This document shows positions 1-64,000 of a stretch of DNA of 64,000 nucleotides, in pieces. Location: NCBI GenBank assembly GCA_029266335.1, contig JAQSXC010000012.1, positions 1-64,000 of the forward strand, given 5' to 3'. The translations under genes were made by a program, and so were the position numbers. The notes under the pieces are model-generated. The model made no database searches and was not told the DNA's origin. It worked only from the letters and a program-made list of their open reading frames with translations. How positions within the stretch are numbered: the stretch's first letter is position 1; each line of letters starts with the position of its first letter. This stretch comes from Eubacterium sp. (GTDB lineage: Bacteria > Bacillota > Clostridia > Acetivibrionales > DSM-1351).

Positions 1-52
1 GGCATAATATGTCTTGATATGTGCACTGCTTACGTAAATAATACTCTTGCGG

Positions 53-104
53 TTGACAGTAAATGAAGAATAGTATATAGTGGTTTTGTATAGAACCACT
101 ATAT
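53..104 (+). promoter_or_regulatory. Sigma-A promoter with overlapping palindromic operator
   Basis: A TTGACA box at 53-58 is followed after 17 bp by TATAGT at 76-81. An 11-bp perfect inverted repeat (75-85 and 94-104, spacer 8 bp) starts at the -10 box and covers the likely transcription start, which is where a repressor would bind. It precedes the TrmB-like regulator gene, so autoregulation is plausible but inferred. Confidence 0.6.
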
Positions 105-174
105 GCTGAATGATTTATAATTCAGGAACTGAAGGAATATCTCTATCAGTTATATAAGAAGCGGAGGTACGTTT

Positions 175-864
175 ATGGACGTAATCGAAGCCTTGATGCA
201 GGCCGGATTCACCCGGCATGAATCAGTGTTGTATGTTACACTGTGCAGAGAAGGTGAATTGACCGGGTATGAAGCATCAAAAATAACAGGTATACCCAGG
301 TCAAACGCATATTTGGGACTGGCAGGGCTTGCCGATAAGGGCGGAGCTTATAAAATTAATGGTGATACAGCCCGATATACAGCTGTAGATCCGGGAGAGC
401 TTGTTCAGAATTTAAAGAGAAAATTTGCCCTGATAATGGATATGATTGAAAAGGAAATCCCTCAGGTAAACACTACCGGAGACAGTTTTGTGACTATCAA
501 TGGTTATCATCAGATACTTGACAAAATGAAGAATCTTATAATACAGGCTCAAAAAAGGGTATATATTTCAATATCAAGAGAGCAGCTGGAATTTGTTATC
601 AAGGAACTTCAGGAGGCCAGGGAAAGAGGACTGAAGGTTGTGATTATAACCTCTGAGGGACTGGATATGGAAGGCATGGTCTGCTACACCTCCAGAAAGC
701 AGTTTGGAAGTGTACGACTTATTACAGATTCTGAAAATGTATTGACAGGCCAGTTAAATGAGCCAAACCCCACCAGCTTGTTTTCAAGGAACTCAAATAT
801 GGTGGATTTAATAAAGGATTCTCTTACAAATGAAATAAAGCTTATAAATATAACGAGACGATAG
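175..864 (+). CDS. TrmB-family transcriptional regulator
   Basis: A 229-residue protein whose first ~75 residues form a winged helix of the TrmB type (LxxxGFTRHESxVYxxL, then a recognition region IPRSNAYLGLAGL). A middle/C-terminal region (about 105-180) resembles the phospholipase-D-like sensor fold of TrmB regulators. The start has an upstream GCGGAGG. It is followed by lysA after a short gap, so the two are probably cotranscribed from the promoter at 53-81. TrmB-like proteins in bacteria are poorly characterised. Control of lysine/diaminopimelate metabolism is inferred from position only. The C-terminal part is shorter than in the archaeal sugar-binding TrmB, so a sugar ligand should not be assumed. 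Confidence 0.75.
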   Translation: MDVIEALMQAGFTRHESVLYVTLCREGELTGYEASKITGIPRSNAYLGLAGLADKGGAYKINGDTARYTAVDPGELVQNLKRKFALIMDMIEKEIPQVNTTGDSFVTINGYHQILDKMKNLIIQAQKRVYISISREQLEFVIKELQEARERGLKVVIITSEGLDMEGMVCYTSRKQFGSVRLITDSENVLTGQLNEPNPTSLFSRNSNMVDLIKDSLTNEIKLINITRR

Positions 865-921
865 ATGTCCATGATACAACTGAATAAATACAAAATAATT
901 CAAATAACGGAGGTAACACTT

Positions 922-2172
922 ATGACAGAATATTATTCTACAAAAACAGATTTTTTTGGAAAATCCGACCCTGAAAAGCTGATAAAGGAATTTGGCAGTC
1001 CTCTCTATGTCTATAATGAGAAAATATTGAGACAGAAGTGCAGGGATATGAAAAATTTGGTGGACTATCCTCATTTCATCCCCAATTATTCAATCAAGGC
1101 AAATTCGAATCTTCAGATCATAAAAACAGTAAGAGAAGAAGGCCTGAGAGCAGACGCAATGTCAGCCGGAGAAATTCAACTTCTGCTGCTTGCCGGCTAC
1201 AAGCCTGAGGAACTGTTTTTTGTTCCAAACAATGTTTCAGAAGCTGAGCTCAAATATGCTGTAGACAACGGCGTTCTTGTAAGTGTTGATTCACTTTCGC
1301 AGCTGGAGCTTCTTGGAAAGATCAACCCGGGTGGAAAGGTTGCCATAAGATTTAATCCCGGTGTTGGGGCAGGACACCATGAAAAGGTGGTTACTGCAGG
1401 CAAGAAAACTAAGTTTGGTGTTAATATTGACTGTGTACCGCAGGTTAAGGAAATAGCTGCAAAATATAAACTTAAAATATCAGGTATCAACCAGCACATA
1501 GGCTCATTGTTTATGGAAGGTGATTCATATATTGAAGGAGTAAAATCAATTCTGTCGGTTGCCGAACAATTCGAGGACATTGATTTTGTAGATATGGGCG
1601 GTGGCTTTGGCATACCTTATAAAAAGCAGGCTGGTCAGGAGCCTCTTGATCTGGTGAGCTTCAGGGAAAAGCTGACTGCTGTTCTTGTGCAGTGGACCGA
1701 GAAGTATGGAAAGAAAATTTTGTTCAAATCAGAGCCCGGCCGTTATATAGTGGCAGAATGCGGTATACTCCTTGGTACTGTGTATGCAACCAAGAATAAC
1801 TATGGAAACAGATATGTGGGAACAGATATAGGCTTCAATGTATTGGCAAGGCCTGTTATGTACGATTCACACCATGAAATCGAAGTGTACAGAAACGGCA
1901 AACTGCAAAACCGGGAAGCTGCCGAGGACGTAACGGTTGTAGGAAATATCTGCGAGAGTGGGGATATAATTGCAAAGCACAGAAACCTGCCCAAAATTGA
2001 AGAGGGGGATGTTTTGGGAATAATGGATGCCGGTGCTTACGGCTTTGCCATGAGCTCAAACTACAACATGAGGTTGCGCCCTGCTGAAGTAATGATCAAA
2101 GAAAACGGGGAAGCAGTGCTTATCAGACGTAGAGATACTTTTGAAGATCTTATTGCAAACTTCAAAGCGTAA
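922..2172 (+). CDS. lysA: Diaminopimelate decarboxylase
   Basis: PLP-dependent decarboxylase that converts meso-diaminopimelate to lysine, the last step of lysine synthesis in the cytoplasm. The protein is 416 residues from the ATG at 922, which has AACGGAGGTAA upstream. An in-frame extension back to 865 lacks a ribosome binding site. Alanine-racemase-like barrel landmarks are visible: YSIKAN with PLP lysine K59, HIGS, the phosphate-binding GGGFGIPY, EPGRYIVAECG, and the C-terminal CESGD and DAGAYGFAMSSNYN. The length is normal for LysA. Ornithine/arginine decarboxylases share the fold, but the CESGD and DAGAYG motifs and the length favour LysA. It follows the TrmB-like regulator in the same direction. 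Confidence 0.93.
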   Translation: MTEYYSTKTDFFGKSDPEKLIKEFGSPLYVYNEKILRQKCRDMKNLVDYPHFIPNYSIKANSNLQIIKTVREEGLRADAMSAGEIQLLLLAGYKPEELFFVPNNVSEAELKYAVDNGVLVSVDSLSQLELLGKINPGGKVAIRFNPGVGAGHHEKVVTAGKKTKFGVNIDCVPQVKEIAAKYKLKISGINQHIGSLFMEGDSYIEGVKSILSVAEQFEDIDFVDMGGGFGIPYKKQAGQEPLDLVSFREKLTAVLVQWTEKYGKKILFKSEPGRYIVAECGILLGTVYATKNNYGNRYVGTDIGFNVLARPVMYDSHHEIEVYRNGKLQNREAAEDVTVVGNICESGDIIAKHRNLPKIEEGDVLGIMDAGAYGFAMSSNYNMRLRPAEVMIKENGEAVLIRRRDTFEDLIANFKA

Positions 2173-2267
2173 ATTATTATTTTTCAAATAAGAACCAAAA
2201 TTCATATATTGCATAGTATATATTGATATTCTATTAACTTATTGGTGAATATTTAGGAGGCAAATAT

Positions 2268-2513
2268 ATGAGGGGTTCTGTATTGGAAAAATTAACGTGG
2301 GAAGGCAACAGCAAAAAAATGTTTAAGCTGGTAATAGATAATGTTCCATCTATTTTCTCAGGGTTGGTTAAACATGAAATTGAAGATTGGATAATAAAAA
2401 ACAAATTAACGGTAGTCACCGAAGAATTGTGTCTGAAAATGTTTAAGGAGAAAGCTCCAAAGGGAATGATTGAGAAATTGACTCCGAAGCTTGAGAGTTT
2501 AAAGACAAAATAA
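2268..2513 (+). CDS. Small protein with PCP_red (protochlorophyllide reductase C-terminal) domain
   Basis: An 81-residue protein with TTAGGAGG ahead of the ATG. Nearly its whole length matches the small helical domain known from the C terminus of the light-independent protochlorophyllide reductase B subunit (Pfam PCP_red): a W near the start, P-xFxRxxVk-like spacing, then an EDWIIKNKLTVVTEELCLKMFKE segment. In chlorophyll synthesis this domain helps place the substrate. Here it stands alone and no photosynthesis or tetrapyrrole gene is nearby, so its role is unknown. The gene ends at a strong bidirectional terminator and faces serA. Confidence 0.6.
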   Translation: MRGSVLEKLTWEGNSKKMFKLVIDNVPSIFSGLVKHEIEDWIIKNKLTVVTEELCLKMFKEKAPKGMIEKLTPKLESLKTK

Positions 2514-2515
2514 AT

Positions 2516-2553
2516 AAAAACTGTGAGAGGTAACATCCACTCACAGTTTTTTT
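2516..2553 (+). terminator. Bidirectional intrinsic terminator
   Basis: A stem AAAAACTGTGAG/CTCACAGTTTTT with a 12-nt loop ends in seven Ts on the plus strand and in five Ts on the minus strand. It separates the convergent small PCP_red gene and serA. Confidence 0.85.
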
Positions 2554-2605
2554 ACTGAAATTATATACATTTTATTGTTTATTATACTAATGATCTATAA
2601 GTACT

Positions 2606-3778
2606 TTATTTAGGAGAAATTACTCTGACGGTTTTAACACCGTCAATGGCTCTTATCTTTTCGATGGCTTCTTCGGTTAAATCGCCTTCTATATCAATTA
2701 CGTTATAACCTATGGTCTCCTTATGACGGGTAAGCATGTCCGCAATATTGATCTTGTATGCAGCAAGAATTGTTGTCATCTGACCTATCATATTGGGAAT
2801 GTTGCGGTGTACAGTAATTATCCTTATTTTATCGGTTGGGAGCATATCACAGTCGGGGAAGTTCACAGAGTTCTTTATCATTCCCGTTTCAAGATAGTCC
2901 CTCATCTGATTAACTGCCATAACAGCACAGTTTTCCTCCGATTCAGGAGTTGAAGCACCTAAATGCGGTACAGCGATAATTTCTTCAATGCCAAGCAGCT
3001 CATCCTCAGGAAAGTCTGTAACATAGCAGGCTACAGTACCGTTGCTGATAGCTTCCAGCAGATCCTGATTCGATACCAGACCGCCTCTGGCAAGGTTTAT
3101 TATTCTTACTCCCTTTTTCATTATTTCAAATTTCTCTTTATTAAGGGTATTCTTTGTTTCCTTTGTCAAAGGAACGTGTATGGTAATATAATCACAGGTT
3201 GACAGCAAATGATCCAGACTGTTGGCTCTTATTACGGTGCTTGACAGTCCCCAGGCAGCATTTACCGAGATATACGGGTCGTAGCCTATTACTTCCATAC
3301 CAAGTGATACGCAGTCATTTGCTACCATAACACCAATTGCACCCAGACCTATTACGCCTATTCTTTTGTTTTTGATTTCAGGTCCTTCAAACTGTGACTT
3401 GCCTTTTTCAACCAGCTTTGGCACTTCTTCGCCTTTTCCCTTCAAGGTTTGAGCCCATTTTATCCCCTGTGTTATCTTTCTTGAGGAAAGTAAAAGAGAA
3501 GCAATAACAAGTTCCTTAACTCCGGTGGAATTGGCACCAGGGGTATTGAAGACAACTATTCCTTTTTCTGTACATTTTTCAATTGGAATATTGTTAACTC
3601 CGGCTCCGGCTCTGGCAATAGCCTTAAGATTTTTTTGCAACTCCATCTCCAGCATATTTGCACTTCTTACAAGTATGGCATCCGGATTGCTTATATCCTC
3701 AGAGACCTCATAGCTATCCCCGGAAAGTATATCAAGTCCGCAGCTTGAAATTTTATTTAACATCTGAACTTTATACAT
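2606..3778 (-). CDS. serA: D-3-phosphoglycerate dehydrogenase
   Basis: NAD-dependent oxidation of 3-phosphoglycerate to 3-phosphohydroxypyruvate, the first committed step of serine synthesis. The protein is 390 residues from the ATG at 3778, which has CTTAGGAGGTTCA upstream; a longer frame back to 3817 lacks a site. It shows the D-2-hydroxyacid dehydrogenase architecture: catalytic arginine region (ARAGAGVNNI), Rossmann motif GVIGLGAIGVMVA, INLARGGLV, and the catalytic histidine in VPHLGAST. A C-terminal ACT-type domain (about 315-390, TVHRNIPNMIGQMTTILA) is the usual site of serine feedback. It lies downstream of serC on the same strand and should share its riboswitch-controlled transcript. 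Confidence 0.93.
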   Translation of the reverse strand: MYKVQMLNKISSCGLDILSGDSYEVSEDISNPDAILVRSANMLEMELQKNLKAIARAGAGVNNIPIEKCTEKGIVVFNTPGANSTGVKELVIASLLLSSRKITQGIKWAQTLKGKGEEVPKLVEKGKSQFEGPEIKNKRIGVIGLGAIGVMVANDCVSLGMEVIGYDPYISVNAAWGLSSTVIRANSLDHLLSTCDYITIHVPLTKETKNTLNKEKFEIMKKGVRIINLARGGLVSNQDLLEAISNGTVACYVTDFPEDELLGIEEIIAVPHLGASTPESEENCAVMAVNQMRDYLETGMIKNSVNFPDCDMLPTDKIRIITVHRNIPNMIGQMTTILAAYKINIADMLTRHKETIGYNVIDIEGDLTEEAIEKIRAIDGVKTVRVISPK

Positions 3779-3892
3779 ATTGAACCTCCTAAGCCAGGTT
3801 ATGGCTTTGAACCGCATAGGCGGCTACAAAATATTGAGAATTATCACTCCTAATCCGCCATAAGGCGAATAAAGAAGGCTTATTGATAAAAA

Positions 3893-4972
3893 TTATTTAT
3901 TCTCCAGCTCGAATTTCTTCATGAATTCCACAAGTGATATTACACCTTCTACAGGCATGGCATTGTAGATACTTGCTCTCATACCGCCTATGAGACGGTG
4001 TCCGCGAAGTGTGCACAAACCAGCTTTTTCAGCTTCTGAAATAAACTTTTCGTTCAGTTCGTCTGTAGGACAGGTAAATGGAATATTCATTAAGGATCTG
4101 TCTTTTTTGTTAACCTTGTTAGTAAACATTTTTGACTCATCAATGAAATTATAAAGTACAGCTGCCTTTTCAATATTTATTTTTTCTATACCCTTTACTC
4201 CGCCAAGACCGTTCAGCCACTGGAACACAAGCCCTGCCATATATATACTGTAGCAGGGAGGGGTGTTGTAAAGAGATTTTTCCTTTGCATGAGTTTCATA
4301 TTTCATCATGGTTGGAACATTTTCCACTATAGATTTTCCAATAAGATCATTTTTTATAATTACAATTGTAAGTCCGGCAGGTCCGAGATTTTTCTGGGCG
4401 CCTGCATATATCAGACCAAATTTGTTTACATCAATTTCAGTTGCCATAATATCACTTGACATATCTGCAACAAGTGGAATGCTGCCTGTATCAGGGTAGT
4501 CAATGTAGCGTGTCCCCTCAAGGGTGTTATTACTGGTTATGTGAACATAATCGACATCCGTAGAAACTTTATAGTTCTCGGGTATATAGGTAAAGTTTGT
4601 ATCTTCGGAGGAAGCGATCACGCTGGCTGCACCAAATATTTTAGCCTCCGAAATGGCTTTTTTTGACCAGTTTCCAGTGTTTATAAAATCAGCTTTTTTG
4701 TATTTGCTGAAAAGGTTCATGGGTACCATTGAAAACTGGGTTGAAGCCCCGCCCTGAAGGAATAATACTGAATAGGTATCATCAATATTCATAAGCTTAC
4801 GCAGCATACTTTCAGTATTTTTAATTATTGAATCGTAGGTTTTGGATCTGTGACTCATTTCCATTACAGACATGCCTGAATCCTGATAATTTAACATTTC
4901 GTTAGCAGCCTTTGCTAAAACAGGTTCCGGCAGCATTGAAGGTCCTGCGGAAAAGTTATAGACTCTGTTCAT
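3893..4972 (-). CDS. serC: Phosphoserine aminotransferase
   Basis: PLP enzyme that transfers the amino group from glutamate to 3-phosphohydroxypyruvate, giving O-phosphoserine. The 359-residue length is typical. Landmarks are the N-terminal NFSAGPSMLP, FLQGGASTQF, the PLP-lysine segment YAGAQKNLGPAG, and the C-terminal RGHRLIGGMRASIYNAMP. The start codon follows AAAGGAGTG. It is the first gene after the tandem glycine riboswitch and its terminator, with serA about 110 bp downstream, so serine synthesis appears to be under glycine control here. A separate phosphoserine phosphatase is not seen in the window. Confidence 0.95.
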   Translation of the reverse strand: MNRVYNFSAGPSMLPEPVLAKAANEMLNYQDSGMSVMEMSHRSKTYDSIIKNTESMLRKLMNIDDTYSVLFLQGGASTQFSMVPMNLFSKYKKADFINTGNWSKKAISEAKIFGAASVIASSEDTNFTYIPENYKVSTDVDYVHITSNNTLEGTRYIDYPDTGSIPLVADMSSDIMATEIDVNKFGLIYAGAQKNLGPAGLTIVIIKNDLIGKSIVENVPTMMKYETHAKEKSLYNTPPCYSIYMAGLVFQWLNGLGGVKGIEKINIEKAAVLYNFIDESKMFTNKVNKKDRSLMNIPFTCPTDELNEKFISEAEKAGLCTLRGHRLIGGMRASIYNAMPVEGVISLVEFMKKFELENK

Positions 4973-5017
4973 AAAAACACTCCTTTATGTTTTTTGATTT
5001 TAATTGTTCCCTGGATA

Positions 5018-5047
5018 TTAAAAAGGCCAAATCCAAATGATTTGACC
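5018..5047 (-). terminator. Riboswitch-linked intrinsic terminator ahead of serC
   Basis: On the minus strand GGTCAAATC pairs with GGATTTGGCC (one G-T pair) around a short loop and is followed by TTTTT. It sits between the glycine aptamers and serC, about 45 nt before the start codon. It is the natural expression platform for transcription control by the riboswitch. Confidence 0.75.
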
Positions 5048-5095
5048 TCTGAAATGCAAAATAAACACCATATTTTAATATAAAATATGTTCCAA

Positions 5096-5262
5096 AATGC
5101 ATACTCTGTCCTTTTGCCTGAGAGATTGACGGGATTACCCGTATTGCCCCTTCGGCGCCATCTTAATGGTCTCTCCAGAGGTCCGTCCTGATGAAGTCCC
5201 CTTATACCTGAGAGTGCTACTCCTTCGGTGTCCTTTTGCACGCAAAAGGAACTCTCCTCCAT
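5096..5262 (-). promoter_or_regulatory. Tandem glycine riboswitch (gcvT type)
   Basis: Read on the minus strand, two consecutive aptamers are visible. The first runs from GGAGGAGAG through ACCGAAGGAGTAGCACTCTC to AGG. The second runs from ACCTCTGGAGAGACC through GCGCCGAAGGGGCAA to ATCTCTCAGGCAAAAGGAC. The GGAGAG...CCGAAGG...CTCTCAGG pattern repeated twice with a short linker is the signature of the glycine riboswitch. It leads into a terminator and then serC-serA. Glycine riboswitches most often control glycine cleavage operons or glycine transporters, so a serine synthesis target is less usual. An apparent minus-strand reading frame across this region is a shadow of the RNA. Confidence 0.93.
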
Positions 5263-5300
5263 CAATCATCCGACACTATTAAGTTAACTACATTATATTA

Positions 5301-5329
5301 ATTATAAAGGTTGAAAAAGTTTGAGTCAA
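5301..5329 (-). promoter_or_regulatory. Promoter of the glycine riboswitch-serC-serA transcript
   Basis: On the minus strand TTGACT (5329-5324) is followed after 17 bp by TATAAT (5306-5301). This places the transcription start about 30 nt before the first aptamer. Confidence 0.75.
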
Positions 5330-5362
5330 GCAATATTTGTCATAAGAACCACAACAGGCAAG

Positions 5363-5809
5363 TTACTTTATTTTATTCATCACTGCCGAAAGTTTTGGTA
5401 TTACATCTTTAAGGAACTGCAAGTCTTTATCACTTAATGAGGAGAGTTTCTCAATCAGCAATTCCTTGCTTTCTCTTTTTTTCTGTTCAACAAAGTCATG
5501 TGCCTTTTGTGTCGGTTCAATTATAATTATTCTCCTGTCTTTTGGGTCATCATATCTGTTTACATAGCCCTCTGCAATCAGATTGTCAATGACAGGTGTC
5601 ATATTTGGCTTTGATATTACAAGGTCGTTTGCTATCTTGGAAACAGGGCAGGAGCCATGGGTTGTGAGATAAAATATTACTTTCATATTTGAAGGGGGGA
5701 TAGTTAGTCCTTTCATCACCAGACTTCTATTAATTAACCTGCCGTTTAAAAATATCAGCAGGTAGAACAAATCATTTGATATTTCATTTAATGCCTCTTT
5801 GGTAAACAT
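5363..5809 (-). CDS. MarR-family transcriptional regulator
   Basis: A 148-residue protein from the ATG at 5809, preceded by GGGAAAGGAAG; an upstream in-frame ATG lacks a site. The winged-helix core (about 30-110) shows the MarR pattern: GLTIPPSNMKVIFYLTTHG, then a recognition helix VISKPNMTPVIDNL, and the wing DPKDRRIIIIEPT with the conserved DxRR. MarR proteins bind DNA as dimers and often sense toxic compounds. It is divergent from a two-gene ABC exporter across about 310 bp. By analogy with other MarR/exporter pairs it probably represses the exporter, but no operator was identified with certainty. Confidence 0.85.
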   Translation of the reverse strand: MFTKEALNEISNDLFYLLIFLNGRLINRSLVMKGLTIPPSNMKVIFYLTTHGSCPVSKIANDLVISKPNMTPVIDNLIAEGYVNRYDDPKDRRIIIIEPTQKAHDFVEQKKRESKELLIEKLSSLSDKDLQFLKDVIPKLSAVMNKIK

Positions 5810-5998
5810 CTCTAAAAACTTCCTTTCCCTCTGATGTAAAATCATATATTTTTAACAAGACTTGAAAAAATCTTGCACGTATATTGTAGATGTTTCAAAA
5901 CTATTTGGTAATACTTGTGTATATATAATGAAGTCCATATTTTTTAAATACATTTATATTATAAACTATTTATTATAATTATACAATCAAAATTATTA

Positions 5999-6027
5999 TT
6001 GACATATAATAGTTATATATTTATAAT
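5999..6027 (+). promoter_or_regulatory. Promoter of the ABC exporter operon
   Basis: TTGACA (5999-6004), a 17-bp spacer and TATAAT (6022-6027) form a near-consensus sigma-A promoter about 95 bp before the first exporter gene. The surrounding DNA is very AT-rich with several small inverted repeats that could bind the divergent MarR protein. Confidence 0.8.
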
Positions 6028-6121
6028 TAAGTACAGTTGTTCGAAAATAATAGTCTTTGACTTAAATCATATATTTGGGCCGGACTACCAAAATTGGCGT
6101 TCAAGAAGGAAGGAGTAATAC

Positions 6122-8374
6122 ATGGGAAAAATATTAAGACACTTAAAGCCGCATATAGTTGCCATAATTGGTATCGTAGCTTTCTTGCTGCTGCAGGCTG
6201 TGTGCGATTTGTCTCTGCCCGACTACATGTCGAATATCGTAAATGTGGGTATTCAGCAGAAAGGTGTAGAAAATGCAGTTCCGGAATTGATTCGTAAGAG
6301 TGAAATGGATAAGCTGTCATTTTTTATGAAGGCTGAAGACAAAAAGCTGGTACTTGACAATTATACTCTGGTAGAAAAGAGTAACCTTTCAAAGGAAGAT
6401 CTTGATAAGTATTCAAAAAAATATCCTGAGTTAAAAAACAATGACGTTTACAAACTTAACGATATTGATGAAGATACAACAGATAAGTTGATTAACGTTT
6501 TAGGCAGACCGGAATTAAAGCTGTATGGGCTGGAAGTAAGTATAGCAGAGTTTCAGAAGACTGGCAGTACAAGCAACGAGCAGCTTACACAGTTTCTTTC
6601 TCAGATACCGAAGGGCACAGATCCCTTTGCATTTATGTCCAAGCTGCCTGCAGAAAAGCTTAAGGGCATGATGGATTCTATGGATAAACAATTTGAATCA
6701 ATGCCTGACAGTATTATCAGCCAGGGAGCCATGGGATTTGTTAAAGCTGAATACGAAGCCCTTGGAAGAGATACCGGAAGGATGCAGTCTGATTATATTC
6801 TTCTGGCTGGTCTGAAAATGCTGGGTGTGGCACTGGTAGGTATGGCTGCAGCAGTTCTTGTGGGCTTGCTGGCAGCTAGAGTTTCTGCAGGTCTTGGCAG
6901 AAGTCTCAGAAGAAACGTATTCGAAAATGTTGTTGCGTTCTCAAATACTGAATTTGACAAGTTCTCCACTTCTTCGCTTATAACACGATGTACCAATGAT
7001 ATTCAACAGGTGCAGATGTTTATGGTTATGTTCCTGAGACTGGTTTTCTATGCTCCGATCCTCGGCATCGGAGGTTTTCTGAAAGCTATGAAGACAGATA
7101 CTTCCATGTCCTGGGTAATAGGTGTTTCTGTTCTTGCAATACTCAGCCTTGTACTGGTGATGTTCGGAGTAGCTATACCAAAATTCAGGAGTATACAGAA
7201 GCTTATCGACAAGCTTAATCTGGTTACACGTGAATCCCTGACAGGTATGCTTGTAATCAGAGCCTTCGGTACACAAAAGAAAGAGGAAGAGAAATTCGAA
7301 AAAGCCAATGCTGATTTAACAAATACAAACTTGTTTGTCAGCAGAATCATGACGGCAATGTTCCCGATCATGATGCTCATACTGAACGGAGTTACACTTC
7401 TGATAGTCTGGGTGGGTTCACATCAGGTGGATCTTGGCAATATGCAGGTTGGTAATATGATGGCATTTATGCAGTACGCAATGCAGATAATATTTGCCTT
7501 CCTTATGATTTCCATGGTATCAATTACACTACCCCGTGCATCGGTATCTATTAACCGTATAGCAGAGGTTATTAATACAAAAGGTACTATTCTGGACCCT
7601 GACAGGAAAAAGGAATTCAACAAAAGCTTTAAAGGTACAGTTGAATTCAGGGATGTGGCTTTTAAATATCCGGGTGCTGAAGACGAGGTGCTTTCAGATA
7701 TAAACTTTACTGCAAAGCCGGGAGAGACTGTGGCATTCATTGGTAGTACAGGCAGCGGCAAATCAACACTTATCAACCTTATCCCGCGTTTCTATGATGT
7801 TACGGCAGGTCAGATACTTGTTGACGGGGTTGACATAAGAGAAGTACCACAGAAGGAATTGAGAGATAAGATCGGTTATGTTCCACAAAAAGGTATACTG
7901 TTCTCAGGAACAATTGAAAGTAATCTGAAATATGGATTGGAATCAGCTACAGCAGAAGATTTGGAGCTTGCAGCCGATATTGCGCAGGCAACTGAATTCA
8001 TTAGCGAAAAAGAAGAGGGTTTTAATACTGAAATAGCGCAGGGTGGTACAAATGTATCGGGCGGTCAGAAACAGAGGCTGTCCATTGCCAGAGCGCTTGT
8101 TAAAAAGCCTGAGATATTTATTTTTGACGACAGCTTTTCAGCACTTGACTACAAAACAGATGCAGCTCTGAGGAGAGCCTTGAAGGCAAAAACTCAAGGT
8201 GTGACAGTTATGATAGTAGCCCAGAGAATAAGCACGGTTATGAATGCTGATAAGATCCTGGTTCTGGATGAAGGTAAGATTGTTGGTATGGGTACACACA
8301 GGGAACTTTTGGAAAACTGTGAGGTTTACCAGCAGATAGCTCTATCACAGCTGTCAAAGGAGGAATTGGCATGA
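6122..8374 (+). CDS. ABC exporter half-transporter with degenerate ATP site and large extracytoplasmic insertion
   Basis: A 750-residue fused membrane-ATPase subunit of the multidrug/lipid exporter type. The first helix (about 12-35) is followed by some 170 hydrophilic residues before the second helix (about 225-250), making an unusually large outer loop or domain. The ATPase domain (about 500-750) has Walker A GSTGSGKST, signature VSGGQKQRL, and Walker B FIFDDSFSALD, where the catalytic glutamate is replaced by aspartate. That substitution marks the degenerate site of heterodimeric exporters. RBS is GGAAGGAG. It overlaps the next gene by 4 bp (ATGA), and the two products should form one transporter. 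Substrate unknown. The MarR neighbour suggests inducible efflux. Confidence 0.9.
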   Translation: MGKILRHLKPHIVAIIGIVAFLLLQAVCDLSLPDYMSNIVNVGIQQKGVENAVPELIRKSEMDKLSFFMKAEDKKLVLDNYTLVEKSNLSKEDLDKYSKKYPELKNNDVYKLNDIDEDTTDKLINVLGRPELKLYGLEVSIAEFQKTGSTSNEQLTQFLSQIPKGTDPFAFMSKLPAEKLKGMMDSMDKQFESMPDSIISQGAMGFVKAEYEALGRDTGRMQSDYILLAGLKMLGVALVGMAAAVLVGLLAARVSAGLGRSLRRNVFENVVAFSNTEFDKFSTSSLITRCTNDIQQVQMFMVMFLRLVFYAPILGIGGFLKAMKTDTSMSWVIGVSVLAILSLVLVMFGVAIPKFRSIQKLIDKLNLVTRESLTGMLVIRAFGTQKKEEEKFEKANADLTNTNLFVSRIMTAMFPIMMLILNGVTLLIVWVGSHQVDLGNMQVGNMMAFMQYAMQIIFAFLMISMVSITLPRASVSINRIAEVINTKGTILDPDRKKEFNKSFKGTVEFRDVAFKYPGAEDEVLSDINFTAKPGETVAFIGSTGSGKSTLINLIPRFYDVTAGQILVDGVDIREVPQKELRDKIGYVPQKGILFSGTIESNLKYGLESATAEDLELAADIAQATEFISEKEEGFNTEIAQGGTNVSGGQKQRLSIARALVKKPEIFIFDDSFSALDYKTDAALRRALKAKTQGVTVMIVAQRISTVMNADKILVLDEGKIVGMGTHRELLENCEVYQQIALSQLSKEELA

Positions 8375-10230
8375 GTAAAAATGAAAATTCAAAGCATACC
8401 TCCAAAAGAGGACGTGGTCCAATGGGCGGCGGTCCCATGGATATGAAAATGGAAAAGCCAAAAGACTTTAAGGGTACTATGAAAAAGCTTTTAACTTATA
8501 TAAAGCCTTTCATCCCTCAGATAATAATTGTATTTATATTTGCAATCGGAAGTGTAATTGTCGGTATACGGGGTCCCAAAATTCTTGGTGATGCTATCAC
8601 AAAACTATATGAGGGATTGGTCGGCAAAGCTACCGGAGGCTCCATAGATTTTGATTTTATAGGAGCTACATTAATAAAGCTGCTTGTTCTGTACGGAGCC
8701 AGCTCCCTGTTTTCATTCATCGGCGGGTTTATTATGTCGGGGGTAGCTCAAAAAATTTCCTATAACCTCAGAAAAGAAATATCTGAGAAAATTAACCGCT
8801 TGCCTCTGAGATATTTTGATAAGCTGACACACGGAGAGGTATTGTCGAGAGTTACAAACGATGTTGATACAGTCAGCCAGACTTTGAACCAGAGCTTGTT
8901 TCAGATGATAACTTCCTTTACAACACTGATTGGTGTACTTGTAATGATGCTGACCATCAGCTGGCTTATGACACTTGTTGCTGTGATGATTATTCCTATG
9001 TCAATAATCTTTATTGGAATAATTGTCAAACAGTCTCAGAAGTATTTTAAGACTCAGCAGGAATCTCTTGGTCAGGTCAATGGCCATATTGAGGAAATCT
9101 TCAGCGGTCACAATATCATGAAGGCTTTTAACGGTGAGAAAAAGGCTGTTGAAGTGTTTGACGGCATTAACAACACGCTGCATAAATCAGCATGGAAATC
9201 TCAGTTCCTGTCGGGTATGATGTTCCCGATCATGGGCTTCATTGGAAATATAGGGTATGTACTTGTAACAATCCTGGGTGGATGGCTGACAATTAAAGGT
9301 ACTATAAAGGTCGGTGATATTGTTTCCTTTATTCAGTATGTAAGAAATTTTCAACAACCCATCGGGCAGGCAGCACAGGTTGCCAATATACTGCAGTCAA
9401 CAGCTGCAGCTTCTGAGAGAGTTTTTGCCTTTCTTGGAGAAGATGAAGAAACAAAGGATGTGGAAAACCCTGCAAGTACAGCAAATGTAACAGGTGAGGT
9501 TGAATTCAAGAAGGTTCATTTTGGCTACAACCCTGAAAATATCGTAATAAATGATTTTTCAGCCAGAATCAAACCGGGGCAGAGGGTGGCAATAGTCGGT
9601 CCAACCGGAGCCGGAAAAACTACAATTGTCAAACTTCTGATGCGTTTCTACGATCTCAACAGTGGAGATATATTCATTGATGGCATCAACTCAATGGATT
9701 TCAGAAGAAATGATTTGAGAGATATGTTCGGTATGGTGCTCCAGGATACCTGGCTGTTTAACGGAACAATCATGGAAAATATACGTTACGGAAGACTGAA
9801 TGCAACTGATGAAGAAGTCAAGCAGGCAGCCAAAGCAGCTCATGCCCACCACTTTATCAAAACGCAGCCTGACGGATACAATATGGTTCTGAATGAAGAA
9901 GCAAGTAACGTTTCCCAGGGACAGAAGCAGCTGCTGACAATAGCACGTGCTATTTTGTCGGATCCTAAAATTCTGATACTGGATGAAGCAACAAGTTCAG
10001 TTGATACCAGAACAGAAGTCCTTATCCAGAAGGCAATGGACAATCTTATGAAGAACAGAACAAGCTTTATTATAGCGCACAGACTTTCAACCATAAGAGA
10101 TGCTGACCTGATTCTGGTAATGAAGAACGGAGATATTGTTGAACAGGGTACACACATGGAACTGCTGGCAGCTGAAGGCTTCTATGCATCCTTGTACAAC
10201 AGTCAGTTTGAGGAAGCCGAAGCATCTTAA
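8371..10230 (+). CDS. ABC exporter half-transporter, partner subunit
   Basis: A 619-residue membrane-ATPase fusion, partner of the preceding gene. A short basic and glycine-rich N terminus precedes six predicted helices (about 45-335). The ATPase domain has Walker A GPTGAGKTT, Q-loop VLQDTW, a non-canonical signature VSQGQKQLL, Walker B ILILDEATSSVD with an intact glutamate, and switch histidine IIAHRLST. The odd signature here would face the degenerate Walker site of the first subunit, and the intact signature of the first subunit would face this intact Walker site. The pair thus has one working and one degenerate ATP site, as known for BmrCD- or TM287/288-like exporters. It ends the operon. 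Confidence 0.9.
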   Translation: MSKNENSKHTSKRGRGPMGGGPMDMKMEKPKDFKGTMKKLLTYIKPFIPQIIIVFIFAIGSVIVGIRGPKILGDAITKLYEGLVGKATGGSIDFDFIGATLIKLLVLYGASSLFSFIGGFIMSGVAQKISYNLRKEISEKINRLPLRYFDKLTHGEVLSRVTNDVDTVSQTLNQSLFQMITSFTTLIGVLVMMLTISWLMTLVAVMIIPMSIIFIGIIVKQSQKYFKTQQESLGQVNGHIEEIFSGHNIMKAFNGEKKAVEVFDGINNTLHKSAWKSQFLSGMMFPIMGFIGNIGYVLVTILGGWLTIKGTIKVGDIVSFIQYVRNFQQPIGQAAQVANILQSTAAASERVFAFLGEDEETKDVENPASTANVTGEVEFKKVHFGYNPENIVINDFSARIKPGQRVAIVGPTGAGKTTIVKLLMRFYDLNSGDIFIDGINSMDFRRNDLRDMFGMVLQDTWLFNGTIMENIRYGRLNATDEEVKQAAKAAHAHHFIKTQPDGYNMVLNEEASNVSQGQKQLLTIARAILSDPKILILDEATSSVDTRTEVLIQKAMDNLMKNRTSFIIAHRLSTIRDADLILVMKNGDIVEQGTHMELLAAEGFYASLYNSQFEEAEAS

Positions 10231-10275
10231 ATTTTTGTTCACCAGCACAAGAATTTGTTAATTTTTTAAAAAAAA

Positions 10276-10366
10276 TTGCTTTTTAGAATTTATAGGTCTA
10301 CAATAAAATTATAGAATGTAAAAGGCATGGGCGCCAAGTTATACAAGACTTGTGCGCCTTTTTTTC
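10276..10366 (+). ncRNA. Short promoter-hairpin-terminator unit (GGCGCC family, copy 1)
   Basis: A promoter TTGCTT (10276-10281), 17 bp, TACAAT (10299-10304) is followed at once by AAAAGGCATGGGCGCCAAG...CTTGTGCGCC and seven Ts ending at 10365. The predicted transcript is only about 55 nt, a single hairpin ending in an intrinsic terminator. It could be a small RNA, or simply the terminator of the exporter operon with a chance promoter. The same sequence pattern recurs at 11,848-11,895 and, more loosely, at 16,050-16,128, which argues for a defined element. It matches no RNA family I can name. Confidence 0.45.
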
Positions 10367-10496
10367 ATCCGTTTATCGCCTGTTAATCAGAAATGTCGAT
10401 GAAACAAAATTCTCTCTGAATATGGTCAGAATTTGAAAGTGGTGTAAGATGCAGCCCCATAACTGCATTTTATATAAATTAGTTGCCAATTTAACC

Positions 10497-10565
10497 GTGT
10501 TAGGGTGTCAGCATGACACTGGCAAGGCTCCAGCTTAGCGTGAGAAGGTAGGTTGGAGCTTTTTG
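10497..10565 (+). repeat. Structured repeat element, copy A (GTGTTAGGGTG...GAGCTTTTT)
   Basis: Begins GTGTTAGGGTG, forms a GGTGTC/GACAC hairpin, continues GGCAAGGCTC, and ends in a second hairpin (GCTCCAGCTT...AGGTTGGAGC) with five Ts. The same order and sequence recur at 27,155-27,245 after ureD. The second hairpin would work as a terminator on the plus strand. The conserved first half suggests more than a terminator; no known riboswitch consensus was recognised. Confidence 0.55.
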
Positions 10566-10579
10566 CTGTAGCATCCTGA

Positions 10580-11665
10580 TTATTTTGGAAAACTGAAATA
10601 AAAAGAGGCTCCGTTGTTCACTTCACCCGTCATCCAGGCTCTGCCGTTATGACGTTTTAATATCCTCTGGCATATGGACAAGCCTACTCCGGAACCTTCA
10701 AATTCTTTTGAGGAATGGAGGCGCTGAAATACCTGAAAAAGTCTTGACGAGTATTTCATGTCAAAGCCGACGCCATTATCCGATATGCAGAACACGTAAT
10801 CGTTCTGATGCTCGGTGTAATCAATATCAATGATTGCAGCAGGGAGTGGACTTGTATACTTTAATGCGTTTGACAGAATATTTGTCATCAATATCCTGAG
10901 CATTATACCATCCCCGGTAATTTCAGGCAGCCGGGCTAAATTGAGTTTAGCTATTCTTTGGGGTTCTGCAAGCATTAATTCATCAAATACATTTCTAATG
11001 AGCATATGCAGATTGACAGGTTCAAAGTTCATTTCCATCTCGCACATTCTGGAAAATTCCAGCAGATGGTCGATTATACCGGTCAACTCGGCAGATTTCT
11101 TTTGAATGTTCATTATTAAGCTGTTTCCGTCTTCCCCCAGCTTATCGGTGTAATCAAGTGAAAGATAATCAATCAGCTTTCTGACGGACAGCAGAGGAGC
11201 CTTAAGGTCGTGAGCAATGGAATAACAAAAGCTGTCAAGCTCTCTGTTAGCCAAATACAGGGATTCAGTCTGCTCTTTAAGTTTTATATGGGTATTCACC
11301 CTTGCCAGAAGTTCGGTTGTGTTAAAAGGTTTTGTTACGTAATCCTGTGCACCCGATTCAAACCCCTTTCTTATACTGTCTTCGTCATCACTTGAAGTCA
11401 GAAAAATAACAGGAATATTTTTAAAATTTTCGTTGGCCTTTATCAATTTACATAATTCGAAACCATCAATTTCAGGCATAAAAATATCCAGGAGTATCAG
11501 ATCGGGTATTTGTTTTTCAAGCAGCTTTAACGCCGCAGCACCTCTGGTGGCAACCCGTACTTTATAGTTATTGCTCTTTAAAACCAGCATGGCCATTTCT
11601 ATCTGTTCAGGTGTATCGTCAACTATCAGAATTTCGTATTTATCTATTGAAGTGTTACTATTCAT
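10580..11665 (-). CDS. Response-regulator receiver/histidine kinase fusion
   Basis: A 361-residue soluble signalling protein. The receiver domain (about 10-128) has acidic pocket DD16-17, phospho-acceptor D60 in LILLDIFMPEIDG, and lysine in YVTKPF. A short coiled linker leads to a HisKA domain with H152 in SIAHDLKAP, then a HATPase domain with N box NILSNALKY, ISDNGVGF and GSGVGLSICQRIL. There is no membrane segment, so input probably arrives by phosphotransfer to the receiver. It lies tail-to-tail with the exporter operon and divergent from the hybrid kinase gene. The start at 11665 has only a weak GGTGAT site; a TTG codon lies immediately before the ATG. Confidence 0.88.
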   Translation of the reverse strand: MNSNTSIDKYEILIVDDTPEQIEMAMLVLKSNNYKVRVATRGAAALKLLEKQIPDLILLDIFMPEIDGFELCKLIKANENFKNIPVIFLTSSDDEDSIRKGFESGAQDYVTKPFNTTELLARVNTHIKLKEQTESLYLANRELDSFCYSIAHDLKAPLLSVRKLIDYLSLDYTDKLGEDGNSLIMNIQKKSAELTGIIDHLLEFSRMCEMEMNFEPVNLHMLIRNVFDELMLAEPQRIAKLNLARLPEITGDGIMLRILMTNILSNALKYTSPLPAAIIDIDYTEHQNDYVFCISDNGVGFDMKYSSRLFQVFQRLHSSKEFEGSGVGLSICQRILKRHNGRAWMTGEVNNGASFYFSFPK

Positions 11666-11775
11666 CAAATCACCATTTCATAAAGTGTGTCTTTAGTGTT
11701 TTATAAAATAAAACCCTGGAAAACGGGCTTTATTATTTAGCATTCCTAAACATTTTATAATAAGAAAATAAAATA

Positions 11776-11895
11776 GTCGATAAATAGTCTGAAATTGTCG
11801 ATAAAAAATTCTTTGCATTTTTTAATTACTCTTAATATAATTAAAAAAAGGCAAAGGCGCCAGGTCACATTTAAAATGACCTGCTGCGCTTTTTT
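11776..11895 (+). promoter_or_regulatory. Promoter and leader hairpin of the hybrid kinase gene (GGCGCC family, copy 2)
   Basis: TTGCAT (11813-11818), 17 bp, TATAAT (11836-11841). Directly upstream are two direct repeats GTCGATAAAWA (11776-11786 and 11797-11807) 21 bp apart, two helical turns, as for an activator site. Directly downstream is AAAAGGCAAAGGCGCCAGGTCA...TGACCTGCTGCGC with six Ts ending at 11895. It resembles the hairpin at 10,321-10,366. The terminator lies about 115 bp before the kinase start, so the leader could attenuate the gene. Confidence 0.5.
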
Positions 11896-12010
11896 ATTGT
11901 CTGGGAAATTATAAATTTGTAATAAATTTTATGGACTACAAGCATCTAAAATACATCTGTCTTTTATGTTTCGTTATAAACAGCAGGTCTGTTTATTGGA
12001 GGTGATTTTA

Positions 12011-14716
12011 TTGAAATCCCGGATAGCAATTAAGCAAGCAACAATAAATAAACTAATACTTGCAATATTTTTTCTAATAGCTGTTTTACTGATCGGGAGC
12101 ATTGTTTACATGCGTTTCAGTATTCAGGCGGAACAGGCTGCCGAGAGCAGAAGAACAGAATTTAAACAGTTGGGTCTGGATCTGGCGGATGCTTCCGATT
12201 ATCTAACGGATGAGGCCCGCAAATATGCTATTACTACAGATATTGAGCACCTGCGGAAATACTGGGAAGAGATTAACAATACCCAGACTCGTGACAAGGT
12301 AATTCTTAAACTTAGAGAGCTGGATTCTCCGGAACAGGAGCTGGAACTGCTGGCTAAAGCAAAGCAGCACTCGGATGCTCTGGTAGATACCGAAAGACGG
12401 TCAATGCGTCTGGTTCTGGAGGCTTTGAGCATGCCTGAAAAGAATATGGTTGCTGAAGTGGCCTCCTTCCATCTGAGTGACGAGGATAGAAAGCTGAACA
12501 GCCCGGAGAAATTGAATAAGGCCAGAGAGATAATGTTTGATGCCAGGTATGATGCTGATAAGAAAGATATAATGGATCCCATAGCAAAATTCCAGGAAGT
12601 GATGAACGCTCGTTTGGAGAATGAGCTGGCAACAGCGCGGGAGGCCACCTCGACTGCCGCTGTAGTTCAGATGGTATTAGCCCTGGTAATTATTTGTGCT
12701 ATAGCATTATTGATAAGCACACTATTTAAATATGTAACATATCCAATAAACAGTTATACAAAGCTCTTGGGAAGATTCTCCTTTGAGGATGATAATTTCA
12801 GTTTGATACCCGAGGGTACACTGGAGTTGCAGCAGTTGGCAAATACCTTCAATCAGCTGTATTATTCCTTTCATCAGGAACTTCAAAAGAGAATGGAAGC
12901 AGAAAAAACCATGAGAACTGCCAAGGAGGAGGCAGAACTTGCCAATAACGCCAAAAGTGAATTTCTTGCCAGCATGTCCCATGAAATAAGAACACCTTTA
13001 AATACCATAATAGGATATCAGTTTCTTCTAAAAGATACATATCTTGATACAAAGCAGAAGGAATATTGCGATAAGATTGGAATGGTTGCCAACAATCTTT
13101 TAGGGCTTATAAACGGTATACTGGATTTTTCAAAAATTGAAGCGGGTAAAATGATGCTTGAGAATATTGAATTCAATATTGTAAAAGCAGTGGATGATAT
13201 ATATAGCATGGTCAGTATGGAAGCGCAAAAAAAGGGGCTGGATTTCAAACTGAGGGTGAATGAAGAAATCCCCCGTATTGTATATGGGGATGTAACCAGG
13301 CTCAAGCAGGTAATGCTGAATTTATTGTCAAATGCAATTAAATTTACTGATCAGGGTACAATTGACATGCTCCTTGATTTTACTCCAAAGGAAGGAGACA
13401 CCGTCAATATAAGCATTAGCGTGAAAGACACGGGAATCGGCATTTCGAAAGAGCAGCTTGATATCATATTTGATCATTTTACACAGGGGGATGCTTCAAC
13501 CACAAGGAAATACGGCGGTACAGGACTGGGGCTGGCCATTTGCAAAAGAATAGCCGGTTTGATGAATGGAGCATTATCTGTAGAAAGCGAAATGGGAAAG
13601 GGTTCATGTTTCACTTTTGCAGCTGAATTAAAAGCAGTTTCAGATAAAACACCACTTCAGGAGGAAAATGAAAGGAATCTTCTGGACCGGGCATTTATTA
13701 ACAGAAAAATACTTTTGGTGGAAGATAACGAAATAAATCTTCTGATGACAAAAGAAATTCTGGAGGTAATGGGATTCCAAACCCATACTGCCGACAGTGG
13801 AGCCGCAGCTGTAGAGTTGGTCGGAAAGCATACCTTTGATGTAATACTTATGGATATCCGTATGCCGGATATGGATGGATATGAGACCACTAAAGCTATA
13901 AGAACCATGGAAAACGGTATAAGTACTGCCATAATAGCTCTTACTGCTGATGCGGTGGATGGAGTTGCAGAAAAAGCTATTGCATCAGGAATGGACGGCT
14001 ACCTGACCAAACCCTTATATCCCGCCAAATTGTCACAGCTGATAAGAAGTTATGTTTCTCAGGCCGGGAATAATGCCGGCCGGCTTGATTTTAATTACGG
14101 CAGTATTGATACTGAGGACTGTTATAATGAATCAGAGGACTCGGTATTTGAAAGAGGTGTGGCAAAGCTCGGCGGAAACATAAGCAGTTACATGGATATA
14201 CTGGGTAAATTTATTGAGAACCATAAAGCAGATGGAGAAACAGTTCGAAAACTCTTTACAGCTAAGGAGTATGAGGAACTGGGAAATGTAGTCCATAAGC
14301 TCAAGGGAATTGCAGGGAATCTTGGTGCAAACAGCCTGTTTGAGCTGTGTAAAAACCTTGAACGATTAATAAGGAGCAATGTACCGGACGAATATATACA
14401 AAGCTTTATCGACAGAATCCAGAAAAGTCTGTACAAATTCTGTGAAGCCGGTGCAGTTTTTATTCAGAACAACAGGGACAGGTATGGGATAGATTCGGAA
14501 AGGCAGCTTAGCAGCTTCCCTGAGGTTTTTTCCAATCTGCATAATTACATTTCCATAGCTGATTCCGATGCAAAGGATTATTTTATGGAAAACAGTGAAA
14601 TAATTGAAGCAAATATTGAAGAGGCTATGTTCAAGCAACTGAAAAAGTCCATTCTGGAATTTGATTTTGAGCAGGCTGAAGGTTATATGGAATCAATCCG
14701 GGAAATCCGAATATAA
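12011..14716 (+). CDS. Membrane hybrid sensor histidine kinase with receiver and HPt domains
   Basis: A 901-residue kinase from a TTG start at 12011, chosen because TTGGAGGTGAT sits 5 nt upstream; an upstream ATG at 11966 lacks a site. Layout: first membrane helix (about 10-32), extracytoplasmic helical sensor (to about 210), second helix (about 215-237), HAMP-like linker, HisKA with H324 in MSHEIRTPL, HATPase with [16 protein letters not shown] and GGTGLGLAI, a receiver with D615 in [11 protein letters not shown], and a C-terminal HPt with H762 in VVHKLKG. This is a full phosphorelay in one chain. The next gene encodes an AraC-type response regulator and is the likely output partner. The stimulus is unknown. 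Confidence 0.92.
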
Positions 14717-14750
14717 AAGCCAGGTAAGTTTTTGTTAAGGGAGAAAAGAA

Positions 14751-15860
14751 ATGTACAAAGTATTGATTGTAGATGATGATCTTGCCACATTATATATGCT
14801 GAAAAGATTTAAAAACTGGGCTGAGTACGGGTTTTCCATCGAGGGGGAAGCCTGTGATGGAAAAGAAGCTCTATACAAGCTCCTGCAAATGAATTTCGAT
14901 CTTATAATTACCGATATAAAAATGCCGGGAATGGATGGCATAGAATTTATTCAAGAGCTAAGAAGTAAAAATATTGATACCTGTGTAATATTTCTTAGTA
15001 CACACAGTGATTTCCAGTTTGCAAAGCAAGGTATAAGGTATGGTGTGTTCGAGTACATGACAAAGCCGCTGGAGGAAGAAACCTTAATAGATATTCTGGT
15101 TAGAGCCAGGGCTTATATCCATTCAAAAATCCGGCAGAGTGAAAAGCAGAATGAGACCGAATCTGCTACTGAAGAGGACAGCAGCGTGTATTATCCCAGA
15201 AATCATGAAAGCCGGCTTGTTTCGTATATACTTGGTGCTGACAGCCGGCTGAAGGCAGAAGCAATTGAAGCCTTCAGAGAAATATGCCTTCTGTGTGACA
15301 GGGAGGCAGCAAAGGTACGGGTGCTGTCAAACACCCTGATTTATAATGTTAAAAATAAGATTGATGAGACTTTTCCCTGGCTGGGCAAAATTGAAGGAGG
15401 CACGGCATATGTCAGACTGGGTGACAGCACTGAAATCAGGCAGATGGAGCAGGAGTTCATACAGAAAGTATCGGGCATGCAGGAAAATATACAAAAGTAT
15501 CAGTTGAATCACCCTGACAGCATTATCAGAAGAATATGCCAGTGTGTCATAGATAATATAGAGAATGAAATAAGCCTTGAGCTTATAGCAAATGAAGTAC
15601 ATATCAGCAGGGACTATGTCGGGAAAATTTTTAAACAAAAGGTTTTGTGCAATTTTAATGACTATGTGACCAGGGTTAAAATGGAGCATGCCAAATATCT
15701 TATAATCTCAGGTGATTATAAAAACTATGAGATAAGTGAAAAGCTGGGCTATAAAAAAGCAGACTATTTTTCTTCACTTTTCAAAAGTTATACCGGTGTG
15801 ACTCCGATGGAATACAGAAAGAACAGACTGGATGTGTATGACGCTGAACGATTAGAATAA
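14751..15860 (+). CDS. Response regulator with AraC-type DNA-binding domain
   Basis: A 369-residue YesN-like regulator. The receiver domain (1-120) has DDD8-10, phospho-acceptor D55 in IITDIKMPGMDG, and K in YMTKPL. A variable middle part leads to a C-terminal double helix-turn-helix of the AraC family (about 255-360: ISLELIANEVHISRDYVGKIFKQ and FSSLFKSYTGVTPMEYRK). It starts 34 bp after the hybrid kinase with a GGGAGAAAAG site. It stands between the kinase and the urea transport/urease genes, so it may control them, but that is inferred from position only. Confidence 0.92.
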   Translation: MYKVLIVDDDLATLYMLKRFKNWAEYGFSIEGEACDGKEALYKLLQMNFDLIITDIKMPGMDGIEFIQELRSKNIDTCVIFLSTHSDFQFAKQGIRYGVFEYMTKPLEEETLIDILVRARAYIHSKIRQSEKQNETESATEEDSSVYYPRNHESRLVSYILGADSRLKAEAIEAFREICLLCDREAAKVRVLSNTLIYNVKNKIDETFPWLGKIEGGTAYVRLGDSTEIRQMEQEFIQKVSGMQENIQKYQLNHPDSIIRRICQCVIDNIENEISLELIANEVHISRDYVGKIFKQKVLCNFNDYVTRVKMEHAKYLIISGDYKNYEISEKLGYKKADYFSSLFKSYTGVTPMEYRKNRLDVYDAERLE

Positions 15861-16049
15861 TTGCAAATTATACCGGATGCGGCTTTCTGAATAAAGAAAA
15901 ATATTAAATAATGCAATTTGGAATAAGAAACATTGCAGATTTTAGGGGTGAAATTACTTTTTTATGGTGTTCTGCTATTCTGGATTAAACTGTATTATAA
16001 ATGTGTAAGGAATAATTAATATTGTTCCGGATTAAATTAATAATTATGT

Positions 16050-16128
16050 AGCTAAGGCGCTATGAGAAATGAGATCGGTTGTGCTGCCATTAGGTTTGCA
16101 CCGGATCCATAACTTGTAGCGTTTTTTG
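16050..16128 (+). ncRNA. Structured leader element upstream of urtA (GGCGC family, copy 3)
   Basis: Starts AGCTAAGGCGCTATG and ends CATAACTTGTAGCG followed by six Ts. The outer stem is CGCTA/TAGCG. An inner stem pairs GATCGG-TTGTGC with GCACCGGATC around a CTGCCATTAGGTTT loop. The shape suggests a ligand-binding or protein-binding leader that ends in a terminator, about 310 bp before urtA. It shares the AAGGCGC-start and RGCG-T-run end with the hairpins at 10,321 and 11,848. I do not recognise a known riboswitch class, including the guanidine classes sometimes found with urea genes. Confidence 0.45.
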
Positions 16129-16297
16129 TTTAGTCAGCCGGATGAATATCAAAAGCGCTATTTATTAGAGGTTAAACAAGGCTGCACCTTTTGAAAGTAT
16201 ACGTTTATGGCCATAAGTCGTATGTATTCACGATCTTTAAATAGTACCGGAAGATGCTTGGATATTTTGCCGGAAACTGAAGGTTTCTACAAAATAT

Positions 16298-16346
16298 TGC
16301 ACATGTGCCTGTTTTTCAGGCACTAAAAAATAAATGGCACGTGCAT
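16298..16346 (+). promoter_or_regulatory. Alternative hairpins in the urtA leader
   Basis: GTGCCTG/CAGGCAC (305-311 with 317-323 of the 16 kb coordinate) forms a tight hairpin with a T5 loop. The 5' arm can instead pair as part of TGCACATGTGCC (16298-16309) with GGCACGTGCA (16336-16345). The two pairings exclude each other. The element lies about 95 bp ahead of the urtA start. Confidence 0.4.
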
Positions 16347-16439
16347 AAATTGAAATTAAGCCCATAAAAAATTTCTAATGAAATTTTTGCTTCTGCATTG
16401 GGCAAATTCATTTTGCACGATGCAGGAATGGAGCTTATT

Positions 16440-17717
16440 ATGAAAAAGAAGTGGTTAGCACTAGGTTTAAGTATATCAATAGCGTTATCGGCATTGTTAA
16501 GCGGATGCGGCAGCAGTTCCTCATCAGAAGCAAGTACATCCTCAACCGCTGCAGCAGCTTCGGAAGCAGCCCAGTCATCAACGGCTGAAGCAGCTTCCGG
16601 AGATACAATCAAGGTCGGTATACTGCATTCTCTCAGCGGAACGATGGCAATCAGTGAAGTTTCGGTAAAAGATGCAGAGATGATGGCCATAGAAGAAATA
16701 AATGCAGCAGGCGGTGTACTGGGTAAGAAGATTGAACCCGTAATCGAGGACGGTGCCTCCGACTGGCCAAAGTTTGCCGAAAAAGCCAAGAAGCTATTAC
16801 AAAATGACAAGGTGGCAACTGTATTCGGCTGCTGGACATCAGCAAGCAGAAAAGCAGTACTTCCTGTGTTTGAAGAAAACAACGGACTTTTATGGTATCC
16901 GGTTCAATATGAAGGTATGGAATCCTCACCAAATATTTTTTACTCCGGTGCTGCTCCAAACCAGCAGATAGTTCCGGCAGTTGACTGGCTCCTGGAAAAC
17001 AAGGGCAAGAAATTCTTCCTGCTGGGTTCAGACTATGTATTCCCAAGAACTGCAAACAAGATAATAAAAGCTCAGCTTGCAGCAAAGGGCGGAGAATTGA
17101 TTGCCGAAGAATATACTCCACTGGGTCATACGGATTACAGTACAATTGTAAACAAAATCAAAGCAGCCAAACCTGATGTGGTATTCAACACACTTAACGG
17201 TGACAGCAATGTTGCATTCTTCAAGCAGTTAAAGGATGCGGGAATAACTGCAAAAGACCTGACAACCCTGTCGGTAAGTGTAGCTGAAGAAGAAGTAAGA
17301 GGTATCGGTGCAAATAATATGGCAGGTCATCTTGTTTCCTGGAACTATTACCAAACAACAGATACTCCCGAAAACAAGGCTTTTGTTGAAAAATACAAGG
17401 CAAAATACGGTGCAGACAGAGTAACAGATGATCCTATAGAAGCTGCGTACATAAATGTGTATCTATGGGCTGAAGCAGTAAAGAAAGCCGGATCAACCGA
17501 TGTAGCCAAGGTGAAAGAAGCTGCAAAAGGCCTGGAATTCAAAGCACCTGAAGGAACAGTAAAAATTGAGGGTGAAAACCAGCACATCTGGAAACCTGTA
17601 AGAATCGGAGAAGTTCAAGCAGATGGTCTCATAAAGGAAATCTGGAGTACACCTGAAACCGTTAAACCGGATCCATACCTGAAGTCCTATGATTGGGCAA
17701 AGGGTTTAAGCAATTAA
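16440..17717 (+). CDS. urtA: Urea ABC transporter, substrate-binding lipoprotein
   Basis: A 425-residue extracytoplasmic binding protein. The ATG at 16440 has AATGGAG upstream and opens a lipoprotein signal (MKKKW, hydrophobic core, lipobox LSGC), so the mature protein would be anchored through its cysteine. A low-complexity Ser/Ala/Glu linker follows. The body is a Peripla_BP_5/UrtA-type fold beginning [17 protein letters not shown], with [14 protein letters not shown] and [19 protein letters not shown], segments typical of UrtA and of FmdD-like amide binders. It is followed by two permease and two ATPase genes and then by urease, so urea is the expected ligand. Short-chain amides are an alternative. 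Confidence 0.93.
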
Positions 17718-17745
17718 TTTATAAAATAATAGCAAATGCTTTTCA

Positions 17746-17811
17746 GCGTATAGGAATTTATACTCTTGGTATTTTACACTAAAAATACCAGGACGATGAA
17801 TTCCTATACGC
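17746..17811 (+). other. Intercistronic stem-loop between urtA and urtB
   Basis: GCGTATAGGAATT pairs perfectly with AATTCCTATACGC, and an inner TTGGTATTTT/AAAATACCAG forms a second stem. No T-run follows. Such hairpins often stabilise upstream mRNA and would let the binding protein be made in excess over the membrane subunits. Confidence 0.65.
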
Positions 17812-17923
17812 GGGGCTCGCTATATAAATGAGCACTTAAAAAAACTGAGCGGAACAATTTTCTTGCCTGCGGAGGCAACGTCTTTCACAGGTGAAGAATA
17901 TTTTTTAGAAAGGGGCTGTTTTC

Positions 17924-18829
17924 ATGAGCACATATTTACTGCAAATATTTAACGGAATAAGTGTCAGTTCAATTCTTATGCTTGCAGCGTTAGGCCTTGC
18001 AATAACCTTCGGGTTAATGAAAATAATTAACATGGCACATGGCGAATTAATCATGATAGGTGCCTATGTGACATACCTCATCCAGAATATATTTACCCGC
18101 TGCTTCGATAAGGGTATTTTCAGTTTATATTATATTTTCGCACTTCCTTGCGCTTTTATAGTTGCCGCTATTTTTGGGTATCTTCTTGAAATAACAATTA
18201 TAAAAAGGTTGTATGGCAGGCCCCTGGACAGTTTGCTGGCAACCTGGGGAGTCAGTCTCTTTCTCCAGCAGCTGGCCAGAAGTATTTTCGGAGCACCCAA
18301 TGTGGATGTAAAAAGTCCTGGATGGCTGGAGGGCGGATTGGTTATGGGAAGTCTTCAGTTACCGTATAAAAGAATATTTATCATAGGTCTTGTTATTGTG
18401 TGTATTGCAGGTGTTTACTGCTTCCTGTACCGCAGTGCCTACGGCAGGAAAATACGTGCTGTTATGCAGAACAGACCCATGGCACAGAGCCTTGGTATAA
18501 ATACCAGAAGGGTGGACAGTCTGACATTTGCAATTGGTGCCGGTCTGGCGGGTATAGCAGGCTGTGCCCTGACACTTCTGGGTTCAATCGGACCGACTCT
18601 GGGAACAAACTATATTGTTGATACATTTATGGTGGTAGTCCTGGGGGGAGTCGGAAGAATAGTAGGTACGGTTGCAGGCTCAGGCGCTATAGGTGTCGGT
18701 AACACAACCTTTGAGTTTTTTACAAATGCTTCACTTGGAAAAGTACTTGTATTCTTAATGGTAATCATATTTCTGCAATGGAAGCCTCAGGGATTTTTTA
18801 CTATCAATAGCAGAGCGCTGGATGACTAA
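17924..18829 (+). CDS. urtB: Urea ABC transporter, permease subunit UrtB
   Basis: A 301-residue branched-chain amino acid/urea-type permease (LivH family). Some eight hydrophobic segments are visible, starting ILMLAALGLAITFGLMKIINMAHGELIMIGAY, a family landmark. LLATWGVSLFLQQ and LGGVGRIVGTVAGS follow in the usual order. It lacks the long N-terminal extension found in some UrtB proteins. The ATG is preceded by AAAGGGG. With UrtC it should form the membrane channel. Confidence 0.92.
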   Translation: MSTYLLQIFNGISVSSILMLAALGLAITFGLMKIINMAHGELIMIGAYVTYLIQNIFTRCFDKGIFSLYYIFALPCAFIVAAIFGYLLEITIIKRLYGRPLDSLLATWGVSLFLQQLARSIFGAPNVDVKSPGWLEGGLVMGSLQLPYKRIFIIGLVIVCIAGVYCFLYRSAYGRKIRAVMQNRPMAQSLGINTRRVDSLTFAIGAGLAGIAGCALTLLGSIGPTLGTNYIVDTFMVVVLGGVGRIVGTVAGSGAIGVGNTTFEFFTNASLGKVLVFLMVIIFLQWKPQGFFTINSRALDD

Positions 18830-18852
18830 CGCGTCATAAAGGGGGGGATTAC

Positions 18853-19953
18853 ATGAGCAGGTTATCAATTGGCACTTTAAATAAAGTGGGAAGAAAAAAT
18901 GTAACAATAATAATTATTATGATACTTTTATGCGTTGCACCTATTTTCCTCTCGGATTTCAGAACAAATCTGCTTGGAAAATTTGTAGCATATGCAATAC
19001 TTGCATTGGGTATTGATTTGATCTGGGGATATACCGGAATATTAAGTCTGGGACATGGTGTATATTTTGGTTTGGGTGCATACTGCATGGCAATGTATTT
19101 AAAGCTTGAAGCTGACGGAGGGAAGCTTCCGGACTTTATGTCCTGGAGCGGACGGGAAGCACTGCCATGGTTCTGGAAACCTTTCGGAATAGCTCCTGTA
19201 GCTATTATGATGGCAATTGTACTTCCGGCGGTAATAGCCCTTATAATCGGATTTTTAACTTTTAAAAACAGAATTAAAGGGGTTTACTTTTCAATACTTA
19301 CACAGGCATTGTCAATCATCTTTGTTGTACTGTTTGTCGGTCAGCAGGATTTAACCGGCGGAACCAATGGTATAACAAATTTTAAAACCATATTTCATTT
19401 TTCCCTGGCAAATCCCGGTACAAAGCTATGGTTGTATTATATAGCCATTGTACTGTTATTAATAACATTTTTATTCTGCAGATTCATTATCAACAGAAGA
19501 GTAGGGAGAGTACTGATTGCCATAAGAGATGGAGAGAACAGGGCCAGATTTTCAGGCTATAATCCAACTACCTACAAAGTGTTTGTATATTGCATTTCGG
19601 CTGCATTAGCAGGTCTGGCAGGAGCTATATACGTTCCTCAGGTAGGAATAATTTCTCCCGCCGAAATGGGAATAGTGCCATCAATTGAAATGGTAATATG
19701 GGTGGCTATCGGCGGGCGCGGAAGTCTTATCGGTGCAATTATAGGTGCAATACTTGTAAATCTCATGAAGAGCAGTGTGAGTGAACAATTCCCGGCAGTA
19801 TGGTCATATTTTATCGGAATTATCTTCGTTGTAGTTGTAATATTCATGCCATCAGGTCTGGTAGGAGCATTTAATAAGATTAAGAACAGGTTAGGCGGCA
19901 TAAAGAACAACAGGTCGTCGGATATGGAGCAATCCGGCATTCTGACTGAATAA
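18853..19953 (+). CDS. urtC: Urea ABC transporter, permease subunit UrtC
   Basis: A 366-residue LivM-family permease with about nine membrane segments. Landmarks include LALGIDLIWGYTGILSLGHGVYFGLGAY near residue 45, LTGGTNGITNF, and EMVIWVAIGGRGSLIGAIIGA near residue 280. It starts 23 bp after urtB with a run of Gs (GGGGGGG) as ribosome binding site. The length and the WGYTGILSLGHG motif agree with UrtC. Confidence 0.92.
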   Translation: MSRLSIGTLNKVGRKNVTIIIIMILLCVAPIFLSDFRTNLLGKFVAYAILALGIDLIWGYTGILSLGHGVYFGLGAYCMAMYLKLEADGGKLPDFMSWSGREALPWFWKPFGIAPVAIMMAIVLPAVIALIIGFLTFKNRIKGVYFSILTQALSIIFVVLFVGQQDLTGGTNGITNFKTIFHFSLANPGTKLWLYYIAIVLLLITFLFCRFIINRRVGRVLIAIRDGENRARFSGYNPTTYKVFVYCISAALAGLAGAIYVPQVGIISPAEMGIVPSIEMVIWVAIGGRGSLIGAIIGAILVNLMKSSVSEQFPAVWSYFIGIIFVVVVIFMPSGLVGAFNKIKNRLGGIKNNRSSDMEQSGILTE

Positions 19954-20071
19954 TTTGGAAGTCGGCGTAAGAAAAGCGGATGAGCATTCATAGTAAATTT
20001 TACGTCGAAAATCCACAAAACGGTTTTCATCATTGTTGTGGCGCTGCATGGCAGCGGGATGGGAGGTAAAT

Positions 20072-20851
20072 ATGGTTCCTGTATTGGAAATAAACGATCT
20101 AACAATAAGCTTTGATGGCTTTAAAGCAGTGAACAATTTGAGTACATCAATTCAAAAGGGTGATATTCATTTTTTCATAGGGCCTAACGGTGCCGGAAAA
20201 ACTACTCTTCTGGACGCAATTTGCGGAAGAGTCAAGCCAACCTCCGGAAATATTCTGTTCCACAACGGAAGCGATGTAACAAAGCTTTCAGAACATGAAA
20301 TAGTTGAACTTGGCATAGGCAGAAAATTCCAGGTGCCATCTGTTTTTAACGGAATTACAATTTATGAAAACATGGAGCTGGCAGCCGTTAAAGTAAGATC
20401 ACTCTACGCATCGCTGTTTAAAAAGCTGACAAAGGAACAGCATGAGCGGATAAAATATGTTTTAAATATAATAGGCCTGTACGAGGACAGATACAGAACG
20501 CCTGCAAAGCTGTCTCACGGTCAGAAGCAGTGGCTGGAGATAGGAATGCTGCTTGTGCAGCAGCCTGAGATTATGCTTCTGGATGAACCCGTTGCAGGCA
20601 TGGGCAGAAAAGAGACTGAGAAAACCGGTGAGCTTCTGAAGGAAATATCAAAACAGTGCTCGGTTGTGGTGGTTGAACATGATATGGAATTTGTAAGAGA
20701 ATGTGCCAACACGGTAACTGTACTGCATGAAGGGGCACTTCTTGACGAGGGTGATATGGAGTCTGTTCAGAAAAACCCAAAGGTAATTGAAGTCTATCTC
20801 GGCCGCGGAGAACGTGAAAAACGTGAAGACAATGAAGGGCATGAAGAATAA
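20072..20851 (+). CDS. urtD: Urea ABC transporter, ATPase UrtD
   Basis: A 259-residue LivG-type ATPase. The ATG at 20072 is chosen for GGGAGGTAA upstream; an in-frame ATG at 20033 has none. Visible motifs are Walker A GPNGAGKTT, the Q-loop region GIGRKFQVPSVFNGIT, signature LSHGQKQWLEIGM (the LSHG form is typical of UrtD), Walker B IMLLDEPVAGM, and the switch VVVEHDMEF. Second ATPase UrtE follows directly. Confidence 0.93.
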   Translation: MVPVLEINDLTISFDGFKAVNNLSTSIQKGDIHFFIGPNGAGKTTLLDAICGRVKPTSGNILFHNGSDVTKLSEHEIVELGIGRKFQVPSVFNGITIYENMELAAVKVRSLYASLFKKLTKEQHERIKYVLNIIGLYEDRYRTPAKLSHGQKQWLEIGMLLVQQPEIMLLDEPVAGMGRKETEKTGELLKEISKQCSVVVVEHDMEFVRECANTVTVLHEGALLDEGDMESVQKNPKVIEVYLGRGEREKREDNEGHEE

Positions 20852-20886
20852 GTCAGTGCATCGCTATGCGGCTCAAGGAGGTTAAT

Positions 20887-21579
20887 ATGCTGGAAATCAA
20901 CAATGTGAGCTCCTACTACGGAGAGAGTGTAATACTGAGAAACATCAGTTTAAAAATAGAACAGGGTCAGGTAGTATGTCTGCTGGGCAGAAACGGTGTA
21001 GGTAAAACCACCTTTCTTAAAAGCATAATGGGTCTGGTTAAAACCCCTGTCGGCAGCATCAAGCTGGATGGTGAAGAAATAATAAATTTACCTACCTATA
21101 ACAGGGCAATAAAAGGGATAGGCTATGTTCCACAAGGCAGGGACATATTCCCTCAGCTGAGTGTTTATGACAATCTTCTGTTGGGACTTGAGTGCTGCAA
21201 AAACAAGACAGGTATGGATGAAAGCGTTTATGAACTGTTTCCAGTAGTAAAAACCATGCTTGGAAGAAAGGGCGGAGACTTGAGCGGAGGTCAGCAGCAG
21301 CAGCTGGCAATTGCAAGGGCTCTGGTGTCAAAACCTAAACTGCTGCTGTTGGATGAACCCACCGAAGGCATACAACCGTCAATCATACAGGATATAGCAA
21401 AGGTTATTAAACATCTCAAGAAGCAGGGAGACATAACAATGCTTATTGTGGAACAATATCTGGAGTTTGTACTTGAGGTGGCAGATTATTTTTATCTTAT
21501 AGATAAAGGCAGAATTATTATGGAAGGAAGCACCCGGGATACCGATCCTGATGAAATACAGGATAAAATGGCAATTTAA
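20887..21579 (+). CDS. urtE: Urea ABC transporter, ATPase UrtE
   Basis: A 230-residue LivF-type ATPase starting at the ATG at 20887 behind AAGGAGG; an upstream in-frame ATG at 20866 has no site. Motifs: Walker A GRNGVGKTT, Q-loop GYVPQGRDIFPQLS, signature LSGGQQQQLAIARALV, Walker B LLLLDEPTEGIQPS, and switch IVEQYLEF. GRDIFP and EPTEGIQPSII are characteristic of UrtE. It closes the transporter genes, 67 bp before ureA. Confidence 0.94.
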   Translation: MLEINNVSSYYGESVILRNISLKIEQGQVVCLLGRNGVGKTTFLKSIMGLVKTPVGSIKLDGEEIINLPTYNRAIKGIGYVPQGRDIFPQLSVYDNLLLGLECCKNKTGMDESVYELFPVVKTMLGRKGGDLSGGQQQQLAIARALVSKPKLLLLDEPTEGIQPSIIQDIAKVIKHLKKQGDITMLIVEQYLEFVLEVADYFYLIDKGRIIMEGSTRDTDPDEIQDKMAI

Positions 21580-21646
21580 AAGCTTTTATACTACTTGTGT
21601 ATGTGCCGGGTGCTTAAGCCCTTAAAGCACGGATATGGAGGTTGGC

Positions 21647-21949
21647 ATGCATTTAACACCAAAGGAAACAGAGAAGCTTATGCTTCATTTTGCCGGAGAA
21701 CTGGCAAGAAAAAGAAAGGACCGGGGTTTGAAGCTGAATTACCCTGAGGCAATTGCCTATATCAGTGCAGAACTGATGGAGGCCGCCAGAGACGGAAAGA
21801 CGGTAACAGAGCTTATGCGATTGGGTGCACAGCTGTTAACCGTGGAGGAGGTAATGGAGGGTGTGGATTCCATGATCCACGAAATTCAGATTGAAGCAAC
21901 CTTTCCGGACGGCACAAAATTAGTTACTGTACACAATCCCATAAGGTAA
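21647..21949 (+). CDS. ureA: Urease gamma subunit
   Basis: A 100-residue small urease subunit beginning [20 protein letters not shown], the standard N terminus. The ATG at 21647 follows GGAGGTTGGC. Other landmarks are [19 protein letters not shown] and the C-terminal VHNPI. It forms the (UreABC)3 urease core with UreB and UreC in the cytoplasm. Gene order ureA-ureB-ureC as three separate genes is the usual bacterial form. Confidence 0.96.
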
Positions 21950-21965
21950 GAGCAGATAAATTATT

Positions 21966-22005
21966 ATTAATGTTTTGAGGCTGCTATGTGGCTCAAAACA
22001 TTAAT
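21966..22005 (+). other. Perfect 14-bp stem-loop between ureA and ureB
   Basis: ATTAATGTTTTGAG pairs exactly with CTCAAAACATTAAT around a 12-nt loop. There is no T-run, so an mRNA processing or stability role is more likely than termination. Confidence 0.6.
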
Positions 22006-22026
22006 ATGGCTTAGGAGGTTATAGAT

Positions 22027-22404
22027 ATGAAACCCGGAGAATATTTTATTGAAAACGAATTTATTACCTTGAACAAGGGAAGGAACAAAACTACCATCAA
22101 GGTTTCAAATACAGGAGACCGGCCGGTACAGGTAGGCTCCCATTTCCATTTCTTTGAGGTAAACAAGTGTCTGGATTTTGACAGGAGTCAAAGCTTTGGC
22201 AGAAGACTGGATATACCTTCGGGAACAGCTGTCAGGTTTGAACCCGGAGAAGAAAAGGAAGTAGACTTGGTTGATTTGGGAGGTAACAGGGCAGTCTATG
22301 GCCTGAACGGATTAACAATGGGCAGCGTCGGGGATAAGCTGGTCTGCAGGAGTTCCATGGAGAAGGCTGCCAAGCTTGCATTCAAAGGAGTTGATAACAA
22401 ATGA
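22027..22404 (+). CDS. ureB: Urease beta subunit
   Basis: A 125-residue beta-barrel subunit. It begins [19 protein letters not shown] and contains the family segments [36 protein letters not shown] and YGLNGLTMG. The start has TTAGGAGG upstream. It overlaps ureC by four bases (ATGA), which implies coupled translation. Confidence 0.96.
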
Positions 22405-24119
22405 GCTACACTATGAGAGGCAGAGATTATGCCGATATGTATGGCCCAACCAAAGGGGATAGAGTACGGCTGGCCGATACCGAGCTTTTATTGGAAATAG
22501 AAGAAGACTATACGGTTTATGGGGATGAAAGCAAATTTGGAGGCGGTAAATCCATAAGGGACGGTATGGGACAGTCCTCAACTGTTTCGAGAGAAGCCGG
22601 AGCACTGGATATGCTTATAACCAATGCAATAATTATAGACTCCTGGGGTATTGTAAAAGGAGACATAGGTATAAAGGACGGTAAAATAGTGGGTATCGGC
22701 AAGTCGGGAAATCCGGACACCATGGATGGAGTTACACCCGGACTGGTTATCGGAGCCGCTACCGAGGTAATAGCCGGAGAAGGCCTGATTGCAACGGCAG
22801 GAGGAATAGATACTCACATTCATTTTATTTGCCCGCAGCAGATTGAAACTGCACTGTACAGCGGCATTACAACCATGATAGGGGGAGGCACCGGCCCGGC
22901 CGACGGAACTAATGCCACAACCTGCACACCCGGGAAATACAACATGTTCAGAATGCTTGAAGCAGCAGAGGCCTTTCCGATGAATCTGGGCTTTCTGGGC
23001 AAGGGTAATGCAGCTTTTCCCGATCCTCTTATAGAACAGATAGAGGCCGGTGCTATCGGGTTAAAGCTTCATGAAGACTGGGGTACCACTCCCAAAGCAA
23101 TAGATACCTGTCTCAGTGTGGCTGATCAGTATGATGTACAGGTGGCAATACACACAGATACTTTAAATGAGGCTGGTTTTGTAGAAGATACAATAAATGC
23201 AATTAACGGAAGGACCATTCACACCTTCCATACCGAAGGTGCCGGAGGCGGCCATGCCCCGGATATTATTAAAATAGCGGCTTTTCAGAATGTATTGCCT
23301 TCTTCCACCAATCCAACCATGCCATTTACTATAAATACAATTGATGAACACCTTGATATGCTGATGGTTTGCCATCATCTGGACAGTAAAATACGGGAAG
23401 ATGTAGCTTTCGCAGACTCCAGAATCAGGCCTGAGACAATTGCCGCGGAAGATATACTGCATGATATGGGAGTTTTCAGTATGATGAGCTCCGATTCACA
23501 GGCTATGGGCAGGGTAGGAGAAGTAATAATCAGAACCTGGCAGACAGCCGACAAAATGAAAAAGCAGAGAGGGCCCTTAAGCTCTGACAGCAATAGAAAT
23601 GACAATACACGCATCAAAAGATACATTTCCAAATATACAATAAATCCCGCAATAACCCATGGCATCTCAAGGTATGTAGGTTCGCTTGGAACTGGCAAAC
23701 TGGCTGATATTGTGCTTTGGAAGCCGGCAATGTTCGGAGTGAAGCCTGAAATGATTTTAAAGGGTGGTTTTATAATAGCCAGTAAAATGGGGGATGCCAA
23801 TGCATCAATACCTACACCGCAGCCGGTAATATACAAAAATATGTTCGGAGCTTTCGGCGGTGCATTGAATACAACATGTATGACTTTTGTTTCAAAGCTG
23901 TCCCTGGAATCCGGAACACTTGATTCCCTCAAGCTTCGGAAAATGCTTGTTCCGGTCAGCGGGTGCAGAAAGGTTACCAAAAAAGACATGGTAATGAACG
24001 ATGCAACTCCCGGAATAGAAGTAAACCCGGAGACATATGAAGTGCGGGTGGATGGGGAGCATATTACCTGTAAGCCAATGGAAAAGCTCTCACTTGCACA
24101 GAGATATTTTCTGTTTTAG
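22401..24119 (+). CDS. ureC: Urease alpha (catalytic) subunit
   Basis: The nickel enzyme that hydrolyses urea to ammonia and carbamate. The 572 residues match the normal length. Active-site landmarks are HIH (H139, H141) in [14 protein letters not shown], the carbamylated lysine K222 in [41 protein letters not shown], the flap with [10 protein letters not shown], and the metal aspartate in [12 protein letters not shown]. All metal ligands appear intact. Maturation factors ureE-F, ureG and ureD follow on the same strand, so the operon seems complete apart from a nickel importer. Confidence 0.97.
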
Positions 24120-24211
24120 AAATGGGGAAACGGCTTTTCCAGGAAGATTACTAATAAACAGTTTTAGGCTTACTCCTGCCGCAGGCATAAATTATAAAAA
24201 CGGAGGTTTGG

Positions 24212-25546
24212 ATGAGAATAGACAGTATTGTTTGCAATAACCCTGAAACTATGGATTTGGCGGGCTTTGACATTGATTGTGTTGAAGTCGAGTGGTATGA
24301 GGTATCAAAAAAGATACTTCATAAAATCAGCAGGAAAGGTATTGATGTTGGAATCAAACTCAATATTGACCGCCCTTTGAAGCATGGTGATATTCTCAGT
24401 ATAGAGGGGAATACTGCTCTGCTTGTGGAAATACCCGAGTGTGAATGTATTGCACTAAAACCCGAGACAACTGTAATGATGGGAAAAGCCTGCTATGAAA
24501 TAGGAAACAGGCATTCTCCTCTTTTTTATCAGGAGGAGAGACTGCTTATACCCTATGATTCCCCCTTGTTGGCGGCACTGCAGAAGTGTGGTTTTGAAGC
24601 ATATAAATGCTCTGCAAGACTGATTTCTCCACTTGGGGGTCAGAGCAGCGGGCATTCCCACAGTCATTCACATGACCATGCGAACTACCACATGCATGGT
24701 GCTTCACAGGACCATGCATACTATCACAGCCATGGGACTTTACATGACCATTCGCATGAGGATATACATGAACATGGACATTCAGATGTGAAGCCCATGC
24801 GCCTGAACACTCACAGGGTGCTTCATATGAGAACTGACTCGGAAAAAAACAGATCAGAACTCCGGTCATATTTGAGCCTGCTTCACATTAGTGATCCGCT
24901 TTTACCCATAGGGGGCTTTACACATTCCTATGGGCTTGAAACATATGTGCAGAAAGAACTGGTCAATTCCAGCCCGGCAGCTAAAAACTATCTGCTGGCA
25001 TATCTTTGGCATAACTATCTGTATAATGATCTGCTTGCCATGAGGTTTGCCTGGGAGTACAGCGAGTCCGGCAATATTGAAGGTGTTGTGGAGCTGAATA
25101 ATGTGCTTTGTGCCTCCAAGGCACCAAAGGAACTGAGAACTGCCAGCACAAAGCTTGGTTTGAGATTGATTAAAATTCTGGAGAAGGAATTGGCAGGTGA
25201 ACAGTTTTTTCAGGCATTTCTGAAGGAGCTTAAGGCTGAAAGGTGTGACAGCAGCTACTGTGTTGTATATGGAATGGCTGCGTACCTGCTGGGAATCGGA
25301 AAAGAGGAGGCTATGTGTGCCATAACCTATGGAACTGCTTCTGCAATAATAAATAATTGCGCAAAGCTCATACCCATCAGTCAGATGGATGGGCAGAAAA
25401 TTCTTTTTGAAGTACAGGCTGAGCTGGAAGAAATCATTAATAAGGCAAATACATTAACACTGGATGAGCTGGGGATGAGCAGTATCGGGTTTGACATCAG
25501 ATCAATGCAGCACGAAAGGCTGTATACAAGGATTTACATCTCCTGA
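24212..25546 (+). CDS. ureEF: Urease accessory protein, UreE-UreF fusion with His-rich linker
   Basis: One 444-residue frame joins two maturation factors. Residues 1-145 match UreE, the nickel donor (two-domain form, with RPLKHGDIL and the metal region YEIGNRHSPLF). About 146-192 is a linker with 16 histidines, comparable to the His-rich C-terminal tail of many UreE proteins. Residues about 215-444 match UreF, which acts on the UreG GTPase cycle (LLHISDPLLPIGGFTHSYGLETYVQ, then SYCVVYGMAAYLLGI). The join is in frame and both halves look complete, so this is a true fusion rather than a read-through. UreE and UreF are usually separate adjacent genes. RBS is AACGGAGG. Confidence 0.9.
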   Translation: MRIDSIVCNNPETMDLAGFDIDCVEVEWYEVSKKILHKISRKGIDVGIKLNIDRPLKHGDILSIEGNTALLVEIPECECIALKPETTVMMGKACYEIGNRHSPLFYQEERLLIPYDSPLLAALQKCGFEAYKCSARLISPLGGQSSGHSHSHSHDHANYHMHGASQDHAYYHSHGTLHDHSHEDIHEHGHSDVKPMRLNTHRVLHMRTDSEKNRSELRSYLSLLHISDPLLPIGGFTHSYGLETYVQKELVNSSPAAKNYLLAYLWHNYLYNDLLAMRFAWEYSESGNIEGVVELNNVLCASKAPKELRTASTKLGLRLIKILEKELAGEQFFQAFLKELKAERCDSSYCVVYGMAAYLLGIGKEEAMCAITYGTASAIINNCAKLIPISQMDGQKILFEVQAELEEIINKANTLTLDELGMSSIGFDIRSMQHERLYTRIYIS

Positions 25547-25652
25547 TTGTTATGGTGAACAGTTTTTCAAGGCTTGCTGCCAAGACGGAAATTTTTAAGA
25601 AACAGTGAAATGAAGCCTTACGGTAAATAATCAATGAGAGGGACGGTATGTT

Positions 25653-26261
25653 ATGGGATACGTTAAAATAGGAATCGGCGGGCCTGTGGGCTCGGGTAAA
25701 ACAGCAATTATTGAAAGGCTTACCAGAAGGATGACTGGAGAGTACAGTATAGGTGTTGTTACAAATGATATATATACGAAAGAGGATGCGGAGTTCCTTG
25801 TTAAAAACAGCGCATTGCCTGCCGATAGGATTGTTGGTGTGGAGACAGGAGGATGTCCTCATACTGCTATCAGAGAAGATGCTTCCATGAATCTGGAGGC
25901 AGTGGAAGAACTGACAAATAAATTTAAGGACATTGAAATAGTCTTTATTGAAAGCGGCGGCGACAATCTGTCAGCCACCTTCAGCCCTGAACTGGCCGAT
26001 GCTACAATATATGTCATTGATGTGGCCGAAGGAGATAAGATACCTAGAAAAGGCGGGCCGGGAATTACAAGATCCGATCTTCTGGTAATTAACAAAATTG
26101 ATCTGGCACCTTATGTAGGAGCCAGCCTTGAGGTTATGGACCGGGATTCCAGAAAAATGAGAGGGAATAAGCCATTTGTATTTACCAATCTGAATACAAA
26201 TGAAGGTCTGGATAGCGTAATCGACTGGATAAAACGCAGTGTACTTTTGGAAGGTATTTAG
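25653..26261 (+). CDS. ureG: Urease accessory GTPase
   Basis: A 202-residue SIMIBI-class GTPase that powers nickel insertion into urease. Motifs: P-loop [25 protein letters not shown], the nickel-binding Cys-Pro-His in [34 protein letters not shown], and specificity motif [11 protein letters not shown]. No His-rich N terminus is present. It lies between ureEF and ureD, with a 106-bp gap upstream and a 2-bp gap downstream. Confidence 0.96.
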
Positions 26262-26263
26262 GG

Positions 26264-27082
26264 GTGATGCTTTTGCTTAATATGTTTGGAACCGATAGTG
26301 TTCTTAATATTAAATCCAAACTTTCAAACAATAGAACAATAGTTGAGGACTCATTTTTTACCGCTCCTTTTAAAATAGTCAAACCCTTTTACAATAATGA
26401 GAGCAATGTGGCGGAAGTAATGGTTATGAGCGCATCGGCCGGAGTGATGGAAGGTGACTGCTATCAAATCAATATTGAAGCAGGAAAAGCTTCCGCACTG
26501 TCACTGCAGGGGCAGTCCTATACAAAGATACATAAAATGCATAAGGGTTATGCAAAACAGCTTAATGTATTTAAGGTTCAGAAGGATGCATTTTTTGATT
26601 ATGACCCGAAGCCCACCATACCCTTTGCCCATTCTGATTACATTTCTGAAACCAGTTGCTATCTGGAGCAGGGGTCACGGTATGTTTATTCAGAAATATT
26701 AGCCTGCGGCAGAGAAAAGAGCGGTGAGCTGTTCCGGTTCAGGAGATATAAAAACTGTAACAGGGTTTTCTATTGCGGCAAGCTGATATTTCTGGACAAT
26801 CAGGTATTGCAGCCCGAGATACAGAACCTGAGTTCTGTGGGGTTCTTTGAAGGCTATACCCATCAGGCCACAATAGCATATTTTCTTGATGAAATGGACA
26901 GAGCCCCGGTTGTGGAAAAATTGTATGAAATACTTCAAAGCTTTAATAATGTTGAGGCTGGAATAACAACTACATATAAATATGGTATTGTTATAAGACT
27001 GTTGTCAAATGGAAGCGATTATTTGGAAGGTATTGTAAAGAAACTCCGGAAGGAGATATACAACTGCAGTTTTGGGGTTTAA
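26264..27082 (+). CDS. ureD: Urease accessory protein UreD (UreH)
   Basis: About 270 residues, the scaffold that binds apo-urease and recruits UreF-UreG. Family segments are DSFFTAPFKIVKPFY, VMVMSASAGVMEGDCYQINIEAG, GQSYTKIHKM, FFDYDPKPTIPFAHSDY and CGREKSGELFRF. The start is uncertain. GTG 26264 and ATG 26267 lie inside the AGGGGTGAT site, so TTG 26273 or ATG 26282 may be the true start. It ends the urease operon, and its stop lies in a 14-bp perfect palindrome (27074-27087). Confidence 0.92.
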   Translation: MMLLLNMFGTDSVLNIKSKLSNNRTIVEDSFFTAPFKIVKPFYNNESNVAEVMVMSASAGVMEGDCYQINIEAGKASALSLQGQSYTKIHKMHKGYAKQLNVFKVQKDAFFDYDPKPTIPFAHSDYISETSCYLEQGSRYVYSEILACGREKSGELFRFRRYKNCNRVFYCGKLIFLDNQVLQPEIQNLSSVGFFEGYTHQATIAYFLDEMDRAPVVEKLYEILQSFNNVEAGITTTYKYGIVIRLLSNGSDYLEGIVKKLRKEIYNCSFGV

Positions 27083-27111
27083 ACCCCTTGAATGCATCTG
27101 TATATTAATAA

Positions 27112-27154
27112 ATTAAGGCATGGAAAATATTTTCTTATTTTTCCATGCCTTAAT
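27112..27154 (+). other. Perfect 16-bp stem-loop downstream of ureD
   Basis: ATTAAGGCATGGAAAA pairs exactly with TTTTCCATGCCTTAAT. It has no T-run of its own but is directly followed by the repeat element at 27,155-27,245, which ends in a terminator. The arm shares TTAAGGCATG with the MITE-like ends at 30,856 and 31,047. Confidence 0.6.
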
Positions 27155-27245
27155 GTGTTAGGGTGCCGGGTTTGACACCTGCAAAGCTCAAACCTGTCGG
27201 AATGCCGGAGCAATTCCTTGTGAGAAGGCAGGCTTGAGCTTTTTA
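27155..27245 (+). repeat. Structured repeat element, copy B (after ureD)
   Basis: GTGTTAGGGTG, a hairpin ending TTTGACACC, TGCAAAGCTC, a variable insert (absent from copy A), GTGAGAAGGCAGG, and finally CTTGAGCTTTTT. The order and most bases match the element at 10,497-10,565. The last hairpin (GCTCAAACCTG...CAGGCTTGAGC) plus T-run makes a good terminator for the urease operon. Confidence 0.6.
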
Positions 27246-27278
27246 CCGCCTTAAAACTGAGTTTTATTTGAGGATGCC

Positions 27279-28601
27279 TTATCTGATTTTTCTGCATTCC
27301 AGATAGAAACGCTTCTCATCAGCCTCACCCATTGAGAAGGTCTTTCTTGGAAGTGCACCATCGAGAATAACTGTTTTAAAAAGATCTGTCTTGTTCATGG
27401 AAGGGAGATAAATGCCCATGTTGCCTGCCTGGGAAACAAGCTTTGTCACAACCTCTTCACCATGAATATAGTCTATTTTAACTTCGGGATGCTCCTTCAT
27501 ATATGAATCCAGGAAGGCTTGCAGGGTCCCCACTTCCAGATTGCTTACCGGATTTTCAATGGCTACAGTACCTTCTCCCGTTGCTGTCACATATTTAAAA
27601 GAGTGAACATTAGCTCCCGAACAGCAGCAATTGTGTCCAGAACAGCCTGTTTTCCCATAGAAGGCCGTGAATTCCTTGATTATATCAGCCGGGTCCACAT
27701 TGAACAAAACTCTGTGAATAGGCTCAAAGGCCAGGCCTTCATCATGTACATTAACCAGTTCCACAAGTGCATATCTTGCAGGATTTGTCTGTTGCTCCTC
27801 TGGTGAAAGGCACATTTTCAGGTTCTCCCAATGTCCCTTTGCAGACGCCAGAGAATGGTTTCCGTCACCTACTGCAAATAATAAAATATCTCTGGTACTG
27901 TCTATAGCATACTTGTCAGAGAACACTTCTTTCTGAGCCAGCTTTGCCAATGCGTCTGCAATTGCTGAAATATCGCTTTCTTCAGAAACCCTGTAACCTT
28001 TAATAGATCCCCCATTCATCATAAGCTCGAAATCGTACAGTTTTTCCAGCTGAGCAGCTTTTTCCGCCAGAGGCTCTATAACAGTTTTATGGGGATCATC
28101 TATCAGCACCATGATATGCGGCAGCTCAATGGGAGCATTCTGCCTTATTTTAATTCTGGGAGGAAGCCTGTCCAGTACTGTTCCTTCGGTAGCACGAATC
28201 AAAGCATTTGAGCCTTTGTTATAATCGTAGCACTCAAGATCAAGAGCAATTATAAGACCTTTTCTTGACTCTGTATGGGAAGTTTTCCTGTCAACAAGAA
28301 TAAAACCGTTGTCCAGCTCCAGAAGCACTTTATCCTCAATATAAGCTTTCATGGTTTTATTGATTTCGGAAATCCGAGCATCACTGTCTCCATCTTCCAG
28401 ATAAACTTCGGGGTATATTATATTTAACGTGGAGGGGCTGCCTTTAGTAATCATTTCAACCTCTCTCCAGTATTCGCGCTGGGAAGTATATTGGTCGCAG
28501 GCAACTACAGCCCATTTGCCCAGGTCTGTATGCAGGTCCGGCAGCATTATTTTTGGAATATGTACACCTAGTCCGGATAAAGTATTAATGGAATTATTCA
28601 T
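27279..28601 (-). CDS. DUF1015 family protein
   Basis: A 440-residue protein from the ATG at 28601, preceded by CATGGAGG; an upstream in-frame start at 28631 lacks a site. It matches the DUF1015 family: an N-terminal LPDLHTDLGKWAVVACDQYTSQREYWREVE, the conserved VGDGNHSLASAK near residue 245, and VIDDPHKT-type segments. Clostridial members are often found beside serA/serC, but here they are some 23 kb apart. Biochemical function is unknown to me; the DGNHS motif suggests a catalytic or nucleotide-related role, which is inference. A short CSGHNCCCSG insertion near 335 could bind metal. Confidence 0.8.
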   Translation of the reverse strand: MNNSINTLSGLGVHIPKIMLPDLHTDLGKWAVVACDQYTSQREYWREVEMITKGSPSTLNIIYPEVYLEDGDSDARISEINKTMKAYIEDKVLLELDNGFILVDRKTSHTESRKGLIIALDLECYDYNKGSNALIRATEGTVLDRLPPRIKIRQNAPIELPHIMVLIDDPHKTVIEPLAEKAAQLEKLYDFELMMNGGSIKGYRVSEESDISAIADALAKLAQKEVFSDKYAIDSTRDILLFAVGDGNHSLASAKGHWENLKMCLSPEEQQTNPARYALVELVNVHDEGLAFEPIHRVLFNVDPADIIKEFTAFYGKTGCSGHNCCCSGANVHSFKYVTATGEGTVAIENPVSNLEVGTLQAFLDSYMKEHPEVKIDYIHGEEVVTKLVSQAGNMGIYLPSMNKTDLFKTVILDGALPRKTFSMGEADEKRFYLECRKIR

Positions 28602-28953
28602 CTTAACCTCCATGAGTCGCATAGCGGACACAAATATTTATGAAATTTATTCACCCCATATCCCAATATGTGCAGGGAATAAAGTCTTTCAAGATGATTT
28701 TCATCGCATAAAATCTACTGATATTTCATAATTTTTCATTAAAATTTATAAATATTCACAGTAATTTTACATTAATCCATGTTTTTAGTCAATTTTCATT
28801 AATAAAAAATCATAAGCATAAAATAAATTTATCTGAATTTTTTAAGCTGCTATTACAGATAATATTAACGAAGGTTTATTTAAAAAATCTACAGAAAATT
28901 TGGATTGGTGATTATCAACCTGCAAATGAACTGAATTCAATAGGAGGGATGAG

Positions 28954-29487
28954 ATGCTAAAAAAGTACAATGAGGTTTTGGGGCTTCCGGTCATTTCAGC
29001 TAAAGACGGCATGAAAATCGGTACTCTCAAGGATGTGGTTTTTGGTAAGGACAGTAAAGGCATACTCGCCTTCGTTATGGATAAAGGAAGTTATGCGGTT
29101 AAGGGGAATATCATATTGCTGGAAAACGTGCTAAGCCTGGGAAATGATGCCCTGATAGCCGATGATCCGAATAATTTGCTGGAATACAGGAGCTTTAAGA
29201 AAATATATGATATCAGGGATAGAAAGCATTTAAGAGGACTTAAAATTTTTACTCACTCGGGAGAGGACCTGGGAGTGGTTCAGGATGTCCTGTTTGACTA
29301 CAGAACGGGAAAAGTTGAAGGTGTTCAGGTATCGGATGGGATTGTTCAGGACATTATAATGGGCAGAAATATTCTTCCGTTTTTCGGAAAGATTGAAATA
29401 GGCAGCAGCAATATTCTTGTGGAAAATGAAGCTGTGGAAGAGATGATCAGTACCGGTGGTGGCTTAAGAAGCCGACTGGAGAATTAA
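28954..29487 (+). CDS. PRC-barrel domain protein
   Basis: A 177-residue protein with TAGGAGGG ahead of the ATG. It contains two PRC-barrel-like units: residues about 5-75 (LGLPVISAKDGMKIGTLKDVVFG) and about 85-155 (LKIFTHSGEDLGVVQDVLFDYRTGKVEGVQVSDG). PRC barrels occur in RimM and in small stress or sporulation proteins of Firmicutes (YlmC/YmxH type). No enzyme motif is present. It is followed closely by a small YtxH-like gene and a permease gene, probably one operon with an envelope-related role, which is inference. Confidence 0.8.
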   Translation: MLKKYNEVLGLPVISAKDGMKIGTLKDVVFGKDSKGILAFVMDKGSYAVKGNIILLENVLSLGNDALIADDPNNLLEYRSFKKIYDIRDRKHLRGLKIFTHSGEDLGVVQDVLFDYRTGKVEGVQVSDGIVQDIIMGRNILPFFGKIEIGSSNILVENEAVEEMISTGGGLRSRLEN

Positions 29488-29517
29488 TATTTATTAAATA
29501 ACAAGGAGGAATTTATT

Positions 29518-29697
29518 ATGATGAGAAACTTTACCAGAGGACTTGTAATTGGTGGATTGATAGGGGCATCAATAAGCGTTCTTACAAATCCCGAAATAGT
29601 TGATCCTCACATGAGAAAAAAGATGATTAAGTCTGGCAGAAAAATTTGGCGCAGGTCCAATCATGTATTTGGTGACATGATGCACATGCTCAGATAA
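29518..29697 (+). CDS. Small YtxH-like membrane-associated protein
   Basis: A 59-residue protein, MMRNFTRGLVIGGLIGASIS followed by a basic tail rich in Lys, Arg and Met. The ATG has AAGGAGGAA upstream. The glycine-rich N-terminal hydrophobic helix and basic tail resemble YtxH-type general stress proteins. It lies 30 bp after the PRC-barrel gene. A hairpin at 29,713-29,744 follows the stop codon. Confidence 0.7.
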   Translation: MMRNFTRGLVIGGLIGASISVLTNPEIVDPHMRKKMIKSGRKIWRRSNHVFGDMMHMLR

Positions 29698-29712
29698 TCA
29701 GGTTTGAAATTG

Positions 29713-29744
29713 CTAAAAGCCGAACAGAAATGTTTGGCTTTTAG
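29713..29744 (+). other. Intercistronic stem-loop
   Basis: CTAAAAGCCGAAC pairs with GTTTGGCTTTTAG (13 bp, one G-T pair). It is not followed by a clean T-run, so it may be a partial terminator or a stability hairpin before the permease gene. Confidence 0.5.
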
Positions 29745-29782
29745 TGGTTTAACTTATTGGAATTTTCCTGGGAGGGGTTCAA

Positions 29783-30832
29783 GTGAGGAATTTAAAAAAA
29801 ACAGTATTTTACATAATACTGGTTTTACTTGTTATAGGATTAATAATATTTATTTACTATTATAATGATAAAATTTTTAAAATTTTATCACCTGTTTTTA
29901 TTGCTGTATTAATTGCCTATGCAATTTATCCGCTGATTATCAGATTTGAACGAAACGGAATAAGGAGAAACCTGGCAATATTAATAATCTATTCCTTTAC
30001 AGGGTTGACTCTGGTTATATTCGGAATCTATATCATGCCGCATGTCATAGATAATGCAAAAGAGCTGTTTAATACACTGCCGGATATTGCAAGCAGATAC
30101 CGGGAGCTGTTTAACGGATATATTTCAAGAATAAAAACCAGTAAGTGGCCCGATGAGGTAAAAAGCATTATCTTCGGAGAGCTGAATGCAGGTACGGGTT
30201 TTATACAGAAGTATGCTTCCCACGCAATGAAAAGATCCCTGACGGCAGTTGCTTCATCAATAGGGATATTTATGAATATCATACTATCCATGATTATTGC
30301 CTATTACCTGCTTAAGGACATAGAAAATATAAAAAGATCTGCACTTTTAATTGCACCAAAAAAATTGCGCAATGATCTTATAAATTTAGGACGTGAATTA
30401 AACGCCATTATTTCCAACTTTATACGGGGACAGTTAATTACCGCATTGCTAGTGGGATTGCTTGAAACCATCGGTTTATATATAGTACATGTAAAATATC
30501 CCTTTATTTTAGGGGTCATCGGTGGCATTGCCAACATAATACCTTATTTCGGACCTGTGCTGGGAGCCATACCGGCTGTGGCGCTGGCGCTATTGCAGTC
30601 TCCTACAAAAGCACTGCTTGCAGCCTTGGTATTTGTGATTGTTCAACAGATAGATAACGCTTTTATCTCACCGAAAATAATTGAAGGCAAACTGGGACTT
30701 CATCCCATAACCACCATAATAGCTGTATTAATAGGCGGAGAGTTTTTTGGAATATTGGGTATGCTGGTGGCAGTGCCTATAACCGCCATGCTGAAGGTGG
30801 TATTGAAAAGGGCAGTGGATTTGATAGTGTAG
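29783..30832 (+). CDS. AI-2E family (PerM/YtvI-like) transporter
   Basis: A 349-residue membrane protein with a GTG start behind GGGAGGGG. About eight hydrophobic segments occur in the family arrangement: two to three N-terminal helices, a hydrophilic helical region (about 85-150), then a conserved C-terminal half with FIRGQLITALLVGLLETIGLY and NIIPYFGPVLGAIPAV and QQIDNAFISPKIIEGKLGLHP. Members have been linked to autoinducer-2 export or to sodium/proton exchange, so no substrate is assigned. Confidence 0.88.
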   Translation: MRNLKKTVFYIILVLLVIGLIIFIYYYNDKIFKILSPVFIAVLIAYAIYPLIIRFERNGIRRNLAILIIYSFTGLTLVIFGIYIMPHVIDNAKELFNTLPDIASRYRELFNGYISRIKTSKWPDEVKSIIFGELNAGTGFIQKYASHAMKRSLTAVASSIGIFMNIILSMIIAYYLLKDIENIKRSALLIAPKKLRNDLINLGRELNAIISNFIRGQLITALLVGLLETIGLYIVHVKYPFILGVIGGIANIIPYFGPVLGAIPAVALALLQSPTKALLAALVFVIVQQIDNAFISPKIIEGKLGLHPITTIIAVLIGGEFFGILGMLVAVPITAMLKVVLKRAVDLIV

Positions 30833-30855
30833 GAAAAAATAAAATAATGCTTGAT

Positions 30856-31016
30856 TTAAGGCATGATTAAACAACAAAACTCCGTTTTAAGGTGAGGTGT
30901 TTTTTGCCAAGACAAGGCGGAGGAAGGCGAATTGCTTTATTGCAACTGACGACAAGGTCGTATTGGCAGAAAATAGCCGTCTTAAAATAGTGAATTTATT
31001 ATTTAATCATGCCTAA
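30856..31016 (+). mobile_element. MITE-like element with long imperfect terminal inverted repeats
   Basis: About 160 bp. The left end TTAAGGCATGATTAAACAAC and the inverted right end (TTAGGCATGATTAAATAATA read on the minus strand) match over about 38 bp with a few differences. Inside, TTTTTTGCCAAGAC and GTCGTATTGGCAGAAAA also pair, so the whole unit folds as one long hairpin around a GGCGGAGGAAGGCGAATTGC core. It has no coding capacity, and no clear target duplication was seen. Confidence 0.6.
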
Positions 31017-31046
31017 CAAATATATCCCCTTGCTATATGACTTGTA

Positions 31047-31074
31047 TTAAGGCATAATTAGACAATAAAACTCC
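31047..31074 (+). repeat. Solo terminal repeat related to the MITE-like element
   Basis: TTAAGGCATAATTAGACAAT and the next 8 bases match the left end of the element at 30,856 in 25 of 28 positions. No second end lies nearby, so it is a fragment. Confidence 0.55.
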
Positions 31075-31194
31075 AATATATTATGAATAGAGATGACTTC
31101 AGACACAGTGCAGGTTGGAGAGTAAATTTGGATTTTGCGCAAATACTTAATACAGACTATGTATTTCAGGTATAATAAATCGGAGGACGTGGAG

Positions 31195-31533
31195 ATGGGT
31201 ATGAAACTGACACGAAAATTAAAGCTTCGGATAATTCTTGGTATTGCTGTAGCAATGATTCTGTATGGTGTTCTGGACAAATTTTTGAAATTTAATATTG
31301 ACCCGAAAGTAGTAAGCAATGTCAGCATGGTGTTGATGATATTGGCTTTTGGCATGCTTTTCAGCCGTGGGGATGAAACTAAGAAGGAACAGAGCACCGG
31401 AACATCTGACGAAGGACATACAAATATTGATGAAAGCCAACTGGAGCAGACTGCTCTTGAGAATGATATGGTTAAGGATCAGGATAAGGGAGCCACAAAC
31501 AACGACGATAGCAGAAATGACCTGCACTCTTGA
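31195..31533 (+). CDS. Hypothetical small membrane protein
   Basis: A 112-residue protein from the ATG at 31195 with CGGAGGACGTGGAG upstream; a longer frame from 31135 lacks a site. Two hydrophobic segments (about 10-30 and 40-57) are followed by an acidic, Glu/Asp/Gln-rich tail of about 50 residues. I recognise no family. The promoter of the valS T-box leader overlaps its stop codon. Confidence 0.55.
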   Translation: MGMKLTRKLKLRIILGIAVAMILYGVLDKFLKFNIDPKVVSNVSMVLMILAFGMLFSRGDETKKEQSTGTSDEGHTNIDESQLEQTALENDMVKDQDKGATNNDDSRNDLHS

Positions 31534-31558
31534 CAGAAGCAGACAGATTTTATATCAT
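31530..31558 (+). promoter_or_regulatory. Promoter of the T-box/valS transcript
   Basis: TTGACA (31530-31535), 17 bp and TATCAT (31553-31558). The box overlaps the stop codon of the previous gene, and transcription would begin about 20 nt before the T-box stem I. A MITE-end-like sequence (TTAGGCATGATAAAATAATT, 31560-31579) covers the start region. Confidence 0.65.
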
Positions 31559-31584
31559 ATTAGGCATGATAAAATAATTTAAAA

Positions 31585-31906
31585 GCGATGAGCAAGAGGA
31601 GTAGCAGTGAGTTTTCTGCAGAGAGGAGCCGGTGGGTGCAAGGCTCTGAAATAAGCTGGCGAAGGTAGCTTGGGAGCTCTGTAACCGAATAAGGTAAATT
31701 ACAGCAGTGATTTACTTTGACAGTAGGCTGCAGCGGGTGTCAAACGTTAATTGATAAGAGATTCATTACAGGATTGTTTAGAGTTTAGTATGGTTATAAA
31801 ATTGGATTAATACTTTCCGATTATATTAAAATCTAAAAATCCATTATGAAATTTTGGTGGTACCGCGAAATAACAGCTTCGTCCAAATATTGGACGAGGC
31901 TTTTTT
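31585..31906 (+). promoter_or_regulatory. T-box leader, probably valine-tRNA responsive
   Basis: Begins GCGATGAGCAAGAGGAGTAGCAG, contains GAGAGGAGCCGGTGGGTGCAAGGCTC and CTTGGGAGCT of stem I, and ends with the T-box GGTGGTACCGCG (31856-31867). A terminator GCTTCGTCCA/TGGACGAGGC with six Ts follows (31876-31906). A GTA triplet at 31665-31667, just before TTGGGAGC, is the likely specifier codon (Val), which agrees with valS downstream. Uncharged tRNA-Val would favour the antiterminator. Confidence 0.9.
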
Positions 31907-32027
31907 ATGTACGTGCCAGATTTTCCTTGACACACTACTTCTTTAGAAAATGTTTTCTTCCAGGAAAAGGCACATGCGCAAACAAAAAGTGACTTGCCAC
32001 TTTTGATCATTGAAAGGAGAACCGTAA

Positions 32028-32270
32028 ATGGATATAAGAGAGATATTGTCACTGATAATTATGGCTGTTGGTTTTATCACCGTTTATTCAGCCAAATTCT
32101 TAGTTAAAAAGTTCAGGCTGTATGAGAGGCAAAAGTGTGACAACGCTTCAGAAATGTCTGAAGAGGAAATACAAACCTATAAATATAACAAAGCTGTTTT
32201 TAATATAAAGATAACCGGTCTTGTCATTTCGATTCCGGGTCTGATTTTGTTTATTGTCAGCTTTAGATAA
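32028..32270 (+). CDS. Hypothetical two-helix membrane protein in the T-box/valS transcript
   Basis: An 80-residue protein with AAAGGAGAACC before the ATG. Two hydrophobic helices (about 6-25 and 57-78) flank a charged middle with [22 protein letters not shown] recognise no family. It lies between the T-box terminator and valS on the same strand, so its expression should follow valine-tRNA charging. Confidence 0.6.
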
Positions 32271-32365
32271 TTATTTACGCGCGCCTTTACGGCTTGGTGT
32301 TTGTTTTTACGTATTATTTAACTTATTTTTACAGGCTGGATTCAAAGAAAATGGAGGAAGAATTT

Positions 32366-35017
32366 ATGGATGAGCAACAAAACATTGCAAAACAGTATGA
32401 TCCCGGTCAGGTTGAGGACAGGCTGTACTCAAAATGGATGGAAGAGGGTTATTTCCACGCTGTTCCCGACAGCAACAAAAAGCCTTTCACAATTGTAATA
32501 CCACCGCCAAATATAACAGGGCAGCTCCATATGGGACATGCGCTTGACAATACTTTGCAGGATATTCTCATAAGAACAAAAAGAATGCAGGGCTACAGCG
32601 CTTTGTGGCTTCCCGGCACCGACCATGCAAGTATAGCAACCGAAGCCAAAATTGTTGATGCCATGGCTAAAGAAGGCATTACAAAGGAAATGCTCGGGAG
32701 GGAAAAATTCCTGGAAAGAGCCTGGGAATGGAAGAAGGTTTATGGCGGCAGGATCGTTGAACAGCTGAAAAAACTGGGAAGCTCCTGTGATTGGGAACGC
32801 GAACGCTTTACAATGGATGAAGGTCTATCCGAGGCTGTTCAGGAGGTATTCCTCAAGCTCTATGAAAAAGGTCTGATCTACAAGGGGGAAAGAATAACCA
32901 ACTGGTGTCCTAAATGTAATACTTCAATATCGGATATTGAGGTTGAATATGAGGAGCAGGCAGGTCATTTCTGGCACATCAAGTATCCTGTAAAGGACAG
33001 TGACGAGTTTGTCATAGTGGCTACCACCCGTCCTGAAACAATGCTTGGAGATACTGCTGTTGCAGTAAATCCGGAAGATGAAAGATATACTCATCTTGTA
33101 GGCAAGACATTGATATTGCCGCTGGTAAACAAAGAAATACCTGTCATTGCAGACTCTTACGTCGATAAGGAATTTGGTACCGGTTGTGTTAAAATCACTC
33201 CTGCACATGATCCCAACGACTATGAGGTTGGTTTGAGACATGACCTTCCGCAGGTAAGGGTAATGGATGACAATGCAATAATGAATGACAATGCGGGACA
33301 ATATAAAGGCATGGACAGATACCAGGCCAGAAAGAAAATGGTTGAGGATCTGGAAAAGCTGGGCCTGTTGGTCAAGGTTGAAGGACATACTCACAATGTC
33401 GGCACCTGTCAAAGATGCAGAACAGTTGTTGAGCCTCTGATTTCAAAGCAGTGGTATGTAAGGATGAAGCCTTTGGCAGAGCCTGCAATTGATGTAGTTA
33501 GAAACGGAACAATAAAGTTTGTTCCTGAAAGATTTTCAAAGATTTATTTCAACTGGATGGAAAACATACAGGACTGGTGTATTTCCAGACAGCTCTGGTG
33601 GGGACACAGAATCCCTGCGTACTACTGCCAGGAATGCGGACACATGATGGTGACCGGCACTGATCCAGATGTATGTCCGAAGTGCGGAAGCGCCAGAATA
33701 GAGCAGGATCCCGATACACTCGACACCTGGTTCAGCTCTGCTTTGTGGCCTTTCTCTACACTTGGCTGGCCTGCCGAAACAGAGGATCTGAAGTATTTCT
33801 ATCCCACAAATGTTCTTGTAACAGGCTATGACATAATATTCTTCTGGGTTGCAAGAATGATATTCTCCGGTATGGAGCATATGAAGCAGGAGCCGTTCAA
33901 GTATGTATTCATTCACGGTATTGTAAGAGATCCTCAGGGAAGGAAGATGAGCAAATCCCTCGGAAACGGAATTGATCCGCTGGAGGTTATTGCACAGTAT
34001 GGTACAGATGCTCTGCGCTTTGCGCTGACCATTGGTAACTCACCGGGAAATGACTTGAGATTCTCAAGCGAAAAGGTTGAATCCTCAAGAAACTTTGCAA
34101 ACAAGGTTTGGAACGCATCAAGATTTGTATTGATGAACTTTGATGAGAATCTGGATTTCGGCAAGGTGGATAAAAATAAGTTTACTATTGCCGACAGATG
34201 GATTCTCAGCAGAATAAACACAGTAACAAAAGAAGTGACCGACAATATAGATAAATTTGAGCTTGGACTGGGCTTGCAGAAGGTTTATGACTTCATTTGG
34301 GAGGAATTCTGCGACTGGTATATTGAAATGGTCAAGCCGAGACTTTACGACAGGGAAAGTGAAGGAAGACTGGAAGCACAGTATGTGCTCAACTTCGTAC
34401 TGGGTAACGCAATGAAGCTGCTGCATCCATATATGCCTTTCATTACAGAGGAGATATACACACATCTCATAAATGACGGCAGAAGCATAATGATTTCTGA
34501 ATGGCCGGTTTACAGCGAAGAGCTTAACTTTGCTGACGATGAAGCTAAAATGAAAATTATCATGGATGCAATCAGAAGCACCAGAAATATCCGTGCAGAA
34601 ATGAATGTTCCGCCTTCAAGAAAAGCCAAAATGATATTTGTGGCAGAAGGTGAAGCAGAAAGAGCGACCTTGCTGGAAGGGACCTCCTTCTTCCAAAGGC
34701 TGGCAAGTGCCTCGGAAGTAGCAGTACAGGCTGACAAGGCAGGAGTACCTTCAGATGCTGTAGGTACTGTTATAGCAGGAGCAGAAATATTTATACCTCT
34801 GGATGAACTGATTGATATCGAAAAGGAAATCGAGCGACTTACCAAGGAAAAGGCCAACCTTGAGGGTGAGCTTAAGAGAGTTGAAGGAAAGCTCGGAAAT
34901 GAAGGCTTTGTTGCAAAGGCTCCCCCTAAGGTAATTGAAGAGGAAAAAGCAAAGAGGGAAAAATACAAGGATATGTACCAGAAGGTAGTTGAAAGACTGG
35001 AAAGTTTGAAGAAATAA
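32366..35017 (+). CDS. valS: Valyl-tRNA synthetase
   Basis: An 883-residue class I synthetase that charges tRNA-Val. The ATG at 32366 follows GGAGGAAGAATTT; upstream in-frame codons lack a site. Motifs: HIGH-type [17 protein letters not shown] (about residue 45), editing domain [17 protein letters not shown], two zinc-like CxxC pairs (CPKC and CPKCGS), GWP before the core, and [17 protein letters not shown] (KMSKS). The C-terminal 65 residues form the charged coiled coil typical of ValRS. Controlled by the T-box leader at 31,585-31,906. Confidence 0.97.
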
Positions 35018-35022
35018 ATAAT

Positions 35023-35065
35023 AACAAGGCTGCCGGCTGTTGATTGCCGGCAGCCTTGTTTCTGT
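35023..35065 (+). terminator. Terminator after valS
   Basis: AACAAGGCTGCCGGC pairs with GCCGGCAGCCTTGTT and runs into TTTCTGTTT. A strong GC-rich 15-bp stem. Confidence 0.85.
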
Positions 35066-35190
35066 TTACAGTGCATTAGCTTAGGGCATTATTTATTACT
35101 TCCCCTTTTAAGGTAACAGTTTCATGAACCGGAAATATACTATACTATGAACTTTTAATCAGTTTTTAGTATTGTGTTAGGGGTTATTGC

Positions 35191-36555
35191 ATGACTGAAT
35201 ATAAGCGGTATAAAAATCCGGATGGATACAGGAGCCTTGTGGTAGGTGTAAATACCATGGTTCCACTTGATAATGGTACATATACAACTGCAGTTAATTT
35301 TGATAATGCTGCAACTACTCCTGCGTTTGTGTCGGTAGGGAAGGAAATCCATGATTTCCTTCCCTGGTATTCCTCCATACATCGCGGCAAGGGGTATAAA
35401 TCCATTATATCCACCGAAGCTTATGAAGCCGGAAGGGAAATAGTAAGAAGTTTTGTAAAAGCAAATAAAGGCGACACTATTATTTATACAAAGAACACCA
35501 CAGAGTCCATAAACCTTCTGGCCTGCACCATGAAACAGCAAAAGGGCAACAAGGATGTGGTTATTTCCACATGGATGGAGCATGCAGCCAATGACCTGCC
35601 CTGGAGAAACAAATTCAAGGTTGAATATGTTGAAATTGACCGGATGGGCAGGCTTGATCTCAACGATTTTGAAGCCAAACTGAAAAAGCACCGGGGGAAT
35701 ATCAGGCTGGTTACCGTAACCGGTGCTGCAAACGTTACAGGGTATCTCAATGACATATATACGCTGGCAGCCCTGGTTCATAAATATGGAACCCGGATAC
35801 ATGTTGACGGAGCTCAGCTTGTACCCCATATACCTGTTGATATGAAGCCTGAAGGCAGCATGGAGCATATTGACTTTTTATCATTTTCAGCACATAAATT
35901 ATATGCGCCCTTTGGGAGCGGTGTGCTTATCGGGCCTAAAACCGTTTTTGAAGAGGGTGTACCCTATACTGAGGGAGGAAGTGCAATAAAGCTTGTTACC
36001 CATGACCGCATATGGTGGGAGGAACCTCCGGCAAAGTGTGAAGCAGGAAGCCCGAATCTCATGGGAATAGTGGCCATGGTGGCAGCCTTAAAAACCTTGA
36101 GCAGAATAGGAATGCAAAATGCCTTTGAACATGAAGTCAGTCTTCTGAATTACGCCTATGGTAAAATGTGCAACATTCCAGATATTCATCTCTATAGTCA
36201 TCCTGACAGGCAGAAATCCATAGGCGTAATTCCTTTTACCATAGATGGAGTTCATCATTCACTGATATCGGCCATATTATCCTATGAGGCAGGAATCGCA
36301 GTAAGGAATGGCTTTTTCTGTGCCCATCCCTATTGTGCCAGATTGCTTGGATACTCCGGAAAGGATATAGAGGATTTAGCCGTGAGAGATGCTCTCTTTC
36401 CGGGGCTTGTCCGAATAAGCTTTGGCTTGTACAATACACTTTCCGAAATAGACCGGTTTATATACTGGATAAAAAATATAGTTGAGAATAAAAAATTCTT
36501 TGTCGATAAATATGGTAATTCCAGAAGCTTATACAATATTAAAAATGAGGTTTGA
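35191..36555 (+). CDS. Class V aminotransferase (cysteine desulfurase-like)
   Basis: A 454-residue fold-type I PLP enzyme. Landmarks: NFDNAATTPAFVSV near the N terminus, TKNTTESINLLA, the aspartate/glutamine pair IHVDGAQLVPHIPVD, and the PLP lysine in LSFSAHKLYAPFGSGVLIG. The C-terminal part has VRISFGLYNTLSEIDRFI. These match NifS/SufS-like and CsdA-type proteins, but the catalytic cysteine loop of a true desulfurase was not identified with certainty, so the reaction is left open. The ATG follows TTAGGGG. It is a single gene between the valS terminator and nadE. Confidence 0.8.
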   Translation: MTEYKRYKNPDGYRSLVVGVNTMVPLDNGTYTTAVNFDNAATTPAFVSVGKEIHDFLPWYSSIHRGKGYKSIISTEAYEAGREIVRSFVKANKGDTIIYTKNTTESINLLACTMKQQKGNKDVVISTWMEHAANDLPWRNKFKVEYVEIDRMGRLDLNDFEAKLKKHRGNIRLVTVTGAANVTGYLNDIYTLAALVHKYGTRIHVDGAQLVPHIPVDMKPEGSMEHIDFLSFSAHKLYAPFGSGVLIGPKTVFEEGVPYTEGGSAIKLVTHDRIWWEEPPAKCEAGSPNLMGIVAMVAALKTLSRIGMQNAFEHEVSLLNYAYGKMCNIPDIHLYSHPDRQKSIGVIPFTIDGVHHSLISAILSYEAGIAVRNGFFCAHPYCARLLGYSGKDIEDLAVRDALFPGLVRISFGLYNTLSEIDRFIYWIKNIVENKKFFVDKYGNSRSLYNIKNEV

Positions 36556-36708
36556 TAATCCGGGTTTTGGTGTTCCTGTTATTCAGGATAATAAGCAACA
36601 TTAATGTGTAAAAAAAGTAGAAAATATGATAAACTAAAGGGAATGATTAATACTCAGACAGACTAATATGAAAAATAAAAATTTATATACGAAATAACGG
36701 AGACAAAA

Positions 36709-38628
36709 ATGAATCATGGATTTGTTAGAGTTGCTGCCGCAATTCCAAAACTAAAGGTTGCCAACTGTGAATATAATACCGGGGAAATAATAAAAATTTC
36801 TAAAGAAGCTGAGAAGCAGGGTGCTCAGTTTGTAGTATTCCCTGAACTGGCTGTTACTGCTTATTCCTGCGGTGATCTCTTTTTACAGAAGACTCTGCAG
36901 AATGAAGCAATAAAGAGTCTGGAAACAATTCTCTCTGAAACAAAGACACTGGATTGTGTTATAATAATTGGTATACCGCTTCTGGTAAACAGCAGATTGT
37001 ATAACTGTGCTGTTGCCATTAAAGAAGGCAATATATTAGGTGTGGTTCCCAAAACCTTCATCCCGAACTACAGCGAATTTTATGAGAGAAGATGGTTTTG
37101 CTCAGGAATGGGAAAAGTGAAGGAAACTATAAATTTACTTGGTTTCAGTGTTCCATTTGGTACAGATGTGCTTTTTGAAGCTGAGAACATAAGCGGCTTG
37201 TGCTTTGGAATAGAAATATGCGAAGACCTGTGGGTACCGGCTCCTCCAAGCACAAAACAGGCTTTAAACGGGGCCACTCTGTTGTTCAATCTTTCTGCAA
37301 GCAATGAAATAGTCGGAAAGCATGAGTACAGGGAAAGCATTGTTAACATTCAGTCAGCCAAGTGTGCTGCTGCTTATGTTTATTCGTCCTCCGGGCCAAA
37401 TGAATCTACCACTGATCTGGTTTTCGGCGGACATGCCCTTATTAGCGAGTATGGTTCACTGCTGACCCAGAGCAGGAGATTTTCCTTTGAAGAACAACTG
37501 GTAATCAGTGATATTGATATTGAAAGATTGATTAATGAAAGATTAAAAAATTCAGGATTTACTCACGATACAACTGACAGTGACTTTAGAAAGGCTGTAT
37601 TTGGTATTAAAGAACTTGACACCGACAAGCTGCTGAGAAGAATTGACCCTCATCCTTTCGTACCTTCAAATCCCGATGCAAGGCACATAAGATGTGAGGA
37701 AATATTCCACATACAAACCTCCGGACTTGGAAAGAGGCTCAAACACACAGGTCTGGACAAATGTGTAATAGGAATTTCCGGTGGGCTTGATTCTACACTT
37801 GCATTGCTGGTTATTGCAAAAACCTATGACAGGCTGGGACTAGACAGAAAAAATATTCATGCGATTACTATGCCGGGTTTTGGAACTTCATCAAATACAC
37901 TTAATAACTCATTGGAATTTATGAAGCTTATGGGAGTGACAACGTATCAGATAGATATCCAGGAAGCCTGTCTAAAGCATTTTGCAGATATTGGACATGA
38001 TCCCGGGATATTTGATGTAACCTATGAAAATGTACAGGCCAGAGAGAGAACACAGATTTTGATGGATATTGCCAACAAAATCGGCGGGCTGGTGGTTGGA
38101 ACAGGAGACCTGTCGGAGCTTGCTCTGGGGTGGGCAACCTATAACGGAGACCACATGTCAATGTATGCAGTTAATACAGGTGTTCCCAAAACACTGGTCA
38201 AATATCTGGTGCAGTGGGCAGCTGACTATGTGTTTGAGAATGAAACCAGGAAGGTTTTGCTCAGTATTCTGGATACACCCATAAGCCCTGAACTTCTGCC
38301 CACAGACGAGGCAGGTGAGATAGCACAAAAAACCGAGGATATTGTGGGACCTTATGAGCTTCACGACTTCTTCCTATATCATATGGTAAGGTATGGAGCA
38401 AATCCGTCCAAGATATATTTTATGGCAAAACAGGCTTTTGCCGGCAAATACTGTGATGAAGTTATCGGTAAATGGCTTAGGACATTTTTAAGAAGGTTTT
38501 TCAGTCAGCAGTTTAAACGGTCCTGTTTGCCTGACGGTCCAAAGGTTGGTTCCATAAGTCTGTCTCCGAGAGGGGACTGGAGGATGCCAAGTGATGGAGA
38601 TGTAAATATATGGCTTGAGGATTTGTAA
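36709..38628 (+). CDS. nadE: Glutamine-dependent NAD+ synthetase
   Basis: A 639-residue two-domain enzyme that converts deamido-NAD to NAD using glutamine and ATP. The N-terminal nitrilase-type amidase (about 1-280) has the catalytic glutamate in FPELAVTAYS, a lysine near residue 115, and the cysteine in CFGIEICEDLW. The C-terminal synthetase (about 330-639) has the PP-loop GISGGLDSTLALLV and GTGDLSELALGWATYNGDHMS. The length fits the long glutamine-using form. RBS is AACGGAG. Confidence 0.95.
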   Translation: MNHGFVRVAAAIPKLKVANCEYNTGEIIKISKEAEKQGAQFVVFPELAVTAYSCGDLFLQKTLQNEAIKSLETILSETKTLDCVIIIGIPLLVNSRLYNCAVAIKEGNILGVVPKTFIPNYSEFYERRWFCSGMGKVKETINLLGFSVPFGTDVLFEAENISGLCFGIEICEDLWVPAPPSTKQALNGATLLFNLSASNEIVGKHEYRESIVNIQSAKCAAAYVYSSSGPNESTTDLVFGGHALISEYGSLLTQSRRFSFEEQLVISDIDIERLINERLKNSGFTHDTTDSDFRKAVFGIKELDTDKLLRRIDPHPFVPSNPDARHIRCEEIFHIQTSGLGKRLKHTGLDKCVIGISGGLDSTLALLVIAKTYDRLGLDRKNIHAITMPGFGTSSNTLNNSLEFMKLMGVTTYQIDIQEACLKHFADIGHDPGIFDVTYENVQARERTQILMDIANKIGGLVVGTGDLSELALGWATYNGDHMSMYAVNTGVPKTLVKYLVQWAADYVFENETRKVLLSILDTPISPELLPTDEAGEIAQKTEDIVGPYELHDFFLYHMVRYGANPSKIYFMAKQAFAGKYCDEVIGKWLRTFLRRFFSQQFKRSCLPDGPKVGSISLSPRGDWRMPSDGDVNIWLEDL

Positions 38629-38674
38629 TATATTAAAAGATTATGCAATTTTTAGTACATGGAGGACAAATGTT

Positions 38675-38776
38675 ATGCATAAACGTTGGGTTAAATGGGT
38701 TGCGGTAATACTGGCTGTTGTTTTTATTCTGACATCAGTAGTTTCAGTAGGGTTATCGCTCTTTACAGGGCTGTAA
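38675..38776 (+). CDS. Small single-helix membrane peptide
   Basis: A 33-residue frame, MHKRWVKWVAVILAVVFILT followed by SVVSVGLSLFTGL, with ATGGAGGACAA upstream. A basic N terminus and one hydrophobic helix are all it has. Such mini-proteins upstream of other genes are common in Firmicutes. It recalls Prli42-type stressosome anchors in layout only, and this link is uncertain. Confidence 0.5.
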   Translation: MHKRWVKWVAVILAVVFILTSVVSVGLSLFTGL

Positions 38777-38948
38777 TATCTGCGGTTGCAGGGAGAAATT
38801 CAGTAATGACTTCAAGTAATAAAAAATATATATAAATGCAAGTAAAATTAGTTATTTTTACCCATTTAAGAACAGGGCTTTTTATATTAAAATAAATTTG
38901 TATTTATATGCTTTTTTACCTTTACTTTTTACAAGGGTGTGAATATTT

Positions 38949-39824
38949 TTGTTGGATGCTTTTGCTACAAATTTCAAAAGTATATTTGATTTTTTGTCGG
39001 TTTATATCCCATTCAAGGAACCACTGGAAGCTCTTAGATCAATTATTGATATAAGCATTGTTTCCTATCTGACTTACAAGCTCATTCAGCTTGTAAAGGA
39101 AACCAGAGCGTGGCAACTTGTAAAGGGTATCGTTGTCATACTCATTACTGCCATGCTCAGCCAGGCATTGGAGCTGAGGACACTTGCGTATATACTCAAC
39201 AAGACAATAGAACTGGCAGGTTTTGCTCTGGTAGTTGTATTCCAGCCTGAACTCAGAAGAGGCTTGGAGCAGATAGGCAGAAGCAATTTTAAAGACTTTT
39301 TCAAGTTTGACGAAAAAGATGATGTAATAAATACAACCTTTACAATTGAAGAAATAGTAAAAGCAGCCACAGAGCTTTCAAGAACCATGACAGGAGCTCT
39401 TATTGTCGTAGAAAGAGAAACCAAGCTCGGTGAAATCATAAACACCGGAACAAAGCTTGATTCCAATGTCAGCTCCGAACTTATTATTAACATTTTTACA
39501 CCGAATACTCCGCTCCATGACGGAGCTTTAATATTACGAGACAACAAATTGAAATCGGCAGCATGTTTTCTTCCTCTGACAGATAATCCAAACCTCAGCA
39601 AGGAACTTGGTACAAGGCACAGAGCTGCACTGGGAATAACTGAAGTATCAGACTGTATAGCTGTAGTTGTTTCGGAGGAAACAGGGAAAATATCCTATGC
39701 CCTTAACGGCGGGTTATCAAGAAATCTGACACCTGATATATTGAGAAAGGCATTGAACAAAAATTTACTGGAGAAGAAAACAGCCAATAAGAAGCTATCT
39801 CTTTGGAAGGGGAAATCAAAGTGA
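38949..39824 (+). CDS. cdaA: Diadenylate cyclase (CdaA type)
   Basis: A 291-residue membrane enzyme that makes cyclic di-AMP from two ATP. It has a TTG start behind AAGGGTGTGA. Three N-terminal helices (about 15-105) lead to the DAC domain (about 110-270) with the catalytic DGA in LHDGALILRDN and the RHR in GTRHRAALGITEVSD. It overlaps ybbR (cdaR) by four bases (GTGA), and glmM follows after one more gene. The cdaA-cdaR-glmM order is the classic Firmicutes arrangement, in which CdaR and GlmM modulate CdaA. Confidence 0.95.
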   Translation: MLDAFATNFKSIFDFLSVYIPFKEPLEALRSIIDISIVSYLTYKLIQLVKETRAWQLVKGIVVILITAMLSQALELRTLAYILNKTIELAGFALVVVFQPELRRGLEQIGRSNFKDFFKFDEKDDVINTTFTIEEIVKAATELSRTMTGALIVVERETKLGEIINTGTKLDSNVSSELIINIFTPNTPLHDGALILRDNKLKSAACFLPLTDNPNLSKELGTRHRAALGITEVSDCIAVVVSEETGKISYALNGGLSRNLTPDILRKALNKNLLEKKTANKKLSLWKGKSK

Positions 39825-41041
39825 GAGAATTCCTCAAGAAGGACTTGATATTAAAAATATTTTCAATTTCATTTGCAGTGTTCCTTTGGTTTGCCATCAA
39901 TCCTGTTAAGACCAACTACTATACTGTGCCATTGAACGTAATAAATGAGGAAAGCCTGCGTGCAAAAGGATTAATACTAAACACCAAGGTATATCCTGAG
40001 AAGTATGTTACTATTTCTGTACGGGATAGAGTTGATGTTCTTGACCGGATAAAGGACAATGATTTCGAGGTGACCCTTGACTTGTCCAAAGTAGACAGTG
40101 TGGATGACAAGGTTATTCAGATAGATCCTCCGGTATACATAGGACGGGAAAATATCAGTGAAAACAATATGGACCTGAAGCCAAAGTCAGTAACTCTGAA
40201 CCTGGGAAAAATTGAGGAAAATCCTTTTATTGTTCAGGTAGAAACTTCCGGGAAACTTCCTGCGGGCTATGAAATAATATCAAAGGTTGCATCTCCTGAC
40301 ACCGTTTCCATACAGGCTCTTGATTCTATTGTCAACTCTGTAGGTTCTGTAAAGGCATATGTGGATGTGACGGGTCTGAATAAAACACTGGAAATCCGTA
40401 AAGAATGCAAGGTATATGACAAAAAAGGTGTTGAAATACCTGAACTGAGCAAGAAGTTTACTGTAGACATAAAGATTGAGGTTGGAAAGCGGGTGCCTGT
40501 TGTGCCAATAATTTCAGGTGACCCGAACAAGGACTTTGTGGAGGGAAGCTATTCTGTCAAGCCTGACAAGATATTGATAACGGGCGATCATGATATATTG
40601 TCAAAGGTAAATGAGATCAAGACTGATCCTGTAAATCTCGACAATGTGACAAAGACCTTTACAACTCCGGTAATTCTTCAGCTTCCGGAGGGTATCAAAC
40701 TTGTAAGCTCCACCCGCGAGGTAAATGTCACGGTTGAAATTATTCCTCTTTCGCAGAGGACAATTGATATTCCTGTTGACAGTATAACTCTGGATGGAAG
40801 GAAAACAGAAGACGCTACTCTTAATTATGAAATTACCGGTACTGTAACAGTCAGGCTCAAAGGGAAGGTTGAGGATTTAAACACCGTTTCATATCAGCAA
40901 TTGCTGGCAACAATAGATGTTGACGGACTTGATGAGGGAACCCATACTGTACCGCTTAAAATAACACTGCCTGTTAATATATCTCAGGTTGAAGAAACAA
41001 AGGTCCAGTTAAAAATAACCAAAACTAAAGCCGCCGAATAG
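39821..41041 (+). CDS. cdaR: YbbR-domain protein, CdaA regulator
   Basis: A 406-residue protein with a GTG start in the GTGA overlap with cdaA. An N-terminal anchor helix (about 10-27, LKIFSISFAVFLWFAI) is followed by about four YbbR repeats of 80-90 residues on the outer side of the membrane (recurring patterns like PAGYEIISKVASPDTVSIQA and VEGSYSVKPDKILITGD). In Firmicutes CdaR binds CdaA and tunes c-di-AMP synthesis. The four-repeat length is typical. Confidence 0.92.
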   Translation: MREFLKKDLILKIFSISFAVFLWFAINPVKTNYYTVPLNVINEESLRAKGLILNTKVYPEKYVTISVRDRVDVLDRIKDNDFEVTLDLSKVDSVDDKVIQIDPPVYIGRENISENNMDLKPKSVTLNLGKIEENPFIVQVETSGKLPAGYEIISKVASPDTVSIQALDSIVNSVGSVKAYVDVTGLNKTLEIRKECKVYDKKGVEIPELSKKFTVDIKIEVGKRVPVVPIISGDPNKDFVEGSYSVKPDKILITGDHDILSKVNEIKTDPVNLDNVTKTFTTPVILQLPEGIKLVSSTREVNVTVEIIPLSQRTIDIPVDSITLDGRKTEDATLNYEITGTVTVRLKGKVEDLNTVSYQQLLATIDVDGLDEGTHTVPLKITLPVNISQVEETKVQLKITKTKAAE

Positions 41042-41074
41042 CTTTTAACCGGATAACTGAAAAAGGAATGGATA

Positions 41075-42661
41075 ATGAAGCTTTTATTGTCAAATATAAT
41101 ACTTGGATTGGAGCATTCCCAGGAGGAGCTGCTCCAGCAGACAGCAAAAAAATTAAGAACAAAGAGTCGAAACCTTAAAAATTTTAAAATAATAAAGCAA
41201 TCTATAGATGCCAGGAAAAAACCTGGCATACGTTTTGTTTACTCTGTTTCCTGTGAGGTCGGAGACAGTTTTGACATACCTCGGGATGCAGATATTAAGC
41301 AGCTTGAGGATATGAAGGAAGAGATACTTGTACCCGGCAGCAAAACCATTAACGGGCGGCCTATTGTGATAGGAACCGGGCCTGCCGGACTCTTTTGCGG
41401 CCTGGTGCTGGCTCAGAACGGTTATAAGCCTGTCATAATTGAACGCGGACATAAGGTGGAAGACCGTACCAAAAAGGTTGAGACCTATTGGAATACCGGA
41501 GTCCTGGATACTGAGACCAATGTTCAGTTTGGAGAAGGAGGAGCCGGTACTTTTTCTGATGGCAAGCTTACCACCAGAATTAATGACAGAAGATGTGAAA
41601 AAGTGCTGCAGGAATTTAATAATTTCGGTGCTCCCGGCGATATACTCTACAAAGCCAAGCCTCATATCGGAACCGATAATCTGAAAAAAGTTGTTGCCAA
41701 TATGAGAAAGGAAATAGAGCGTCTTGGGGGTACGGTTCTGTTCAATACAAAAGCCGTTGACCTTGAGCTGCGTGATGGCAGGATACATGGAGTTGTTACA
41801 GATACACATTCCACTATAGAGTCTGATGCAGTGGTTCTGGCTATCGGCCACAGCGCCCGGGATACCTTTAAAATGCTTTATGACAGAGGTATTCCCTTTC
41901 AGCAGAAGCCTTTCTCAATCGGAGTAAGAATCGAGCATCCACAGGAGCTTATCAATACTGCGCAGTATGGTGAAGCCAGCGGACACCCCGCTTTGGGAGC
42001 AGCCGACTATCAGCTTTTCCTCAAGGGAACTGACCGTACGGCATATTCCTTCTGCATGTGTCCCGGCGGAATAGTGGTGGCTTCTGCATCAGAGCCCGGA
42101 TCCATTGTGACCAATGGTATGAGTGAATTCAGCCGTGACAGGGATAATGCCAACAGTGCTCTGGTGGTATCGGTGGGGTCCGGCGACTTCGGCACAGGGC
42201 ATCCACTCGGGGGAATTGAATTTCAGAGGAAGTGGGAGCAGCTGGCCTATATTGCGGGCGGATCCGACAACAGTGCTCCTGTACAGCGTCTGGAGGATTT
42301 TATCAACAACAGGGAAGGAAGACTTGGAAGTGTAAAACCCAGCTATACGGGTAAGACACGCTGTGCAGATATAAATGAATGTCTGCCTGCCTGTGTTACA
42401 GACTGCATGAAGAATTCCATCCCCTACTTTGATAGAAAACTGAAGGGCTTTGGGATGAAGGATGCGCTGCTGACCGGTGTTGAAACCAGAACCTCATCAC
42501 CTGTGAGAATACCCAGAAATGATGTGCTAGAGTGCATAAGTATTTCCGGACTTTATCCTTGTGGAGAGGGTGCAGGCTATGCTGGCGGAATAGTAAGCGC
42601 AGCTGTAGATGGCATAAAGATTGCAGAACAGATTGTAAAAACCTATGCAGTGCCGGAGTAG
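41075..42661 (+). CDS. FAD-dependent dehydrogenase (COG2509 type)
   Basis: A 528-residue flavoprotein. The dinucleotide-binding motif VIGTGPAGLFCGLVLAQNGY begins near residue 95 after an N-terminal region of unknown fold. Further landmarks are GEGGAGTFSDGKLTTRI, AIGHSARDTFKMLYDRGIPF, CMCPGGIVVASASE, and the C-terminal GEGAGYAGGIVSAAVDG. The family is conserved in clostridia and often sits between ybbR and glmM. The substrate is unknown to me. RBS is weak (AAAGGAATGG). Confidence 0.85.
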   Translation: MKLLLSNIILGLEHSQEELLQQTAKKLRTKSRNLKNFKIIKQSIDARKKPGIRFVYSVSCEVGDSFDIPRDADIKQLEDMKEEILVPGSKTINGRPIVIGTGPAGLFCGLVLAQNGYKPVIIERGHKVEDRTKKVETYWNTGVLDTETNVQFGEGGAGTFSDGKLTTRINDRRCEKVLQEFNNFGAPGDILYKAKPHIGTDNLKKVVANMRKEIERLGGTVLFNTKAVDLELRDGRIHGVVTDTHSTIESDAVVLAIGHSARDTFKMLYDRGIPFQQKPFSIGVRIEHPQELINTAQYGEASGHPALGAADYQLFLKGTDRTAYSFCMCPGGIVVASASEPGSIVTNGMSEFSRDRDNANSALVVSVGSGDFGTGHPLGGIEFQRKWEQLAYIAGGSDNSAPVQRLEDFINNREGRLGSVKPSYTGKTRCADINECLPACVTDCMKNSIPYFDRKLKGFGMKDALLTGVETRTSSPVRIPRNDVLECISISGLYPCGEGAGYAGGIVSAAVDGIKIAEQIVKTYAVPE

Positions 42662-43024
42662 CCGGGAGTCGGGTTTTGCCTTTATGGCTATCCCATAATA
42701 AAAGAAGTTGCTAAAGATAAGGCAGTGGCTGCTGCACTGAGATGTGAACGGGGCTTCCTTGGCTCATTTTTTGAACACAGACGGGTTTAATTATTGAACT
42801 GCCACACCTATGCGACTTACCGTTTAGCTACTTTTGATTTTGTTGAAAAAATACTTTTCGGAATATATACTTGGTAAAGCAGGCATAAAAATATTAGTAT
42901 CTCTAATTCGGCAAAAATGATATATTTATCATAAAGATAATGAATAGAACAGTATACATACTTTTACAGGCTATTTTTAAGGATATTTAACAAAACTTTG
43001 ATAATTTTATGGAGGGTAATTTAA
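42662..43024. other. Intergenic region before glmM
   Basis: 363 bp without a convincing gene, terminator or structured RNA. The last 120 bp are AT-rich and probably hold the glmM promoter, but no single best -35/-10 pair stands out. GGAGGG lies just before the glmM start. Confidence 0.5.
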
Positions 43025-44374
43025 ATGGGAAAGTTATTTGGAACTGATGGAGTCAGAGGTGTAGCGAACCTTGAATTGACTCCGAAGCTTGCTTTTCAGC
43101 TGGGTCAGGCAGGTGCCTATGTACTTACCGGTGAAACCAAGCATACTCCAAAGATATTGGTAGGCATGGATACAAGAATATCCGGCGATATGCTGGAGGC
43201 AGCTCTGATCTCGGGAATATGCTCAGTTGGTGCCCAGGTGGTAAGTGTGGGCGTCATACCTACTCCTGCGATTGCTTATCTGACCAGATTGTATGACGCA
43301 GATGCGGGTGTTGTCATTTCGGCCTCCCACAATCCTTTTGAATATAACGGTATAAAGTTTTTCAACTCAAACGGATATAAACTGCCGGATGCAATAGAGG
43401 ACAAAATAGAAGAAATCATTCTCAACGGAGGCGATGAGCTTCCCAAGCCGATTGGACAGAATGTAGGCTTCAGAATGTTCAAGGAAACAGCTCTTGAAGA
43501 TTATGTAAGCTTTATTAAAGGTACTATTTCAGGCGATCTGGAAGGTATAAATGTTGCCATTGACTGTGCCAACGGAGCCTCCTTTCAGGCGTCACCAATG
43601 GCTCTGTATGAATTGAAGGCCAATGTCAGTGTAATTAATAACGAACCCGATGGGATCAATATTAATGCAGGCTGCGGCTCCACACATATGAAGCAGCTTC
43701 AGGAATACGTAAAGGAAACCAAAGCTGATGTCGGGTTTGCCTTTGATGGAGATGCAGACAGGGTTCTGGCTGTTGACGAAAAAGGCAACTTGGTTGACGG
43801 TGACCAGATCATGGCTATAATAGGTCTGCACCTGAAGCAGCAGGGCATGCTGGCCCATAACACAATTGTTGCTACGGTTATGAGCAACATGGGTCTGGAT
43901 ATTATGGCAAGGAATAACGGCCTTACAATTGAAAAAACCAAGGTTGGGGACAGATATGTACTGGAAGAAATGCTCAACAGCGGATACATGCTGGGTGGGG
44001 AGCAGTCGGGACATATAATATTCCTTGAGCACAACACCACAGGAGATGGACTTCTGACTGCTGTTCAGCTCATCAAGGTGCTGAAGGATTCGGGCAAAAA
44101 GCTTTCCGAGCTGGCAAGCGTTATGCAGGTACTGCCTCAGGTGCTCATTAACGCGAAGGTAACTAACGAAAAGAAATTCAAGTACCTTGACGATGAAGTT
44201 ATCAAGAAGATGTGCAAGGAGCTGGAGGATGAATTCAAGGGTGAAGGCAGAGTGCTCATCAGGCCTTCAGGAACCGAACCGCTGGTAAGAGTAATGATAG
44301 AGGGTAAGGACAAGGAAATCATTACAAGACGTGCAAAGGAACTTGTCCGGGTAATTGAGGGAAGATTGTCCTAG
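43025..44374 (+). CDS. glmM: Phosphoglucosamine mutase
   Basis: A 449-residue alpha-phosphohexomutase that converts glucosamine-6-phosphate to glucosamine-1-phosphate for UDP-GlcNAc. The active serine is S101 in [14 protein letters not shown], the metal loop is FDGDADR, the sugar loop is GGEQSGHI, and the phosphate loop is [15 protein letters not shown]. The start [12 protein letters not shown] is the family signature. GlmS, the preceding enzyme in the pathway, is the next gene. Confidence 0.97.
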
Positions 44375-44420
44375 CTCTGATTCTGTAATATAACAATTAA
44401 AAAAGCATAAAACGCTTTTG

Positions 44421-44458
44421 AAACCCGGGCTTATATGAGAAATCAGCCCGGGTTTTTT
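44421..44458 (+). terminator. Terminator after glmM
   Basis: AAACCCGGGCT pairs with AGCCCGGGTTTT, followed by more Ts. It separates glmM from the glmS ribozyme transcript. Confidence 0.88.
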
Positions 44459-44489
44459 ATGATAAAATATTAATAAATTCTTAAATGTG

Positions 44490-44519
44490 TTGACAATTTC
44501 AGGTCAATTACAATATATT
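44490..44519 (+). promoter_or_regulatory. Promoter of the ribozyme-glmS transcript
   Basis: TTGACA (44490-44495) with TATATT (44514-44519) 18 bp away. The start point would lie about 165 bp before the ribozyme cleavage site. Confidence 0.6.
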
Positions 44520-44689
44520 ATAATAAGAGAAGATGGAAAGGAAGAAGATTTTTCCTTTTTTATTGATACTGATAATACTTTGCAGCAATAATATTTGCAG
44601 AAATAATATGTTGCAAAGCATTTAATGAATTAATTACATAAAATCAGGGGGGTGGAAGAAAGCCCGGGATTAAAAAATGAAATAAAAAG

Positions 44690-44903
44690 GCGCCAGGGCA
44701 GACCGTATATAATATCAATAATACGTCTGTTGACGAGGTGAAGGAAGCGATTCACAAACAAGCGTGGATCGTATCGAAAGATTCGGCGGATACCTTCCGG
44801 TTGTTACAATCGAAAGAAGCTGAGGACAGCAAATTGTCCTCCGGAACAAAAAGTGTTCCGGCACAAAACTTGCAGGCGACTGCAAAACAAAGAGGCTTCA
44901 CGT
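44690..44903 (+). ncRNA. glmS ribozyme: glmS ribozyme
   Basis: Starts with GCGCCAGGGCAGAC at the cleavage site, has the core GTTGACGAGGTG pseudoknot segment, CGTATCGAAAGATTCGGCGGATAC, the P4-like hairpin GGACAGCAAATTGTCC, and GCAGGCGACTGCAAAACAAAGAGG near the 3' end. Glucosamine-6-phosphate acts as the cofactor for self-cleavage, which destabilises the glmS mRNA. It lies about 400 bp before glmS. The base before the cleavage site seems to be G rather than the commoner A. Confidence 0.93.
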
Positions 44904-45310
44904 AACTAATCCTGTATCACATCTATTTTATAATCAAATATTAAAAATTTAAAATCAAAACCAAAGAATATTTTTGATGCTTTTGTATTGCATTGTAAGT
45001 GTTAAGGCCCTGCTATGCCTATCCATAAAAAAATCATGGCTCAGGGGTTCTGAAATCATGCGCAGAAACTGACTTTATTGGGCAAACTATGTCTATTGGC
45101 GGTTTCTCATATAAAAGTCTGCTAATACAAAGGTCCGAAAGTATTGAAACCCAGTATTTTAGTTGTTTTATGTCAACCTGAAATGCTGCCTGAGTTTTAC
45201 CATGCCTACTTACTTATTTTTATTTAACGAACATAAGAACCCGGGAATAATTGTGCCATTTTGTTGGCAATGAGTTTAATTTATAAATTAAAGATTAAGG
45301 AGAATTAATT
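44904..45310. other. Long untranslated segment between the ribozyme and glmS
   Basis: About 400 bp with no supported gene. It contains no clear terminator. Several short stem-forming stretches are present (around 45,005-45,060). The ribosome site TAAGGAG lies 9 bp before the glmS start. Confidence 0.5.
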
Positions 45311-47140
45311 ATGTGTGGAATAGTTGGATATATTGGAAATAAAAAAGCAATACCTGTACTTATAAACGGACTTTCAAAGCTTGAATACAGAGGTTATGAT
45401 TCTGCCGGTGTTTCAGTAAATGAAGATGGCGTTCTCAGGGTAATCAAATGCAAGGGAAGATTATCCTGCCTGGAAGACAGGCTGGAAACCGAGAAGCTGG
45501 AAGGCTGCATGGGAATCGGTCATACCAGATGGGCAACCCATGGTGAACCAAATGATGTGAATTCTCACCCCCATATCAGCCAGAGCGGCGAAATAGCTGT
45601 TGTTCATAACGGTATTATTGAAAACTATATGCAGATAAAGGAATTCCTTATCAGTCAGGGCTATACCTTCCAGTCTGAAACAGATACGGAGGTTATAGCT
45701 CATCTGGTTGAATATTATTATGACGGAAATCTTGTGGATGCAGTAATGAAGGTGATCGATGAAATTGAAGGCTCATACGCCTTGGGCGTACTTTGCAGGA
45801 ATCAACAGGATATGTTTGTTTGCGCAAGGAAGGACAGTCCATTGATAATCGGCCTGGGCAAGGGTGAAAACTTTATTGCGTCGGATATCCCTGCCATACT
45901 TGAGTACACCAGAGATATTTACATCCTGGAAGACAAGGAAGTTGCCATTCTCACCAGAGATAAGGTTCAGGTATTCAACAGTCTTGGGGCACCAGTCAAG
46001 AAGGAGGTCTTCAAGGTTGACTGGAATGTGGAAGCAGCTGAAAAAGGCGGTTTTGAACATTTCATGATGAAGGAGATGTACGAAGAGCCAAAAGTTATCA
46101 GGGATACAATCAATCCAAGAATCAAAAATGGCGAACTGGTGCTGGATTCAATAAATATCACCAGAGAAGATATCGACAAGCTTGAGAAAATATATATAGT
46201 GGCCTGCGGAACAGCATATCACGCAGGTGTTGTAGGCAAATACATCATTGAAAAGCTGTGCAGAATACCTGTTGAAGTGGATGTGGCATCGGAATTCAGA
46301 TATCGTGATCCTCTGATAAGCGAAAAGAATCTGACAATAATAATCAGCCAGTCAGGCGAAACCCTGGATACGCTGTTTGCGCTCAGAGAGGCTAAGAAGA
46401 GCGGTTCCAGAATACTTTCAATAGTTAATGTTGTAGGAAGCTCAATAGCACGTGATTCGGATGACGTGCTCTATACCTGGGCAGGACCTGAAATAGCGGT
46501 TGCTTCAACAAAGGCATATAATACGCAGCTTACAGCTCTTTATTTGATAGCGCTTGACCTTGGACTAAAGAAGGGTACTATTACAAAGGAGCAGGCAAAT
46601 GCAATTCTTGATGAAATGAAGAAAATACCTGCAGGTATTGAAGAGATACTGAAGGACAAGGATGGAATACAGAAGTTTGCACATGCTCACTTCAACTCAA
46701 AGAGCATTTTCTTCATAGGCAGAAGCCTTGACTACGCACTTTCCATGGAGGGCTCCCTGAAGCTGAAGGAAATCTCGTACATTCACTCGGAGGCTTATGC
46801 CGGCGGAGAGCTCAAACACGGAACCATTGCCCTTATCGAAAAAGGAACTCTGGTAGTATGCCCTATGACACAGGACTCACTGTTTGAGAAGATGGTCAGT
46901 AATATCAGAGAGGTTAAGGCAAGAGGAGCAGTTGTGCTGGCAATTACCCAGGAAAAGCACAGAGAAGAGCTTGAGAAAACAGCAGACATGGTTCTCACAA
47001 TTCCGGATGTTGACTCACTTGCAGCCCCGATATCAGCAGTAACGCCGCTGCAGTTGTTTGCCTACTACATGGCAATCGAAAGAGGCTGTGACGTGGATAA
47101 GCCGAGGTTTGTTGAAAGAAGACATTGTGATGAATCATAA
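45311..47140 (+). CDS. glmS: Glucosamine-6-phosphate synthase with altered C-terminal tail
   Basis: A 609-residue glutamine:fructose-6-phosphate amidotransferase. The glutaminase domain has catalytic Cys2 in MCGIVGYIG; two SIS isomerase domains follow (CGTAYHAGVVGKY, SQSGETLDTLFAL, STKAYNTQL, KLKEISYIHSEAYAGGELKHG). GlmS proteins normally end with ...DVDKPRNLAKSVTVE, whose lysine (K603 in E. coli) forms a Schiff base with fructose-6-phosphate. Here the chain reads ...DVDKPR and then FVERRHCDES, with no lysine, and the stop lies in the presumed end of the Tn7-like element. The enzyme may thus be impaired, or another copy may exist. No frameshift restores the normal tail nearby. Confidence 0.9.
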   Translation: MCGIVGYIGNKKAIPVLINGLSKLEYRGYDSAGVSVNEDGVLRVIKCKGRLSCLEDRLETEKLEGCMGIGHTRWATHGEPNDVNSHPHISQSGEIAVVHNGIIENYMQIKEFLISQGYTFQSETDTEVIAHLVEYYYDGNLVDAVMKVIDEIEGSYALGVLCRNQQDMFVCARKDSPLIIGLGKGENFIASDIPAILEYTRDIYILEDKEVAILTRDKVQVFNSLGAPVKKEVFKVDWNVEAAEKGGFEHFMMKEMYEEPKVIRDTINPRIKNGELVLDSINITREDIDKLEKIYIVACGTAYHAGVVGKYIIEKLCRIPVEVDVASEFRYRDPLISEKNLTIIISQSGETLDTLFALREAKKSGSRILSIVNVVGSSIARDSDDVLYTWAGPEIAVASTKAYNTQLTALYLIALDLGLKKGTITKEQANAILDEMKKIPAGIEEILKDKDGIQKFAHAHFNSKSIFFIGRSLDYALSMEGSLKLKEISYIHSEAYAGGELKHGTIALIEKGTLVVCPMTQDSLFEKMVSNIREVKARGAVVLAITQEKHREELEKTADMVLTIPDVDSLAAPISAVTPLQLFAYYMAIERGCDVDKPRFVERRHCDES

Positions 47141-47141
47141 A

Positions 47142-47200
47142 AAAGTTCTAGAATTTATAATAAAGTTGTAGAATTAATAAAAAATATGTATAATTTGACA
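47142..47200 (+). repeat. Tandem 20-bp-spaced TnsB-binding-type repeats at the right end
   Basis: AAAGTTCTAGAATTTATAA (47142-47160) and AAAGTTGTAGAATTAATAA (47162-47180) match at 17 of 19 positions, and AAATATGTATAATTTGACA (47182-47200) is a weaker third copy. The exact 20-bp period is what closely packed TnsB sites at a Tn7 right end look like. A partial fourth copy may lie over the glmS stop. Just after, ACCATATAATGGT (47200-47212) is a perfect palindrome that could serve as an operator for tnsA. Confidence 0.75.
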
Positions 47201-47243
47201 CCATATAATGGTATACTTACTCATATAAGGAAGTGAAGCTTTT

Positions 47244-48080
47244 ATGAGTAAGTATAACCTGAATTGGGATGAAAATAAACTTAAAAGATATATCAGTGAA
47301 GGACGAGGTCAAGGTGTAGGTAAAGATTATAAGCCATGGATCACCGTACATGACTTCCCTTCAGAAGGAATTATTTCAAGGCAGCCTGGCTGGAAATCCA
47401 ATCGGGTCTGCCATTTTTTGTCTAATAATGAGTTAAGATACTTCTATTTGCTTGAGTGGGCTGATAATGTAATAGATATTCGTGAGCAATATCCAATGAA
47501 TCTGGAGGACACTCTAAGAATTGCAGACGAGCTTGGTATTAAGCATCCTGTAAATAGTAAAAATGACGTTCCATATGTTATGACATCAGATTTTATGATT
47601 ACAGTTAATGTAGAGGGTAAAGAAACAAATATCGTCAGAACAATCAAGCCGGCAAGCAATCTTGAAAAGAAAAATGTTATTGAACACTTTGAAATTGAAC
47701 GTAGATACTGGGCTGAAAAAGGAATAAGCTGGGGAATTGTAACAGATAAAAATATTCCGAGGATTCTTGTTTCTAATATTGAATGGGCCTATTACTCATA
47801 TAAGCTCGATTCATATGGTGAGCTAGGTATCAAAGAACTCCAGTACTATGGAGAAATTCTTAAGGAGAGATTGGAAAGCTGTGATGGCAAAATTGTTTAT
47901 GTGGCAAGAGCTTTCGATAAGGAAATGAACCTTACACCCGGAACTGCACTTGATATTCTGAAGCATTTGATTGCTCGTAAAGAGATAATAATGGATATGC
48001 AATCAAAGCCATGTGTTGATAATGTTACAGGAAGTATAAAAAGGATTATAAAGAAAAATGATAGGATGACTGCTATATGA
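47244..48080 (+). CDS. tnsA: Tn7-like transposase endonuclease subunit TnsA
   Basis: A 278-residue restriction-enzyme-like nuclease that cuts the 5' strands at the transposon ends, giving cut-and-paste transposition with TnsB. Catalytic residues are visible as E63 (SNNELRYFYLLEW), D116 (VMTSDFMI) and K135 (RTIKPASNL), the same order and near the same numbers as in Tn7 TnsA. The C-terminal winged-helix part (about 175-270), which binds TnsC in Tn7, is present. RBS is AAGGAAGTGAAGC. It overlaps tnsB by four bases. Confidence 0.95.
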   Translation: MSKYNLNWDENKLKRYISEGRGQGVGKDYKPWITVHDFPSEGIISRQPGWKSNRVCHFLSNNELRYFYLLEWADNVIDIREQYPMNLEDTLRIADELGIKHPVNSKNDVPYVMTSDFMITVNVEGKETNIVRTIKPASNLEKKNVIEHFEIERRYWAEKGISWGIVTDKNIPRILVSNIEWAYYSYKLDSYGELGIKELQYYGEILKERLESCDGKIVYVARAFDKEMNLTPGTALDILKHLIARKEIIMDMQSKPCVDNVTGSIKRIIKKNDRMTAI

Positions 48081-50263
48081 ATGAAATACTAAATGTTAAT
48101 GAACTTATTACGTGGAACCCTGCGCAAGAAAATGAGCATACAGAAAGAATACTATGGGTCGAAGCAGGCGGTTTTATACTATATGTCATTGATGCTTTTT
48201 CAAGTCAGGGCTTACCTATATCAAGAAAAATCAAAGATGTATTAAATGCTATTGAGAGCGGTGACGCAGTAAAACGAGAAGATGATCCATTAATCAGAGT
48301 TTTGAACGAAAATAGTATCAAGGAGTCTGATAAGCTAAAAAGGGATAAAGCATGGAATATAATTGCTGGCATAGTGAAATATGAAAATGAGCCTGATGTA
48401 TACGAACGTGAAAAGCGCGGCCAGTGGGTATCAGAGGCTGTTTCGGGGCATGATGTTACTTACTCTACAGTATATAAATATCTCAGGAGATTCTGGCAGA
48501 GAGGTAAAAACAAAAATGCACTTTTACCTGATTACTATAACTCGGGAGGCAAAGGTAAGAGAAAAACCCTTGGTGTTAAAAAAATCGGACGGCCAAGAAA
48601 GAATATTGATGCTAATGGACCTGGAATCAATGTTGATGAGCCAACCAAAAAAATATTCAGATTAGCTGTAAATAAATATTATGATACTCCAAAAGAAAAC
48701 TTTATGACAACAGCCTATAACCTTATGGTCAAGGAGTTTTATAGAGAAGATTATAGATTTGAAGATGGAATTCGTAAACCGACAGTTATACCGATTGGAC
48801 AGATACCAACCATTACTCAATTCCGATATTGGTATGAGGTTGAACGGGACATTAAAGAATCTCTTACAAAGAAAAAGGGTTCCAAAAAGTATGCATTAAA
48901 CAACAGATCTGTCCTTGGGAAGTCAGACACTGACCTTATAGGTCCAGGCTCCAAGTATCAGATAGATGCGACTGTTGCAGATGTCTATCTGGTATCGAGA
49001 TTTAACAGGACATGGATTATTGGAAGACCAGTAATTTATGCGATTATTGACTGCTTTTCAAGAATGGTGACTGGCATATATGTTGGACTAGAAGGTCCGT
49101 CTTGGATTGGAGCTATGATGGCCCTTTCAAATGCTTTTACGGATAAGGTGGGTTATTGCAAAGAATACGGAATAAATATTTTACAAGAAGATTGGCCATC
49201 TTATCATGTACCGCTTGCAATACTTGGTGATAGAGGTGAAATGGAAAGTTACCATGCAGATACCTTAGTAAATGGACTGGATGTGCGCATTGAAAATACT
49301 CCATCCTTCAGGGCAGACTGGAAAGGGATTATCGAAAAATATTTTAACCTGGTTGATGAAAAAGTAAAACCGCTTGTTCCGGGTCATATAGATATATCCT
49401 TCAGAGAACGTGGAGGTACGGATTACAGGCTGGATGCTAAGCTTGACATTTATCAGTTTACTCAAATCATAATAAACTGCGTGTTATACCATAATAATAA
49501 GCATTGGATGAAGAAATACAGTATGAGTGAAATGATGATTGAGGAGGATGTTGATCCGATACCAAGAGTCCTCTGGAACTGGGGGATAAGTAATAGATCT
49601 GGTAAGCTACGCGCTTATCCTAAGGATAAGGTTAAGCTAAGTCTCATGCCGGCAGAAGCTGCTTCTGTTACAGAAAAAGGAGTAAAGTTCAAAAGCATGT
49701 ACTATAGCAGTCAAAAGCTAATTTCTGATAGGTGGTTTGAAATAGCAAGGAATAAGGGCAGCTGGAGAGAAACCATTGCCTATGATCCAAGAAACATGAA
49801 TTTCATTTATATCAAAATAGATAATGATAATTATATTAAATGTGAGATGCTTGATAAAAGGCTTTACAATAGTAAAACACTGGATGAAATTGAATACTTA
49901 ATTACTTATCAGAAGCTTAAGTTGGATAAAAACCAGGAAAGCATTCTCCAGTCAGAGATTGACTTATTTACAAATATTGAAAATATAGTACAAAAAGCTG
50001 ACAAAATGACGAGTGAGCAAAGGGATAAGACGGTAAGCAATGCTGAAAGAACAAAGAATATCCGAGAACGGAGACGAACTGAAAAAGGTTTTGAAAAGCT
50101 TAATAGTGCATTTGTTTTAGGTGAAGAAAATAAAAATGAAGAAACTAATGGACAACTAAAGGTTATTCCATTAAAAGAAATGCAAGCCGAGCACAAATAT
50201 CCAAGTAATATTGAGTATTTAAGAAAAAAGCAAAAGGAAAGAATGGATAAAAGAGATGAGTAA
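48077..50263 (+). CDS. tnsB: Tn7-like transposase TnsB
   Basis: A 728-residue DDE recombinase that binds the end repeats and joins 3' ends to target DNA. The integrase core has D297 (QIDATVADVYL), D385 (AILGDRGEM) and E420 (WKGIIEKYF). The spacings of 88 and 35 residues equal those of Tn7 TnsB. N-terminal helix-turn-helix regions (about 100-230) should bind the ends. A basic, charged C-terminal tail (about 620-728) is where TnsC contacts lie in the family. It overlaps tnsA and tnsC by a few bases, a tightly coupled operon. Confidence 0.96.
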   Translation: MNEILNVNELITWNPAQENEHTERILWVEAGGFILYVIDAFSSQGLPISRKIKDVLNAIESGDAVKREDDPLIRVLNENSIKESDKLKRDKAWNIIAGIVKYENEPDVYEREKRGQWVSEAVSGHDVTYSTVYKYLRRFWQRGKNKNALLPDYYNSGGKGKRKTLGVKKIGRPRKNIDANGPGINVDEPTKKIFRLAVNKYYDTPKENFMTTAYNLMVKEFYREDYRFEDGIRKPTVIPIGQIPTITQFRYWYEVERDIKESLTKKKGSKKYALNNRSVLGKSDTDLIGPGSKYQIDATVADVYLVSRFNRTWIIGRPVIYAIIDCFSRMVTGIYVGLEGPSWIGAMMALSNAFTDKVGYCKEYGINILQEDWPSYHVPLAILGDRGEMESYHADTLVNGLDVRIENTPSFRADWKGIIEKYFNLVDEKVKPLVPGHIDISFRERGGTDYRLDAKLDIYQFTQIIINCVLYHNNKHWMKKYSMSEMMIEEDVDPIPRVLWNWGISNRSGKLRAYPKDKVKLSLMPAEAASVTEKGVKFKSMYYSSQKLISDRWFEIARNKGSWRETIAYDPRNMNFIYIKIDNDNYIKCEMLDKRLYNSKTLDEIEYLITYQKLKLDKNQESILQSEIDLFTNIENIVQKADKMTSEQRDKTVSNAERTKNIRERRRTEKGFEKLNSAFVLGEENKNEETNGQLKVIPLKEMQAEHKYPSNIEYLRKKQKERMDKRDE

Positions 50264-51917
50264 AGATCCGAACACTGGAGAGATTGTCGAGGCAATTTAT
50301 TCAAGACAGGAACTAAAGGAATACTCCAATAACCCTTTAATCGAGGCACTACCTCCTATTTGGAGCTTTGAACAGGTTGAAGAACTGTTACATTTCTATC
50401 CTGAGCATACTGAGTCTGAACTATATTTGGAGCCTCATATCAGATTTCACTGCGTCCAACGCTTGTTCAGTTATTTTCAGCCATGGAGTACCCACTTTGA
50501 TATTGAACAGAGAATTTCAAGGGTGATAAGGCAAGGATATATATCCCGTAATCCGCTTAAGCAGAATTATGCAGGAGATTTGCAGAAAATATATCAGATG
50601 ATTAAGGAAGGAAATTACGAATTTAAAAATTCTGAGCTTTCAAAGCCGTCATCATCAGGCTTCACAATTATAGGATTTTCCGGTATGGGTAAATCCTCTG
50701 CAGTAGAAAATATACTAAACAGGTATGCGCAGATCATAATGCATGAAAAATATAACGATTTGGATTTTGACCATAAGCAGCTAGTATGGCTTAAGTTGGA
50801 TTGCCCTTATGACGGTGGCGTAAAAGGGCTTTGTGCCGACTTTTTTCTAGAATTTGATAAATTGATGGGTGACACTACATACGGTAAGTTCGCTGCCGGA
50901 AGGAATACTACAACTGCCACGATGATTCCAAGAATGGCCCAGATCGCAAGGCGGCATAGTTTAGGACTTCTTGTTATTGATGAAATACAGCAGCTTAGTG
51001 TCGCTAAAAGTGGCGGTCAGGAAAAGATGCTCAATTTCTTCGTGAACTTGGTGAATACTATTGGAATTCCTGTGATCCTTATTGGAACTACCAAAGCGGT
51101 GTCGGTATTGCAGAGTGAATTTAGACAAGCCAGGCGTGGAAGTGGACATCAGGGTGACCTGGTTTGGGAGAATTTAAAAAAGGATGAAATATGGGACTTG
51201 CTTGTAGAGGGAATGTGGAATTACCAATGGACTCAGCATAAGTGTAAATTAACAAAGGAGCTCAAGGATACACTTTATGAAGAAAGCCAAGGAATTGTGG
51301 ATATTGCCGTAAAGCTGTACGCTATGGTTCAAATGAGGGCCATTGCTACCGGGGAAGAAGCAATAACTCCCAGCTTGATCAAAAAGATAGCTGAGGATAA
51401 TCTTAAGCTAGTAAAGCCAATGCTTGATGCGCTAAAATCGGGAAATGAGCAGGAAATAAGTAAATATGGAGATATTACACCATTAAACATTGAAGAATTC
51501 CGCGAAAAGCAATTAAAAGAATTAAATCTTAATATGCTTCTCCAGCAGAAGAAGCAGCAAAGGGTAAAGCTGGATAATGAAAAGGACAAGGTGTATGAGG
51601 AGGTTGTCTTAAGGCTTGTAGATCTGAATATTGATCAGGAAAAAGCTAAAAATATAACAAGAAATGTCATTAAATCTTTTGAAGGTTCAGTAAATGCTGA
51701 TATTGTATTCAGAGAAGCAATGCTAACTGTATTGCAGCAAAACTCAGACAGAAAGGCGACTCCAAGAAAAATATCAACCCAGAGAATAAAGAAAGACGAT
51801 GATGATTTAAGAGTTATTATAGAAAAAGGCAGAAACGAAAGTAAATCTGCATATGAGGCCTTAAAGGCCGAGGGGATCATAAAATGTCCAGTTGAGGAAT
51901 TTAATTTAACAGGATGA
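50256..51917 (+). CDS. tnsC: Tn7-like AAA+ regulator TnsC
   Basis: A 553-residue ATPase that links target selectors to TnsAB and gives target immunity. Walker A is GFSGMGKSS (K146), Walker B LLVIDEIQQL (D242, E243), with sensor-like IGTTKAVSVL after it. The N-terminal extension (to about 130) and the long charged C terminus (about 400-553) are typical of Tn7-class TnsC and much longer than the short TnsC of CRISPR-associated or Tn5053-like elements. Confidence 0.94.
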   Translation: MSKDPNTGEIVEAIYSRQELKEYSNNPLIEALPPIWSFEQVEELLHFYPEHTESELYLEPHIRFHCVQRLFSYFQPWSTHFDIEQRISRVIRQGYISRNPLKQNYAGDLQKIYQMIKEGNYEFKNSELSKPSSSGFTIIGFSGMGKSSAVENILNRYAQIIMHEKYNDLDFDHKQLVWLKLDCPYDGGVKGLCADFFLEFDKLMGDTTYGKFAAGRNTTTATMIPRMAQIARRHSLGLLVIDEIQQLSVAKSGGQEKMLNFFVNLVNTIGIPVILIGTTKAVSVLQSEFRQARRGSGHQGDLVWENLKKDEIWDLLVEGMWNYQWTQHKCKLTKELKDTLYEESQGIVDIAVKLYAMVQMRAIATGEEAITPSLIKKIAEDNLKLVKPMLDALKSGNEQEISKYGDITPLNIEEFREKQLKELNLNMLLQQKKQQRVKLDNEKDKVYEEVVLRLVDLNIDQEKAKNITRNVIKSFEGSVNADIVFREAMLTVLQQNSDRKATPRKISTQRIKKDDDDLRVIIEKGRNESKSAYEALKAEGIIKCPVEEFNLTG

Positions 51918-51923
51918 TTATGA

Positions 51924-53798
51924 TTGAACCACTTCCCTACTTCTTATCCTGACGAGCTACTGTATAGTGTATTAGCAAGATACCACGTCAGAAGTGGTAA
52001 TATAAGTCCTAAGATGACTTTAAATGAGTTGTTCGGGACAAACACAATTACTGCAGTGGTTGATATGCCAAGTGATATTGATTCATTAATATGCCGGCTT
52101 CCTAAAGAAAAAAGGTTAACTGCTGAAGGTCTGATCATGAACAATACGCTATTTCCCTACTATACGGCTTTTATGCCTGAAACCAGGACAAGGGCGACTG
52201 AAGCTGCTATGAAGGGAAACGGTGGTGGTAGAATTCATACTATGGCAGGAATTATGGCAAGCAAGATAGCAGTGCCAAAATATCTACGGTTTTGCCCTGA
52301 GTGTGGTGCTGAAGATAAAATTAAATATGGAGAATACTATTGGCACAGGTTTCACCAAATGCCGGGAGTAATTCTCTGCCCCTTTCATAATGTGGTAATT
52401 CAAAATAGCTTAATTAATCTGGATATGCAGAACAGGCACGAATTTATAGCAGCAAATGAAGTATATTGTGTTAACGATCCATTGAAAATAGATTGTACAG
52501 AAGTTGATAAGTATGGATATTTGTTGCTTTCCAAGGATATTAATTGGATTGTTAATAGTTATAAAATAGTCAGGACTTTCTTGAAAGAAAATAATGGAGT
52601 AAGAGATTGTTATATTTCCGGACTCAAAAACAAAGGTTACGCCACAACAAATGGGCGGGTTTACCAAAAGGATTTAATACATGATTTTTTAAACTATTAC
52701 GGTGATAATTTTCTCAACTCCGTACAATGTAAAGTTAGTCTTGATAGTGAAGATAACTGGCTTTCTGGTATTGTAAGAAAGCATAGAAATGCTTTTCATA
52801 CAGTGATGCATTTGCTGTTTATAAGATTTTTATATGGCTCAGCAGAAGAGTTACTTAAAGGCTATGAAAATTACAAGCCGTTAGGAATTGGACCATGGCC
52901 GTGCTTAAATGCAGCAGCAAAGCATTACAGAGAATTGGTTATAAATAAAGTTGAAATTACCCAATGCTGTGATACAAAACGGCTTGTTGGTACATTTGAG
53001 TGCAACTGTGGCTTTATATATTCTAGACGTGGACCGGACACTTCCAAGGATGATTTGCTTAAAATCGGGAGAATTAAGAGCTTTGGTCCCGTGTGGGAAG
53101 CGAAACTTGCTGAATTGATAAAAAATGGAGGTAAATCCATACGGCAAATAGCTCGTGAACTGAAGGTAGATTCAAAAACTGTAAAAGTGTATGCTCAAAA
53201 GCTTGGTTTAAGGACAGACTGGGTTATAGATGATATTGGTGAAGACGAAGATAAAGATAACAACTTGTTTCAATATTATAGAAAGGCTTGGCTAGAAGCC
53301 CAGGAAACTTACCCTGAAAAAACAAAGACGGAACTCAGAGAAATAACAAAATCTCATTATATATGGCTTTATAGGAATGACAGACAATGGCTTGATATTA
53401 ATTCACCGGAGCATCAAAAGCTCCCGAATAGTAATAACAGAATTGATTGGGTTAAAAGGGATTCAGAAGTTTTGAACAAAGTACAAAAAGCTGTAAAAGA
53501 AATACGAAATTCAAATGATAAACCGGTAAAGATTTCTCTTAGTCGAGTTGGAATGATGTGTGGCTTGCAGGGGTTATTGGATAAGCATCTGGATAAAATG
53601 CCTCAAACGAAATCCTATATTGAGTCTGTAGTAGAAACCGATGAGGATTACAGAAAAAGAAGAATACGTTGGGCTATAAATAATCTGGATGTGTCCGGAG
53701 AAGAAATAAAAGCTTGGAAAGTTATGCGCTTGGCTGGCATTCGAAAGGAATATGAAAAGCAAGTTGAGGAGTGCTTGGTGGAGTATTTGATGAATTGA
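51924..53798 (+). CDS. tnsD: TniQ-family target selector, TnsD type
   Basis: A 624-residue target-site protein from a TTG start (AGGATGATTA upstream). The TniQ domain begins FPTSYPDELLYSVLARYHVRSGN. A CCCH zinc site is at C124, C127, C152 and H155 (CPECGAE...ILCPFH), the arrangement of Tn7 TnsD. A helix-turn-helix, SIRQIARELKVDSKTVKVYA, lies near residue 410, and a long C-terminal region should read the attachment site. Because the element sits at glmS, this protein probably recognises a segment of glmS, likely a bit further upstream than Tn7 does. The end overlaps the region ahead of tnsE. Confidence 0.92.
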   Translation: MNHFPTSYPDELLYSVLARYHVRSGNISPKMTLNELFGTNTITAVVDMPSDIDSLICRLPKEKRLTAEGLIMNNTLFPYYTAFMPETRTRATEAAMKGNGGGRIHTMAGIMASKIAVPKYLRFCPECGAEDKIKYGEYYWHRFHQMPGVILCPFHNVVIQNSLINLDMQNRHEFIAANEVYCVNDPLKIDCTEVDKYGYLLLSKDINWIVNSYKIVRTFLKENNGVRDCYISGLKNKGYATTNGRVYQKDLIHDFLNYYGDNFLNSVQCKVSLDSEDNWLSGIVRKHRNAFHTVMHLLFIRFLYGSAEELLKGYENYKPLGIGPWPCLNAAAKHYRELVINKVEITQCCDTKRLVGTFECNCGFIYSRRGPDTSKDDLLKIGRIKSFGPVWEAKLAELIKNGGKSIRQIARELKVDSKTVKVYAQKLGLRTDWVIDDIGEDEDKDNNLFQYYRKAWLEAQETYPEKTKTELREITKSHYIWLYRNDRQWLDINSPEHQKLPNSNNRIDWVKRDSEVLNKVQKAVKEIRNSNDKPVKISLSRVGMMCGLQGLLDKHLDKMPQTKSYIESVVETDEDYRKRRIRWAINNLDVSGEEIKAWKVMRLAGIRKEYEKQVEECLVEYLMN

Positions 53799-53827
53799 TT
53801 ACGTATCAGTTTGTGTGGGGTTATATT

Positions 53828-55450
53828 ATGAGCAGATTAAAGATTAGGTCATGGTCATTTGCTGAAAATGAAGAAGTTCAACTATACTGGCACGGTGTAC
53901 CATTTGTGAATACTGAAGGATTGTGGATGTTGAAATGCCTATTCAAAAGGAGTGATGGCAGTTTTAAAGAGCAGATAACTCCATTTGGTACTCTTCCCTA
54001 TCTCAGGAATGGACAAACGTACATAAATGGTGAGTTTTCAGATAGGCCAGGATCAGGTTCTATACATGAAATTAAATTACCAGGTTTTGTGAAGTTGGAT
54101 TATTGCAAAGCCTTTAATTTCCCAAAGAGGTTATACGCCTTTGATATACCGCCAGCTCCGGCATATGGCAATCTACCTCTTTGCAGGTTTGAAATAGGTG
54201 GTAACTTTTACTATATTCCATGTACGGAAATAGTAAGAAGTATTCTTGCACCTTATAAAATGCTTGTAAATCAGATACTTAGACCTGAAGGTCTAGAGTG
54301 CTTTATTGAAAACCATACTGAATCTGGGGGCAGGTTATCGGTATATTTGAGTGAAGAATACGATAGAAAGTTACTTAATGATGATGCAATTTCTTACTTT
54401 ATTTGGCTCAGGTTTAATAAACAAGCACAGAGATCATGGAACTCAGTTTATAGGAATATAATTATCGATGCTTCAAAAAAATCGAATGATATAAGTTCGG
54501 AATTAAGAAAAGGAATTCCAATTAGAGTGATGCCGGCACATTCAGGAGCATCGACTTGGACGTTCAGAGGATTACAATATAAAAATCATTACTTGATACT
54601 TGAATTACTACATAGATCTGACTTAGAAATACCATTTTACATTGTTGAGTGCTTCCACCCTAAGCTTGAAAGACTCGAAGCCGATGGGAAACCGAGATAT
54701 GTGAAGGACCCAACGAAGAAACCACTTGATAGTGAAAACCTTGAACTTGATACTACGGGAGAAGCTGCTGAAAAGCATACAAATAATAATATTATCGAAC
54801 AACCACCAGTAATGTACAGTTTTAAAAATAAACCAAGAATATATAGGAAAAGTAACAAGAAAAGGAAGGTTCATACTGGTGACGTTATTGTAATCGGTAC
54901 AGGTAAAGACAGTGAAAATAATAATGTCGGTACTACTCAAGATTGGGTTCTTGGAGGAAGTATACCTCAGCTTGAATTCGATGGCTTAAAAATGGTTGAC
55001 ATGAGCATTTGCAAAGGGCTTGAAGAATTTTTTAGACTTATTGCGCATTTACAAATAAATTATAGTAATTTTAATTTGTCGTTCAGTGTTATTCCATTAC
55101 CTCCATTAAAAAGTTTTTCATATTACGAGGATGGAAGTATGCGTTCATGCGTTATTGTAAAAATATCCCGTGAAGGGCATATTCCCTGCTACATAATTGA
55201 AGTTGGCAGAGCTGATGATTGGTCTATCTCAACTTTGGTTGTTAAGCCTATGAAATCAGAATTCCCTGACATACGGACATTTGAAAGCTTTACACAGCGA
55301 TTGTTAATAGATTTAGTAAATAACAGCGGTCATTGGGACCGTGAATTCTTCCGGAAAGAGGATAAGTATATCTTTGAAACAGCTAAACATATATCGGGGC
55401 AGCCGATAATTAGGTGGGCTGAGAGGATTGTTGAAAAGATAATAAGCTAG
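53828..55450 (+). CDS. tnsE: Tn7-like target selector TnsE
   Basis: A 540-residue protein, close to Tn7 TnsE in length. Similarities seen by eye: FYYIPCTEIVRSILAPYKMLVNQIL matches the TnsE segment YHIPxLELARSLFLIN, and the C terminus IIRWAERIVEKI matches MEGWAERVVREQ. A charged, low-complexity middle (about 280-370) separates the two halves, as in Tn7. TnsE directs insertion into replicating conjugal plasmids and filamentous phages through the sliding clamp. The ATG at 53828 follows GTGTGGGG; the in-frame extension back to 53771 overlaps tnsD and has no site. Confidence 0.85.
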   Translation: MSRLKIRSWSFAENEEVQLYWHGVPFVNTEGLWMLKCLFKRSDGSFKEQITPFGTLPYLRNGQTYINGEFSDRPGSGSIHEIKLPGFVKLDYCKAFNFPKRLYAFDIPPAPAYGNLPLCRFEIGGNFYYIPCTEIVRSILAPYKMLVNQILRPEGLECFIENHTESGGRLSVYLSEEYDRKLLNDDAISYFIWLRFNKQAQRSWNSVYRNIIIDASKKSNDISSELRKGIPIRVMPAHSGASTWTFRGLQYKNHYLILELLHRSDLEIPFYIVECFHPKLERLEADGKPRYVKDPTKKPLDSENLELDTTGEAAEKHTNNNIIEQPPVMYSFKNKPRIYRKSNKKRKVHTGDVIVIGTGKDSENNNVGTTQDWVLGGSIPQLEFDGLKMVDMSICKGLEEFFRLIAHLQINYSNFNLSFSVIPLPPLKSFSYYEDGSMRSCVIVKISREGHIPCYIIEVGRADDWSISTLVVKPMKSEFPDIRTFESFTQRLLIDLVNNSGHWDREFFRKEDKYIFETAKHISGQPIIRWAERIVEKIIS

Positions 55451-55500
55451 TTTTAAAATTTGCTTTAATATTAGGAAAAAGTGTGATATTATGTATATAA

Positions 55501-55530
55501 GGGCGCATTTATATTTTTATAGATGTGCCC
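55501..55530 (+). other. Stem-loop between tnsE and the methyltransferase gene
   Basis: GGGCGCATTTAT can pair with ATAGATGTGCCC around a short loop. Only two Ts follow, so it is at best a weak terminator marking the end of the tns operon. Confidence 0.4.
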
Positions 55531-55571
55531 ATCTTCCTGGATTACAAAAATTAATAGAAGGAGTTGAATGT

Positions 55572-57254
55572 ATGCCTGAATATATTAGAAACGATGAATG
55601 GAAAGATATTAACCTAGAATATGTTGGTGAGAACAACTTTGCATCATTCTTTTCTTCTGAAGGGAATTTACATACTTATCCAGCAAAGATTGTTCCTGAA
55701 ATGGCAAATTCCTTACTGTTAAAGTTAAAAGACGTTTATAAAGTTAATAGTGTATTAGATCCTTTTTTAGGAAGCGGTACAATAGCCTTAGAGGCAAAAT
55801 ACTTAGGTCTTGATTTCTACGGTTCAGATTTGAATCCGTTGGCTGTACTTTTATCACAAACGAAAGCTATGACTATTAATAACACGTTATATGTTAAGAA
55901 AAGAATTTTGCAGTTTACAGATGAATTGATTCAAAATTACGCTAAAAATACACCTATAATTTTAGCAAATTTTCAGAATATAGATTATTGGTTTAAGGAA
56001 GAAAATATTAAACAATTATCTTTTTTGAAATATCATATAAATAAGTTTATTAAACAAGCAACTAAGTACAAGAAAGAGTTTGCTTTAATTCTACTTACAG
56101 CATTTAGTTCCACTATTAGGGCTAGTTCTCTTTCAAGAAATGGTGAATTTAAGTTGTATCGGATGTCAAAAAATGATATTGAAAAATTTTCAATAAATTC
56201 TATTGAAGAGTTTAAAAAGAGATCCTTTAATTTATTGAAAATGTTAGTTTGTGCTAACGATACATACAAAAGAGAAACCAAATCTGAAATATATCTAGAG
56301 AATGCTAAAGAATTGGCATTCATGAGGGATAGAAAGGTTGATTTAATTTTTACTTCCCCGCCATATGGTGACTCAAGAAGTACAGTTGCTTATGGTGAAT
56401 TTTCTAAACTGTCATTACAGTGGATGTCTGATCTTTTATATAAGTACTTAAATATTGAGACGAAGTATGATAATTGTGATGAATACTTATTAGGAGGTAA
56501 ACATTCTATTCCTGATATTTGCAATTTGAATGAATGTAGAATGCCTCAAAATTCAAAATCTCTTAATAAATTATTCTTAGATATTAAAGCTCATGCTTTA
56601 AAAGAAGTAATGGAGCTTCAACAGGAAGTAAAGCAGCTAAATGATATTCAAAATAAATTGGATAGCGAGGGTACCTTTGCTATAAGCATTTTTGAAAAGG
56701 AATCTGTATTAGCAAATCTTTTAAAGAGCAATGCTAGATTATATTATTTGAAGCAAATAAAGGAAAATGCTGATATCAAGGAAAAAGACGCAAAGAAACA
56801 AGCAAGTGAAAAGACAGAAGAATTTATAACTAGCCTTGAATTTACAGAAATGACAAATAATGCTAGCATTAATCTGCTTAAACAAATTGTTGAGCGAACC
56901 AATAAAGCGTTGACGAAGAAGATTGCTGCATTACCCAAAAGAATATCTGAAATTGAAAAGTTTTTTATAGATCTTTATAAAGTTGTACTAAAAACTGATG
57001 AGGTAATAAACGAAAATGGCATACAAGTTTGGATTGTTGGACATAGAACTGTTTTAGGGAGTATTGAAGTCAATCTTGTAGACATTTTACATGAATGGTT
57101 TTACGATTTAAATTATGACAAGCTAGCTATAATCAAGAGAAATTATCATTATAAGAGGCTTCCGCATCATATTAATTCGACTTTTGAAAGAAATAAAGAA
57201 GTTAGTACAATGAATGAAGAACACATATTAATAGTTCAAAAAATTAAAAGTTAA
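55572..57254 (+). CDS. DNA methyltransferase (N6-adenine or N4-cytosine type)
   Basis: A 560-residue SAM-dependent enzyme from the ATG at 55572, chosen for AGAAGGAGTTGAATGT; an in-frame ATG at 55491 lacks a site. HTYPAKIVPEMA (34-45) is followed by motif I DPFLGSGT (63-70), an acidic residue D86, and catalytic TSPPYGDS (261-268). The SPPY form favours N4-cytosine methylation but adenine is possible. A helical, charged stretch (about 335-485) lies after the catalytic motif and may act in target recognition or dimer contacts. The last motif MNEEHILIVQ closes the fold. It is the first cargo gene and would mark self DNA if the neighbours form a restriction-like system. Confidence 0.88.
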   Translation: MPEYIRNDEWKDINLEYVGENNFASFFSSEGNLHTYPAKIVPEMANSLLLKLKDVYKVNSVLDPFLGSGTIALEAKYLGLDFYGSDLNPLAVLLSQTKAMTINNTLYVKKRILQFTDELIQNYAKNTPIILANFQNIDYWFKEENIKQLSFLKYHINKFIKQATKYKKEFALILLTAFSSTIRASSLSRNGEFKLYRMSKNDIEKFSINSIEEFKKRSFNLLKMLVCANDTYKRETKSEIYLENAKELAFMRDRKVDLIFTSPPYGDSRSTVAYGEFSKLSLQWMSDLLYKYLNIETKYDNCDEYLLGGKHSIPDICNLNECRMPQNSKSLNKLFLDIKAHALKEVMELQQEVKQLNDIQNKLDSEGTFAISIFEKESVLANLLKSNARLYYLKQIKENADIKEKDAKKQASEKTEEFITSLEFTEMTNNASINLLKQIVERTNKALTKKIAALPKRISEIEKFFIDLYKVVLKTDEVINENGIQVWIVGHRTVLGSIEVNLVDILHEWFYDLNYDKLAIIKRNYHYKRLPHHINSTFERNKEVSTMNEEHILIVQKIKS

Positions 57255-57271
57255 TAGTAAGAGTTTCAATG

Positions 57272-57308
57272 AAACCCAAGAAGAGCTGAAGCTGTTCTTG
57301 GGTTTTCT
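57272..57308 (+). terminator. Terminator after the methyltransferase gene
   Basis: AAACCCAAGAA pairs with TTCTTGGGTTTT. It implies that the following ATPase pair has its own promoter in the 140 bp beyond, where TCAATATTGAATATCAAT (overlapping inverted repeats) is a possible operator. Confidence 0.75.
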
Positions 57309-57446
57309 ATTAGTAATCAATATTGAATATCAATAAATTAGATTGAGTGTTCCTTTAAATGTATAAATATGTTATATTTTAAATAAGTTTGTAATGGTAA
57401 TGTGTTTTTCCATATGATTAAGTTTGAAGATGGGGGTACATCCCGG

Positions 57447-60011
57447 ATGAATGAAAATATAAAAAAAAGTGAACAAATGAATTTAACTGTATCAGCAAGA
57501 CTTTTTGCTCAATTGGGTGAACAGCTTATATCTGATGAGCTAGTAGCGTTAATGGAATTGATAAAAAACGCTTACGATGCTGATGCCACTGAGGTAAAAG
57601 TAAATGTAGATACAAATGTATCAACTCAATATGGGATTGGAAAGATTACAATTAGTGATAATGGGAATGGAATGATACCTTCAATAATAAGGAAGGGTTT
57701 TCTTAGATTATCAACAAATTTTAAGAAAGAGAATAAACTAACACCGTTTTTCAGTAGAAGAGTTCTGGGTGAAAAAGGACTGGGAAGATTATCATTTCAG
57801 AGGTTAGGGCATTATGTAAAAGTTATAACTAATCCTAGATATGATAGATTATTAAAGATAGTATCTGAAGAAGAAATAAAGTCTTTATTCCCTTTTAACC
57901 AGTTTGAAATTGATTTAGATTGGGACAAATTAATGCTTGATGTAGATTTGAATGAAATACAAGCTAATGTAGACTCACTGAAGGTTGAAAGACCAAAACT
58001 TGGTTCGGTAATTGAAATATTAGGTATTAAAAATCTTAACTTTTGGAATTTAACTAAGACAGAAGAAGTCCGTGTTAAAAATGAGATTCTAGGAATGGTG
58101 AATCCATTTGTAAAAGGTATTAGTAATTTTCAAATTTATATTGATATTAATGGGTCAAGGTATAGTAATGAAAATATCGATGAAAATGTAATTTCAAAAA
58201 TAAGTGATTCTATTGTACATTTTACTTTTGAAAATTGGATTTTGAATGTTTGTATAGAAAAGAAATTAAGGTATGCAAAAAGACAAGCTGATAAATTAAT
58301 TAATGATTTGAAAGAACATAAATTTTCACTACAAAATATAGGTGGTTATGCAAAATATGATATTCCAAATCAGTATAAAATTGATTTAGCAGATAATGCT
58401 GAACTAACAAAGAAGTATCCGTACTTAAAAAACTTAAAACTAGATAAACTAATTACTGGTAATGATGCTTATCCTGGACATTTTAGAGGTGTAATCTATG
58501 CTGCTGATTTTTCTCAAGAAAATAGAGGTGAGTTTACAAAATTAGCCGAGAATTATCAACTCTCTGAAGACATAAAAACTTACAACGAATTAAGAACTGT
58601 ATGGGAAGCTGCTAACGGAATATTTATATTTCGAAATGAATTTAGAATTCTTCCTTACGGCAGAAAAGATTGGATAGGTTTTACAAAAAAAAGTCAGACT
58701 TATAAGTACAACATATTTAAAGAACATACTACAGCTGGTTATATAACATTAGATGGTCAGACAAGTGAATGCCTTGTAGAACAGACAAATAGACAGGGAA
58801 TAGTTGAAGATGAATATGGTAAAAACTTTTTCAAGATATTAAAGGAAGTATTGTTGGAAGTAATCGTTAGAGATGATGTAAATTTTAGAGCTGATTTTAC
58901 TGCTCCAAAACCTAAAGAAAATCAGGAATTTATTGAATCCTTAAATGGTATTTTGAAGTTTAAAAGAATAATAGATAAAAAAGAAGAACAAGAAAAAACC
59001 TTATATGAAACAAAAAAAGCAGCTGACAATGCTGCTAAGGAAAATGAAGGACAGACTCCTGAAACAGAGTTTAATAATTTATTGTCAAGATATTTTAATG
59101 ATTCAGAGTTGAAAAATATTTTAAATAATACGGATACAACTATCCGATTGCTTTTAGAAGCAATATTGGATTCCCTAAAAAAAGGTAAACAGACACAGTC
59201 TTATATAGTTGATTTAAAAGACAAAATTAATAAACTTTATGTACTTGATAAAGAAGTAAAGCAAAAAAATGAGCAGGAAAAGTATTTTAAACAAAAAGAA
59301 GTAGATGAATTATATGGACTTTTACCTATGGTTGGTCAAGGAATAATTGTGGAGGCTCTTACTCATGAATTAAATAGAATAGATGAGCACATAAAATCAT
59401 ATGCCTCAAAGTCGAAAGACTTACTAATTAAACAACCACTAATGTCAATTGACGATGTAATAAATAATCAACAGCTTATTATAAATGAAACAGCTTATCT
59501 AAGAGAGCAATTAAACCATTTGGAACCAACTTATAGAAAAAATAACAAATTATTTGAAAAGATAGATATTATACAGTTTATAAAGGACACGTATATCAAT
59601 AATGGTCCTATGAGTAGAAAAGCTCTCAATAATGGCGTCTCTATAGAATTAACAGGTAGAACATTTAGAGTTGAAACTAATAAAGGATATTTAATAACAA
59701 TTTTAGATAATTTATTTCTCAATTCATTATATTGGCTGGAGGAATCTTCCCAAGCCAAGAAAATATACTTTGAGGTTTATAATGATGGAAAAATAGTTAT
59801 ATTTGATTCAGGTCCTGGGATTCACAGGGATATTGAAAATAAGTTGTTTATGCCATTTGAATCTATGAAAAAGGATGGTAGAGGATTAGGTCTATACATT
59901 GTCAAAGAATTACTTTTAAAATTAGATGCAGATATATATTTAGACGAAACCAGAAGAAACGGACAATTGTATAAATTTGTGATTAAATTTAATAATATAC
60001 TGGAGGGTTAA
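57447..60011 (+). CDS. Double-GHKL protein: N-terminal Hsp90/MORC-like ATPase and C-terminal histidine-kinase-like module
   Basis: An 854-residue protein (ATG at 57447 with GATGGGGG upstream; GTG at 57402 is less likely). The N-terminal GHKL fold shows an N box ELIKNAYDADAT (37-48), SDNGNGM (70-76) and GEKGLGRLSFQRL (108-120). The middle (about 120-560) is unassigned and ends in a charged coiled coil. The C-terminal part has a HisKA-like helix with H640 in EALTHELNR and a second GHKL fold: DNLFLNSLYWL (about 751), FDSGPGI (about 786) and DGRGLGLYIVKELL (about 811). Two ATPase modules in one chain are unusual. It is 1 bp from the next gene, so the two are surely coexpressed. No membrane segment is present. 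Confidence 0.82.
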   Translation: MNENIKKSEQMNLTVSARLFAQLGEQLISDELVALMELIKNAYDADATEVKVNVDTNVSTQYGIGKITISDNGNGMIPSIIRKGFLRLSTNFKKENKLTPFFSRRVLGEKGLGRLSFQRLGHYVKVITNPRYDRLLKIVSEEEIKSLFPFNQFEIDLDWDKLMLDVDLNEIQANVDSLKVERPKLGSVIEILGIKNLNFWNLTKTEEVRVKNEILGMVNPFVKGISNFQIYIDINGSRYSNENIDENVISKISDSIVHFTFENWILNVCIEKKLRYAKRQADKLINDLKEHKFSLQNIGGYAKYDIPNQYKIDLADNAELTKKYPYLKNLKLDKLITGNDAYPGHFRGVIYAADFSQENRGEFTKLAENYQLSEDIKTYNELRTVWEAANGIFIFRNEFRILPYGRKDWIGFTKKSQTYKYNIFKEHTTAGYITLDGQTSECLVEQTNRQGIVEDEYGKNFFKILKEVLLEVIVRDDVNFRADFTAPKPKENQEFIESLNGILKFKRIIDKKEEQEKTLYETKKAADNAAKENEGQTPETEFNNLLSRYFNDSELKNILNNTDTTIRLLLEAILDSLKKGKQTQSYIVDLKDKINKLYVLDKEVKQKNEQEKYFKQKEVDELYGLLPMVGQGIIVEALTHELNRIDEHIKSYASKSKDLLIKQPLMSIDDVINNQQLIINETAYLREQLNHLEPTYRKNNKLFEKIDIIQFIKDTYINNGPMSRKALNNGVSIELTGRTFRVETNKGYLITILDNLFLNSLYWLEESSQAKKIYFEVYNDGKIVIFDSGPGIHRDIENKLFMPFESMKKDGRGLGLYIVKELLLKLDADIYLDETRRNGQLYKFVIKFNNILEG

Positions 60012-60012
60012 A

Positions 60013-61854
60013 ATGTCAGTTGAACTAATAGAAAAAACTATTAATAAAATAGTAGAAAAATTAAGTTTATCAGAAATTAAAAATATAGTGTCTATAGATA
60101 ATGACTGGTCTATAAATAAAAGTGTTATTGATACTAATAGTAATCTGTTGAATTTTCTACATAGTCATTCACTTCTGACAGAGGACGATGAATTAGAATT
60201 GAGCAATGATGGTTCAGTTATATTAATAAAAGATTTGCTTAATTCTAATAATTTAAAATTAAATTCATTAAGGACTACGGTTCAAAACATTATAAGTCAA
60301 TCAGAGCTTCCTCCAACATTAATGTCTCTTAAATTTTTATTAGAAGAGATCGAGAAAAAAGTACCAGGTATAAATATTATTAAATCAGAAAAGATTGATA
60401 CTGACTTTTCTCAATTTAATGAAAATTCCCTTTTTATATTAGATAAGGATATGGGCGAGGGGTATTCTGATGTTATTATCGAGAATATAATTAAAATAAA
60501 TGATTTAGGAAGAATTAAGAATGATATTATTTTAATATATTCAAGTGCTTCTATAATCGAGTATGAGAATAACAGTTCAAAATTACAGTATTTAAGAGAT
60601 AAGATTCAAATAGACGATAAGGATAAATATAATTTACTTATTTATAAGATGTGGGCTATAAGTAAAAAAGGTGATGTTGCCGAGTTATTACCAGAAGTAT
60701 ACAATATGCTACTAAATTCAATATATGGGAATTCACTGTACAACATTATTCAGTATAAATTATCTGCTGAAAAGGATGCATATAACGATTTGATTAGGAT
60801 TGATACGACTGAATTATCAAGTACAATAAAGGACTCTTATATAGAGGGTGACAATATTATTCAATCATTAGACAGAATATATGATAGCTTAAAAAGTAAG
60901 CATGAAACAGAAAAAATGAATAATATTTATATGAAATCAATTGGGAGCTTGATTTCTTTTGAAAGAGAGAGTATTTCAAATATTATTAGAGAGGAATTGC
61001 AAGGGTATAGTAATTTTAGAAACAATCAGGTTAAAGAAAAAATAAAATTGTGCAAAGAAAATGCAGCTCAATATGCAATAGTTGATTATAGTGTGAATAA
61101 ATACTATTATGATATATCTACCGGCGATATCTTCAGATTTAGAAATTTTGATTCGTCAAATTGGGAATATGGGGTATTAATTTCACAATCCTGCAGTTGT
61201 GTTTTAAGAATCCAGGGTAATGATATTAATAATATTCAAAGATCTTCAAACCAGATGCAATTGCTTATTCTTAATGGAAATCAAATAAAAGATGATTATA
61301 GTAATAGTGAATTAAGGGACATCAGAAATAATATTTGGCCTATCAAAATAGATGGGCAAGTACTAATGTTAACGCCTACTTCACAAATTATAACTATTGA
61401 TGATGCAATCATAGATTTGTGTACGCTTAGTATCAATGGACAAGCTAATTTAAATTTCAATGTTGAGGATATTAAGAATTACAAGCCATTTCACTCTATT
61501 AAATATTTTGAAAGCTTCAAACAAAAGTATTTTGGAGATGAGTTTAAAATGCAAGGTGAATTACTAATAAGTAAATATGAGGATACTTTAAGAAATTTTT
61601 TTGAACAATATAATTCAGAAGTTGCTTGCGCCAGTGAGTGCTCTTACTATACAAGAATAGGACAAGAAACAAATAATATTAGGAATGAAATTTTTAATAA
61701 AACTATTTCGTTAAAATATAACTTGAATTTTCATGATAATTCCTTTGATATAGTTAGAATTGGTAGATTAGAACCAAAAAGGACTTTAATTCTAATTCAA
61801 GATTATGTTTATAATCTCTCAAAGGCCGGTGCTGACCCAATTCCAGTTAATTAA
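60013..61854 (+). CDS. Receiver-like partner protein of unknown function
   Basis: A 613-residue protein with GGAGGG 4 bp before the ATG. Residues about 22-180 show a weak receiver-domain pattern: an acidic VSIDNDW, a candidate phospho-aspartate D144 in SLFILDKDMGEGYSD, and IILIYSSAS like the Ser/Thr strand. The rest (about 180-613) is unrecognised, helical, rich in Asn, Ile and Lys. GEYGVLISQSCSC-like sequence near residue 390 is a possible nucleotide-free catalytic patch, but nothing is assigned. Adjacency to a kinase-like ATPase suggests a phosphotransfer pair in which this is the output or effector. The receiver call is an inference from motif order. Confidence 0.5.
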   Translation: MSVELIEKTINKIVEKLSLSEIKNIVSIDNDWSINKSVIDTNSNLLNFLHSHSLLTEDDELELSNDGSVILIKDLLNSNNLKLNSLRTTVQNIISQSELPPTLMSLKFLLEEIEKKVPGINIIKSEKIDTDFSQFNENSLFILDKDMGEGYSDVIIENIIKINDLGRIKNDIILIYSSASIIEYENNSSKLQYLRDKIQIDDKDKYNLLIYKMWAISKKGDVAELLPEVYNMLLNSIYGNSLYNIIQYKLSAEKDAYNDLIRIDTTELSSTIKDSYIEGDNIIQSLDRIYDSLKSKHETEKMNNIYMKSIGSLISFERESISNIIREELQGYSNFRNNQVKEKIKLCKENAAQYAIVDYSVNKYYYDISTGDIFRFRNFDSSNWEYGVLISQSCSCVLRIQGNDINNIQRSSNQMQLLILNGNQIKDDYSNSELRDIRNNIWPIKIDGQVLMLTPTSQIITIDDAIIDLCTLSINGQANLNFNVEDIKNYKPFHSIKYFESFKQKYFGDEFKMQGELLISKYEDTLRNFFEQYNSEVACASECSYYTRIGQETNNIRNEIFNKTISLKYNLNFHDNSFDIVRIGRLEPKRTLILIQDYVYNLSKAGADPIPVN

Positions 61855-61914
61855 TAAAGAAAAGCGTCGAATAATAAACATGATTACTATTTAGGGTTAG
61901 TGCAATTATAAAAA

Positions 61915-62604
61915 TTACTTTGGAGAAATAAATTTGAGTTCATGAGTTATTATGACCTCATTATTAAGAAAGGAGCATCCCAACCCCTTTACCTCCATAC
62001 CTTTATGCAAACAGTTATTAAATTGTTCAATGTAACTTTGAAATTGAGAATTAATATTCAAAATTTTTACAAAAGGACTTAAGGAAATAAAATAGTATTG
62101 AACATTCCAACCTAGATCTAATAGTTTACCAATTTTATACAATTGCTCAATTGCTCTATTGGAGTTTACCGACGGAAATAGAGTTGCTTGTTTTGTTGAA
62201 ATTATACTTTTAGCTTCAAATAAGGTTTTGTGTTCTCCTAAGAGGGCAAAATCGGCTTTATAGCCCTCAATAGTTTTTTCTCTTAATATAACGGAAGAGG
62301 ACCTTAAAAATCCATAGCTTTTTTGAAGATGTTCCCCTAAGACCAGATTTGCTACATTGAGGTTTAAGAGAATATATTTGTTGTAATGCTTTACTGCAAA
62401 AACACTATATTTTGTTCTAATATTAGTCGCTTTATTTAAAGTAAGCAGAACTTTTTTACCTTTTAAGTTAATTAACGGTTCTAGCTTTGAAGAACTTGGA
62501 AGATAACACTCAACCTCTATACCATTAATAAGGACTTTACATAAGAATCTATTTTTGCATTCTGCTAAGAAGATTCCTTCGATTAGCTCTTCGATAATTT
62601 TCAT
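61915..62604 (-). CDS. SfsA-like PD-(D/E)XK nuclease family protein
   Basis: A 229-residue protein from the ATG at 62604 with GGAGAACCT upstream. The N-terminal OB-like part (VLINGIEVECYLPSSSKLEPLI) and the nuclease core with D118 (YKADFALL), E130 and K132 (LFEAKSI) follow the layout of SfsA. A later SVNSNRAIEQLYKI resembles the SfsA VTERGQKHL segment. SfsA binds DNA and its role is disputed. In this setting between an ATPase pair and a helicase it may act as a nuclease of the cargo system. It is encoded opposite to its neighbours, so it has its own promoter. Confidence 0.72.
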   Translation of the reverse strand: MKIIEELIEGIFLAECKNRFLCKVLINGIEVECYLPSSSKLEPLINLKGKKVLLTLNKATNIRTKYSVFAVKHYNKYILLNLNVANLVLGEHLQKSYGFLRSSSVILREKTIEGYKADFALLGEHKTLFEAKSIISTKQATLFPSVNSNRAIEQLYKIGKLLDLGWNVQYYFISLSPFVKILNINSQFQSYIEQFNNCLHKGMEVKGLGCSFLNNEVIITHELKFISPK

Positions 62605-62713
62605 AGGTTCTCCATTCTCGCATTTATATAAAAGCAAATCCTTTATAGCTTATAATATTCTAAAGAGCTTTGCAAGAATTAGTATTTGAACACTATGAGA
62701 ATCTAGTTTTAGA

Positions 62714-62722
62714 TGGTATAAT
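62714..62722 (+). promoter_or_regulatory. Extended -10 promoter of the helicase gene
   Basis: TGGTATAAT is an extended -10 element (TG one base before TATAAT at 62717-62722). It lies about 60 bp before the helicase start, in the divergent region shared with the SfsA-like gene. Confidence 0.55.
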
Positions 62723-62780
62723 TAAGAATTATTGGGAATTATATCTTGGAAACTAAAAATTAGTCTTATTGGAGGGAATA

Positions 62781-64000
62781 ATGGATAATAATCAAATAAG
62801 ATGTGCTGAACTTTTAGATAAAAATCTTCAAATTGTCGCATGTGCAGGAGCTGGTAAGACTACCACAATCGTAAATCGCTTAATTAATATTATTAATAAA
62901 AAATTGGCAAAACCAAGTGAAATTGCTGCTATTACTTTCACCGAAAAAGCTGCGGGAGAGTTTAAAGAAAGAATATTTTCAGAATACGAAGGGCAAAACG
63001 GAGACTTGAGAGGACTTTCAGAGATTCGTGTTGGAACTATACATAGTTTTTGCTTTGAACTTTTAAATGAGTATTTTCCTAAATATAGAAGCTATGATAT
63101 ATCAAATGATATTCAAATAAAACTAATGGTAAAAAAGGAATTTACAGATTCAACTAAAAATTTATCATATCTTTTTGATAATTTAAAGTATTTAGATGGA
63201 AAAGGTAAAATGAAGAATGGGTGTTTACAACCATATAACTGGAGTCATATTTCAACAATACTTTCAGCAGTATCAATTATTAGAGAAGAGCAAATTCCAG
63301 AAAGTAATATTCCTGTTGAGTTGTTAGCATTTATGAGTAAATATATGGATTTGCTTAAACAAAATAAAATTTTTGATTATACAGAAATTCAAAATAAGTT
63401 TTTAAATGAGCTAAGGCAAGATAGAGGCTTTCGAGATTTTATATCAAAAAATATAAAATATATTTTCATTGATGAATACCAGGATGTAAACAGTATCCAA
63501 GAAAAAATAATTCTTGAATTACAAAATATCTCCTCACAAATAAATATTTGTGTCGTAGGAGATGATGATCAATTAATTTATCAATGGCGCGGAAGTAATA
63601 TAAATAATTTTTTAGAGTTTGATAATAGATACAAGAATACTGTTGTAGAATATTTGGATATGAATTATCGTTCATCTGAGGGCATAGTAAAAACTGCTGA
63701 AATGGTTGTACTACCAAATAAGAAGAGAATGACAAAAAGCTTAAACTCATATGCTAAGTATCAATATGAGCAAGGTGATATTATTGCAAAAGCTGATTTT
63801 AATAATATTATTGAAGAAACAGATTTTATTGTAAAGGCTATTAAGAAACTTAAAGGGAGTATAATTACTGATTGCGATAATAAGTCTCGTACGATTTCCT
63901 ATGCTGATATGGTTATATTAGTTCATTCTCCAAGTAAATTTAACGAATTTAACCAAACACTATTTTCTGAATTAGAGAGTAATAATATACCATACATCAT
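62781..64000 (+). CDS. UvrD/Rep-type superfamily 1 helicase (partial, runs off the window)
   Basis: The frame is open from the ATG at 62781 (TTGGAGGGAATA upstream) to the last base, about 406 codons. SF1A motifs are visible: Walker A VACAGAGKTTTIV (K26), motif Ia AITFTEKAA, VGTIHSF, motif II IFIDEYQDVN (D231, E232), motif III VVGDDDQLIYQWRG, and motif IV region LDMNYRSS. UvrD-like helicases occur in repair and in many defence systems, such as Gabija. The C-terminal half, which may carry a nuclease, is not visible. Confidence 0.9.
   Translation, partial: MDNNQIRCAELLDKNLQIVACAGAGKTTTIVNRLINIINKKLAKPSEIAAITFTEKAAGEFKERIFSEYEGQNGDLRGLSEIRVGTIHSFCFELLNEYFPKYRSYDISNDIQIKLMVKKEFTDSTKNLSYLFDNLKYLDGKGKMKNGCLQPYNWSHISTILSAVSIIREEQIPESNIPVELLAFMSKYMDLLKQNKIFDYTEIQNKFLNELRQDRGFRDFISKNIKYIFIDEYQDVNSIQEKIILELQNISSQINICVVGDDDQLIYQWRGSNINNFLEFDNRYKNTVVEYLDMNYRSSEGIVKTAEMVVLPNKKRMTKSLNSYAKYQYEQGDIIAKADFNNIIEETDFIVKAIKKLKGSIITDCDNKSRTISYADMVILVHSPSKFNEFNQTLFSELESNNIPYI

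Follow-up and report, generated by a model that had tools for sequence, protein, structure and literature searches.

The locus examined here raises two questions, namely what a tandem glycine riboswitch does ahead of genes for serine synthesis and in which direction it acts. It lies on the minus strand of the window, i.e., the whole 64,000-nt stretch of DNA that was analysed. The switch is genuine and well formed, its class is known, and its target and an OFF prediction are already in print. serC was listed under a glycine riboswitch in metagenomes in 2007 (Kazanov, PMC2211319), followed in 2013 by serC with serA in one Clostridium species (Sun, PMC3766115). In the accessible text of these two papers, the same type of target as in the window is listed and no switch mechanism is given. 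The 2013 survey attributed on average 67% of targets to glycine metabolism and 15% to transporters, which fits the statement in the first-pass annotation that glycine breakdown or transport is the role of most known targets, and its accessible text describes serine genes as rarely under glycine riboswitches (PMC3766115).

The closest published system, judged from the part of the article available, is a leader combining a glycine riboswitch with a serine T-box, T-box(Ser), ahead of serC/serA/serS, for which OFF control was predicted (RNA Biol, 2022; PMC9481103). Like the window leader, it has two aptamers and is predicted to act as an OFF switch on serine synthesis. Unlike that system, the window leader contained no T-box at gathering score, and none was found in the 19 serC loci of relatives that were searched. 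The only T-box in the window (31579-31889, plus strand) is a leader ahead of a valyl-tRNA-synthetase-like ORF (32294-35017, named by eye). What the present analysis adds is the mechanism at the level of letters, a contrast between ON and OFF within one genus, and the scale across one order. In the accessible text of the literature searched (e.g., PMC2258182, PMC6944388, PMC7266159, PMC12452182, and PMC8991567; subscription journals and supplementary tables lay outside the search), no description was found of glycine OFF switches on serA, serC, and glyA as a set spanning an order.

The tandem aptamer and its operon

The features of the leader and operon are listed in Table 1. Both aptamers exceeded the RF00504 gathering score of 32, in agreement with the class named in the first-pass annotation, and they were the only RF00504 matches in the assembled genome. 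They stand back to back and share one terminator, and their cores are canonical. The interval first assigned to the element (5018-5262) covers it, on the minus strand, except for the initial bases of aptamer 1, which are cut off.

Table 1. Features of the riboswitch leader and the serC-serA operon (positions in the window).
Feature	Position	Strand	Basis
Promoter-like TTGACT-17-TATAAT	5329-5301	minus	11/12 consensus matches
Glycine riboswitch aptamer 1	5269-5184	minus	RF00504, 51.7 bits, E 2.0e-9
Glycine riboswitch aptamer 2, canonical core	5188-5096	minus	RF00504, 64.5 bits, E 4.2e-11
Aptamer 2 P1 5' strand, GACCUCUG, common to P1 and putative antiterminator	5183-5176	minus	Rfam alignment; columns 6-13 of alignment A1
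Aptamer 2 P1 3' strand, CAGAG, predicted partner in the glycine-bound state	5108-5104	minus	Rfam alignment; five P1 pairs identical in 55/55 aligned leaders
Putative antiterminator 3' strand, UUUCAGAGGUC, which duplicates the P1 3' strand and overlaps the terminator 5' arm	5054-5044	minus	Alignment and folding
Spacer of ~50 nt between aptamer 2 and terminator, hairpin possible		minus	Predicted folding
Intrinsic terminator: 12-bp stem 5050-5039/5033-5022, 5-nt loop, U-tract 5024-5020	5050-5020	minus	Read from sequence; stem covariation across the 55-leader alignment
Likely ribosome binding site, AAAGGAG	4986-4980	minus	Sequence
serC, phosphoserine aminotransferase	4972-3893	minus	NF003764 547.5 bits and TIGR01364 509.6 bits, both above cut-off
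serA-type 3-phosphoglycerate dehydrogenase	3817-2606	minus	Above cut-off with PF00389 and PF02826; TIGR01327 score of 283.6 bits short of the 454 cut-off

Family membership suggests glycine as the ligand. A variant of the glycine riboswitch with another ligand, e.g., one tied to serine, was considered since glycine-rejecting variants are described in the accessible text of PMC9481103 and since, in a permissive search, RF03166 (glycine-GGAnGA) matched the whole tandem with 85.3 bits. We regard this as improbable: the score is below the RF03166 gathering score of 110, whereas RF00504 was above its own for both aptamers, and the core of aptamer 2 carries the RF00504 letters wherever the RF03166 consensus differs. 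In addition, leaders with the same core precede glyA, and RF00504 glycine riboswitches precede gcvT and genes for the sodium:alanine/glycine symporter (AGCS).

The operon assigned earlier, serC followed by serA, was borne out by the SerC profiles and the dehydrogenase domains. The window SerC was 83% identical to that of R. cellobioparum (L032, L033), which belongs to the same genus, Ruminiclostridium, and a SerA match 3' of serC was also found in serC loci of relatives. Promoter-like sites in the region numbered 3, compared with 2.2 in shuffles, and such a match alone is weak; visual inspection also showed boxes resembling the one in Table 1 in several of the relatives' serC leaders. Transcription would start near 5294. 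The 266-nt leader folded better than 200 of 200 shuffles (z -3.35). An automatic consensus terminator scan of the region found 0 terminators and did not list the 5050-5020 hairpin. The terminator that had been claimed ahead of the serine synthesis genes was nevertheless upheld by its 12-bp stem and U-tract, the stem covarying among relatives (see below). A translational mechanism was set aside, the likely ribosome binding site lying outside the switching elements.

Predicted exchange of strands in the leader

We propose, with a probability of roughly 85%, that the tandem riboswitch acts as a transcriptional OFF switch for serC-serA under high glycine. Once RNA polymerase has moved past aptamer 2, P1 (5180-5176 with 5108-5104) would be able to close. 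When 5051-5044 (CAGAGGUC), a longer copy of the P1 3' strand, emerges, it would take over the P1 5' strand. The resulting antiterminator would consist of 8 pairs, extended to 11 if the adjoining wobble and A-U pairs are counted, and would mask the start of the terminator 5' arm. With glycine bound, the aptamer would hold P1, the copy at 5051-5044 would be free to pair with 5033-5022, and transcription would stop at the U-tract, ~46 nt 5' of serC. With glycine scarce, the antiterminator would outlast the U-tract and serC-serA would be transcribed. The predicted design is of the classical OFF type with a strand copied from P1. The OFF sense, which had been raised as a possibility, is the best-supported reading on the grounds of the strand-sharing antiterminator and predicted folding; the direction of control is what we infer, as are its strength and cooperativity.

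SerA and SerC act in the path to serine, and GlyA makes glycine from serine. The logic of the switch would be end-product repression of the route from 3-phosphoglycerate through serine to glycine. Control of serine synthesis, as first suggested, is retained in this proposal. Sensing of a serine-glycine balance, suggested along with it, is replaced by end-product control, which is simpler; in one relative (L120, genome G018) glyA lies in the same operon, with the order riboswitch-glyA-serC-serA.

In silico, strands 5183-5176 and 5051-5044 formed an antiterminator incompatible with P1 as well as with the terminator. Pairing between the terminator arm and aptamer 2, which had been put forward as a check, was thus seen in the ligand-free prediction, where the arm paired with the P1 5' strand. 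In partition-function predictions without ligand for transcripts growing from 5294, the antiterminator reached a probability of 0.99 once 5044 was made and 1.00 down to 5027, and the terminator reached 0.94 at 5021. In transcripts growing from 5190, also without ligand, P1 had a probability of 0.66 with aptamer 2 alone, the antiterminator reached 0.99 once 5044 was made, and the terminator took over between 5024 and 5021. When states were forced at 5018, the antiterminator had an energy of -49.4 kcal/mol and P1 with the terminator -49.3 kcal/mol, a gap within 0.1. Since the two end states are nearly equal in energy, the energy of the ligand could tip the balance, and glycine may supply the deciding part. 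Before the terminator 3' arm was made, the antiterminator beat P1 by ~12 kcal/mol in a model without K-turn, tertiary contacts, and kinetics, which we would expect to exceed what glycine binding alone could repay.

In the finished, unconstrained window leader without ligand, the terminator was dominant (0.88-0.96), and the ON state would therefore depend on kinetics. A first whole-leader fold, in which the P1 region paired with bases past the terminator, was taken as an artefact of a transcript already beyond the terminator. The dominance of the terminator without ligand would also suit a relic, in which the terminator is constitutive and the level of serC-serA is set by promoter strength. A relic is very improbable given that the aptamer core was largely invariant, and the antiterminator pairing kept, across 55 leaders of many families.

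These 55 synthesis leaders, including that of the window, form alignment A1, which spans the leader from aptamer 2 P1 to beyond the terminator; in L021, L025, L146, L168, L183, L188, and L193 the ends were placed by hand. The terminator was 95.5% paired, with changes on both sides in 30 cells compared with 7.0 expected (0 of 500 shuffles). The five pairs of P1 were invariant and so leave no room for covariation. The cells of the antiterminator were 86.8% paired, compared with 28.5-49.1% when the strands were slid by 1-3 columns. Covariation of the antiterminator was sought in the 55 leaders and none was found, within-column shuffles being 86.7% paired against the 86.8% observed. The support for the antiterminator is therefore conservation, which is partly also demanded by the terminator stem. 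Column 295, which lies outside the terminator stem (C in 44/55, U in 8/55), paired with G13 in 52/55.

Antiterminator runs of at least 6, 7, and 8 pairs were present in 38, 33, and 28 of 47 distinct rows, for which shuffled arms give expectations of 4.3, 1.1, and 0.4. Counted over all leaders, 43/55 had at least 6 contiguous pairs; the 12 with fewer included L120, with 1, and L113, among the nearest relatives, with 5. Energies were compared in 54 distinct aligned leaders and summarised for the 46 with an antiterminator run of at least 5. The antiterminator beat P1 before the 3' arm in all 46 (median -8.25 kcal/mol), and in the finished leader the terminator state won in 31/46 (median 1.8). Among the other 8 of the 54, outside the summary, the antiterminator was favoured before the 3' arm in 1 but not in the other 7.

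Layout and targets in related genomes

RF00504 was sought in 100 genomes, that of the host included, and at least 61 were positive. A SerC match was present in 49 of the same 100 genomes (4 of them weak, at ~25% identity), and the riboswitch headed the serC operon in at least 10 of the 100, distributed over 7 families. In 80 named SerC loci, several of which end short upstream, a regular expression for the riboswitch core recovered only the two from R. cellobioparum.

The sample of sites comprised 103 loci among the matches listed, 99 of which had a site by regular expression (none in L173, L189, L194, and L195). Removal of the duplicates L019, L027, L030, and L031 left 95 sites, and the target class, defined as the first recognised downstream gene, was assigned by hand from a BLAST table. 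Glycine/serine synthesis genes were headed by 55 of these 95 sites among the matches listed: serC-serA (9), glyA-serC-serA (1), class V aminotransferase-serA (16), serA (8), and glyA (21). The remaining sites among the matches listed preceded AGCS symporter genes (20), gcvT (12), or other genes (8). Sites on synthesis genes occurred, by hand count, in at least 37 of 58 genomes of the same order, that of the host included, and in at least 1 of 42 genomes from other orders of the class. A target called rare in print thus belongs to the commonest use of the riboswitch class, namely synthesis genes, among the listed sites examined in one order.

Two further arrangements were seen among these loci. 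On one contig (G038:C4), two near-identical glycine riboswitch-serA units (L184, L185) lie ~12.5 kb apart. Two of the 8 sites in the class of other genes (L013, L187), likewise OFF-like in layout, precede a threonine-aldolase-like gene, i.e., another route to glycine.

An ON switch, in which glycine opens the terminator and raises serC-serA as in gcvT riboswitches, was weighed against the position of the terminator. P1 and a terminator do stand on one transcript in the window, and gcv-type glycine riboswitches are described as ON in the accessible text of PMC11477304. The gcvT leaders of the group, which have the same aptamer class and also a transcriptional terminator, use the P1 3' strand itself as a terminator arm, so that the terminator overlaps it. 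In the window, the terminator starts 54 nt downstream of this strand, P1 and the terminator can form together (joint energy -49.3 kcal/mol), and the alternative pairing identified for the terminator arm is in competition with P1. Induction of glycine synthesis by glycine would, in addition, be poor biology. We consider an ON switch unlikely.

The layout was measured with a second automatic terminator finder as the distance from the P1 3' strand; a first finder, which picked wrong hairpins in several leaders (e.g., L025, L186, L188, and L193), was rejected. Among the 55 synthesis leaders, the finder returned a terminator in 51 (none in L146, L159, L168, and L186), and this lay at least 20 nt past P1 in 49, including a spurious find in L188; in the two exceptions, L112 and L114, it wrongly picked an intermediate hairpin. 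The AGCS leaders had a terminator at least 20 nt past P1 in 19 of 20 (the choice being doubtful in L003 and L170). For gcvT, with 12 sites, a terminator was returned in 10 leaders; in 7 of these it began no more than 8 nt from the P1 3' strand, and the other 5 of the 12 showed the same overlap by eye. This gcvT layout, in which the P1 3' strand doubles as the terminator 5' arm, is the ON layout expected for glycine breakdown. The first-pass annotation had called OFF control rare for the class, which is wrong in this group, where the terminator lies downstream of P1 at most sites examined in relatives.

An OFF sense has been reported for AGCS riboswitches of Vibrio cholerae and Streptococcus pyogenes (PMC11477304, in the text available). 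They resemble the window switch in that sense and differ in controlling uptake, and the AGCS sites of the genus had a single aptamer core by regular expression (8/8), whereas the window has a tandem. The expression platform tracks the expected sense of control, a brake on the making and import of glycine and an accelerator on its breakdown. On balance, we favour the view that the glycine riboswitch in this order is chiefly a feedback brake on glycine making, with one conserved OFF platform placed ahead of serA, of serC, of glyA, and, in other orders, of threonine-aldolase-like genes, serB not being among the genes considered; it would track the pathway rather than the gene.

Both layouts occurred within one genome in R. 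cellobioparum (G001, G009), and G001, assigned to strain DSM 1351, has all three targets, i.e., serC-serA (L112), AGCS (L132), and gcvT (L131). Opposite layouts of the same aptamer class in one genome provide a natural pair for testing how the platform sets ON or OFF. In another locus (L174), a second copy of a GGAAGATGACAG terminator-like hairpin was found 3' of the gcvT riboswitch, ~165 nt downstream of the first.

Class V aminotransferases, host metabolism, and other window features

Among the matches listed, the 10 genomes whose serC is under a switch showed no switch on a class V aminotransferase gene. Conversely, of the 16 genomes in which class V aminotransferase-serA is headed by a switch, 15 had no SerC match; the exception (G005) had a distant SerC match, 59% identical, elsewhere in the genome. 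From the absence of SerC in these 15 genomes, the class V aminotransferase is therefore predicted to be the missing phosphoserine aminotransferase. As a prediction of gene function, a class V aminotransferase adjoining serA should make phosphoserine. The enzymes were of two kinds, 6 of the 16 being at least 77% identical to that of L133 and 10 being 33-35% identical. The best profile match of the L133 enzyme was an aspartate-glyoxylate aminotransferase (BhcA-like), far below the model cut-off, and its best match among solved chains was a serine-glyoxylate aminotransferase. Within Ruminiclostridium, the same switch stands before a class V aminotransferase gene and serA in L133, L134, L137, and L139, where SerC is absent or distant.

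The host genome encoded one GlyA, and no riboswitch match was present on its contig. Neither GcvT nor an AGCS symporter was found in the host genome (92.6% complete, 356 contigs). Pieces of GcvP were located on a contig of 3,360 bases, the end of which falls at gcvPA, and gcvT with its switch may therefore lie in an assembly gap, as may an AGCS gene. The view that the host lacks glycine cleavage and has the serC switch as its only glycine riboswitch was dropped as unsafe, because GcvP pieces are present.

Two other RNA matches were found in the window. A match to the Rfam family 5_ureB_sRNA (22555-22851, minus strand; 83 bits) lies antisense within a urease-alpha-like ORF (22401-24119, plus strand; named by eye), and more likely reflects conserved coding sequence than an sRNA. 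A glmS ribozyme (44678-44909, plus strand) was detected ahead of a GlmS-like ORF (45311-47140, named by eye).
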